Source of the DNA: Pseudomonadota bacterium
Lineage (GTDB): Bacteria; Chloroflexota; Ktedonobacteria; Ktedonobacterales; JADMIN01
Direction: 5' to 3'
Assembly: GCA_021324535.1 (NCBI GenBank)
Contig: JAJPIU010000086.1
Location: 1-40,072, forward strand
DNA length: 40,072 nt
Part shown: positions 1 through 40,072 of the stretch, piece after piece
How positions within the stretch are numbered: position 1 is the first letter of the stretch
Layout: the number at the start of each line of letters is the position of its first letter
Notes under the pieces: generated by a model
What the model was told of the DNA's origin: nothing
The model's input: only the letters and a program-made list of their open reading frames with translations
Database searches by the model: none
Made by a program: the position numbers and the translations under genes

Positions 1-357
1 ACCCGCGAACGGCTGCCCGACGCGGATGAGATCATCGTCTCCTGGCCGGACGAGGCGCTTGGCAGGCTCCCGCTCAACAGCGCCACTGCCATCGCCGTGC
101 TGACCCACGACGACAAGTTTGATGTGCCCGCGCTGACGGTGGCTCTCAACGCGCCGGACGTTGGCTACGTAGGGGCAATTGGCAGCCGTGGCACCCGCGC
201 TAAACGCGACGAACGTCTGCGCGCCAACGGGATCACCGAGGAGCAGATCGCGCGCATCCACGGCCCCATCGGGCTGGATATTGGCGCGGGGCCGCCCGAA
301 GAGATCGCGCTGGCCATCATGGCGCAGATCGTTGCCGTCCGCCACGGCAAAGCCTGA
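1..357 (+). CDS. XdhC/CoxI-family protein, C-terminal part (5' truncated by window edge)
   Basis: The reading frame is open from the first base, so this is the end of a gene that starts outside the window. The visible 118 residues match the Rossmann-like XdhC C-terminal domain. Two family blocks can be seen: GAIGSRGTRAKRDERL and, near the end, HGPIGLDIGAGPPEEIALAI. Proteins of this family help mature molybdenum hydroxylases such as xanthine or CO dehydrogenase by handling the sulfurated molybdenum cofactor in the cytoplasm. No hydroxylase subunit lies inside the window, so partners would have to be upstream. The gene converges on the minus-strand UBP gene with a gap of only nine bases, and I see no clear terminator hairpin between them. 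The family is secure; the exact partner enzyme is unknown. Confidence 0.85.
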   Translation, partial: TRERLPDADEIIVSWPDEALGRLPLNSATAIAVLTHDDKFDVPALTVALNAPDVGYVGAIGSRGTRAKRDERLRANGITEEQIARIHGPIGLDIGAGPPEEIALAIMAQIVAVRHGKA

Positions 358-366
358 GAAGATGGG

Positions 367-626
367 TCAGACCATCATCTCGTCAACATAGCGCCAGCGC
401 CAGGTTTCCCCTGGCTGAAATGACTTCATAATGGGATGCCCGGTCGCGTGGTAGTGGGCGGTGGCGTGCTTGTTCTTCGAGGAACCGCAGCAGCCAACAT
501 GCCCACAGATCAGGCATTCGCGCAGATGCACCCAGGTGTCACCGGTTTTGAGCCATTCCTCGCAGCCGTTGGCGCTTGGCGTCACGTCGCGGATTTGACG
601 AGATGCGTGCAGGTCTTCGTTGCCAT
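367..626 (-). pseudogene. UBP-type zinc finger protein with an apparent 1-bp frameshift
   Basis: The second part, read from 585 down to 367, is a small UBP-type (ubiquitin-hydrolase-like) zinc finger: HLRECLICGHVGCCGSS, NKHATAHYHATGHPI and a final YVDE block. A good ribosome site (AAGGAG) precedes an ATG at 626. That frame gives MATKTCTHL and soon hits a stop, while IRDVTPSANGCEE continues in another frame. Restoring one base near 595-600 would join them as CTHL-DQ-IRDVTPSANG, the usual family order. Two usual cysteines also differ: GCEEC is GCEEW, and the family's WCYVDE is WRYVDE. Bacterial members are small cytoplasmic proteins of poorly known role. It could be a decayed gene, a sequencing error, or a shorter protein started at GTG 585. 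It is probably the last gene of the MFS-GNAT-methyltransferase operon. Confidence 0.7.
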
Positions 627-665
627 ATGATTCTCCTTGTGATCTTGGTGATCTTGTGATGATCG

Positions 666-1574
666 CTACTGTGCTTTAGCGATGCGCGCGACCTTGAACG
701 AGTGCATGCCTTGCTGTGGCGTATCGAGTTCGCCTGCGTATCGCTTCTCCATCCAGGCGCTCAGTTCGCGCAGGGATTCGGCGAAGAGGTCGTCGGGCGC
801 GCCCCAGGTGCGCGACCACTCGCGCTGCCTGATTGACTCGAACGCCTGGCGCGGCGTCATCCGGCTCTGCCAGGTAGTGATGGCGCGTTCTTCCACCTGT
901 AGGCCACGCGCGCGCGCCTCCGCGATGATGGCGCTATAGCCGGTTGCGCCGGGGCGGGTGGGATCGAACCCCAGACGCCTGATGATCTTCACCCACTCAT
1001 CCTGTGTCTGTTGATCAATGGCGCTGCCGTGGGTGACATCCTGGCCGATCAGCAATGCGCCGCCCGGCTCGATGACTCGCATCGCCTCATCGAGCGCCCG
1101 TTTCCATGCCGGAACCAGGTGCAGCACATGCACTGCCAGCGCGCCATCGAACACACCATCCCCAAAGGGGAGCGCCGTCATATCGGCAAGCTCCACGCGC
1201 AAGAGTCCCCAGCGATGCACGTCTGCGGACGGAGTGTTTTCCAGTCGCTGCTCGTACTTCTCGCGCAGGCGGGCGATCATCTGCGGCGAGATGTCCACTC
1301 CCGTCATATTGACGCCAAGTTCAAGCAGCGGAAGCGCGATACGGCCGGTGCCAATGCCGATCTCCAAGACGGAGCTATTCGGCGGAAACGGGCCAACCTC
1401 TGTCAGCCCGCGCGCAATCTCGTTGGCGACATTGGGCGGGTAGCCGCGCGTCTCGTCGTAGATATGCGCAACGCGGTCAAACGAGAGCGAACCAGAGGTA
1501 TTCGCGGAGCTATTCGGCGATTGAGCGGACGGCTTGGAGTCGTCGCGCGATTCGGTGGGGTGGTCTGGCATCAT
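666..1574 (-). CDS. class I SAM-dependent methyltransferase
   Basis: A protein of about 302 residues with a Rossmann-type methyltransferase core. Motif I is VLEIGIGTGRIALPLLE, followed by the acidic strand end VDIS. A second block reads ADMTALPFGDGVFDGALAVH, then LHLVPAWKRALDEAMRVIEPGG, the Methyltransf_11/UbiE-like layout. The substrate cannot be told from sequence. The N-terminal 25 or so residues are Ser/Asn-rich and look disordered. I chose ATG 1574 rather than the upstream TTG at 1592, because GAGGAGG lies about nine bases before the ATG and overlaps the TTG. It follows the GNAT gene by about 50 bp on the same strand and probably shares its transcript. The family is confident, the function general. 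Confidence 0.88.
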   Translation of the reverse strand: MMPDHPTESRDDSKPSAQSPNSSANTSGSLSFDRVAHIYDETRGYPPNVANEIARGLTEVGPFPPNSSVLEIGIGTGRIALPLLELGVNMTGVDISPQMIARLREKYEQRLENTPSADVHRWGLLRVELADMTALPFGDGVFDGALAVHVLHLVPAWKRALDEAMRVIEPGGALLIGQDVTHGSAIDQQTQDEWVKIIRRLGFDPTRPGATGYSAIIAEARARGLQVEERAITTWQSRMTPRQAFESIRQREWSRTWGAPDDLFAESLRELSAWMEKRYAGELDTPQQGMHSFKVARIAKAQ

Positions 1575-1624
1575 GCGCTGACTCCTCCTCAACGTTCAGG
1601 TATCTCCAGAAATATCCCAGAAAG

Positions 1625-2272
1625 TCAGGGTACATGGGATTCGGATTCATCATCGGCGTCGGGCGGAACAGCGCGTGTCTGGGCGTCACGCCGTCGCACG
1701 AAACGCGCCTGTGAGAGACTATATCCCCGACTGCGATACAGGCGCACAGCGGCGTCGTTCTCAAACGAGGTGACGACATAGACCAGCGAGAACTCGCCCT
1801 CGACCAGCAGCGTGCGCTCGGCGGCGTCGAGCAGGCTCATCGCCACGCCACGCCGCCGATAGGCCGGATGAACGAGCAATTCATGGATATAGCCAACAAG
1901 CTCTTCGGTCGCCGGATCAATCTGCGCGGTCGCCAGCAACAGTCCCACCAGCTTCTCCTGCGGCGCTGCCGACTCGCTCGCTTTGGTCTGTTTTGGCTGG
2001 CCATCGGTCTCTTCCACGGCAACCCAGAGCATGCCCTGACCTGCCCGCAACAGCGCCAGACTGGCACGCCCGCGTGAAGCTGAAGGCGCGATCAGCCCTA
2101 GCGCCGCCACGCGGTCATGCTCGGTGGCGCGGCGAACGATGATAGGGGCATCACTCTCGCCTGGCTGTTCCTGCTGCTCCTGCGCCTCCTGTGGCTTTGG
2201 CAATGTCGCCACGTCTGCCCTCGCTTTCACCCTGCCCTGTATCCTACGTGTGTTTTGCACAGTATACGCCAT
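1625..2272 (-). CDS. GNAT-family N-acetyltransferase
   Basis: The acetyl-CoA binding motif is clear: ELLVHPAYRRRGVAMSLLDA, with RRRGVA as the pyrophosphate loop, followed by VVTSFENDAAVRLYRSRGY, the usual end of the fold. It should transfer an acetyl group from acetyl-CoA to an amine or amino group; the substrate is unknown. The first 40 or so residues are a Gln/Glu/Pro-rich low-complexity stretch (QEAQEQQEQP) before the domain begins at about IIVRRATEHD. An insert rich in Lys/Gln/Ser lies between the early strands. Neither ATG 2272 nor GTG 2293 has a strong ribosome site; I prefer the ATG. It lies about 50 bp after the MFS gene and before the methyltransferase, so is likely co-transcribed. 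Confidence 0.85.
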   Translation of the reverse strand: MAYTVQNTRRIQGRVKARADVATLPKPQEAQEQQEQPGESDAPIIVRRATEHDRVAALGLIAPSASRGRASLALLRAGQGMLWVAVEETDGQPKQTKASESAAPQEKLVGLLLATAQIDPATEELVGYIHELLVHPAYRRRGVAMSLLDAAERTLLVEGEFSLVYVVTSFENDAAVRLYRSRGYSLSQARFVRRRDAQTRAVPPDADDESESHVP

Positions 2273-2326
2273 AGCGACGCGAAAGTGTATCACATGTATC
2301 TTTTACACCACCCTCCCGCAATTGCC

Positions 2327-3583
2327 TCAGTCCACCGCGCGAATCGCAGGGTGCAACAGCCCCAGCGCGATGACGACGGCGCCGGTGGCTCCGCCAACGA
2401 TGAAGACAAGCGGCGCGCCGAAGTGATCCGCCGCGACGCCCGCCAGCGCGTAACCAACCGGCGTCAGCCCAGATGATACCAGCAGATCGATGCTGTTCAC
2501 ACGGCCAAGCTGGTTCGCCGGAACAAACTCTTGCAGGCTATTCACCCACGCCAGCCCAAGCGTCGTCAGCGCCACGCCCTGAATGAAAAACGCTACGCTG
2601 ACTGCCGCAAGCGGGATGGGAAGGCCAGTCACCATCAGCATCAGGCCAAGCGTCATCCAGGCGCCATAGGTCAGCCAACCGCGCCGCCGCAGCCGCTTGA
2701 AGCGACCCAGCCAGAGCGCCGCAAGAATTGAACCAAGCGCCAGCAGCGTGGTAAACAGCGCATACACGCCCACCTGTGCGCCAAAACGCTGCTTCACGAG
2801 CAACGGCGTCACCGCTTCATCCGGGCCGCTGAGGAAGATCGTGCTGACACAGGCGATCACCAGTGTGAGCCAGAGCCAGGGCGAGGCCAGCACGACGCCG
2901 ATACCCTCGCGCACATCACGCAACACACTTCCCTCTTGTTCTTCCTGCGCTTCCTGCGCTTCCTGCGCTTCCTGCGCTTCGGCAAGCTGCGGCTTTTGCG
3001 TCGGAGCCTGGGAGATCGCCATAAGGCAGGCCGCCGAGATGAGAAACGAGAGGCCGTCCAACGCGAAGGCTAGCGATACGCCGCCAAAGGTGATGATCAG
3101 AGCGGCGACGCCTGGGCCGACGATCTGCGCGACTTGCAGGCTGACGCTACGCAACGAGTTGGCGCTTGGCAGCGTCTCCAGCGGAACAAGATCGGGGATG
3201 ATGGCGGCATAGGCGGGATAGAAGAACGCCTGGGCGACGCCAAACAGCGCGCTCATCACAAAGACCTCCCACAGGGCCAACGTTTGCTGATACGCCAGCA
3301 GCGCAATCACCAGCACGACGATTCCACCGAGCAGGTCGGAGCCGAGCATCAGGCGCAGGCGCGGCAATCGGTCAACCGCGACGCCGCCAATCAAGAGGAA
3401 CGCAAGCATGGGCAGCGTGGAGCAGACCAGGACAATGCCCATCGCCGTCGCCGAGCCGGTTTTCTGGAGCACCCACCAGGCCAGCGCGATGGTAAAGAGG
3501 CTATCGCCGAAGCTTGAGATGGTTTGCCCACTCCACAGCAGGGCAAACGAGCGGAGGGAAAGCGCACGAAATACAGCCAACAC
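2327..3583 (-). CDS. MFS transporter (MFS_3 / EntS-like exporter)
   Basis: A 418-residue polytopic membrane protein with about 12 hydrophobic segments. The first loop carries the MFS signature DRLPRLRLMLGSDLLGG, typical of the MFS_3 group that exports siderophores and drugs by proton antiport. The opening (LSLRSFALLWSGQTISSFGDSLF) is also characteristic. The central cytoplasmic loop between the two six-helix halves contains a repetitive EAQ stretch encoded by a 9-bp DNA repeat. The start is GTG 3583, preceded by GAAAGGA at a good distance. It is the first gene of a minus-strand operon with a GNAT and a methyltransferase. Such a set could modify and export a small molecule, or give resistance; this is inference. 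Confidence 0.9.
   Translation of the reverse strand: MLAVFRALSLRSFALLWSGQTISSFGDSLFTIALAWWVLQKTGSATAMGIVLVCSTLPMLAFLLIGGVAVDRLPRLRLMLGSDLLGGIVVLVIALLAYQQTLALWEVFVMSALFGVAQAFFYPAYAAIIPDLVPLETLPSANSLRSVSLQVAQIVGPGVAALIITFGGVSLAFALDGLSFLISAACLMAISQAPTQKPQLAEAQEAQEAQEAQEEQEGSVLRDVREGIGVVLASPWLWLTLVIACVSTIFLSGPDEAVTPLLVKQRFGAQVGVYALFTTLLALGSILAALWLGRFKRLRRRGWLTYGAWMTLGLMLMVTGLPIPLAAVSVAFFIQGVALTTLGLAWVNSLQEFVPANQLGRVNSIDLLVSSGLTPVGYALAGVAADHFGAPLVFIVGGATGAVVIALGLLHPAIRAVD
2941..2979. repeat. 9-bp in-frame tandem repeat in the MFS gene
   Basis: Four exact copies of CTTCCTGCG plus a partial one. On the coding (minus) strand it encodes repeated Glu-Ala-Gln in the central cytoplasmic loop of the transporter, where length change would be tolerated. 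Confidence 0.9.
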
Positions 3584-3938
3584 GGACGGACGATCCTTTC
3601 ACGGAGACGAATTTCACCCAGTACACGGCATGTCTAGAGGGGGACACATGCGCACAATGGAGGGGTTCCCAACAGGCAGGCGCGCTTTCGCAAAGTGGAC
3701 ACTGGCAGCGCCAGAAAAGAGGATGTCTGGCGGCAAAGCAAGGCGCGGAAAAGCACAGAAGCAGAGAGTGTGATCGGCGCCAAGGCAAGCGCGCACCGCA
3801 GACACGCCAGGGGACGAGGGTGTTGGGGCGAGGAAGACGTTTCCCTGGCCTTAGACCTCGTGGGTTGGGAACGTTAGGTGGTTTTTGAGCATGGGATAGG
3901 TAAAGGTTATCTCTCCTGAAAGAATCAAGCCTACGCAA
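3584..3938 (-). other. long untranslated leader of the MFS operon
   Basis: About 350 bases separate the predicted promoter from the MFS start codon. I see no convincing gene here. Open frames on either strand (for example 3514-3888 plus and 3501-3953 minus) have unprotein-like composition rich in Cys, Arg and Trp. A tiny frame in the leader, MLKNHLTFPTHEV, has AGGAG too far upstream to be convincing. I did not recognise a known riboswitch or T-box motif. Confidence 0.4.
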
Positions 3939-3967
3939 AGTATACACGAGCAACCATCAAAAGTCAA
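3939..3967 (-). promoter_or_regulatory. sigma70-type promoter of the MFS operon
   Basis: Read on the minus strand, TTGACT (3967-3962) is followed after exactly 17 bases by TATACT (3944-3939). Both boxes match five of six consensus bases and the spacing is ideal. It points to the MFS-GNAT-methyltransferase genes. Confidence 0.7.
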
Positions 3968-3993
3968 GCGCCGCATATGATCTCACACGACTA

Positions 3994-4023
3994 TTGACGC
4001 GCAGTCGCCTTGCCTGCTACGCT
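3994..4023 (+). promoter_or_regulatory. candidate promoter of the LLM oxidoreductase gene
   Basis: TTGACG at 3994 and TACGCT at 4018, with 18 bases between. The -10 box is weak. It lies back to back with the MFS promoter, the two -35 boxes being about 26 bases apart, so one regulator could affect both. Confidence 0.4.
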
Positions 4024-4098
4024 GTGGACGCGATCACTTGTATACGTTTACGACCTGCCACAGGGCCGATGATGATTGATGATAAGGAGCCATTCCCC

Positions 4099-5229
4099 AT
4101 GAGCGAGCCAACGGCCACAGCCGCCGACGGCGGCGCACAACAGGCGCAGCCACAGACCAGCACACAGGCCACGTCAGCCGCCAGCCGCCCGGAGCGTAGC
4201 GCGCCGCTGGCGATTGGGCTGATCGCCGATAGCCCCGTCTTCCCCGGCGAATGGAACGCCATCCTCGATCTTGTGAGCCACGCCGATCAGTTGGGCTATA
4301 GCTCGGTCTGGCTGGGCGAGGCATGGGGCTATGAACTCTTTACCTCGCTTGCCGATCTTGTGCGCGTCACTAACCGGATCAAGCTGGGCGCAGGCATCGC
4401 CAACGTCTTCTCGCGTTCGCCTGCGGTGATCGCAAGCGCCACCGCCACGCTGGACGAACGCTCAGGCGGGCGGATGCTGCTTGGATTGGGGTCATCTGGC
4501 GCACAGGTGGTCGAACACTGGCATGGTGTACCCTTCAACAAGCCGCTGCGGCGCATTCGCGAGTATGCGACGATCATCAATATGATCATGCGTCGTGAGC
4601 CGCTGGTCTACGAGGGCGAGGTGTTTCACCTCAACCGGGGCTTTACGTTGCGCTTCCATCCGCCGCGCACACACATCCCCATCTATATCGCGGCGCTCAC
4701 TCCCAAAAGCATCGAGCAAACGGGTGAGATCGCCGACGGCATTCTGCCGACCTACTGGCCCTCACACGACTTCCCCGATCTACGCGCGCAGCTTGACGCA
4801 GGCTCGGCGAAGGCAGGCAGACCGGCGGGCAGCGTCGCCATCGCGCCGTATATCGTGACCGATATTGTGACGACCGAGGAGGAGCGTGCGAAGGCCAGGA
4901 TGCGCGCGCGCGGCCCCATCGCGTTTTATATTGGCAGGATGGGAACCTTCTACGCCGAGATGTTGGCCAACCACGGCTACGCCGACGAGGTGGCTGCCGT
5001 CAAGAAGGGTTGGGAGTCTGGTCAGGCGGCTGCGCTTGCCGCCGTGAACGACCGACTGCTGGATGCAACCGCCATCATCGGAACGCCCGAAGAGGTGGTA
5101 GAGCGCCTACGCGACTGGCGCGAGCTTGGCGTGGACGAGCCGTTGATCAGCCTGCCACAGGGCGACCCAGCGCAGGCGAAACAGCGGCTCGAAGCGGTGG
5201 CGCGATTGGCCGGATTGGCGGGCGGTTGA
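4099..5229 (+). CDS. LLM-class (luciferase-like, probably F420-dependent) oxidoreductase
   Basis: A 376-residue TIM-barrel flavin/F420 oxidoreductase of the bacterial luciferase family. Visible family blocks are SVWLGEAWGYELFTSLADL, TNRIKLGAGIANVFSRSPAV, GRMLLGLGSSGAQVVEHWHG and HIPIYIAALTPKSIEQTGEI. The near-C-terminal DATAIIGTPEEVVERL is also typical. Members of this subgroup usually use F420, but FMN cannot be excluded from sequence. The start ATG 4099 has AAGGAG nine bases upstream; an earlier pair of ATGs at 4069 and 4072 and a TTG at 3994 are in frame but lack a ribosome site. The first 30 or so residues (Ala/Gln/Thr-rich) look disordered. It stands alone and is divergent from the MFS operon. 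The substrate is unknown. Confidence 0.88.
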   Translation: MSEPTATAADGGAQQAQPQTSTQATSAASRPERSAPLAIGLIADSPVFPGEWNAILDLVSHADQLGYSSVWLGEAWGYELFTSLADLVRVTNRIKLGAGIANVFSRSPAVIASATATLDERSGGRMLLGLGSSGAQVVEHWHGVPFNKPLRRIREYATIINMIMRREPLVYEGEVFHLNRGFTLRFHPPRTHIPIYIAALTPKSIEQTGEIADGILPTYWPSHDFPDLRAQLDAGSAKAGRPAGSVAIAPYIVTDIVTTEEERAKARMRARGPIAFYIGRMGTFYAEMLANHGYADEVAAVKKGWESGQAAALAAVNDRLLDATAIIGTPEEVVERLRDWRELGVDEPLISLPQGDPAQAKQRLEAVARLAGLAGG

Positions 5230-5489
5230 GGCCGTGAAGCGGGACGAGGCTGGCGGGTGCGTGAACTGGCGCGACTGAGCAGGAACGCCACACCGGATGC
5301 AGCGCCGATCAATCCCCCAACTCAGGGGAGCCGGAATGGCCAGCGCCGCCGCCTGCAAGATAGACTTGAATCGGTCAGTGATCAGCGACAGTCATTGCAA
5401 GCATGCCGCGGGTATCTCCTGCATGGAGGGCGCCACCGCTGTCGCACGACAAAACAGCATTTTTGCGTACCATCTTGCCGAGAGAGGAC

Positions 5490-7613
5490 TCAGACCAGAT
5501 ACACCACACTTTGGCCCAGCGGCGCGATGGCGATGGCAAGGGTATCTTGCGCGTTGGCCGCCTGCTCGTAGCCACAGAGCGTCCACTGCCCCTGCACGTA
5601 GTTGGAGGGCAGAGTGATTGTGCCTGTGGCCCAGAGGCCGTTGAAGGCATTGTCACCATTGAGTGAGGTGACAAATGCGGTATTTGGGTTGGCCAGTCCA
5701 AATGTCGTCATCGGCATGATGCGACTCGTCTCCCAGGAGGGAGGAGGATTGAAGGTGTAGCCAAGCGTAGCGGCGTTCACGCTGCAACTGGTGGGCTGTC
5801 CGTTGGTGGGCGGTTCCACATAAAACGCTGTGCTGTTGGGTTTGGAAGGGTTGCCATTGACAGGATCGCCTGGATCGAACAGGCTGTATTGGATTGTGCG
5901 CCCAGCGTATTCTGTGGGGATGACGGCCAGCGGGAAGCCCGTCACGGCAGAGGATTGTGGAAAGTAGAGCGTGATATCCGCCGCGTTGAGCGCGCCGATC
6001 TGGCCGGGGGCGCCGTTGCTGTCGCACGAGGGTACACCAGCGGGCGAGGTGGTCTGCGCAGGGCAGAGCTTCAGTCCATAGTTATGCTCGCCCCAGCCCA
6101 GCGCGAAGTTTGTGGGGGCGGTCAGGCTGGTCGCCTCCACCTCCAGCCGGTATTGTCCTACTGCGAGGCCGGTGACAAGCTGCGTCCAGCCGAACTGCGA
6201 GGTTGGAGCCGTGGCACAGTCGCCGCCTTGGGGATCGTAGACCTGTCCGGCGGCGCACCCCTTCGCGGTGAGATCAGCCGTCACGCCGTCGTAGGGATTC
6301 GCGACAAGCGAGGCAACCTGCGTTCCCGCCGTGAGCGTGGTCACGTTGGGGACGGTATAGAGTGTGTAGGTGGTGGTGAAGTAGTAGCGCGCCGCCGTGA
6401 AGCTGTTCGCATAGGCGACTCCGCCATACGATGTGTAGTACCCCTGCGTACAAGACCCACCCGTACCGCTTTGATACCAAGCGAAGCCATCAATAGTTTG
6501 CGGGCCGTAGCAGGGCGTCGGCGCGGAGCCGTTGGTGGGGATGTAGGGAGCGTTGTACACCCATAGCGTGGCGTTCGCCTGAGTGACGTTCACCAGATAG
6601 GTATAGCCGCCAGGGTGCGACGAGCCAACGAAGCCGGTCGCCGGGCCGGAGAAGCCTATTGGCTGCTGATCGGTGTTATGCGCGCCGCAGTGCTGATTGA
6701 GGATGGTGTTGTAATCAGTCGTGTACTGCGAGTGGTTGGTCACGAGACCGTTATACGTCGTGTATGGCCCAGGCGGACTGGGATCAATCGTCGGCGGGTT
6801 ATGCGCTATCCCTTCCTCGCAGTAGACATAGGGATCGCCCTGCTCTTTGAGTTCCGCTGGGCCGTTGATGTTCGCCAGGAAGGCTTGCGGCGCGTTGTTC
6901 ACGTTTGGGCAGGTGATAGGATTTTTACCGAGCGGCACGCAATCGCCGTAGCCGCCGAAGTAGCCCGCGCCCGCTGCGCTGGCATCCTCCCCAATCATGA
7001 TCGGCGGCAGATACTCGGCCTGCGCCTTTACCGTGACGGTGACGGGGCCAACGTTGACGGCGCTGAGAAAGATGACATCGCTCGTCTCGGTGATGTAGAC
7101 GACAAGATCATGTGGCTTGCCCGCCACCGGACAAACTGCCACCTCAATGCTCGCCGGGTTGGCGGGACAGTATCCGCTCAGGTCTTGTCCGCAGGGCTGG
7201 CCGAAACCGTCTTTGATCGTTTCTTGCAGCGCCCGGCAGACGGCGGTATCAGCCGGGGGAACGGCGAGAGGCGTCGTGTAGTTGTTGGGCATGTAGAGGA
7301 CAGCGGCCAGCGCCCCTGCCTCGGCGGCGCGCTGCATGCGGGCGTAGAGGTCGTAGATGCGGATGGTGTCTACCGCCAGGCCAAGAATGGCGACCAGCAC
7401 GGTGACGCTGAGGGCGAAGAAGATGAGCGTTTGGCCACGACTGCGCCAGCGCTGGCGACGTTCGCGCCGAACATCTTCGCTGTGGCGACGACGCGCCCAC
7501 TTGCGGCATGATATGCGAGCCGACACACCTGCGCCCCTGGTGCGACTGGCGCTCTCAGCGCTCTCAGCGTTCTTCATATGCGCTGTCGCGCCAGCGTGCC
7601 GTCGCCGATCCAT
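5490..7613 (-). CDS. TadE/TadG-like membrane-anchored secreted protein
   Basis: A 707-residue protein. After an Arg-rich N-terminus comes RSRGQTLIFFAL and one hydrophobic helix (about residues 62-84), then RMQRAAEAGALAAVLYMPNN. This is the Tad/TadE-G pilin-like module (Putative Flp pilus-assembly TadE/G-like) in which a RGQ..IFFAL segment starts the transmembrane helix. The remaining 600 or so residues should lie outside the membrane; they are rich in Thr, Asn, Tyr, Pro and Gly with scattered cysteines and no enzyme motif I recognise. ATG 7613 has AAGGAG about ten bases upstream. It begins 26 bp after cydB on the same strand, so may be co-transcribed with the oxidase genes. No other tad genes are in the window. 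The role (surface or pilus-related) is inferred from the N-terminus only. Confidence 0.75.
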   Translation of the reverse strand: MDRRRHAGATAHMKNAESAESASRTRGAGVSARISCRKWARRRHSEDVRRERRQRWRSRGQTLIFFALSVTVLVAILGLAVDTIRIYDLYARMQRAAEAGALAAVLYMPNNYTTPLAVPPADTAVCRALQETIKDGFGQPCGQDLSGYCPANPASIEVAVCPVAGKPHDLVVYITETSDVIFLSAVNVGPVTVTVKAQAEYLPPIMIGEDASAAGAGYFGGYGDCVPLGKNPITCPNVNNAPQAFLANINGPAELKEQGDPYVYCEEGIAHNPPTIDPSPPGPYTTYNGLVTNHSQYTTDYNTILNQHCGAHNTDQQPIGFSGPATGFVGSSHPGGYTYLVNVTQANATLWVYNAPYIPTNGSAPTPCYGPQTIDGFAWYQSGTGGSCTQGYYTSYGGVAYANSFTAARYYFTTTYTLYTVPNVTTLTAGTQVASLVANPYDGVTADLTAKGCAAGQVYDPQGGDCATAPTSQFGWTQLVTGLAVGQYRLEVEATSLTAPTNFALGWGEHNYGLKLCPAQTTSPAGVPSCDSNGAPGQIGALNAADITLYFPQSSAVTGFPLAVIPTEYAGRTIQYSLFDPGDPVNGNPSKPNSTAFYVEPPTNGQPTSCSVNAATLGYTFNPPPSWETSRIMPMTTFGLANPNTAFVTSLNGDNAFNGLWATGTITLPSNYVQGQWTLCGYEQAANAQDTLAIAIAPLGQSVVYLV

Positions 7614-7639
7614 CTTGCAACTACTCCTTATTCACTGCT

Positions 7640-9088
7640 TCATCGCGCGATTTTCTGTCGCACACGCCGACGCAGCATTACTCGCCGGGCGCGCTGCCAG
7701 AGCGTGCGCCCGACCTGATAGGCGACCGCCAGGCCAATCATCACACCCATGCGACGCGCAGGCGGCTCCAACCACTGCTCCACTGCCGTATAGGCTTTGT
7801 CGAGGCCGGTTTGCTCCGCTGGCACGCTCACATCCGCCAACGCCGTGGCGTGTGAAGGCTGCCGCAGAGAGGAGCCGACACCATTTATAGAACGAGCAGG
7901 GCGCTCGTCTGTATCATGCGGATCATGCGGATCATGCGGATCGTGCGGCGTACCCGTATCCAGAGCGCCAGCATCGTTTAGTCGGCCCGCCTGCTTCGCC
8001 TTCACCGGCTCCGACTGAGCACGCTCGCTCTCCGTTTCTTCACCGGTCTCGTAGAACTCACTGATCTCATTGGCCGCCATCGGGTTATTGCCCTTGAAGA
8101 CCGAAAGCAGGAAGAGCAGAGAGGGCAGGATGATCGCTAACCCCACGACCGATGATCCTAACAAGTATGCCAGCGTAATAGGCGAGGTCGCGGCGTTGGT
8201 GATCGTCAGGTCAGGAACGACAAGATACGGAGCCAGGCCAACCGCCCAGGCCGCCAGAATGCAGACCGCCTCGCCTACCACCAGCAGCCGCGCCGTGCGA
8301 TACATGCCTAGAATCAGCGAGCCGGCCGTCGCTAGCCCAATGAGCACCGCGCCCAGCGAGAGGGGAAGCGCCTTGCCGATCAGCCCAGCCCAGAGGATCG
8401 GCGCTTGAAGCGCGGCCAGCAACGCCGCCAGCGCGCCAATTGCTGCCGTGACCGCGCCAGAGATGATCGCCCGGATGCGAAAGTCGCGAACGAGCGCGGT
8501 ATCATTGGCGGTTTGCGCCTCCACCGTGAGATAGGTAGCAGCCAGCACGGAGCACAGCCCCAGCGCAAAAGCGCCACAGGTCAACGCGAAGGGAGTCGTC
8601 CAGGTCGTCCAGAAATTGGCGATCACCTGCCCGTTATGGAAATGGATGTTTCCACTGCTTAGCGCGCCCGCCACTGTCCCCAAAAAGAACGGCGTAATGA
8701 CGCTCGTCGCGCTGAAGACCAGTCCCCAGGCGCGGCCAATGCTCACCGAGGCCGGAATATGCGCGCGAAAGCCAAACGCTGCTCCCCGCAATACCATCCC
8801 AACCACCGCTAGGGAGATCGGGACAAACAACGCCGTCGAGACAGTCGAGTACACATAGGGAAACGCTGTCCACGTGACGACAATGACGAAGATGATCCAG
8901 ACGTTGTTGGCTTCCCAAACGGGGCCGATGGCGCTGGCAATCGCCTGGCGCTGGCGCTCACGCCGTGGCCCGCTTGCCAACAAATCCCAAATGCCACCGC
9001 CAAAGTCGGCGCCGCCCAGCACCGCATAGGCTATCAGGGCGATCCAGGCGAGCGCCGCAGCCAGATACGCAAGGAGTTCACTTGACAT
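7640..9088 (-). CDS. cydB: cytochrome bd ubiquinol oxidase subunit II with long C-terminal extension
   Basis: The first 330 or so residues are a typical CydB: YAVLGGADFGGGIWDLLA at the N-terminus, GPVWEANNVWIIFVIVV, then a series of membrane helices ending near LPSLLFLLSVFKG. CydB pairs with CydA in the cytoplasmic membrane to reduce O2 to water with quinol. The protein is 482 residues, about 150 more than the core needs. The tail has an acidic/polar linker, a DPH tripeptide repeat (about 381-391) and, near the end, a possible extra helix (GVMIGLAVAYQVG) followed by many arginines. The start ATG 9088 has GGAGGG eight bases before it. It follows cydA by 22 bp. Function of the core is secure; the tail's role is unknown. 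Confidence 0.93.
   Translation of the reverse strand: MSSELLAYLAAALAWIALIAYAVLGGADFGGGIWDLLASGPRRERQRQAIASAIGPVWEANNVWIIFVIVVTWTAFPYVYSTVSTALFVPISLAVVGMVLRGAAFGFRAHIPASVSIGRAWGLVFSATSVITPFFLGTVAGALSSGNIHFHNGQVIANFWTTWTTPFALTCGAFALGLCSVLAATYLTVEAQTANDTALVRDFRIRAIISGAVTAAIGALAALLAALQAPILWAGLIGKALPLSLGAVLIGLATAGSLILGMYRTARLLVVGEAVCILAAWAVGLAPYLVVPDLTITNAATSPITLAYLLGSSVVGLAIILPSLLFLLSVFKGNNPMAANEISEFYETGEETESERAQSEPVKAKQAGRLNDAGALDTGTPHDPHDPHDPHDTDERPARSINGVGSSLRQPSHATALADVSVPAEQTGLDKAYTAVEQWLEPPARRMGVMIGLAVAYQVGRTLWQRARRVMLRRRVRQKIAR
7913..7948. repeat. 9-bp in-frame tandem repeat in cydB tail
   Basis: Four copies of ATCATGCGG, the last with one change (ATCGTGCGG). On the minus strand it encodes Asp-Pro-His repeats in the C-terminal extension of CydB. 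Confidence 0.9.
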
Positions 9089-9110
9089 CGCACGATCCCT
9101 CCTGCCTCAG

Positions 9111-10463
9111 TCAGGCAGCCCGTGGTCGGGCGCGTCTCACCGCGCGTTCATCCCGTTCCACCCCCTGGCGCGCCATGCGAGTCAGCAGAATAATGGTGGT
9201 GATGGAGAGCAGGATGTAGATGCTGGTGAAGCCACCGAAGAAGAGGCCAAGCCCAGGCGCATTCGTGACGGCGTCCTGCACCTTCATAATGCCGTAGATG
9301 ATCCACGGCTGGCGACCGATACAGGTGGTAATCCATCCGCACTCAATGGCAAGGAACGCCAATGGCCCACTGGCGATCACCGCGAGCAGCGTGAGCTTGT
9401 TTTCGGGCAAGCCACGTTTGCCTTTGCGTCTGCGCCAGAAGAACTGCCCCCAAAAGAGCGGGACAACGCCAACCAGGAAGAAGCCAATGCCTACCATCGT
9501 ATCGAACGTCAAATGGATAACCTGCACAGGTGGCTGATCGTCCGGCGGGAAACTATCGAGTCCGCGCACGGTGGCGTTGGGATTGCCGAACGCCAGCCAG
9601 GCCAGCAGGTGGGGGATGTCTATGGAGTAGTAGAGCTTCTTGGTTTTGGGATCGGGCCAGCCGCCGATATGCTCCGGCGCTCCTTGCTCCGTCTGGAACT
9701 GCGCCTCCATTGCGGCGAGCTTGGCGGGCTGCGTCTGCGCGACGTTCTTGGCGTTGAGGTCGCCCGACCAGATTTGGAGCGGCGCAGCGATGGAACCAAC
9801 GAGCAGCGCGATGAGTAATCCTTTCCGCAGATACTCATTCAGTCCGCCGCGCAGTATCAGCAAGGCATAGACGGCGGCGACGCCAAAGCCGGTCGCCTCG
9901 TAGCACGAGAGCAGCATATGCGTTGTCTCGTAGGGCGTGCTGACGTTGAAGATCGCGGCGATAGGGTCTATATTCACCGGTTTGCCGTTGGAGAGCGTAA
10001 AGCCCGCCGGACTGTTCATCCAGGAGTTGACGGTGACAATGAACCAGGTTGAGCCTGCGCCGCCAATCACTAATGGGAAGGAACACAGCCAGTGGACAAG
10101 TGGTGTGAGGCGATCCCAGCCGTAGAGATACAGCCCCAGGAAGATCGCTTCGAGGAAGAACATGAAGCCTTCGAGCGCGAAGGGCAGGCCGATCACGCCA
10201 GTGGCAAAGCCCATGAAGCGCGGCCAGAGCAACCCGAACTCAAATGACAAAATCGTGCCGGAGACGGCGCCGATGACAAAGAGGATAGCCGCCGCCTTCG
10301 CCCAGCGCCGCGCCAACAGATACCACGTTTGGTCATGCGTGCGTAACCCCAGCCCCTCGACGATACACAACAGGAGCGGGAGGCCTACCCCCAACGACGC
10401 GAATACGATATGAAAGCCTAGCGATGTGCCGGTCTGCGCACGCGCAGCAATTACTCCGTTCAT
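9111..10463 (-). CDS. cydA: cytochrome bd ubiquinol oxidase subunit I
   Basis: A 450-residue quinol oxidase subunit I. The heme ligands can be placed: His18 in SLGFHIVFASLG (heme b595), His182 in YETTHMLLSCYEATGFG and Met323 in FDTMVGIGF (heme b558). Glu98 and Glu105 lie in FALEGFMFFLEA, and the signature GRQPW is at about 383-387. The quinol-binding (Q) loop is of the short type, as in Gram-positives and many environmental bacteria. The start ATG 10463 has GGAAGG somewhat far upstream. It heads the cydA-cydB-TadE/G-like cluster and oxidises quinol with O2 at the cytoplasmic membrane, often under low oxygen or stress. Three 11-bp repeats lie in its promoter region. No cydDC exporter is in the window. 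Confidence 0.95.
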   Translation of the reverse strand: MNGVIAARAQTGTSLGFHIVFASLGVGLPLLLCIVEGLGLRTHDQTWYLLARRWAKAAAILFVIGAVSGTILSFEFGLLWPRFMGFATGVIGLPFALEGFMFFLEAIFLGLYLYGWDRLTPLVHWLCSFPLVIGGAGSTWFIVTVNSWMNSPAGFTLSNGKPVNIDPIAAIFNVSTPYETTHMLLSCYEATGFGVAAVYALLILRGGLNEYLRKGLLIALLVGSIAAPLQIWSGDLNAKNVAQTQPAKLAAMEAQFQTEQGAPEHIGGWPDPKTKKLYYSIDIPHLLAWLAFGNPNATVRGLDSFPPDDQPPVQVIHLTFDTMVGIGFFLVGVVPLFWGQFFWRRRKGKRGLPENKLTLLAVIASGPLAFLAIECGWITTCIGRQPWIIYGIMKVQDAVTNAPGLGLFFGGFTSIYILLSITTIILLTRMARQGVERDERAVRRARPRAA

Positions 10464-10528
10464 GTATCTACAGCTCGCCTTCCAGTGCGTTCGGTTTCTC
10501 TGTTGTGACAGGGGAACGTTTTGCCCTC

Positions 10529-10563
10529 ACTCTGTTGTTACTCTGTCATCACTCAGTAGTATA
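10529..10563 (-). promoter_or_regulatory. cydA promoter -10 with three 11-bp-spaced direct repeats
   Basis: ACTC[TA]GT occurs at 10529, 10540 and 10551, exactly 11 bases apart. Read on the minus strand, a TATACT -10 box (10563-10558) overlaps the last copy. The -35 is weak (TTGCGG about 19 bases upstream). Repeats one helical turn apart suggest binding sites for a regulator on one face of the DNA. This is inference from spacing. Confidence 0.4.
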
Positions 10564-11148
10564 GGCCCCAGCGGAGGCGTACCCGCAAGGTCTGCGCCAG
10601 CATGCAGATCAACTGTTATGCGACTGATTGGCGTTCCTCATGGTTTGGGAAAGCCAATGGCATGGTACGTGGAGAACATATTCAGCAAGGAGGTATCTCA
10701 GTGCCTTATCCAACATACAGGTAAGTGAACACACTGTTACGCTAATAGCCTGTTAGGGACTCAACATCGATCCGATGAATTGGTGTATTGGTGTAACAGC
10801 AGACAAGTAAAGGCTAGAAAATGCAAGCCCAACAAGGTGGTGGGTGGTTCAGGCAGCGACTTGTCGGCGATCCTGGGCGTGGGCAGGCGTGACCACCAGC
10901 CAGCAAGTGGCCCAAGTGTTCAAGGGTATCTACATCTACTGCCGCATGGGCTTTCGATCCTTTGCGGTGTTTGTGGCCGTCATCGCCCGTGCGCGTCACT
11001 CTCTGGCGTCGATGGTAGCGTGCGGCTGTCCAGGATCGCTGCGCTGGGCTGCCCAATCGCTCACGTCATTGGGATAGGGGGTGCGAGTAGTCATACTCAC
11101 ATCTTACTACCTTTCAACATCACGTCTTTCACAGACTCTAAGCATCTC
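10564..11148. other. intergenic stretch without a convincing gene
   Basis: Between the cyd promoter and the TIR promoter there are several open frames (for example 10780-11175 plus). None has a ribosome site together with a recognisable domain or sensible composition. The part from about 10900 to 11080 has a coding-like base composition and could be an eroded gene, but I cannot name it. Confidence 0.4.
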
Positions 11149-11176
11149 TTGACATTCACTGTACAAATGGTATAGT
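11149..11176 (+). promoter_or_regulatory. strong sigma70-type promoter of the TIR gene
   Basis: TTGACA at 11149-11154 (six of six) and TATAGT at 11171-11176 (five of six) with 16 bases between. Transcription should start near 11183, giving an untranslated leader of about 115 nt before the TIR start codon. It is one of the best promoter matches in the window. Confidence 0.7.
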
Positions 11177-11298
11177 GTAATTGAACTTTTCCGCATCATA
11201 CTCCATTGGAACAGAAATTCCTTGATGCGCTACAAGTAGTGTTATGTTGAGCGGTAACCATATCGTTGCGCCTGGTGAAATGAGAGGAACGGCAAGTA

Positions 11299-11799
11299 AT
11301 GGATGAAGCTCGGAATATCCGTCAGGTGAGCGTATATGTTAGCTATGCGCGCGCCGATACCGTGCGATTGGAGCGGTTTGTGCCTGTCCTGCGGAGCGTC
11401 GGCTGTCGTGTGTGGATGGATGAGGGGAAAGTCCACACTAACTATCAGGAGCTTGCCAGGCAGCTTCAAGACGACATCCGCGTCTGCGATGTGATGGTTG
11501 TGGCGCTTTCTCCTGCGGCCGTTGATTCCAGATGGGTGCAACGCGAGACAAAACTCGCACAGCGCCTTGGCAAGCCCATCATTCCCGTGATGGTACGCGC
11601 CATCCAGCCACCCAATACGCAAGGGATGTTGGAGACGATTGATCTCTATGACATCGAGCGGCTTGAAGAAGGAACAACGAAATTGATCGCAGCGCTCAAC
11701 CAGGTCGCCCGCCAGGGGGGGTCAACCGGCAAAAATGATGGAGCAGACGCCAGGCCGAAGCATCCGTCCGCTCCACCTCTGATTTTGATCCCCGGTTAA
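11299..11799 (+). CDS. solo TIR-domain protein
   Basis: A 166-residue protein that is almost all one TIR domain (about residues 8-138). Visible blocks are VSVYVSYARAD (strand A), a VWMDEG box, CDVMVVALSPAAVDSRWVQRE and GKPIIPVMV. Glu83 in WVQRE is at the position of the catalytic glutamate of NAD-cleaving TIR enzymes, so NADase activity is possible but unproven. There is no transmembrane helix or fused sensor; the last 30 residues are polar and disordered-looking. The start ATG 11299 has AGAGGA about ten bases upstream. Its TAA lies in GTTAAC, whose other strand supplies the TAA of the converging aminopeptidase gene. It may be a defence or signalling effector; no partner gene is adjacent on the same strand. 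Confidence 0.85.
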   Translation: MDEARNIRQVSVYVSYARADTVRLERFVPVLRSVGCRVWMDEGKVHTNYQELARQLQDDIRVCDVMVVALSPAAVDSRWVQRETKLAQRLGKPIIPVMVRAIQPPNTQGMLETIDLYDIERLEEGTTKLIAALNQVARQGGSTGKNDGADARPKHPSAPPLILIPG

Positions 11800-14753
11800 C
11801 TCTTGGCGGTGTCGCCAGCATGGGTAGCGTGTGCGCGTCGCTTCCTGGTGGGCGTCGAAACCATGCCGTTCGCGCCGTTCGCGCCGTTCGCGCCACCTGA
11901 GCCATTCATGGCATGCGCGCCATTCCTGCCCTGGCCGTTGCGGTCTACCTCCAACGCTTCCACGCGATCCCGCAACCGGCGATGCTCATCGCGTAGCGTC
12001 TCTATGTCGTCGCGCAGGCGCTGTGTCTCGGCTGAGGCGTCGCTTTTCCTGATCTGGCGAATCGCCAGGCGCGCGCCACGCACAACGCGCTCATCAGGAT
12101 GGCTGGCGATGAGGCGTTCCAGCGCGGGGATGGCGCGGGCGTCGCCCCAGGCGCCCAGCGCAGGGATCGCGCCGCTCAGCGTCCATATCCACGGATCATC
12201 CAGCGCGGCGATCAGCGCCTCTACGGCGCGCGTGCGGTCGGAGGGAGCGTCAATGCGCTTGGTGTTCGCAAGGGCAAGCAGGCCGCGTGCGGCGGCGGCG
12301 CGCGCATCCATTGGCTTCTCCATGTTCGTCGTCCAATCCGTCAGGATGGGTATGACACGCGGATCGCCAAGCGCGCCCATGCCCGCAAAGACGCCGTTGC
12401 GGATGATCTCCGTCCAGGATGGTGTTTCAGTGAGCGCGGTAAGCTGTTCGAACGCGCGGGAGGCGCGGGTCTTGCCGAGCGAGCGCGCAGCGGCTGCAAA
12501 GACACGATAGCTGGGGTCGCCATGTTCCAGAATGGCGCTGAGCGCGGCGGCGGCGCGTTCGGCCAGGGTCGCCTGCGCCTCGCTGCCCTGCGCCTGGAAC
12601 TCACCTAGCGCCTCGACAATCGCCAGCCGTGCTTTTGGCTCACGCTCAGGATCAAGTTGGTCGAGCGCGTTGATCAGCGCAGTGAGCGCACGTTCGGTTC
12701 TCTGGCCACCAAGCGCACGCGCAATCGCTGCGCGCGCCGCCCAATGCTTTTCGGCCAGCAACGCCGACTCGAGCGCCGCCACGCTCTGCCGGTCTGCCAG
12801 CTTGCCCAGCGCCTCAGCCGCCTCGATACGCCCCCGGATGTCGGGATCGCGCCGCAGTTGATAGCGCAGGAGATCAGCGGAGCGCTCAAAATCCAGAGTC
12901 TTGATCAGCCAGCCTCCGTAGTCGAAGCGCACGCCAAAGGGCCGCCGCTCCAACGGAAAATACAACGTCTGCTCCGCCTGATCGATCATCACCCGCCGGA
13001 CGACCACCTCCATCGGCGCATCAGGCTCATCCGGGCTGGCGGTGTCGCTTTCGGGGACAAAGAAAGCAATATCTACCGGCGTCGCGAAGAGCGGCGTCTG
13101 TTCGTTCACCTCTTGCGTCTGGCGGACGGTCAGCTTCGCGAGGCGCTGTTCGCTATCCCAGGCATAATTCACATTGAACTCAGGATGCCCTGCTTTATAG
13201 AGCCATTGCTCGAAAAAGCGCGCAAGGCTGCGTCCGGTCGCCTCCTCCATCGCGCGCTCCAGGTCGGCGGTGATCACCTCGCGTCCCTGGTTGCGCTGCG
13301 CATACCGCTGGATGCCACGCCAGAACGGCGCCTCACCCACGACATAGCGCAGCATATGCAGCACGAGCGAACCTTTTTGATAGTTATGGCAATCGAACAG
13401 TTCTTCGGCGTTCTTGTGATAGACGTTGTAGACGATGGGGCGTCGCCCGTGCGCGTCGGCTTCCAGGTAGGCGCTTAGATTGCCTCGTAGCTCCTCGCGG
13501 AAGTCGTCCTCGCCGTACTCATGGCGCATCCAGTCGGCCTCGAAATACGTCGCGAAGCTCTCTTTCAGCCAGGTATGCGACCAATCGCGCACGGCCAGCA
13601 GATCGCCAAACCACTGGTGTACCAGTTCGTGCGCTACCACCGGCTCGGCCTTCCAATCGAGCCGCCCGCGTTTGTCGGCGAGCAGACGATAGGTGTGCGT
13701 TGTCGCGCTGACATTTTCCATCGCGCCCAGGAAGGTTTCGGCCACCGTCTGCGCGTACTTCGCATAGGGATACTCGACGCCGAATTGCTCTGTGTAGTAG
13801 GCGATCATGCCGGGAGTTTTGCCCATCATCGCCTGCGCATCTTCCTCGCGGCCAGGGCGCACATTATAAGTCAGTGGAACCTCGCGCGCGCCGCTCTTCG
13901 CCGTATCGCGCAGCTCGGTGAACTCGCCGACGACCAGCGTGATGAGATACGCCGGAAAGGCGACGTCCTGCCGCCAGCAGTAGGTTTTCGTGCCGTCGTC
14001 GTTCTCAATGGTCTCCTCGAGTTTCCCGTTGGAGACGGTGATCATGTTGGCCGGAACTGTGGCGCGCATGGTAGTGGTGGCGCGGTCGTTGGGGAAATCA
14101 TGTGTAGGCAGCCAGTAGTGGTGGTACTCGGTCTCGCCCTGTGTCCATGCCTGCGGCGCGAGATTGGGATCGCCCTTCGTGGGGGCGACGAACGTGAGAC
14201 CCGCGCGCGGTGTGGCATGATAGCGCACACGCACACCAAACTCCTCACCATAGTGATAGGGGCGATCCAGCCGGATGCGCAGTTTCTCGCCCTCTTGCCA
14301 GAAGGTGAGCGGCGTTTCGTGCTTGACTTGTTTGCTGTGCTTGTCAGGCGCGTCGTGCTTGCTCTTGCCAACCAGCGTCACCTCGGTAATCTCAAGCTCG
14401 GCGGCGTCGAGCGCGACCGTCCCGATCTCCTCGAAGAGCACACTGAACCAGGTGACGACATCGCCGGTGATGGATTGCGTGGCGAAGTCGAGCCGCACGT
14501 CAATATCCATGTGGCGCACATCAGCCGGGCGATCCGGAGCGTAGGTAGGCGCGTCGCCAGGGAGGGAGAAATCGCTTCCTGCGCTGGTAGTTGGCGGAGC
14601 AGGCGGGCGCAACGCACGTAGGGCGCTGTCGTCTGCAATGTCTGCAAAAAGCGTTGCAACATCACACGTATGCACGAACGAGCCTCGTTTCTGGTGTGTA
14701 GGGTATTCCAGGGTATTCCTGAGCAGCGTATCCTCAATACAACAGATCAGCAT
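11796..14753 (-). CDS. M1-family zinc aminopeptidase with HEAT-like C-terminal region
   Basis: A large (985-residue) gluzincin metallopeptidase that should remove N-terminal amino acids from peptides. The substrate motif GAMEN is at about 343-347, the zinc site HELVH at 375-379 and the third ligand Glu398 in WLKESFATYFE. After the M1 part, about residues 640-900 form Ala/Leu-rich helical repeats of HEAT type (such as AIPALGAWGDARAIPALERL). A coiled coil follows (about 915-945), then a Gly-Ala-Asn repeat and a basic tail. The start is uncertain: ATG 14753 lacks a clear ribosome site, while GTG 14675 has GAGG at a good distance. I saw no signal peptide. The stop overlaps that of the TIR gene on the other strand. 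The M1 assignment is secure. Confidence 0.93.
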   Translation of the reverse strand: MLICCIEDTLLRNTLEYPTHQKRGSFVHTCDVATLFADIADDSALRALRPPAPPTTSAGSDFSLPGDAPTYAPDRPADVRHMDIDVRLDFATQSITGDVVTWFSVLFEEIGTVALDAAELEITEVTLVGKSKHDAPDKHSKQVKHETPLTFWQEGEKLRIRLDRPYHYGEEFGVRVRYHATPRAGLTFVAPTKGDPNLAPQAWTQGETEYHHYWLPTHDFPNDRATTTMRATVPANMITVSNGKLEETIENDDGTKTYCWRQDVAFPAYLITLVVGEFTELRDTAKSGAREVPLTYNVRPGREEDAQAMMGKTPGMIAYYTEQFGVEYPYAKYAQTVAETFLGAMENVSATTHTYRLLADKRGRLDWKAEPVVAHELVHQWFGDLLAVRDWSHTWLKESFATYFEADWMRHEYGEDDFREELRGNLSAYLEADAHGRRPIVYNVYHKNAEELFDCHNYQKGSLVLHMLRYVVGEAPFWRGIQRYAQRNQGREVITADLERAMEEATGRSLARFFEQWLYKAGHPEFNVNYAWDSEQRLAKLTVRQTQEVNEQTPLFATPVDIAFFVPESDTASPDEPDAPMEVVVRRVMIDQAEQTLYFPLERRPFGVRFDYGGWLIKTLDFERSADLLRYQLRRDPDIRGRIEAAEALGKLADRQSVAALESALLAEKHWAARAAIARALGGQRTERALTALINALDQLDPEREPKARLAIVEALGEFQAQGSEAQATLAERAAAALSAILEHGDPSYRVFAAAARSLGKTRASRAFEQLTALTETPSWTEIIRNGVFAGMGALGDPRVIPILTDWTTNMEKPMDARAAAARGLLALANTKRIDAPSDRTRAVEALIAALDDPWIWTLSGAIPALGAWGDARAIPALERLIASHPDERVVRGARLAIRQIRKSDASAETQRLRDDIETLRDEHRRLRDRVEALEVDRNGQGRNGAHAMNGSGGANGANGANGMVSTPTRKRRAHATHAGDTAKS
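11865..11894. repeat. 9-bp in-frame tandem repeat in the M1 peptidase tail
   Basis: Three copies of GCCGTTCGC plus GCC. On the minus strand it encodes Gly-Ala-Asn repeats near the C-terminus, outside any folded domain. Confidence 0.9.
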
Positions 14754-14849
14754 GGTCGTTGTCAGCCATGTGAGGAAACTACTCTTTGGCGCTCATCAGA
14801 CCATGCGTATGATGGCAATCATACAACTTGTGCGACGGCCATCACTATC

Positions 14850-14877
14850 TTTATATTCATAACGCACCGAAAGCCAA
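14850..14877 (-). promoter_or_regulatory. candidate promoter of the M1 aminopeptidase gene
   Basis: On the minus strand TTGGCT (14877-14872) and TATAAA (14855-14850) are 16 bases apart. The predicted start of transcription is about 90 bases before ATG 14753. The rest of the 14754-15035 gap shows no gene. Confidence 0.45.
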
Positions 14878-15035
14878 AAGACAACGCGCCAACGCATCTG
14901 AACTATCGCCCCCAGCGCCTCTAGCGCGCGCCATCGAGCGCAGTTCTTCTGATGGGGTATGGGAACAATGGTGGAACGAGCCGCCAAGTTCTTATCCGCT
15001 CCCAAGCTAAAAGGCGCATAATAGGAAGGAAATGA

Positions 15036-15056
15036 TCCTGAGGCATTCTCTCAGGA
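15036..15056 (+). promoter_or_regulatory. small hairpin next to the ribosome site of the 15075 gene
   Basis: TCCTGAG and CTCAGGA form a perfect 7-bp inverted repeat with a 7-base loop. It ends just before the AAGGAGG ribosome site of the following gene and could affect its translation or mRNA stability. Confidence 0.4.
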
Positions 15057-15074
15057 GGAGAAGGAGGAATGGTT

Positions 15075-15872
15075 ATGGCGCAACAACCGATCATCCAGCC
15101 TGTGACCTCTGGCGCGGCGGCTCGCCAGGGATTTCTCTACGGCGCAATTCTTGGCATCCTCAGTCTACCGGTCATCGCGCTCGTCACATTGAGCCGTCTT
15201 GGCGGCGTCGGCGGTGGGCAAACGCTTCTGATTGGCTTCGCGGTGATTGCGATCATTCTGACGTTCATGGCGGGTTTGGTCGCGTCTCGCCGCACGGGCA
15301 GGCTCAGTTCCGGCGTCGGGGCAGGGTTACTCGCTGGCGCGTTGGCGGGCTTCATTGCAGTCTGTCTGGGAACTGTCATTATTATTTTGCTTGCGCCCTA
15401 TATTGACCTGCGTGCGGCGCGCATCATTCGCCTGACGGGCCGACGCGGGCCAGGTCTCATCGCTGACATCCTCCGCTTGTTCTATGGTGGGGTGATTCTC
15501 GCGGTGATCGGGCTGATCATGGGAACACTTGGCGGCCTGATTGGGCGCATCAGGCGTGGAAGCGGCGGAAACGCGGGCAATATGGCGGCGGGGTACGTCA
15601 GCGGCGGCCCAGTGCCAACTGGTTACGCAGCGCCCAATCAGAGCGCCCCATCCAATCAGGGCTATCAATCCTACCAGCCGTACCATACGCCGATTCCTGG
15701 GCGGACGCCATTGCCTGCGGATAGCGATCTCCCAGGTGGATCGTATTCCTCAACGCTGGGAGAGTATCATGGTGACGACCCGACGACGCTCATGCCCAAT
15801 CCGCAGTATCCCACGCCCATCCCTGACGACCTCACGTCCACCCCAAGCGCGCAGCAGCCAACGGGCTTGTAG
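15075..15872 (+). CDS. four-helix membrane protein with Pro/Tyr/Gly-rich tail, unknown function
   Basis: A 265-residue protein I do not recognise. About four hydrophobic segments are visible: GFLYGAILGILSLPVIALVTL, LLIGFAVIAIILTFMAGLVA, GLLAGALAGFIAVCLGTVIIILL, and GGVILAVIGLIMGTLGGLIG. After that comes a Gly-rich stretch and a tail of about 80 residues rich in Pro, Gln, Tyr and Ser (YQSYQPYHTPIPG). Such tails are common on membrane proteins here, compare the HtrA N-terminus and the PP2C N-terminus. I chose ATG 15075, because AAGGAGG lies seven bases before it; ATG 15069 is too close to that site. The gene stands alone, with a hairpin before its start and a clear terminator after it. Confidence 0.75.
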   Translation: MAQQPIIQPVTSGAAARQGFLYGAILGILSLPVIALVTLSRLGGVGGGQTLLIGFAVIAIILTFMAGLVASRRTGRLSSGVGAGLLAGALAGFIAVCLGTVIIILLAPYIDLRAARIIRLTGRRGPGLIADILRLFYGGVILAVIGLIMGTLGGLIGRIRRGSGGNAGNMAAGYVSGGPVPTGYAAPNQSAPSNQGYQSYQPYHTPIPGRTPLPADSDLPGGSYSSTLGEYHGDDPTTLMPNPQYPTPIPDDLTSTPSAQQPTGL

Positions 15873-15899
15873 CGGGTGTAAAGAGGCAAACCAGCGCTA

Positions 15900-15931
15900 G
15901 AACCTGAGGATTTCACCTCAGGTTCTCATTT
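15900..15931 (+). terminator. intrinsic terminator after the 15075 gene
   Basis: A perfect 10-bp stem (GAACCTGAGG and CCTCAGGTTC) with loop ATTTCA, followed by TCATTT. The T-run is short, so efficiency may be moderate. Confidence 0.7.
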
Positions 15932-16351
15932 ACCTAACGGGGCCAGAAGGCCCCTGCCTTCTAGGCATGGGGATAAATGGCCCCACGCTTGACCACCGTT
16001 CTCGATGGATGTAGTTCTCCTGCGGACGCCGCCGAGAACTTAGGTCTCGTCTTTGCTTATCAGCCGCTCGATGACCAATAAGCATGGTTCCGACCGGCAT
16101 GACTTCTTGCGGGATGCCAAGCATCTCCCGCCACGGTGTAACATCGTATGGTACGCCGATCAGGCAAGCATCCAGACCTTCATTGACCGCCGCCAGCAGC
16201 AACAGCATAATTAGGATTGGCCCTGCGAATATCCGGCTGTCGGCCCACGGGTACCGGTATCGAGAATACGATCAAGAGCCTCCTGGTCAACCGGCTCTGA
16301 TCCATATTTGCGGATCGACCGGCGTTTGCGCACCACTTCGGAAAAGTCCAT
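15930..16351 (-). pseudogene. nitroreductase-family gene with internal deletion
   Basis: From ATG 16351 the minus strand reads a normal nitroreductase N-terminus (MDFSEVVRKRRSIRKY, then GPTAGYSQGQS) but stops after about 47 residues. In another frame, from about 16208, the C-terminal part follows: LLLLAAVNEGLDACLIG, WREMLGIPQEV, PVGTMLIGHRA and HRERW. The central region of roughly 100 residues is missing and the frames do not agree, so one FMN-binding half is lost. The final 20 residues run into hairpin DNA rather than a normal end. The intact family reduces nitro compounds or quinones with FMN and NAD(P)H. This copy should be inactive. Confidence 0.8.
15939..15984. repeat. cluster of hairpins resembling an IS200/IS605 end
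   Basis: Three inverted repeats follow one another: GGGGCC/GGCCCC with loop AGAA, TGCCT/AGGCA with loop TCT, and GGGG/CCCC around ATAAATGG. The block with TTCTAGGCATGGGGATAAAT reminds me of the subterminal hairpins of IS200/IS605 elements. No transposase is present, so at most it is a remnant. It abuts the broken nitroreductase gene. Confidence 0.35.
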
Positions 16352-16392
16352 CGCAGTTATCTCTTCTCGTTGGGTATTACTACGTGGCGCTG

Positions 16393-18075
16393 CTATTCCA
16401 CCCGCAGCGACGCCAGCTCCATATCCAGCAGCGCCGCCTCAAACGCCTCGGCGTTCATGCCAAGCTGCTGCGCAGCGCGGGTGTGGTCGTCCTCGTTCAA
16501 GCGTAGCGCCACACGGATCGCCTCTTTGCGCGCCATCGCTACGATCTCGTCGAGCGGCGCGCCCGCGCGTACCAACTCCTCCACGTCTACCACCGTGCGG
16601 CTGATCTCGCCCTGGAAGCTAATATGGTCGGGTGTGATAAGGCCACCCCCGCCCAACACGACTGCGCGCTGGATGGTGTTTTCAAGCTCGCGCACGTTGC
16701 CCGGCCAGTCATACGTCATCAGCTTGTCCACCGCCTTCTGGGTAATGCGCGCGGGCTGCGAAACGGCGCTATAGCGATGTTTATCGAGGAAGTGGTTGAC
16801 CAGCGCGGGAATGTCTTCCTTTCGCTTACGCAGCGGCGGCATCGCGATCTCGATCACGTTCAGGCGAAAATAGAGGTCTTCGCGGAAGCGCCCCGCCTGC
16901 GACTCTTCGAGCAGGTTGCGGTTGGTCGCCGCCAACACGCGCACATCCACCTTGACAGGCGCCACCCCGCCGACCCGCTCGAATTCGCGCTCTTGCAGCA
17001 CACGCAGCAGCTTCTTCTGCGTGCCAAGCGTCATCTCGCCCACCTCATCGAGGAAGATCGTTCCGTGATCCGCCATCTCGAAGCGGCCTTTATGCTGGTT
17101 GAGCGCGCCAGTGAACGATCCCTTCTCATGGCCGAAGAGTTCGCTTTCCAGCAGTGTCTCAGGCAGCGCGGCGCAGTTCACTTTGATCAGTGGGCCGTTG
17201 CGTCGGTCGGAGGCGTTGTGAATCGCCTCGGCCATCAGTTCTTTTCCGGTGCCGGTCTCACCGGTGATCAGCACGGTCGCCGGGGTACGCGCAACGCGCC
17301 CCACCAGCTTGAAGATGTCCACCATCTCCGGCGTGGAGCCGATGATGCGCTCGGTCGGATCGATCTTCACCGTGGGAGGCAATTTTTCTTCGACCTGCCG
17401 CTTGAGCCGTTCGTGGTTCAGGATGCGCTCAATGGTGAGCGGCACTTCGTCTATGTTAAACGGCTTGGTGATATAGTCGGCGGCGCCCATCTGCATCGCC
17501 TTGATCGCCAGTGTCGCGGTGGTGTACTGCGTCATCAGCACCACAGGCGTATCTACCCCGGCGGAAAGCAACTGTTGCAGAATGGCGATGCCGTCCTTGT
17601 TGGGGATACGGATGTCTAGCAGGATCAGGTCAGGGCGGCCATCGCGCCGGGTGGCCTGCTCGATCACCTCTGTGTCGTTTCTGGCTTCGCTGATCCGGTA
17701 CCCCTCAGACTCGAGCACATCACGCAGCATCGCTCGTATCTCAGGCTCGTCGTCCGCGATGAGAACATGCCCTTCCCCCGCGCCGTTCGCTTGCGCCACA
17801 GATGGCAGCGACGCAACCGTCTGAGCATCTTCTTTGGTTTGCTCATCGCGCGTCAGTTCGGCCAAACGCTCCAATCGCTCAAGCCCGGAAAGGCTTCCTG
17901 AAGGCGTCTCGCGTTGTGCTCGTGGCGCATGCGTGGCGCGCTCGGCGCGAGGCGGCTGGGGCGCGCGGGCGTCTTCGTGCGCGCCGTGGCCATTGCGTCC
18001 ATTGCGTCCATTGCGTGTGTCGCGGGTTTCATGCGCTGTATGGACAACGCGCTTGGCGTCATGGGGAGTAGGCAT
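16393..18075 (-). CDS. NtrC-type response regulator (REC-AAA+-HTH)
   Basis: A 560-residue protein. Residues 1-100 are a disordered Arg/Asn/Gly/Ala-rich lead. The receiver domain follows (about 103-220) with acidic ADDE and the phosphoacceptor Asp154 in [13 protein letters not shown]. The AAA+ domain has Walker A GETGTGKE (272-279), the loop GSFTGA (319-324) and Walker [10 protein letters not shown]. The end has [12 protein letters not shown] and a Fis-like helix-turn-helix. Proteins of this type activate RNA polymerase with sigma54. The canonical loop is GAFTGA; here Ala is Ser. The start ATG 18075 has AGGAG at eight bases. It follows the REC-kinase gene by 148 bp on the same strand, its likely partner. 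Target genes are unknown. Confidence 0.92.
17991..18016. repeat. 9-bp in-frame repeat in the response regulator lead
   Basis: Nearly three copies of CATTGCGTC. On the minus strand it encodes Asn-Gly-Arg repeats in the disordered N-terminus. Confidence 0.8.
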
Positions 18076-18223
18076 GGTGAAAAACTCCTGACCAGACAGA
18101 ATAACGACGCTGGCGCCATGGCGCGCAACTTAGATACCAGGCGCCATGTGAATGGCGGAAAACTGCGCACATGGTTCAACTCTCTGGCTCGGTTGTCGAG
18201 AGATGTCGCCTGCGCTATGACGA

Positions 18224-19597
18224 TTACCCCGGCTGATCCGCCACCGAAGCGGCTGACGATGGCTCGATCGCCTCATCCTCGGCCAGCGGAAGCGAAATGG
18301 TAAAGATGGCGCCCTGTGCGCGTTCATCGTTGCGGTTACTCACATCGAGGATACCCTCATGCGCCGCGACGATGCCACGGGTGATATACAGCCCCAGACC
18401 GCTGCCCGACACCTCGCTGCTGCGCTCTTGCAGGCGCGTGAACGCCTCGAAGATACGCTTTCGCTCCGCCTCAGGGATACCCACACCATAATCGCCAACG
18501 CTGATATGGGCATAGGCGTCGTCACGCCAGACCCTCACCTCGATGGGGCCGGGCGGTGATGAATACTTGACAGCGTTATCCAGCAAATTGCGCACAGCCT
18601 GGCTGATGCGGTCACGATCCACCAGCGCATAGATTGCCTCGTCCGGGCGGTCTATGGTCACTTTGTGGTCATGGGTTGACGCAATGAATTGCTCCACCAG
18701 TTCGGCCACCAGCGCCGCCACATCCTGTCGGGAGCGTTTCAAGGTAAACTGGCCGGTGCTCAGGCGCGTCGCAGTTTGCAGATCGTCTACCATACGATTG
18801 AGACGGAAAGCGTGTTCGACAATGATGTCCATATACCGTTCGCGACTTTCCTGCGTGGAGGTCGAGCGACGCGCAAGCTGGGCGTAGTTGATGATCGGGT
18901 TAAGCGGGCCGCGCATCTCGTGAGCCACCATCGCCACAAAACGGTCGTGCTGCTCTTGCGTGCGCTGCAACAACTGGTTGGCCTCATCAAGCGCGGCGAC
19001 ACGTTCGCGCAAATCGGCGGTCGCTTGTTCCACCTGGCGCTGGAGCTTGCGATTGAAGTTTGTGACCTGCCGGTGAGCCTCTTCAAGCTCACGCACACGC
19101 GCCGCCAGGTCGCGTTCCAGGCGGCGACGCTCCAGCGCGCGACCCACCGTGATGCGCAGTTCGTCGCGATCCACCGGCTTCACCAGATAGCCATAGGCGC
19201 CCGCGCGCAAGGCATGCAACGCCGATTCAAGCGTGGCGTAGCCGGTCAGCGCGATAAAAGTGGCGCCGGGGGCCAGCTCCTGCGCGCGCGTCAGCATATC
19301 CACCTCAGGCGCGTCGCTCAACCGCAGATCGGTCAGGATGATGTCGAAAGTCTCCTCGTGCATGAGCGCATCCGCATCGGCGGTGGTGGTGGCAAGCCGC
19401 ACGGTATAGCCATCCATCCGCAACACTGCCCCAACCGCAACGCCAGTGGTGTCGTCGCCAACGACCAGCATGCGCGGCGCCTGTTCGCCATCATGCGCTG
19501 GCCGCGCCGCCGCAGTTCCAGGCGTCGTGGTTGTCTGATCGCTCGCCCCATCGTCTTCTTTGATAGCGTTGGGGTTCTGCTCCTGGGCAGTATCCAT
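18224..19597 (-). CDS. hybrid REC-histidine kinase
   Basis: A soluble 457-residue kinase. The N-terminal receiver domain (about 43-155) has the phosphoacceptor Asp in FDIILTDLRLSDAPEVD and the Lys in YLVKPVD. A long coiled coil (about 158-220) leads to the HisKA domain with the phospho-histidine in VAMVAHEMRGPLNPIINYA. The ATP-binding part has NLLDNAVKYSSPPG (N box), VGDYGVGIP and GSGLGLYITRGIVAAH. No transmembrane helix is seen, so it senses inside the cell, probably by receiving phosphate from another kinase. The ATG at 19597 has AGGGA six bases upstream and is better than the GTG three bases earlier. It precedes the NtrC-type regulator and likely phosphorylates it. Confidence 0.92.
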   Translation of the reverse strand: MDTAQEQNPNAIKEDDGASDQTTTTPGTAAARPAHDGEQAPRMLVVGDDTTGVAVGAVLRMDGYTVRLATTTADADALMHEETFDIILTDLRLSDAPEVDMLTRAQELAPGATFIALTGYATLESALHALRAGAYGYLVKPVDRDELRITVGRALERRRLERDLAARVRELEEAHRQVTNFNRKLQRQVEQATADLRERVAALDEANQLLQRTQEQHDRFVAMVAHEMRGPLNPIINYAQLARRSTSTQESRERYMDIIVEHAFRLNRMVDDLQTATRLSTGQFTLKRSRQDVAALVAELVEQFIASTHDHKVTIDRPDEAIYALVDRDRISQAVRNLLDNAVKYSSPPGPIEVRVWRDDAYAHISVGDYGVGIPEAERKRIFEAFTRLQERSSEVSGSGLGLYITRGIVAAHEGILDVSNRNDERAQGAIFTISLPLAEDEAIEPSSAASVADQPG

Positions 19598-19748
19598 CAC
19601 TTTTCCCTCGTTTGCTTTAGCTGGGGGACTCTCACGCGCTTTTCTTCTTTACTATTGTACGCCATCGTCAGCGATTGCGCAGCAGGTAAGGACGTTTTTC
19701 GCCAGGAGTGTCAAGCGAAGGGCGCCCCTGGCGGCATTCTCTTTCTGG

Positions 19749-19757
19749 TGCTATAGT
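19749..19757 (+). promoter_or_regulatory. extended -10 promoter of the glutamate dehydrogenase gene
   Basis: TGC-TATAGT is an extended -10 element (TGn before a five-of-six -10 box). There is no clear -35 box. It lies about 140 bases before the chosen start codon and so leaves a leader that can fold. Confidence 0.4.
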
Positions 19758-19840
19758 GCTAGTGCAAGCGAAAACGAGAGTGCGCTGTGAGGGCACGCTG
19801 GACTGAACAGAACTGGCCACGCTCCTGTGAGCGCCTGTAA

Positions 19841-19884
19841 GCCCAATGGTGGGCTATGTCATGTTGAAGCGTACCATTGGGTAC
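19841..19884 (+). promoter_or_regulatory. leader with mutually exclusive hairpins before gdhA
   Basis: A perfect 9-bp inverted repeat pairs CCCAATGGT (19842-19850) with ACCATTGGG (19873-19881). Each arm can instead form a local hairpin: GCCC/GGGC (19841-19854) and GTACC/GGTAC around ATTG (19871-19884). The ribosome site GGGAGG starts only four bases later. Confidence 0.4.
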
Positions 19885-19898
19885 GCAGGGAGGCTTTT

Positions 19899-21173
19899 GT
19901 GGCAGTGCAAAGCGTAGTGCAGACACGGGGACAACGAAATCCTTGGGAGATGGCGCAGGCGCAATTTGACGCCGCTGCCGACCGTCTCAAGCTCAATGAT
20001 GACCTGCGGGCGATCTTGCGTGAGCCGAAGCGTGAACTGATTGTTCACTTCCCAGTGAGAATGGATAACGGCGCCATCCGCACGTTCACCGGCTATCGCG
20101 TCCAGCACAATACCAATCGCGGCCCGGCCAAAGGCGGCATCCGCTATGACGCGCATGTCACGCTGGACGAGGTGAAGGCGCTGGCGATGTGGATGACCTG
20201 GAAATGCGCGGTCGTCAACATTCCCTTTGGCGGCGGGAAGGGGGGCGTGATCTGCAATCCCAAAGAACTGAGCGCAGCCGAGCTTGAGCGCATGACACGG
20301 CGCTATGCGACGGAGATTGCGGTCATCATCGGCCCACACAGCGACATACCGGCCCCCGATGTCAACACAACTCCCCAGGTGATGGCCTGGATCATGGATA
20401 CCTACTCCATGCACCAGGGCTATACAGTTCCAGGGGTCGTGACGGGCAAACCACTTGCCATCGGGGGAAGCGAAGGCCGGATGGAAGCGACAGCGACCGG
20501 CGTGTTGGCGACGGTCGAGATGGCAGCAGCCGACATGAAGCTGCCGCTGAAAGGCGCCCGCGTGGCGATACAGGGCTTTGGGAACGCTGGCGCAATTGCC
20601 GCGCGTCTCTTCCACGCCAAAGGATGCGTCATCGTAGCGGTCAGCGATACACAGGGTGGTATCTACGATAAGAACGGGCTTGATCCCGCGCGCGTGCTTC
20701 GCCACAAGCAGGAACATGGAACAGTGGTTGGCTATGGGAATGCGGAGAAGGTGAGTATTGAGGGGGTACTCGAGGTTCCCTGCGATATCCTGATTCCGGC
20801 TGCGACCGAGAACCAACTGACCAGCGAAAATGCGCCAAAGATACAGGCGCGGCTGATAGCCGAAGCGGCCAACGGGCCCACGACGCCTGAGGCGGATCAG
20901 ATCCTCTTCAAGCGGGGCGTGCGGGTGATTCCCGACATTCTAGCCAACGCCGGCGGAGTGACCGTGAGCTACTTCGAGTGGGTGCAGGACTTGCAGAATT
21001 ATTTCTGGGCACCCAGCGAAGTAGGAACGAAACTCAATCAGGTGATGACACAGGCGTATAGTGAGGTGGCGAAGCTGGCCCACGACAAACGCTGTGACAT
21101 GAGGACGGCGGCGTATATGCTGGCCATTGGGCGTGTTGCGGAGGCAACCCAACTGCGCGGCCTCTATCCCTAG
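19899..21173 (+). CDS. gdhA: Glu/Leu/Phe/Val dehydrogenase, probably glutamate dehydrogenase
   Basis: A 424-residue amino-acid dehydrogenase of the usual size for bacterial and archaeal GDH. The active-site signature IPFGGGKGGVICNP is at about 108-121 (catalytic Lys114), with GPAKGGIRYD before it, PAPD at about 151-154, and GFGNAG (226-231) as the NAD(P) loop. It interconverts glutamate and 2-oxoglutarate plus ammonium in the cytoplasm. I start at GTG 19899 with GGGAGG five bases upstream; a GTG at 19905 is also possible. An in-frame ATG at 19827 would add residues that do not fit the family and would cover the hairpin leader. Residues before PWEMAQAQFD look normal for this group. The coenzyme preference cannot be told. 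A strong terminator follows. Confidence 0.93.
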   Translation: MAVQSVVQTRGQRNPWEMAQAQFDAAADRLKLNDDLRAILREPKRELIVHFPVRMDNGAIRTFTGYRVQHNTNRGPAKGGIRYDAHVTLDEVKALAMWMTWKCAVVNIPFGGGKGGVICNPKELSAAELERMTRRYATEIAVIIGPHSDIPAPDVNTTPQVMAWIMDTYSMHQGYTVPGVVTGKPLAIGGSEGRMEATATGVLATVEMAAADMKLPLKGARVAIQGFGNAGAIAARLFHAKGCVIVAVSDTQGGIYDKNGLDPARVLRHKQEHGTVVGYGNAEKVSIEGVLEVPCDILIPAATENQLTSENAPKIQARLIAEAANGPTTPEADQILFKRGVRVIPDILANAGGVTVSYFEWVQDLQNYFWAPSEVGTKLNQVMTQAYSEVAKLAHDKRCDMRTAAYMLAIGRVAEATQLRGLYP

Positions 21174-21209
21174 TGGGGAGTGGGAGTGGCTGGAGGTTGT
21201 TGACTATCG

Positions 21210-21244
21210 GCAGGCGCGCCGCTAGCGGCGCGCCTGCTTTGTTG
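21210..21244 (+). terminator. strong intrinsic terminator after gdhA
   Basis: A 13-bp GC-rich perfect stem (GCAGGCGCGCCGC and its complement, 21210-21237) with TTTGTT after it. It lies between converging genes and may work for both directions, though the T-run favours gdhA. Confidence 0.8.
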
Positions 21245-21248
21245 CGCC

Positions 21249-22865
21249 TCAACTCACCGGGCGCTCGCCCAGCGTCACCTTGATAGTCAACTGGGATGAT
21301 CCGCGCACAACTGTCAGCGTGATCTGCGTCCCCGGCGCCTGCTCGAAGACGGCGCCCGCCAGATCGGTCTGGCTGGTGATCGCAACCCCGTTCACCGCAG
21401 TAATCACATCGCCCTGCTGAATGCCTGCCTGTTGCGCAGGGCTGACGCCATTGGCGTCGCTGGCGAAGCCCGTCACCATCACGCCACTCTGCGCCGCATT
21501 GCTGCTTGCCGTGACATCCTGCCCTGCGACACCCAGGAAACCCTGGCCGCTATGGAGCAGTTTGCCATACTCGATCAACTGGTTCGCGACATAGGCGACA
21601 CGGTTCGAGGGGATGGCAAAGCCGATGCCCGTCACGGTTGTCCCAGTTGACGTACTCGAAGCGCCAAGCGTGGGGATGCCGATCAACTGGCCTTGCAGGT
21701 TCACCAGCGCGCCCCCGCTGTTGCCCGGATTGATCGGCGCGCTCGTCTGCACGAGGCCCGTCAGCACACTCGTCACGCCGCCCTGGCCCTCGCTCTCACT
21801 ACGATTCAGCGCGCTTACAATGCCCAGCGTCGAGGTATCCTGTAGGCCCAATGGGCTGCCCAGCGCGACGGTAAACTCGCCCACCGTCGTCTGGCTAGAG
21901 TTTGCGAGCGGCAACGCAGGCAGGTTTGTCGCGTTGATCTTGATCACAGCCAGATCATCCTGCGCGTCCTGCCCGACGATCTGCGCGCCATACTGCTTGC
22001 CGTCGGCCAGTGTGACGGTGAAACTACTGTAGCCGCTCACCACATGATCGTTCGTGACGATGGTTCCGTTGCTGCGGATGATCACGCCTGAGCCAATCGC
22101 CTCACCATTCCCGCCAACGCTGGTGATCTCCACCACCGACGGCTCTGTCTTCTTGATGACATTCTCCACAGCCTGTTGCAAATCCTGTGCGGATTGCGAG
22201 GTCACAGCGCCCGACATGGAACCGCTCTGGTTGACAGTAGTGATCGGCCCTGTCGTAGATGATGATGATCCTGCGCTGCGCGAGCCGACGCCCACGCCAA
22301 CGGCATAGATGCCTACCAGCAAGATCAACAGCAACACAGCAGCCAGTGCGCCAGCCACGATACGCCAGCCACGCCGCCCGGCCACCTGCTGACGAAGCGC
22401 ATCCAGGCGCGGGGAAAGCAGCGGGCGTGTGGGCGTCGCCGCTTTGGGGGGCGTGGGGGGCATCATCGGCCCAGAGACACGCTTGACGCCCTGCGGCGGG
22501 TAGCCGTAGCCATACGATCCCAGAACCGGCGCACCGCCCCACGACGAGGGATACGGTGGAAAGCCCGCGTAGGGCTGAGAAGGCTGATAGGGCTGATAGG
22601 GTTGGTAGGTATTTGGCGTGTTGGTGTTTTTTGTGCTTGTCATTTGTGGGGTTTGTGGGGTTTGTGGGGCGCCGGTCGTCCAGAACGAGGCGTCGTCAGC
22701 GTCATCGGTGGCGAAGCCGCGCGGCTCGGCGGGGAGCAGAATCTGCCCGCTTGGCGCCTGTTCGGCATTGGCGCCATTTGCTGTGTCTGTAGTATTTGCT
22801 GTGTTTGTGGTTTGATCGGACTGCATCGGCGAGCCAGATGGTGGAAGTGTTGTCGAGTTTGTCAT
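21249..22865 (-). CDS. htrA: HtrA/DegP-type serine protease with PDZ domain
   Basis: A 538-residue membrane-anchored trypsin-like protease. Residues 1-165 are a cytoplasmic lead rich in Asn, Thr, Pro, Gln and Tyr (YQPYQPYQPSQPY). A single helix is at about 169-191. The protease domain has His274 in VTNDHVV, Asp304 in QDDLAVIKI and Ser383 in NPGNSGGALV. One PDZ domain (about 442-535) ends the protein, with GIQQGDVITAVNGVAI. Such proteases cut or refold damaged exported proteins. ATG 22865 has GAGAGGA about ten bases before it. It lies 122 bp downstream of an OmpR-type regulator/histidine kinase pair on the same strand, an arrangement known for envelope-stress control (compare CssRS-HtrA of Bacillus). 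Direct repeats in the gap may be the regulator's site. Confidence 0.94.
   Translation of the reverse strand: MTNSTTLPPSGSPMQSDQTTNTANTTDTANGANAEQAPSGQILLPAEPRGFATDDADDASFWTTGAPQTPQTPQMTSTKNTNTPNTYQPYQPYQPSQPYAGFPPYPSSWGGAPVLGSYGYGYPPQGVKRVSGPMMPPTPPKAATPTRPLLSPRLDALRQQVAGRRGWRIVAGALAAVLLLILLVGIYAVGVGVGSRSAGSSSSTTGPITTVNQSGSMSGAVTSQSAQDLQQAVENVIKKTEPSVVEITSVGGNGEAIGSGVIIRSNGTIVTNDHVVSGYSSFTVTLADGKQYGAQIVGQDAQDDLAVIKINATNLPALPLANSSQTTVGEFTVALGSPLGLQDTSTLGIVSALNRSESEGQGGVTSVLTGLVQTSAPINPGNSGGALVNLQGQLIGIPTLGASSTSTGTTVTGIGFAIPSNRVAYVANQLIEYGKLLHSGQGFLGVAGQDVTASSNAAQSGVMVTGFASDANGVSPAQQAGIQQGDVITAVNGVAITSQTDLAGAVFEQAPGTQITLTVVRGSSQLTIKVTLGERPVS
22642..22669. repeat. 9-bp in-frame tandem repeat in htrA lead
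   Basis: Three near-exact copies of GTTTGTGGG. On the minus strand it encodes Pro-Gln-Thr type repeats. A second, degenerate repeat at about 22570-22612 encodes YQP units and a third at about 22780-22812 encodes Thr-Ala-Asn units. Confidence 0.85.
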
Positions 22866-22934
22866 TGCGCGACGTCCTCTCTGATGATGTGCGTGCGTGT
22901 TGAGTGCAGTGTGGTGTTTCCGCTCACACCAATC

Positions 22935-22969
22935 ATCTTAGCTAGCCGCGATTGAAGAACCATTGAAGA
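22935..22969 (-). promoter_or_regulatory. candidate OmpR-type binding box and -10 of htrA
   Basis: ATTGAAGA occurs at 22951 and again at 22962, an exact 8-bp direct repeat with 11-bp period. On the minus strand it sits where a -35 box should be, in front of a TAAGAT -10 (22940-22935). No good -35 is present, as expected for a promoter that needs an activator. OmpR-family regulators bind such paired repeats; one is encoded next door. Confidence 0.45.
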
Positions 22970-22987
22970 CAGATGTGAAATTTCTTA

Positions 22988-24616
22988 TCATACCGATGGC
23001 GCGGCGGCTGGCAGGGTGAGCGTGGCCGTCAGCCCCTTGCCCACTTCGCTGGCGAAGGTAAGTGTCCCCTTGTGCGTCTCGACGATACCCCGCGCGATTG
23101 CCAACCCCAATCCGGCGCCGCCCATCTCGCGCGAACGCGCCTTATCCACCCGATAGAACCGCTCGCTCAATCGTTTGAGATGCTCTGGCGCAACGCCCGG
23201 CCCGTTGTCGCTGACGGTCAACGTCGCCTGACTTCCAGCGCGCGCCACCCGTACAGTCACTGCTCCGCCCGCTTGCGTATATTTAATGGCGTTATCCACC
23301 AGGATCAGCGCCGCGCGTTCGAGCAGAGCGCGGTCGCCCACCACAAGCGCAGGCTCGCTGGTCGGCTGGGTCAAATTGGTCAATCGAATATCACGCTCGC
23401 TGGCAAGCGCCTGCGCCCGGCGAATCGTCTGGCTTGCCACGTCGCCGAGATCGATCAGATCATGCTCGACGGCCATTGAGCCTGCGTCCAGCCGGGCCAG
23501 CGTCAGCAGATTCGTGGTGAGGTCGCTCATGTGCGCCGTCTCGTCCACGATGTCTTCGAGCAGTTCGGCGTCGTCCGGCGGGAGGCGCTTTCTTCCACGG
23601 AGCAGCACTTCGGCGTCGGCTCGAAGCAACGTGAGCGGTGTGCGCAGTTCGTGGCTGGCGTCGGCGATAAACTCCTGTTGCCGCTCGATAGCCAATCGGG
23701 CGGGCGCCATCGCCCGCTGCGCCAGCAGGAAGCCGCTCACTGCCGCGCCCAGAAGCGTCAGTGTGCCAACGATCAGCAGCGCATAGAGGAGGTCATGTAG
23801 CGCGTCGAGCTGGCCCTGGATGGGCATGCCAACCATCACGACGCCAAGGATGGCGTTTTTGACAGTGGGGTCTTGCACGACAAGCGCATAGCGTTGTATC
23901 TGGCCCATGCCATTATCTGCCTCTACCCGATCTGTCGCCGCGCCACTGGAACTGTTGAGCGCGGCTTGCGCTACTGAGGTACTCATGTAGAACGGTTTCG
24001 GAATGCTAAACGGGTGATAGATATATTCGCCAGCAGCGGTAAAGCAGACAATATAGGGTACTTGCTGGGTAATGTCGGGCATAGTTGGGCAGTAAGAGCG
24101 CGGATCACTCCCATTGAAATGGGAGCCTATACCAAAACTTTCGCTCGGCGTATGTATGCCCGGTTGGTCACTCGGATCGGGCGCACCATATTGCACCTGA
24201 TGGCGCCAATCCTGAGCGATTTCCTGGGCGCTGCTGGTGAGCGTGGTGGTGATGGGGTTCATCAGGGCATATTCTGTCCCCTGATACAGCCCTATCCCGC
24301 TGATGAGCAGCAACAGCGCCAGCGCGCCACAATACCACAAGGTCAGCCGCCGCCAGATGCTGGAAAACATTGCCTCGGAGGGATCATGCGAGCGGGGCGC
24401 ACGCGCCAGCAAAGATCGTCCCCGATGCCAGAGTGAGACCAGCCAGCCACCCAATCCATCCAGCCAAAGAACAACGACAGTCCACCATGCGCGCGCTGTC
24501 TCCTCCATCCGCTGCGCCCACTTGTGTGGTTGGCTGGCTGGTATAGGGGATGGCGCGCCAGGAGTTTCATCTAGGGCGCTTTCTGGTTCGTATTCTGTTT
24601 CCCTGGAAGGCAGCAT
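22988..24616 (-). CDS. membrane sensor histidine kinase (OmpR-type system)
   Basis: A 542-residue kinase. After an unusual cytoplasmic lead of about 90 residues there are two helices (about 92-112 and 276-298) enclosing an external sensor domain of about 160 residues with no motif I recognise. The HisKA motif is FIADASHELRTPLTLLRADA with His322. The ATP-binding part has LVDNAIKYTQAGG, VSDNGPGVAPEHL, and GAGLGLAIARGIVETHKG. The lead holds a hydrophobic Trp-rich stretch (WWTVVVLWLDGLGGWLVSLW), possibly a membrane-associated helix. ATG 24616 has AGGA at about ten bases. It follows its regulator gene by 36 bp and precedes htrA. It probably senses envelope conditions; the ligand is unknown. Confidence 0.92.
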   Translation of the reverse strand: MLPSRETEYEPESALDETPGAPSPIPASQPHKWAQRMEETARAWWTVVVLWLDGLGGWLVSLWHRGRSLLARAPRSHDPSEAMFSSIWRRLTLWYCGALALLLLISGIGLYQGTEYALMNPITTTLTSSAQEIAQDWRHQVQYGAPDPSDQPGIHTPSESFGIGSHFNGSDPRSYCPTMPDITQQVPYIVCFTAAGEYIYHPFSIPKPFYMSTSVAQAALNSSSGAATDRVEADNGMGQIQRYALVVQDPTVKNAILGVVMVGMPIQGQLDALHDLLYALLIVGTLTLLGAAVSGFLLAQRAMAPARLAIERQQEFIADASHELRTPLTLLRADAEVLLRGRKRLPPDDAELLEDIVDETAHMSDLTTNLLTLARLDAGSMAVEHDLIDLGDVASQTIRRAQALASERDIRLTNLTQPTSEPALVVGDRALLERAALILVDNAIKYTQAGGAVTVRVARAGSQATLTVSDNGPGVAPEHLKRLSERFYRVDKARSREMGGAGLGLAIARGIVETHKGTLTFASEVGKGLTATLTLPAAAPSV

Positions 24617-24652
24617 TGACTTCGTCCTGTTCGTCTGCCGGCATTGTCCATA

Positions 24653-25339
24653 TCAGGCTTTGTCGGGCTTCTCAAGCCGGTAGCCCACGCCACGCACCGT
24701 CTTGATCAGCTCGCGGTCGAAGCCCCGATCAATCTTGTCGCGCAGGTAGTGGATGTAAATATCCACGACGTTCGAGAACGCGTCGGCGTCGTAGCTCCAC
24801 ACATGATTGATGATCTGCGTGCGGGTGAGCGCCTGCCCCGCGTTGCGCATCAAGTATTCGAGCAGCGAAAACTCTTTGGGCGTCAGCTCGATCAGCCGGT
24901 CGGCGCGGCGCGCCTCGTGGCGGGTCAGATCAAGCGTCAGGTCGCCAACGTGAAGCTGCTGGGCGACATCGAGTTCACGGTCGCGCCGCCGCAAAAGCGC
25001 CGTGATGCGCGCCAGCAATTCTTCCATCGCGAACGGCTTGATCAGGTAATCATCGGCGCCAGTGGTTAGTCCCTTCACGCGGTCTTCAATCTCCCCGCGC
25101 GCCGTCAGCATGAGGATAGGCGCGGTGATGCGATGGGCGCGCGCCGCTTTGAGAATCTCAAAACCGTCTTTGCCGGGCAACATCACATCGAGGATCAGCA
25201 GATCATGTACGCCGCTCAGCGCCATCTCCATCCCCGTGTCGCCCTCATAGGCCACATCCACAGTATAGCGTTCTTCGCTCAAGACGCGCCGCAAAAGGTC
25301 GGCCAGCTTGCGCGCGTCTTCCACAATCAAAATGCGCAT
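24653..25339 (-). CDS. OmpR/PhoB-family response regulator
   Basis: A 228-residue two-domain regulator. The receiver domain starts at once with MRILIVEDARKLADLL and has the phosphoacceptor Asp51 in LLILDVMLPGKDGFEIL and the Lys in DDYLIKPFAMEELL. The C-terminal winged helix shows LTPKEFSLLEYLMRNAGQ and VVDIYIHYLRDKID, ending in TVRGVGYRL. The frame is open further upstream, but ATG 25339, with GGGGAG before it, gives the normal family N-terminus. It is the first gene of the regulator-kinase-htrA set and divergent from the LeuA-like gene. Confidence 0.94.
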   Translation of the reverse strand: MRILIVEDARKLADLLRRVLSEERYTVDVAYEGDTGMEMALSGVHDLLILDVMLPGKDGFEILKAARAHRITAPILMLTARGEIEDRVKGLTTGADDYLIKPFAMEELLARITALLRRRDRELDVAQQLHVGDLTLDLTRHEARRADRLIELTPKEFSLLEYLMRNAGQALTRTQIINHVWSYDADAFSNVVDIYIHYLRDKIDRGFDRELIKTVRGVGYRLEKPDKA

Positions 25340-25509
25340 AGGTTTGTTTGACTCCCCTGCCCGTTCCCAACCTGATAAGCGGCGTTCGCGCAGCCGCCCT
25401 GCCATCACTGCTCGATAAACATCCGAACGTTACTCTGGATTGTACTGCGCAAAGATTGGATGATGATTGGAAGGCGCAAAGGATACTCCGACAGAGGATG
25501 TTACGCGCG

Positions 25510-25518
25510 TGCTATAAT
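25510..25518 (+). promoter_or_regulatory. extended -10 promoter of the LeuA-like gene
   Basis: TGC-TATAAT, a perfect -10 with the extended TGn element. A possible -35 (CCGACA at 25488) is 19 bases upstream, longer than usual. Transcription would start near 25525, about 65 bases before the start codon. Confidence 0.55.
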
Positions 25519-25590
25519 GGCGGCAAAGAGGGCCTGATCACACTTCACATACTTCCGAGTTTTGGAGTGAGGAAAGAAAGGGGCAACGCA

Positions 25591-26781
25591 ATGGCGCGTA
25601 TCGTCAAGTTCTTTGAGACCACCCTGCGCGATGGCGAACAGACGCCAGGGATCAATTATTTCGCCGAGGAAAAACTGGAGATCGCCCAGGCGCTTGCCGC
25701 GATGGGCTTCGATACGCTCGATTGCGGCTTCGCCATCTCCGGCCAGCCGGAGTTCGAGGCTATCCAATTGATCGCGCGCAACATTGATGGAGCCGAGGTG
25801 TGCTCCATAGCACGCTGCGCCGCCGAGGACATTGATCGCGCCTGGGAGGCCGTGCGTGACGCGGAACAGCCGACCATCCATCCCTTTGTCAGCACCTCGC
25901 CGCTCCATCGCGAAGTAAAGCTCGGCAAGACACGCGCCGAAGTCCTCGAGATGGCGCGGACGGCAGTAGCGCGCGGACGGCAATATACCGAAAACGTTGA
26001 CTTCGCGCTCGAAGACACCACTCGCACCGAGCACGACTTCATCCTGGAGGTGATAGACGCGGTGATGCGCGAGGGGGTGCGCTTCGTCGCGCTCTGCGAT
26101 ACCGTCGGCTTCGCACTGCCGTGGGAGTTCGGCCAGCTTGTGGATGACGTGCGCCGCGAGTTCCCCGGTGTGCGCATCTCCGCCCACTGCCACGACGACC
26201 TGGGGCTGGCGGTCGCCAACGCGCTCACGGCGCTGCAACACGGGGCCGAGCGGGTGGACACCTGCTTCAACGGGCTTGGCGAGCGCGCGGGCAACGCCGC
26301 CACCGAGGATGTGGTGATGGCGATCCGTACACGCCACGCAGACCTTGACCTCGACGTGCGCGTGGATACGACAAAGATCATCCCTACCAGCCGCCTGATC
26401 GCGCGCCTCTCAGGAATGCAGCCACAGTGGACAAAATCTGTCGTGGGGGCGAATGCCTTCGCGCACGGCGGCGGCATCCATCAAGACGGCGTGCTGAAGG
26501 ATGCGCGCACCTATGAGATTATGCGGCCGGAAGATATTGGCCTGCCGCCCTCGGATCGCCGCATGTTCGTTGGTAAGCTCTCTGGCCGCGCCGCGCTGAA
26601 CGCGCAACTGCGCGAGCTTGGCTATGACCTGACGCCGGAGCAACTGGCGCGCGCCTTCCAGCTTGTGAAGATTGCGCTTGGCAAGAAGCGCACGCTTGAA
26701 GAGATGGATCTGCGCCGCTGCGCCGAGACGGCCATCTCACCCACTGCGACAGTCGCTACGCTGGATGACGACGAGGCATGA
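25591..26781 (+). CDS. short LeuA-like synthase (2-isopropylmalate/homocitrate synthase family)
   Basis: A 396-residue acyl-CoA-condensing enzyme of the HMGL-like TIM-barrel family. Visible are ETTLRDGEQTPG (residues 9-20, with Arg13 and Asp14), the metal motif HCHDDLGLAVAN (199-210), NGLGERAGNAATEDV and GGGIHQDGVLKD. It should join acetyl-CoA to a 2-oxo acid. It lacks the C-terminal leucine-sensing LeuA dimer domain of full IPMS (over 500 residues), so is likely not feedback-controlled by that domain. Substrate could be 2-oxoisovalerate, 2-oxoglutarate or pyruvate. The ATG at 25591 has AAAGGGG nine bases upstream; the upstream in-frame extension looks non-coding. No leuBCD is in the window. 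A DUF402 gene follows 22 bp later. Confidence 0.88.
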   Translation: MARIVKFFETTLRDGEQTPGINYFAEEKLEIAQALAAMGFDTLDCGFAISGQPEFEAIQLIARNIDGAEVCSIARCAAEDIDRAWEAVRDAEQPTIHPFVSTSPLHREVKLGKTRAEVLEMARTAVARGRQYTENVDFALEDTTRTEHDFILEVIDAVMREGVRFVALCDTVGFALPWEFGQLVDDVRREFPGVRISAHCHDDLGLAVANALTALQHGAERVDTCFNGLGERAGNAATEDVVMAIRTRHADLDLDVRVDTTKIIPTSRLIARLSGMQPQWTKSVVGANAFAHGGGIHQDGVLKDARTYEIMRPEDIGLPPSDRRMFVGKLSGRAALNAQLRELGYDLTPEQLARAFQLVKIALGKKRTLEEMDLRRCAETAISPTATVATLDDDEA

Positions 26782-26803
26782 CTCATCACGCCAAGGGAGG
26801 CGC

Positions 26804-27412
26804 ATGAAGCGGAAATACGCCGACATGCGGGGTTGGCAGCGTATCCTCGCATCGCGCTTTGCCTCCATGACGCTGGATGACGACGATGGCGCTTCCGCAG
26901 ACTGCGAACCATCCCTTGTCGCGCTCTATTGGATAGACGCCATCAGCAAGCCGCTCTGGGTGACATGCGCCGGGCGCTCGCTCTGCGTGGCCGACGCGGG
27001 ATATAGCTGGCTGAGCTACTATCCCGCCGCCTTTCTAGGTGAGCTTGCCACAGACGCACAGCCTGCGACCCATCGCGTCACCACAATGTTTGACGCAGCC
27101 GGGCAGATCGTCCAGTGGTATGTAGACATCTGCGGCGCGCAGGGCCGTGACACCAACGGCGTGCCCTGGTACGACGACTGGTACCTCGATGTGATCCGCG
27201 ATCCCACAGGTGGCGTGGAGATCATTGACGCGGACGAGCTTGACGACGCTTTGGATCACCATAAGCTCACGGCGCGCCACTATCACGCTGCCTGGCGCGA
27301 GGCGCACCGGCTGGCGCCGCTCGTGGCGCAAGGCAAGCTGGTGGGCATAGAACAAGCAGCCGGGTGGCGTGAGCGGTTGTTGGATGAGCCGACGCTCCGC
27401 AAGATTCTGTAA
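26804..27412 (+). CDS. DUF402 family protein
   Basis: A 202-residue cytoplasmic protein. The second half shows the DUF402 beta-barrel pattern: QIVQWYVDIC, GVPWYDDWYLDVIRDPTGG and VEIIDADELDDAL, with the conserved acidic residues, followed by helical AAWREAHRL. Known DUF402 proteins hydrolyse nucleotide or cytidylyl phosphoesters (Ntdp, FomD) or bind RNA. The N-terminal 90 residues are less typical. The start ATG 26804 is preceded by AAGGGAGG only three or four bases away, rather close. It likely shares the transcript of the LeuA-like gene. The exact substrate is unknown. Confidence 0.8.
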   Translation: MKRKYADMRGWQRILASRFASMTLDDDDGASADCEPSLVALYWIDAISKPLWVTCAGRSLCVADAGYSWLSYYPAAFLGELATDAQPATHRVTTMFDAAGQIVQWYVDICGAQGRDTNGVPWYDDWYLDVIRDPTGGVEIIDADELDDALDHHKLTARHYHAAWREAHRLAPLVAQGKLVGIEQAAGWRERLLDEPTLRKIL

Positions 27413-27449
27413 CCCACATGGTTGATCCTGTTCTATACCAGATAGATGT

Positions 27450-28754
27450 TCAGATAGTCTCATCCAGCGGCTGCGTATGAGGGGGACTTGCTTCGGTTCG
27501 CTGATGGGGCGAAAGCGCAGGAATGGCGCTCGAAGCAGGCTGGCTCCATGCCTGTGAGGCGTTTGGCTCATGCAGGTTGGGCGCCAGATGTCTGCCTGAC
27601 GAGGCTGCCTTCGCTGCGCGCTCAGGGCGATCCAGCGGCACTGTCAGCGTGACGGTTGTCCCCTTGCCCGGCGCCGATTGTATCTTCAGCGAGCCGCCTG
27701 CCAGCCGTGCACGCTCCTCCATCCCAAACAACCCTACGCCGCGCGCGCTTTCTGTCCGCCGCAACGTATGCGCGGGCAGGCTCTCCGGCGCAAAGCCGCG
27801 TCCGTCATCATGGATGATCGCCTGCAATTGTTGATCGGCTAGCGTGACCGTGACCGTCACCAGATGCGCGTTGGCATGTTTGGCGATGTTGGTCAGCGCC
27901 TCCTGGACGACACGATAGACCACTATAGTACGTTCCGGCGAAAGGGTGGCCGGTTCGCGCGGCAGTTCCAGCTTCACCTCGATGTGTGTATTTTCGGTAA
28001 ACGTGGTGATGAGCGAGCGGAGTGATGGCGTCAGGCCAAGTTGATCAATGGTTGGCGGACGCAGGTTCAGCGCCAGCCGCCGCACCTGATCAATCGCGCT
28101 CGACACCAGCCCACGCAACTCCGCGATCTGTGGGGCGATCTGGTCGGCCCCCGGCTGCGCTTCGAGCAGCTTCAGGCGAATCAGCAGCAGCGTCAACACC
28201 TGGCCGGTGTCATCATGTAGCTCGCGGGCGATGCGCTGGCGTTCCTCCTCTTGCGCATAGATCAGCGCGCCAGAGAGCGCCCGCACCTGATCCTCGTAAC
28301 TCTCCACTTCGTCGAGCATTTGGTTGAGTGTCTCGGCAAGCCGCGCCATCTGCGCGTCATCCAATGGTGTGGGCTGCGCGCGTACACTGAGGTCGCCCTG
28401 CTGCACACGTCTTGCCATCGCTTGAAGTCGTTCCAGTGGACTGAACGCCGCATGCAGCAGTAGCGCGTTGAGGCCACACGTCAGCAGGATGCCCACCCCG
28501 GCAAAGCCAATCGCCAGGGGAATATTCCATGAGCCGCCCGGCTCGGTATTGGCGACGCGCTGCGTGATCAGCGTGCCTGCCACCGCCCCCAACAGGACAA
28601 TCGCCGAGTTGGCGATCAACACTTTATAAAACAGCGAGAGCGAGAGCAACCGCGCCAGTATACGCCCGACTCGCCCTGGCAGCGTTGGTGTGACGCCCGG
28701 CTGGCCTGCTGAGCCTGTTGCGTTCGTGGCGCTCTGCGTATCCTTTACAATCAT
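27450..28754 (-). CDS. NarL/DesK-type membrane histidine kinase
   Basis: A 434-residue kinase with two helices (about 44-66 and 77-101) separated by a very short external loop. A HAMP domain follows (about 102-155), then a HisKA_3 dimer domain with His180 in ERQRIARELHDDTGQVLTLLL. The ATP-binding part has NIAKHANAHLVTVTV, IIHDDGRGFAPESL and GVGLFGMEERARLAGG. The small loop suggests sensing within or at the membrane. The C-terminal 60 residues are Ser/Pro/His-rich and disordered. ATG 28754 has AAGGTG about nine bases before. Its natural partner is the NarL-type regulator at 30237, although rluD lies between and the strands differ. Confidence 0.92.
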   Translation of the reverse strand: MIVKDTQSATNATGSAGQPGVTPTLPGRVGRILARLLSLSLFYKVLIANSAIVLLGAVAGTLITQRVANTEPGGSWNIPLAIGFAGVGILLTCGLNALLLHAAFSPLERLQAMARRVQQGDLSVRAQPTPLDDAQMARLAETLNQMLDEVESYEDQVRALSGALIYAQEEERQRIARELHDDTGQVLTLLLIRLKLLEAQPGADQIAPQIAELRGLVSSAIDQVRRLALNLRPPTIDQLGLTPSLRSLITTFTENTHIEVKLELPREPATLSPERTIVVYRVVQEALTNIAKHANAHLVTVTVTLADQQLQAIIHDDGRGFAPESLPAHTLRRTESARGVGLFGMEERARLAGGSLKIQSAPGKGTTVTLTVPLDRPERAAKAASSGRHLAPNLHEPNASQAWSQPASSAIPALSPHQRTEASPPHTQPLDETI

Positions 28755-28931
28755 ACAAATGACACCTTAGACTCACATGATAGCTAGAGAAGCCAGGTAG
28801 TGATCTCTGAAGAGGGGATGACTCCCGTTATCGAAAACGCTCTCACACACTATACGATACGCGCTGGGCACGCCTGGGTGGAAGAGAAAGCGACGCCTGT
28901 GGTACAGTGGGGCGGAAAGGGAACAGTTGAT

Positions 28932-29915
28932 ATGGCAGAGCAAAAAGATACCGCAGCACATGCGTCATCGCCGCTGGAGACGATCACGCTCGACGCCGAC
29001 CAGCACGCCGACCTGATTGGCGAGCGGCTGGATCACGCCCTGGTGCTCTTGCGCCCTGAATTATCGCGTACACGCGCCCAGGCGGCGATCCGCGCGGGCG
29101 AGGTAACGGTGAACGGGCGCGCGGTAAAGGCAAGCCATCTGCTCGAAGAGGGGCAACGGCTGGCGCTGGCTCCCACGCTTGGCCAGCGCGTTTCCGTTGG
29201 CGATGCGCCACTTCCTCAGCCTGAAGCGATTCCTTTGCCTGTTCTCTATGAGGATGACGCGCTGCTGGTGGTGAACAAACCTGCCGGATTGGTGACGCAT
29301 CCCGCGCCAGGGCACGCCACCGGCACACTGGTGAACGCGCTGCTTGCCCACCTGCCGGAGCTTGCAGAAGCCGATAGTGAGGCCGATCCCGCACGCCCCG
29401 GCATTGTACACAGGCTCGATAAAGATACCTCCGGCTTGCTGGTGATCGCCAAGACAGCGGCGGCTCATACGGCGCTGGCCCGCCAGATGCGCGACCGTAC
29501 GATGGTCAAACGCTATCTGGCGCTTGTCGAAGGGCATATGGATGTGGCCGAAGGGACGATTGAGGCGCCAATTGGACGTGACCCACGCTACCGCCAACGG
29601 ATGGCGCTCGTCAGTGTTGCACGTGGCGGACGTGAGGCGCGTACCCGCTTCCGGGTAGTTCGTGAGATACGCGGACGCACGCTGCTGGATGTGCAGCTTG
29701 AGACGGGACGTACCCATCAGATTCGCGTGCATCTGGCGGCTGTGCGCCATCCTGTCGTCGGCGACACGCTCTATGGGCGATCCCAGCCGCCCATGCCGCC
29801 GCGTATGTTTCTGCATGCGGCGCACCTCAGCTTCACCCATCCCGTTACAGGGGAGTGGGTCAGCTTCGATGCGCCGCTGCCACCCGACCTCGCCGACTTC
29901 CTCGCACAGACCTAA
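28932..29915 (+). CDS. rluD: RluD-type 23S rRNA pseudouridine synthase
   Basis: A 327-residue RluA/RluD-family enzyme that isomerises uridines in rRNA. An S4 RNA-binding domain is at about 30-80 (RLDHALVLLRPELSRTRAQ, GEVTVNGRAVK). The catalytic Asp163 is in GIVHRLDKDTSGLLVIAK. The end has LETGRTHQIRVHLA and HPVVGDTLYG. RluD is the closest match, but RluA/RluC-type specificity cannot be excluded. I chose ATG 28932 with GAAAGGGA upstream; the open frame before it (from 28800) overlaps the divergent promoter area. A hairpin repeat begins eight bases after the stop. Confidence 0.93.
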   Translation: MAEQKDTAAHASSPLETITLDADQHADLIGERLDHALVLLRPELSRTRAQAAIRAGEVTVNGRAVKASHLLEEGQRLALAPTLGQRVSVGDAPLPQPEAIPLPVLYEDDALLVVNKPAGLVTHPAPGHATGTLVNALLAHLPELAEADSEADPARPGIVHRLDKDTSGLLVIAKTAAAHTALARQMRDRTMVKRYLALVEGHMDVAEGTIEAPIGRDPRYRQRMALVSVARGGREARTRFRVVREIRGRTLLDVQLETGRTHQIRVHLAAVRHPVVGDTLYGRSQPPMPPRMFLHAAHLSFTHPVTGEWVSFDAPLPPDLADFLAQT

Positions 29916-29923
29916 CCCCCTAG

Positions 29924-29948
29924 CCCCCTTCCCATCTTGGGAAGGGGG
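29924..29948. repeat. hairpin repeat after rluD
   Basis: CCCCCTTCCC and GGGAAGGGGG form a perfect 10-bp stem with loop ATCTT. There is no T-run, so it is a weak terminator. The sequence looks like a dispersed repeat of a type I have seen in other genomes; its copy number cannot be judged here. Confidence 0.55.
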
Positions 29949-30180
29949 AATATAGAACTTCCATACCTCTGTGAAGACGCTCTGCCAGCGGCTCCCCAAG
30001 TATTCCAGCAGCGCGGTGTTGTCAACAACGCCCTGGGCTTGCTTGTGTATCTCCGCTGACCTGAGTGGATCGTGACTAATTTTTTCGAGGATAGCCTTCA
30101 CATCATTGGAGGTGACGGGCGAATAGACCTCTTTGTCAGTCTCTTTCTGAACTGGCCTGACGCCTCTATTGTTTGTGATA
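29949..30180 (-). pseudogene. fragment of an unknown protein-coding gene
   Basis: The minus strand reads about 75 residues of protein-like sequence with no stop: KETDKEVYSPVTSNDVKAI, then LEKISHDPLRSAEIHKQAQ and NTALLEYLGSRWQSVFTEV. Composition is balanced, unlike the shadow frames of the region. There is no start codon with a ribosome site, and the frame simply runs into the hairpin repeat and antisense of rluD. I do not recognise the family. It may be the remnant of a gene cut by the hairpin repeat. Confidence 0.35.
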
Positions 30181-30236
30181 TGCTGGCTATATACCTCATA
30201 ATGGCGAGCGACGAAAGGCAAACAAGGAGGCGCCGC

Positions 30237-30842
30237 ATGATACGGGTGCTGTTGGCGGAGGATCAGGCGATGGTGCGTGGCGCGCTGGCGGCCTTGCTGA
30301 CGCTTGAGGGGGATATTGAGATCGTGGCGCAGGTGGGGCGTGGCGATGAGGTGGTTCAGGCGGCGCAGGCAGCCCAGCCCGACGTCGCCCTGCTTGATAT
30401 CGAGATGCCCGGCACGGATGGCATCGTCGCCGCCGCAGCCCTGCACAAACAGCTTCCCACATGCAAGATCATCATTCTGACGACGTTTGGGCGCCCTGGC
30501 TATCTACGGCGAGCATTGGAAAGCGGCGCGGTGGGCTATCTGCTGAAGGACGCCCCGGCGACGCAACTGGCAAGCGCGATCCGCAAATGTATGGCGGGTG
30601 AACGGGTGATCGATCCGGCGCTGGCCGTCTCGGCGCTCAGCTCAGGCGAGAATCCGCTGACGGAGCGCGAGCGCGAGGTGTTGGCGGTGGCGCTCAAAGG
30701 GGCAAGCATCGCCGAGATCGCCGATACGCTTGCGCTCTCCGAGGGCACTGTGCGCAATTATCTCTCGGTCGCCATCCAGAAGCTCAATGCGCAGAACCGC
30801 GTGGAGGCAGCGCGCATCGCCGAGCAGAACGGCTGGCTTTAA
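30237..30842 (+). CDS. NarL/DesR-family response regulator
   Basis: A 201-residue regulator. The receiver domain starts MIRVLLAEDQAMVRGALAAL and has the phosphoacceptor Asp54 in VALLDIEMPGTDG and Lys104 in GYLLKDAP. The C-terminal LuxR-type helix-turn-helix is ENPLTEREREVLAVALKGA and SIAEIADTLALSEGTVRNYL. ATG 30237 has AAGGAGG at six bases, clearly better than upstream frames. The closest relatives by eye are DesR-type regulators of membrane-lipid response. The HisKA_3 kinase at 27450-28754 is the probable partner. A weak ACGCCG/CGGCGT hairpin follows the stop. Confidence 0.93.
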   Translation: MIRVLLAEDQAMVRGALAALLTLEGDIEIVAQVGRGDEVVQAAQAAQPDVALLDIEMPGTDGIVAAAALHKQLPTCKIIILTTFGRPGYLRRALESGAVGYLLKDAPATQLASAIRKCMAGERVIDPALAVSALSSGENPLTEREREVLAVALKGASIAEIADTLALSEGTVRNYLSVAIQKLNAQNRVEAARIAEQNGWL

Positions 30843-30885
30843 GCCACAACCCCACGCCGCATCCGGCGTAGACAGATGGAGCGGT

Positions 30886-30901
30886 TGTGAGATCGCTCAC
30901 A
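30886..30901. promoter_or_regulatory. CRP-like palindrome upstream of the ArsA gene
   Basis: TGTGA-GATCGC-TCACA is an exact match to the core TGTGA-N6-TCACA of CRP sites. It lies about 80-97 bases before the ATG at 30983 and 44 bases after the regulator's stop codon. I found no clear -10/-35 pair beside it. Confidence 0.45.
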
Positions 30902-30982
30902 CTTCCCGATTTTCCAGAGGCAGCAGCGTTGGCGGGCAGCCGCCACAGACGATATATACCACAGCGAAAGGGACACCCTGGC

Positions 30983-32176
30983 ATGCGTTTCATTCTCTAT
31001 CTTGGCAAAGGCGGCGTCGGCAAGACCACCATCGCCGCCTCCACCGCCGCACGCGCCGCGCAACTTGGCAAGCGCACGCTCGTCGTCAGCACCGATCTTG
31101 CCCATAGCCTGGCCGACGCGCTCGACCGCACCCTCACCGCCGAACCGCAGGAGGTCAGTGATCGTCTCTGGGCACAGGAGATCAACGTCCTGGATGAGAT
31201 GCGCGCGGGCTGGGGCAAGGTACAGGACTACATCACAAACGTTCTGAAGAGGCAGGGCGCGAGCGAGGTGGCCGCCGAAGAGATGGCGCTGATCCCAGGG
31301 ATGGATGAGATCGTCGCGCTGTTGAACATCCATCGGCAGGCGCGCGACAACAACTATGACGTGGTGGTGATTGACGCCGCGCCCACGGGCGAGACGGTGC
31401 GGCTGCTCAGCATGCCGGAGACCTTCCTGTGGTATGTCAACCACGCCAACGGCTGGCGCAACCTGGCCTTCACCGCCGCCAGGCCGCTGCTGAAAACCTT
31501 CCTGCCAGGCGTCAACGTCTTTGAGTCGCTGGAAAAGCTGAATGTGCAGGTAGCCGCGCTCCGCAAGACGCTGACCGACGCCGACATCAGTTCCTATCGG
31601 CTGGTGGTCAACCCTGAGAAGATGGTGATCAAAGAGGCATTGCGAGCTGAAACCTATCTTGCGCTGTATGGCTACCCCGTGGACGGCGTGATCTGCAACC
31701 GCGTGTTGCCACAGGTGGAGGGCGGCTACCAGGACCAACTGCTGCGCGATATGGCGGCGCAGCAGCAGACCTACTACAACATCATCCATCAGACGTTTAC
31801 CCCGCTGCCCGTCTGGGACGCCCCCTATCGCTCGCGTGAGATTCTCGGCGCGCCTGCGCTGGCGGAGCTTGCCAGCGAGGTATGGGGAGACGCCGACCCC
31901 ACACAAATCTTCTATCGTGGCGCCTCACAACAGCTTGAAAAGCGCGGCGATGGCTATGTGCTGCGGCTGCCGCTGCCCCATGTGGAGCTTGGCAAGGTCG
32001 TGATGACCAAGAAGGGCGACGATCTGATCGTTGAGGTCGGCAACTTCAAGCGCGACATCGCCCTGCCAACGGTACTTGTTCCGATGGAGGCGACCGTCGC
32101 TCGGATGGCCAATGGCGCGCTTGAGATCACCTTCGCGCCGGTCGCCAGCGAAGCTAACGTGGGCGCACACTACTAG
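30983..32176 (+). CDS. ArsA/Get3-family ATPase with Hsp20-like C-terminal domain
   Basis: A 397-residue protein that opens with MRFILYLGKGGVGKTTIA, the deviant P-loop of ArsA/Get3 (residues 8-16). DLAHSLADAL and VVVIDAAPTGETVRLLS are the switch regions. The C-terminal 70 or so residues (YVLRLPLPHVELGKV, then LIVEVGNFKRDIALP) look like the Hsp20-like ArsA domain found in many bacteria. There is one ATPase domain, unlike the duplicated ArsA of arsenite pumps, and no arsB or arsR nearby, so arsenite transport is unlikely. A Get3-like chaperone or a metabolic role is as likely. The start ATG 30983 has AAAGGGA nine bases upstream. It probably shares a transcript with the tandem GNAT gene 52 bp later. 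Confidence 0.9.
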   Translation: MRFILYLGKGGVGKTTIAASTAARAAQLGKRTLVVSTDLAHSLADALDRTLTAEPQEVSDRLWAQEINVLDEMRAGWGKVQDYITNVLKRQGASEVAAEEMALIPGMDEIVALLNIHRQARDNNYDVVVIDAAPTGETVRLLSMPETFLWYVNHANGWRNLAFTAARPLLKTFLPGVNVFESLEKLNVQVAALRKTLTDADISSYRLVVNPEKMVIKEALRAETYLALYGYPVDGVICNRVLPQVEGGYQDQLLRDMAAQQQTYYNIIHQTFTPLPVWDAPYRSREILGAPALAELASEVWGDADPTQIFYRGASQQLEKRGDGYVLRLPLPHVELGKVVMTKKGDDLIVEVGNFKRDIALPTVLVPMEATVARMANGALEITFAPVASEANVGAHY

Positions 32177-32228
32177 GCGGCCACACCAAGCGGCCACGCC
32201 AGGCAAGATCAGAAACAAGAGAGCATAC

Positions 32229-33170
32229 ATGTCCAAACCGACCCATCCAGACGGCGTGTTTCGTCGCGCGATCCTTACATCCGCTGCCTCGCAGACCGTG
32301 CGGCGGCTGGCCGAGGTCTGCGAGGCAGCGGAAGGGCTAACGCTCAAGCTGACCTATGGCGCGGGCCGCCACAACGCTGCGCCTGAGGATGGCATGGCGT
32401 TCCTTGCCTATCGAGATGGCGCCCTGGTTGGCTATTGCGCGCTGGACTACGGTGGAGATAGTGTGGCCGAGCTTTGTGGCATGGTTCATCCTGACTGGCG
32501 GCGCAAGGGGATTGGCAGCGCGCTGTTACAGACGGCGATGGTCGCCTGCCAGGGAATGAGCGTTACCACATTGCTACTCATTTGCGAACGCGCCAGCGCA
32601 TCGGGCCAGGCGTTTGTCGCGTCGTGTTTCCCATCTACATCTCCGCCGCACTCCGCCGAACACCATATGAAGCTGGCGGGCGCTGAGCATATCACAGCCG
32701 CCATCCAGGCGGGAACGGCCAATCTGCCGTCCTCGTTCCAGACGCGATTTGCCACGCCGAATGATCTCGATGCGCTGGCCAACATCACTGCTTCGGCCTT
32801 TGACGATCCCATCGAGGAGGTACGACGACGCATCACCCTTGATTTCGAGAGTGGCGCCGAACGTTGGATGATTGGCCTGGTGGATAGTGAGCTGCTTGGC
32901 AGCCTGCGCGCAGAGACGACGCCATACGCCACGGAACGTGAGATGGGCGTTTATGGCTTTGGCGTTCGACGCGACCGCCAGGGGCAGGGCTGGGGACGGC
33001 GTATCCTCATGTCGGCCCTGGCAATGTTGCGTGACGAGGGAGCCGAGCGATTCAGCCTGGAGGTGGATACCACAAACGCGCCAGCACTCGCGCTCTATCG
33101 CTCGTGCGGCTTCGCCGTCGTGACTACCTATGAGTATTACTTGCTTCCCGTCTCTCGCACGGCGTTGTGA
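32229..33170 (+). CDS. tandem GNAT acetyltransferase
   Basis: A 313-residue protein with two GNAT domains. The first (about 15-150) has motif A in MVHPDWRRKGIGSALLQTAM. The second (about 175-310) has VRRDRQGQGWGRRILMSAL and ends with TTNAPALALYRSCGF. Tandem GNATs include mycothiol synthase and several antibiotic-modifying enzymes, but nothing here points to one substrate. The first domain's end (SFPSTSPPHSAEHH region) is irregular, so it may be structural. The ATG at 32229 has only a weak AAGAGAG ribosome site; translational coupling with the ArsA gene is plausible. The stop is three bases from that of the minus-strand membrane protein. Confidence 0.88.
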   Translation: MSKPTHPDGVFRRAILTSAASQTVRRLAEVCEAAEGLTLKLTYGAGRHNAAPEDGMAFLAYRDGALVGYCALDYGGDSVAELCGMVHPDWRRKGIGSALLQTAMVACQGMSVTTLLLICERASASGQAFVASCFPSTSPPHSAEHHMKLAGAEHITAAIQAGTANLPSSFQTRFATPNDLDALANITASAFDDPIEEVRRRITLDFESGAERWMIGLVDSELLGSLRAETTPYATEREMGVYGFGVRRDRQGQGWGRRILMSALAMLRDEGAERFSLEVDTTNAPALALYRSCGFAVVTTYEYYLLPVSRTAL

Positions 33171-33173
33171 AGC

Positions 33174-33920
33174 TCAATGAGAAGCATGGACGGTGGCGAT
33201 GTAGAGCGCCAGCGAGACCACCGACGCGACGATGCTCAGGCCGATGCCCCACCCGGCAATGCGTTTCATGCTCGGCGCCGAGTACACAGGATGGTATCTA
33301 TTGAGCGCCACCATGCCAACAATGAATCCCGGCACGCCCGGCAGCCAGCCATAGGCTCCACAGGTGAAGACAACCGCAATCACTCCCAACACTAGCGCGG
33401 TGATCGCCAGCCCCTGCCCCATGTTCCGCACGACTGGCTGCGGCGATTGATGTATCACTGGCCCAGGTGGCGTGGCCTGCATAAACGGCTGAGGGCGCGG
33501 AGCGAAGGTTGGCCCAGGCGCGCCCTGGAAGGTTGGCGTCGGGGCTGGTGGGCGAACAACTCCTCCCTGTTGGATCGGCTGACCGCCCGTTCCTTGCGCC
33601 TTTGCGATCCGTGGCTGAAGGTTCGCAGGCGGCGCGCCACCCTGCGAGGTGGGAGCAGGCTGTCCCTTGGCGAGTGGCGCCGCCTTGGGCGGCTGATTCG
33701 CCAGGAACTGCGCCCGTTGCGCAGGCGTCAGGACAAAGATCGGCCACGGGCGCGGATCACCATCAGCAGGGATGGGCAGCCAGGGCGCATTGCCCGCCGG
33801 TCGTGTAATACTCTGCGCCGAATGCGTCGGGCTGCCCTCGATGGCGAGGCGCGTCCCTATTTCGGCGCCGCCCGCCGCGCCAGCAACTTCTGACGCCGTG
33901 CGCTGTTGCGTATTGTCCAT
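33174..33920 (-). CDS. DUF4190-like membrane protein with LTPAQR motif
   Basis: A 248-residue protein. Residues 45-76 hold the segment APWLPIPADGDPRPWPIF then VLTPAQRAQFLANQ. This aligns without gaps with residues 15-46 of the 34105-34851 product. A long Pro/Gln/Ala-rich linker (about 77-160) follows, then three hydrophobic stretches (GLAITALVLGVIAVVFTCGA, a Gly/Pro loop region, and WGIGLSIVASVVSLALYIAT) in the pattern of DUF4190. The soluble N-terminus should be in the cytoplasm. ATG 33920 has only a weak AGGTG site. It is the last gene of the vWA-PP2C-kinase cluster but lies 184 bp from the previous one, with a tandem repeat between. Function unknown. Confidence 0.75.
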   Translation of the reverse strand: MDNTQQRTASEVAGAAGGAEIGTRLAIEGSPTHSAQSITRPAGNAPWLPIPADGDPRPWPIFVLTPAQRAQFLANQPPKAAPLAKGQPAPTSQGGAPPANLQPRIAKAQGTGGQPIQQGGVVRPPAPTPTFQGAPGPTFAPRPQPFMQATPPGPVIHQSPQPVVRNMGQGLAITALVLGVIAVVFTCGAYGWLPGVPGFIVGMVALNRYHPVYSAPSMKRIAGWGIGLSIVASVVSLALYIATVHASH

Positions 33921-34027
33921 ATGTACACCTGACTTTCACTCTCTCCGCCAAGTCGGTCAACCGGAAAAGATGATAAAGAAGACGAACAAAGACTGTTTCG
34001 CGAAGTGTTACGAATCATTCCTCTCTT

Positions 34028-34066
34028 CTGTCACATCCTCTGTCACATCCTCTGTCACATCCTCTG
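34028..34066. repeat. 12-bp intergenic tandem repeat
   Basis: Three exact copies of CTGTCACATCCT and part of a fourth, between two genes of the cluster and about 110-145 bases upstream of the 33920 start. It is not within a gene. It could be a regulator site or a slippage repeat. Confidence 0.85.
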
Positions 34067-34104
34067 CACACGCTTGCCTGCGCTCATATGATTTTTCCGT
34101 TGGT

Positions 34105-34851
34105 TCAATGATGCAAGACATGGATGGATACGATGGTGAGCGCAATGGAGGCAAGCAGACCCACGACACCAAGCGCCACTCCTAACCGCGCCATACGCTG
34201 TTCGGCGGCGCCCCGCTGTACTTGCCTGAGGGCGATGGCGCCCAGCATAAGCGCGATGAGACCCGCCACAACTGGCATGATAACCAACAGATGGGACATC
34301 AGCGGCGTAAAGGCCACAAGGCAAGCTACGAGGCCAAAGGCAGCCGTCCACTGCGCGGTGAGGCGCCCTCGCCGTAACCGCCTGGTCGGCGGCCCAACGG
34401 CGGCCTGCGGTGTTTGCACGGGCGCCACCCTTCCGTCACTCATTGGCCCGGAGAAACGTATCGCCTGCCCCCCGCCTGCCGCTTGCTGGCGCGCTCGCAC
34501 AGCGGCGCCCACGAGCTGGCCGGTCGCCGCCTGGCGCGCGGCCTGGCCCAGATTGGCCGTGGGCGCAGGAGCGGCGGCTTGTCCCTGGGCCACTTGTGGC
34601 CCCGCCACACGCGGCGCTGTGACTGGCGCGGTTACTAGCCCCGTTGCTGTGTCGGCCTCTATCACTTCCGACGCGCTCGATACACCGAGCGCATGGGTGA
34701 GCAGCCAGCCATTCTGCCCGTTTGCGACCTGCCTCCTTTGTGCGGGAGTAAGTTTTAGCAGCGGCCAGATGGCGATGCTCTCTTCGACTGGCATAGGCAA
34801 CAAGGGCACAGTCTGCGGCGTTGTTGCGCCCGGTGGAAAGGGTCGCGCCAT
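34105..34851 (-). CDS. membrane protein with LTPAQR motif, second copy
   Basis: A 248-residue protein, the same length as the neighbour at 33174. Residues 15-46 carry VPLLPMPVEESIAIWPLL then KLTPAQRRQVANGQ, matching the other copy at the same spacing. A linker rich in Ala, Gln and Pro (about 60-150) follows, then RRGRLTAQWTAAFGLVACL and further hydrophobic stretches (about 160-245) forming three helices. Outside the motif and general layout the two proteins differ clearly. I took ATG 34851, with AGGAG upstream; the longer frame from 35076 would overlap the kinase gene and has unprotein-like composition. It begins 41 bp after the kinase gene. Function unknown. Confidence 0.75.
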   Translation of the reverse strand: MARPFPPGATTPQTVPLLPMPVEESIAIWPLLKLTPAQRRQVANGQNGWLLTHALGVSSASEVIEADTATGLVTAPVTAPRVAGPQVAQGQAAAPAPTANLGQAARQAATGQLVGAAVRARQQAAGGGQAIRFSGPMSDGRVAPVQTPQAAVGPPTRRLRRGRLTAQWTAAFGLVACLVAFTPLMSHLLVIMPVVAGLIALMLGAIALRQVQRGAAEQRMARLGVALGVVGLLASIALTIVSIHVLHH

Positions 34852-34892
34852 AGGTTTCCCGCTCCTACTTCTCTCTATGAAGAGATCGCCGC

Positions 34893-36350
34893 TTAGACCG
34901 CCTTCATTTCGACATAGGCGATGCGATCCAGATTGAGTTGACCGAGCAATAACTGCGTGTTGGGGCGCAAAGCGACGCGACTGCCCAGCGGTACCGGCGA
35001 CCACCCCCCACTCGCCGGATCCGCTCCACCAACACGCGCCTGCAAGTCGGGCAGGGCAATATTTTCCAGGAACCACTCCGAGCGGTTGGTGTCGTACCGG
35101 ATTACGCCGCGATTATGCGAATCGGTACGCGCGCCCGATTGCCCCACGCGCAGGCTGACATTGGGATGCACATGCCAGTTATAGATTGGGCGGCCCGGAT
35201 AGCCCACGATGTAGCGATTATAGGGCGTCCCCTGAAACGAGGCGTTCTCGTCCACGTACTCATAGCCGCCGGTTCGTGTGGGGCGGGGCGCACGCAACTT
35301 GAGATAGGGCAACTGCGGAAAGGCAGTGAAGCGCGTTTTGCACAGTGGACAACTCATTGGCGGCACATCGGGCGCCACGAAAAACTTCTGTTCACAGAGG
35401 GGATTTCCACAGGGAACCACACGATCCATCATCTCGCTCAGCGCCTCTTCCCACAGGTCGGCGGTGGGGCGCAGCGCCGGATTATGCAGCCCTTCGACGA
35501 ACACCCGACGAAAGAGATCGCGTACACGCGGCGAGAGCGTTTCCGCCGTCACCTGAAGATGCTTCGGGCGGTTGGAGGTATCGGTGGGATGCTCGATGTA
35601 GAGCGCGTTGGCGCCGAGCGCCAGGTTGTCATCGAGTTCGGCGTTGGTGGAGTGGCGCTTCGGCCCTAGCAAAGGATGCTGGAAGAGCAGCCAGCGATAG
35701 AGCAAGACGGCCAGCGCATGGCGGTCGGTGACAACCGATGGCTCCCGTACCTTGCCGCTTTGCAGTTCGGGCGCCATATACTCTGGCGTTCCCAACACCT
35801 CGGCGGGCATCTCATTGGGAATCACCAGGCTATCGCAGTCGAGGATCGTCGCCGTCCCACTCAGCGGATCGACAAAGACATTCTTCTCCGAGAGGTCAGA
35901 GTGGCACAGGCCAAGCGTCGAGAGGCGCGCCACAGCCCGCGCCATCTTGATTGCGCAAGCCAGCCGCCCGATCCACCATCCCTTCTGCTCAGGAGTCAGC
36001 CGGGAGTACGATGAACCAAAGAAGTAGTTGTCGAGCCGGGTCATCCCTTCGACATAACGCGAACTAACGCCAGGTCGTGGCTGCACGGCCCGCTTGAGCG
36101 GCCAGGCAAACAAGGCTTCCCAGTAAGGATCATTCCCCACGACATTGTATTTGCCGATGATCGCGTCAATCTGGCGGTTGCGATCCTGAACCATTCGAGC
36201 CACAGCAGCGGGTGGCATATTGGGTGGCGCCTTGAACAGCTTGACGACGTGCTTGCGGTCGCGCGAACGAAAGATCGCGCCCTGTGCCCCTTCTGAAAAG
36301 GGAACATCCTCATATTGTTCGTGCGTGCCATCGCTAAAGACTACTTCCAC
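34893..36350 (-). CDS. Ser/Thr protein kinase with zinc ribbon and FHA-like tail (YegI/TerY-P type)
   Basis: A 485-residue cytoplasmic kinase. The Gly-rich loop is VPFSEGAQGAIFRS, the ATP-binding Lys is about 37 in HVVKLF, and the catalytic loop HSDLSEKNVFVD is at about 150-161. The metal-binding position reads DCD, in place of DFG (about 171-173). GTPEYMAPEL closes the activation loop. A zinc ribbon follows (Cys pairs about 314/319 and 334/337, CGNPLC and CPLC). The last 120 residues (RGVIRYDTNRSEWFLENI, then PLGSRVALRPNTQLLLG) look like an FHA-type beta sandwich, with low certainty. I chose GTG 36350, with AGGGGAG before it, over ATG 36377, which lacks a site. It overlaps the PP2C gene's end by 10 bp, so translation is likely coupled. 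Both genes resemble E. coli yegI/yegK. Confidence 0.88.
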   Translation of the reverse strand: MEVVFSDGTHEQYEDVPFSEGAQGAIFRSRDRKHVVKLFKAPPNMPPAAVARMVQDRNRQIDAIIGKYNVVGNDPYWEALFAWPLKRAVQPRPGVSSRYVEGMTRLDNYFFGSSYSRLTPEQKGWWIGRLACAIKMARAVARLSTLGLCHSDLSEKNVFVDPLSGTATILDCDSLVIPNEMPAEVLGTPEYMAPELQSGKVREPSVVTDRHALAVLLYRWLLFQHPLLGPKRHSTNAELDDNLALGANALYIEHPTDTSNRPKHLQVTAETLSPRVRDLFRRVFVEGLHNPALRPTADLWEEALSEMMDRVVPCGNPLCEQKFFVAPDVPPMSCPLCKTRFTAFPQLPYLKLRAPRPTRTGGYEYVDENASFQGTPYNRYIVGYPGRPIYNWHVHPNVSLRVGQSGARTDSHNRGVIRYDTNRSEWFLENIALPDLQARVGGADPASGGWSPVPLGSRVALRPNTQLLLGQLNLDRIAYVEMKAV

Positions 36351-38242
36351 GGTCGCTCCCCTAGATGATAGATACACACCAGACTGCGATCATCAAACGA
36401 GCCAGGCCGCTCATACGAGAGCAGTTGTTCGAGCGCGCCTGTCACCCTGGCGGGCGGCTGTCCCTTCAACACATCTCTGAACAGCGGCTCTTCGAGCAGC
36501 GGCATATGCTGCTCGATGGGTGTGAAGTCATCGGAGACGCCATCCGTCATAGCCAGACAATAGCACCCTGGCCCCTCTTTGATATACGTCTTGATGCGAT
36601 CCTCCCATTGCTCCGGCGGCACGTCCTGGAAGAAGATCGTCTCGTTGCCGGTAGGGCCAATATCGGGCGTCGTCAGACGAAGCATGTGCTCGTTGATGGC
36701 GTCCTGGTTATAGAAGCGCGCGACGATAGCGCCGTCGCCCACCTGAGCGCCGCCCAGCGCATGGATGCCTTTGCCCAGATGGCGCTGGACGACCACCAGC
36801 AGCGTCGTGCGCATCTCCTGCCAGGAAACCCCACGTCTCTTTTCTTCCGCTTGCAACGCATCATGCGCGCCCTGCAACGCTGCCAGCAGAATCGCCCGGA
36901 GCGCCGTCTCGGCGTCTCGCTGAGACACCCTTTTATACTTATTGGTAGCGGCGGAAGCGCCCCTGAGTGCGGCTTCCGCCGCGACATTGGCGCCTACCCG
37001 CGCCAGATCATACGAGCCGCCGCCGTCACAGACGACGCCAATCTGCCACCCATTGGAGATGTCGCCTGCGATGGCATCTTCGCGGAACTTGGCGTCGTGT
37101 TTGTGGCTCAGTCCGCGCAGGCTCACCCCAATGATCGCCCAGCCGTCGCGTTCGAGCGCTACGGTCGCTGTATCAGGATAGCGATCTCCCAGGGCGGCGT
37201 CGGGGTCACGATCCTCGAATTGCGCCGGGGCGCGCTGCTCGAAGACCATCGGCTCCGGCTCGGGTTCCGGCTCCATGACCAGCGTCTCTTCATCATTGAG
37301 CAGAGGTATAGGAGGCGTAGCCGGTTGCCGGGCGTCTGTTCTGACCTCTTGTCCCGCTTGCCGCTGGATGTCTCGTTGTCGTTGCGCGTCTCGCGCCTGC
37401 TGCGCGCTGGCCCGGCGTATCATATGGTGTTGCATGGCCCACATCGTCTTCCCGTTGATGAACATTCCCCCAAGCGCCAGAATGAAACCGATGATGCCGA
37501 AGACTATACCCAACGTCTGTGCGCTTGGAGGGAAATCCGCGATAGACCCTGTATACGTACTCACGGAGAGCGCCACCAACAGAACCGCCGACACGACAGC
37601 AAGCCCGCTCAGCCCCAATCCCCAGCGAACGCTTCCGGGGTTTTCCGGGTCGGCGACAGGGACGGCGAAGCTATACCCATCCTGTTGCCACCTATCGAGT
37701 TGAGCGGGATGCGCATGAGTGGGCCAGAAGAACCGCGACAGCGGAGGCGAGCCTTCCGGTTCCGGCGTGGCGCCTGCTGTAGCTGTAGGTGGAAGGGTGG
37801 GGGCCGGACTAACCGCCGCCTGATCTCTCTTCTGCCGATTGGCGCGTGGTGTGGTGGCGCCCCCGTCCACTGGCGACATGTCCGCTGGAGCGGGCGGTGT
37901 GGCTGCGGGTTGTTGTGGCTGATAGCGAAAGCCCTGCTGGGGAAATTGCGGAAACTGGGGAGATTGGGGAGATTGTGGCTGCTGCGGGGCTATGCGAAGC
38001 GCCTGCATCTGCGTAGGCGCCTGACCGGGCATTGGCGTTTGACCAAGAGGAGCGCCCTGCGCTGGGTAGCCCGGCGCGTTGGAGGGAAGCAGCTGTCGCG
38101 CGCCTGGCCCTTGCACAGGTTGTGCCGTCCGGGGGGACTGTTGCGGCTGCTGGCGCTGTTGCCCTCCCTGATCGGCGGACGATCCTGCGCCCTGTTCCGT
38201 GCCGGATGGTTGGAGCGGATTCGGGGGGTTCTGGGTATCCAT
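36341..38242 (-). CDS. membrane-anchored PP2C-type protein phosphatase
   Basis: A 633-residue protein. Residues 1-165 are disordered and rich in Pro and Gln (SPQSPQFPQFPQQ repeat). Two helices are at about 207-227 and 243-264, so both ends should be cytoplasmic. The C-terminal part (about 369-628) is a PP2C_2 domain: VCDGGGSYDLARVGANVAA (metal Asp406), VGDGAI, AMTDGVSDDFTP and a last DDRSLV. It should remove phosphate from Ser/Thr, most simply from targets of the adjacent kinase. Just before the helices FFWPTHAHPAQLDRW resembles, with one gap, the WP....PAQ motif of the cluster's small membrane proteins. ATG 38242 has AAGGAGG nine bases upstream. The kinase gene overlaps its end. Confidence 0.9.
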   Translation of the reverse strand: MDTQNPPNPLQPSGTEQGAGSSADQGGQQRQQPQQSPRTAQPVQGPGARQLLPSNAPGYPAQGAPLGQTPMPGQAPTQMQALRIAPQQPQSPQSPQFPQFPQQGFRYQPQQPAATPPAPADMSPVDGGATTPRANRQKRDQAAVSPAPTLPPTATAGATPEPEGSPPLSRFFWPTHAHPAQLDRWQQDGYSFAVPVADPENPGSVRWGLGLSGLAVVSAVLLVALSVSTYTGSIADFPPSAQTLGIVFGIIGFILALGGMFINGKTMWAMQHHMIRRASAQQARDAQRQRDIQRQAGQEVRTDARQPATPPIPLLNDEETLVMEPEPEPEPMVFEQRAPAQFEDRDPDAALGDRYPDTATVALERDGWAIIGVSLRGLSHKHDAKFREDAIAGDISNGWQIGVVCDGGGSYDLARVGANVAAEAALRGASAATNKYKRVSQRDAETALRAILLAALQGAHDALQAEEKRRGVSWQEMRTTLLVVVQRHLGKGIHALGGAQVGDGAIVARFYNQDAINEHMLRLTTPDIGPTGNETIFFQDVPPEQWEDRIKTYIKEGPGCYCLAMTDGVSDDFTPIEQHMPLLEEPLFRDVLKGQPPARVTGALEQLLSYERPGSFDDRSLVCIYHLGERPWK

Positions 38243-38261
38243 TGGGCGCTACCTCCTTGGG

Positions 38262-38951
38262 TTACGGCATAGGGATCGTGCCGTTGGGCGGCGGTGGAAG
38301 CTGCGCGACTTGTGGCGCTGCGCCTGGCGCAAAGCCCCCTGCTGCCCGGCTGGCTGTCATAATCGAGCCGGAGACCCACGCGAAGAACGATCTCAGGTTG
38401 GCCGGAGTGACATCCTGCATCAACAACGCAATATTTGCAAACTGGCGGATGATCTGGATATTTGCGCCAGGGCCGATGCCCAGCCCAATCACATTCGCCG
38501 CCTTATTGACGGTGCGGTTGGCCAGCCGTTGCGCCTCGGTCTGCCAGTGATCCGACGGCTCGCCATCGGTCAGCACAAACACAATTGGTTTGTAATCGCC
38601 CTTCTGCGCGTCCCCCTGGTTGATAAACAAATCCTGGTCGAGCGATTCATTGAGCAGACGCAACGCGCCGCCCAGCGCCGTGCCCGATATGCCGGGCGGA
38701 TTGGCATTGAACTGCGGCGGCGTGAACTGCGTGATTGGGATCAACGGTGATTGATACGCCTGGTCGGCGAAGGTGATGATGCTGATGTACACCGTGCTGG
38801 CGGCGCGTGGGTCGCCAAGTAATTCCTGGCAGATCATGATGACACCGTTGTTGACCCCAACGATCTTCACTCCCTGCATGGAGCTTGACGTATCCAACAA
38901 CAGATAGACGGGCAGACGGCGCGACGCATCCTGATTGAAGGCGATGGACAT
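38262..38951 (-). CDS. vWA domain protein (TerY/YegL type), copy 2
   Basis: A 229-residue single vWA domain with a Gly/Pro-rich tail. The metal-ion site (MIDAS) is intact: Asp20, Ser22 and Ser24 in LLDTSSSM, Thr in SGTALGGAL and Asp in FVLTDGEPSDHW. TerY-type vWA proteins are thought to hold a metal and act as a scaffold or ligand-bound switch with a kinase and phosphatase. There is no signal peptide or helix, so it acts in the cytoplasm. ATG 38951 has AAGGGG six bases upstream. It is 19 bp from the PP2C gene. It is a clear paralogue of the gene at 39012-39677, with long identical stretches. Confidence 0.93.
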   Translation of the reverse strand: MSIAFNQDASRRLPVYLLLDTSSSMQGVKIVGVNNGVIMICQELLGDPRAASTVYISIITFADQAYQSPLIPITQFTPPQFNANPPGISGTALGGALRLLNESLDQDLFINQGDAQKGDYKPIVFVLTDGEPSDHWQTEAQRLANRTVNKAANVIGLGIGPGANIQIIRQFANIALLMQDVTPANLRSFFAWVSGSIMTASRAAGGFAPGAAPQVAQLPPPPNGTIPMP

Positions 38952-39011
38952 AAACGCCCCTTTCGTCCCTTTATGTCTCTTTTCATGGCTTTCATGGCCT
39001 GGTTAGACAGG

Positions 39012-39677
39012 TTAGAGTTGAATCACCAGCCCTGGAGGCGCCGCTGGCAGATTGACCTGCCCACCCGCCGCGTTGGGATTATTCGCCGCCTGGCTGGCTG
39101 TCTTGATCGATCCGGAGACCCACTGGAAGAGATTGCGAATGCTCTGGGGGTTGACATCCTGCATCAGCAACGCTGTTTTCGTCAGTTGCCGGATGACGTT
39201 CATGTCGGCGTCGGTGCCGATGCCAATGCCAATGATGTTTGCCGTGGTCGAACGCGACAGCAGCCGTTGCGCCTCGGTCTGCCAGTGGTCATTGGGTTGG
39301 CCGTCGGTCAGCAGGAAGACCAGCGGCTTGAAGTCGCCCTTCACCTCGCCCCCCTGATTGGGAATCAGGTCGGAATCCAGTGATTCGTTCAAGAGGTGCA
39401 GCGCGCCACCCAGAGCAGTCATGCCGTTGGCCGTCAGGTTGGGCGGTGTGAACTGCGTGATGGGCACGAGCGGCATCTGATACGCCTGGTCGGCGAAGGT
39501 AATGATGCTAATGTACACCGTGCTGGCGGCGCGTGGGTCGCTCATGATTTCCTGATAGATCATCGTCACACCGTTCTGCACCCCGACGATCTTTACTCCT
39601 GCCATCGAGGATGAGGTGTCGAGCAGGAGATAGACGGGGAGCCGACGGGTGTTCGCTGTTGAAAAATTGATAGACAT
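39012..39677 (-). CDS. vWA domain protein (TerY/YegL type), copy 1
   Basis: A 221-residue vWA protein, first in the cluster. MIDAS residues are Asp20, Ser22, Ser24 (LLLDTSSSMAG), Thr in MTALGGAL and Asp in LLTDGQPNDHW. DPRAASTVYISIITFADQAY is shared word for word with the other copy. The tail (about 200-221) is Pro/Ala-rich and different from copy 2. ATG 39677 has GAAAGG seven bases upstream. It is 60 bp upstream of copy 2. The operon's promoter and palindrome are just upstream. The role in the kinase/phosphatase cluster is inferred from the known TerY-P triads. Confidence 0.93.
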   Translation of the reverse strand: MSINFSTANTRRLPVYLLLDTSSSMAGVKIVGVQNGVTMIYQEIMSDPRAASTVYISIITFADQAYQMPLVPITQFTPPNLTANGMTALGGALHLLNESLDSDLIPNQGGEVKGDFKPLVFLLTDGQPNDHWQTEAQRLLSRSTTANIIGIGIGTDADMNVIRQLTKTALLMQDVNPQSIRNLFQWVSGSIKTASQAANNPNAAGGQVNLPAAPPGLVIQL

Positions 39678-39738
39678 TGGTGGCCTTTCTACCCTTCTTT
39701 ATCTGTACGGTCTGCCAGGAAGACCTTGCCCGCTTGGT

Positions 39739-39757
39739 GGTGAAGCTTATCTTCACC
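39739..39757. promoter_or_regulatory. palindrome at the expected transcription start of the vWA operon
   Basis: GGTGAAG-CTTAT-CTTCACC is a perfect 7-bp inverted repeat with a 5-base centre. Relative to the -10 box on the minus strand, it covers about +1 to +15, the usual place for a repressor operator. It could equally be an mRNA hairpin. Confidence 0.45.
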
Positions 39758-39759
39758 GC

Positions 39760-39789
39760 ATTCTACTATAACAAAAGCACTGTTTTCAA
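39760..39789 (-). promoter_or_regulatory. candidate promoter of the vWA-PP2C-kinase operon
   Basis: On the minus strand TTGAAA (39789-39784) and TAGAAT (39765-39760) are 18 bases apart. An overlapping TATAGT (39770-39765) offers a second -10. It lies about 85-110 bases before the first vWA start codon. Confidence 0.5.
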
Positions 39790-39964
39790 GTGACAGATGT
39801 GTACCTCCCTCGATCTCCACTGGCGCTGGTATCGCCGTCACGCCGGCCAAGCGCCGATGCCAGCGCCGCGTCCTTCTTTTTACGCTACTGTTGGCGCCCG
39901 CGTTACTTCTTCCCCCCTTCGTTGGTGTAAGTAGGGGAACTGCGGATCATCGAGGGAGCGCACA

Positions 39965-40072
39965 ATGGCCATAGCGACAGTAGCGATACCCATCCATCCG
40001 GCGCGACAAACATATGGCGCGCAGAAAACACAGCGCGGCAAACGACGGCAGAAGCCGCCACAGCCGCCACAG
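39965..40072 (+). CDS. start of a gene of unknown function, cut by window edge
   Basis: An ATG at 39965 with GAGGGAG eight bases upstream opens a frame that stays open for 36 codons to the end of the window. The visible part (MAIATVAIPIHPARQTYGAQ, then a Lys/Arg and Pro/Gln-rich stretch) has no recognisable domain. It is divergent from the vWA operon. The low-complexity end may be a linker. Confidence that it is a real gene is moderate. Confidence 0.5.
   Translation, partial: MAIATVAIPIHPARQTYGAQKTQRGKRRQKPPQPPQ

Follow-up and report, generated by a model that had tools for sequence, protein, structure and literature searches.

The window analysed here, a stretch of 40,072 nucleotides, is one entire contig of a Ktedonobacterales genome with a completeness of 91%. 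Between positions 33174 and 39677 the ORF listing places six minus-strand genes, which in order of transcription encode two vWA proteins (vWA1 and vWA2), a PP2C phosphatase, a Ser/Thr kinase, and two membrane proteins (M2 and M1) (Table 1). With the starts refined from the sequence (the upper coordinate of each gene in Table 1), the successive gaps are 60, 19, -10, 41, and 184 bp, so that five genes are tightly packed and M1 stands apart. The kinase starts with GTG behind an AGGGGAG ribosome-binding site and overlaps the PP2C gene by 10 bp, and M2 starts with ATG. A candidate promoter, the top-scoring match of its kind in the cluster, precedes vWA1, and vWA1, vWA2, PP2C, kinase, and M2 likely share one transcript. 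An earlier note on this DNA had described six mostly close-set minus-strand genes, comprising two vWA proteins, a two-helix PP2C, a zinc-ribbon kinase, and two membrane proteins; all six were found in place, and Pfam, hydropathy, and cysteine positions agree with that domain make-up. Only 395 bp of contig remain upstream of vWA1, so genes farther upstream lie outside the view. On the other side, convergent with the cluster, positions 30887-32176 encode an ATPase of the ArsA/GET3 type that carries an HSP20-like tail; the ORF after it has the sequence of a GNAT-like acetyltransferase. Positions 11299-11799 encode a small protein with a stand-alone TIR domain (Pfam TIR_2 5e-19; weak ThsB_TIR).

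Table 1. Genes and sequence features of the cluster, in order of transcription.
Feature	Position	Strand	Basis and remarks
Promoter-like site TTGAAA-N18-TAGAAT	39760..39789	-	Candidate; 82 bp upstream of vWA1; consensus scan, 10/12
vWA1, TerY/YegL-type, 221 aa	39012..39677	-	Pfam VWA 3e-8; intact MIDAS (DTSSS..T..TDG)
vWA2, tandem paralogue of vWA1, 229 aa	38262..38951	-	Pfam VWA 7e-8; intact MIDAS
PP2C, 633 aa	36341..38242	-	Pfam PP2C_2 4e-25; metal-binding aspartates conserved in alignment
PP2C TM helices, residues 209-262	37457..37618	-	Hydropathy 2.4 and 2.5
Ser/Thr kinase, 485 aa	34893..36350	-	Pfam Pkinase 1.3e-8; full-length homologues
Kinase zinc ribbon, CX4C...CX2C	35340..35411	-	Four cysteines invariant
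Kinase C-terminal FHA-like beta-sandwich	34896..35312	-	Predicted; AlphaFold2, Foldseek
M2, membrane protein, 248 aa	34105..34851	-	N-terminal WP-x-x-x-LTPAQR, Ala/Pro-rich linker, DUF4190-like helices
M2 WP-LTPAQR motif	34711..34809	-	Motif profile match (by construction); leave-one-out check
M2 hydrophobic helices	34123..34344	-	Hydropathy
12-bp tandem repeat TCTGTCACATCC, 3.8 copies	34027..34070		In the 184-bp M2-M1 gap; Tandem Repeats Finder
M1, membrane protein, 248 aa	33174..33920	-	Architecture as M2
M1 WP-LTPAQR motif	33690..33791	-	Motif profile match; leave-one-out check
M1 two TM helices	33189..33410	-	Hydropathy 2.5 and 2.2

vWA1 is 43% identical to TerY1 of Acinetobacter and 30% identical to E. 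coli YegL (blastp), shares about 67% identity with vWA2, and like vWA2 lacks a TerY_C domain by Pfam. In the tree the two window proteins pair at 100/100, which marks them as a local duplication of their own, separate from the triplication in clusters G005 and G017 and from TerY1/TerY2. The doubled vWA had been taken for an addition to the known system, a view that we abandoned: at least two vWA genes lie within 7 kb of the kinase in 30 of 41 relatives from other phyla and the copy number is 2-3 in most relatives, so multiple vWAs are usual and the pair is no special feature of this locus.

The phosphatase consists of a Pro/Gln-rich N-terminal region, two TM helices, and the C-terminal catalytic domain, whose charged (Arg/Lys-rich) flanks suggest by sequence a cytosolic position. 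PP2Cs with at least two hydrophobic helices were found only in the window, G005, and G017/C62, and such helices are absent from 38 of 39 PP2Cs of other phyla and from all 12 Chloroflexota PP2Cs checked from outside this clade; the membrane anchor, proposed earlier as an addition, is thus clade-specific. A possible third copy of the M1/M2 motif in the PP2C (FFWPTHAHPAQ) was rejected at a profile score of -0.3 bits. At L042:7407-8993 and L044:7090-8778, the PP2Cs of compact triads carry a fused N-terminal vWA-like stretch (RSALIFALDVTGG...; a reading by eye, Pfam naming PP2C alone), and the cluster at L210:3777-11844 has three PP2C genes in a row together with a single kinase gene and a pair of vWA genes.

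The kinase is composed of a kinase domain (CHSDLSEKN, DCD, APE), a zinc ribbon whose cysteines C312, C317, C332, and C335 are invariant in 32 homologues, and a further C-terminal domain, and alignments indicate that active-site residues are intact in the kinase, the PP2C, and both vWAs (MIDAS). It aligns end to end with a TerD/TerC-linked kinase of Acinetobacter guillouiae (32% identity over 524 aligned positions, 6e-83) and by profile it matches E. coli YegI (2e-16), a pair for which blastp returns nothing at E<=1. A single-sequence search of contigs with the kinase returned no relatives, and a profile search yielded full-length or nearly full-length kinases on 41 contigs from other phyla, which include Bacteroidota, Pseudomonadota, Planctomycetota, and Campylobacterota; on 39 of these contigs a PP2C gene directly precedes the kinase gene in the same orientation. 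Closer to the window, profile matches occur in 8 of 47 Ktedonobacterales genomes (one a fragment, and that of G046 distant) and, at 1e-25, in 17 of 400 genomes of the phylum, distant branches included. A maximum-likelihood tree unites the kinases of the window, G005, and G017/C62 as monophyletic with support of 99/97. The kinase profile found no relatives in viral contigs, and PADLOC and NCBIfam returned generic kinase similarity and nothing more for the cluster.

The domain beyond the zinc ribbon is kept across phyla in the alignment and is predicted to adopt an FHA fold. AlphaFold2 modelled it with a pLDDT of 79 for the window protein and 90 for a homologue, and Foldseek searches of the PDB retrieved mainly FHA domains with the former (best E 8.5e-3, probability 1.00) and FHA domains in all 50 best matches with the latter (best E 2.8e-3, probability 1.00). 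The sequence gave no such assignment, so that the call comes from fold prediction alone: Pfam has no FHA match on the kinase C-terminus, hhalign against 14 FHA domains of the same genome gave a probability of about 1%, and the canonical phosphothreonine-binding Gly-Arg, Ser-x-x-His, and Asn are not conserved (homologue alignments differ). We found no mention of this domain in the literature searched, a set to which the founding 2012 Ter paper does not belong.

M1 and M2 are paralogues (31% identical) with DUF4190-like tails that fall under the Pfam curated cut-off, and the Arg/Lys-rich flanks suggest from sequence that their motif tails are cytosolic. Directly after the kinase there are two motif proteins in the window, one in G005, and two in G017 (C62), and proteins with this N-terminal WPxFxLTxxxR motif stand next to a kinase only in these three clusters. 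Leave-one-out motif profiles recovered every member (7e-5 to 2e-9 when a single sequence is searched), and the motif profile retrieved its own four members plus an unexpected fifth (genome-wide E 0.0015), a protein of 223 aa with MREIPSEYPDKPWPTLNLPLSERNAII and C-terminal helices, encoded in the gap that separates the kinase of G017/C62 from the first motif protein there; its score was reached by none of 20,000 shuffles of that protein, which together with the leave-one-out recovery indicates that the motif is more than chance. The earlier note had regarded the two LTPAQR proteins as additions and had asked whether they occur away from the triad. They proved clade-specific, and the motif profile found no further credible motif protein in 47 Ktedonobacterales genomes. 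The only other match below 0.001 in these genomes, in G033, spans 19 residues in a frame with two stops, and the best M2 match elsewhere (G017:C21, 8e-5) has an internal stop codon and looks like a chance match of the Pro/Ala-rich linker; neither was accepted. The G005 motif protein and one of the two in G017 lack a TM helix, so anchoring is not the sole role of these proteins, and the motif has no invariant Ser/Thr column, a finding that makes phospho-docking in its strict form less convincing. A vWA protein of another kind, its C-terminus weakly matching a winged helix, is encoded at L040:6642-7535, downstream of the motif protein of G005.

Judged by its sequence, the core of the cluster fits the definition of a TerY-P triad given in PMC11090510: vWA proteins with a full MIDAS, a PP2C with its metal-binding residues, and an STK fused C-terminally to a zinc ribbon, encoded by adjacent genes in one direction. 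The triad of Ter clusters, described by Anantharaman et al. 2012 (after the summaries in PMC11090510 and PMC4978471), likewise places TerY-type vWA(s) before PP2C and STK-zinc-ribbon and has multiple vWAs, and its kinase is colinear with ours over the full length, C-terminal domain included. It differs in that the window has no TerD, vWAs without the TerY_C metal-binding domain, a membrane-anchored PP2C, and two added motif membrane proteins. TerD or TerC lies near 26 of the 41 relatives outside Chloroflexota (TerD, TerC, and TerY_C were Pfam-confirmed in example relatives), whereas neither is found near the cluster in the window or at any of 15 other Chloroflexota loci, to which the TerC check refers. 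The earlier statement that the window has no terC or terD gene is therefore correct, and it extends for TerD (PF02342) to the whole assembly and to seven cluster-bearing relatives.

The note had further equated the set with the TerY-phosphatase-kinase triad, exemplified by E. coli yegL-yegK-yegI; the 6e-83 match to a TerD-linked kinase upholds the first part, and the missing blastp match to YegI speaks against the E. coli genes as nearest kin. In E. coli yegL-pphC(yegK)-yegI, vWA, PP2C, and kinase are neighbours too, but YegI and the window kinase are remote relatives, motif proteins are lacking, and the membrane-bound partner is the kinase (PMC13232886) rather than, as in the window, the phosphatase; PphC is reported to dephosphorylate YegI (PMC13232886, citing PMC6112009). 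Type III-A CoCoNuTs contain a TerY-P with duplicated vWA, in which one vWA, the internal one, is without the MIDAS threonine and the vWAs are separated by an ATPase (PMC11090510), whereas both window vWAs have an intact MIDAS and nothing between them; no CoCoNuT protein (CnuB/CnuC McrBC-type, CnuH/CnuE) is encoded on the visible side of the cluster. The kinase of a TerY-P-like defence module has a C-terminal OB fold, in place of which the window kinase has the zinc ribbon and the predicted FHA-like fold. The compact Chloroflexota triads G242/C137, G017/C87, and G019 are single vWA-PP2C-kinase strings, also with no TerD nearby (kinases of the latter two 38-40% identical), but unlike the window they have a soluble PP2C and no motif proteins. 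The cluster is thus a rare membrane-tethered TerY-P variant, without Ter, in one Ktedonobacterales clade.

A phospho-switch at the membrane is plausible, because anchored PP2C and motif proteins co-occur in exactly three clusters whose kinases are monophyletic. On balance we favour the reading that a Ter-less TerY-P triad has been turned into a membrane device, its kinase recruited by tails or vWAs and reset by the anchored PP2C. The soluble kinase would be drawn to the inner membrane surface by binding the motif tails of M1/M2 on the cytosolic side, metal-loaded vWA adaptors, or both, and would dock through its zinc ribbon and FHA-like domain; its targets would be the vWA proteins, the tails of M1/M2, the kinase itself, or more than one of these, and the PP2C, anchored in the same patch, would reset the switch, the input candidates being metal, membrane, or envelope stress. 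Triad homology and order, intact active sites, the lack of TerD in eight cluster-bearing genomes, the FHA-like domain, and flanks that fit cytosolic tails argue for this reading; the distance of M1 from M2, the noncanonical FHA residues, and the negative profile-profile FHA test argue against it. The parts and their co-inheritance are established by the sequence, and what we infer from them is the recruitment, the substrates, and the input. More tentatively, and with some doubt, the WP-x-x-x-L-T-x-x-R tails might be an undescribed docking element that recruits the TerY-P kinase via its FHA-like domain, forming a self-contained writer-reader-eraser patch. If so, this domain, seen in relatives of several phyla, would be a trait shared by TerY-P kinases in general, beyond this clade, that has gone unrecognised, and it would provide a docking part that the kinase family as a whole has been missing. 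TerY-P switches are widespread, and a clade with a membrane-fixed phosphatase and dedicated tagged proteins offers a short list of candidate substrates or docks for them.

The cluster might instead be an ordinary TerY-P stress or defence switch on which membrane proteins and PP2C anchor are incidental, with no shared function. TerY-P modules occur widely and combine with many partners (PMC11090510), these genomes often encode DUF4190 tails, and the spacing of M1 would fit, but the perfect co-distribution of motif proteins and anchor in a monophyletic clade of two families, with no credible motif protein elsewhere in the 47 genomes, makes this unlikely. Somewhat less probable still is an anti-phage module in which M1 and M2 are membrane effectors silenced by phosphorylation or dephosphorylation and released upon infection. 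TerY-P-like modules do act in defence and accompany CoCoNuTs (PMC11090510), a kinase-kinase-phosphatase module confers phage defence (PMC11341870), and the cluster is patchy within the order; the generic nature of the PADLOC similarity, a visible side without neighbouring defence genes, the low complexity of the motif tails, and viral contigs free of kinase homologues all weigh against it.

A last alternative, to which we give the least credence, is that the cluster is one piece of a bigger membrane complex that also comprises a MotA/MotB-like pair, which the window genome lacks, has lost, or carries off-contig. Such a pair adjoins the G005, G017/C62, and G046 clusters, and also other vWA genes; its occurrence in two of the three anchored-PP2C clusters and not in the window genome means that the full system may be larger, and the contig end would leave room for it. 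Against this, the window genome holds no MotA-like homologue at 91% completeness, and clusters G017/C87, G012, and G019 have no pair nearby. The MotA/MotB-like label derives from topology and a MotB-like GWLFADLLLALAMIFL helix, Pfam naming neither protein: one has two TM helices plus a coiled coil, the other one TM helix with GWLFADLLLALAMIFL. Pairs of this kind lie by vWA/PP2C/kinase sets of Ktedonobacterales at L040:13965-16091, L041:6648-7259 and 14444-15808, L191:2302-4487, and L181:4247-6390; in another family of the phylum, L210:13882-15000 shows the MotA-like half only, at the edge of the locus.
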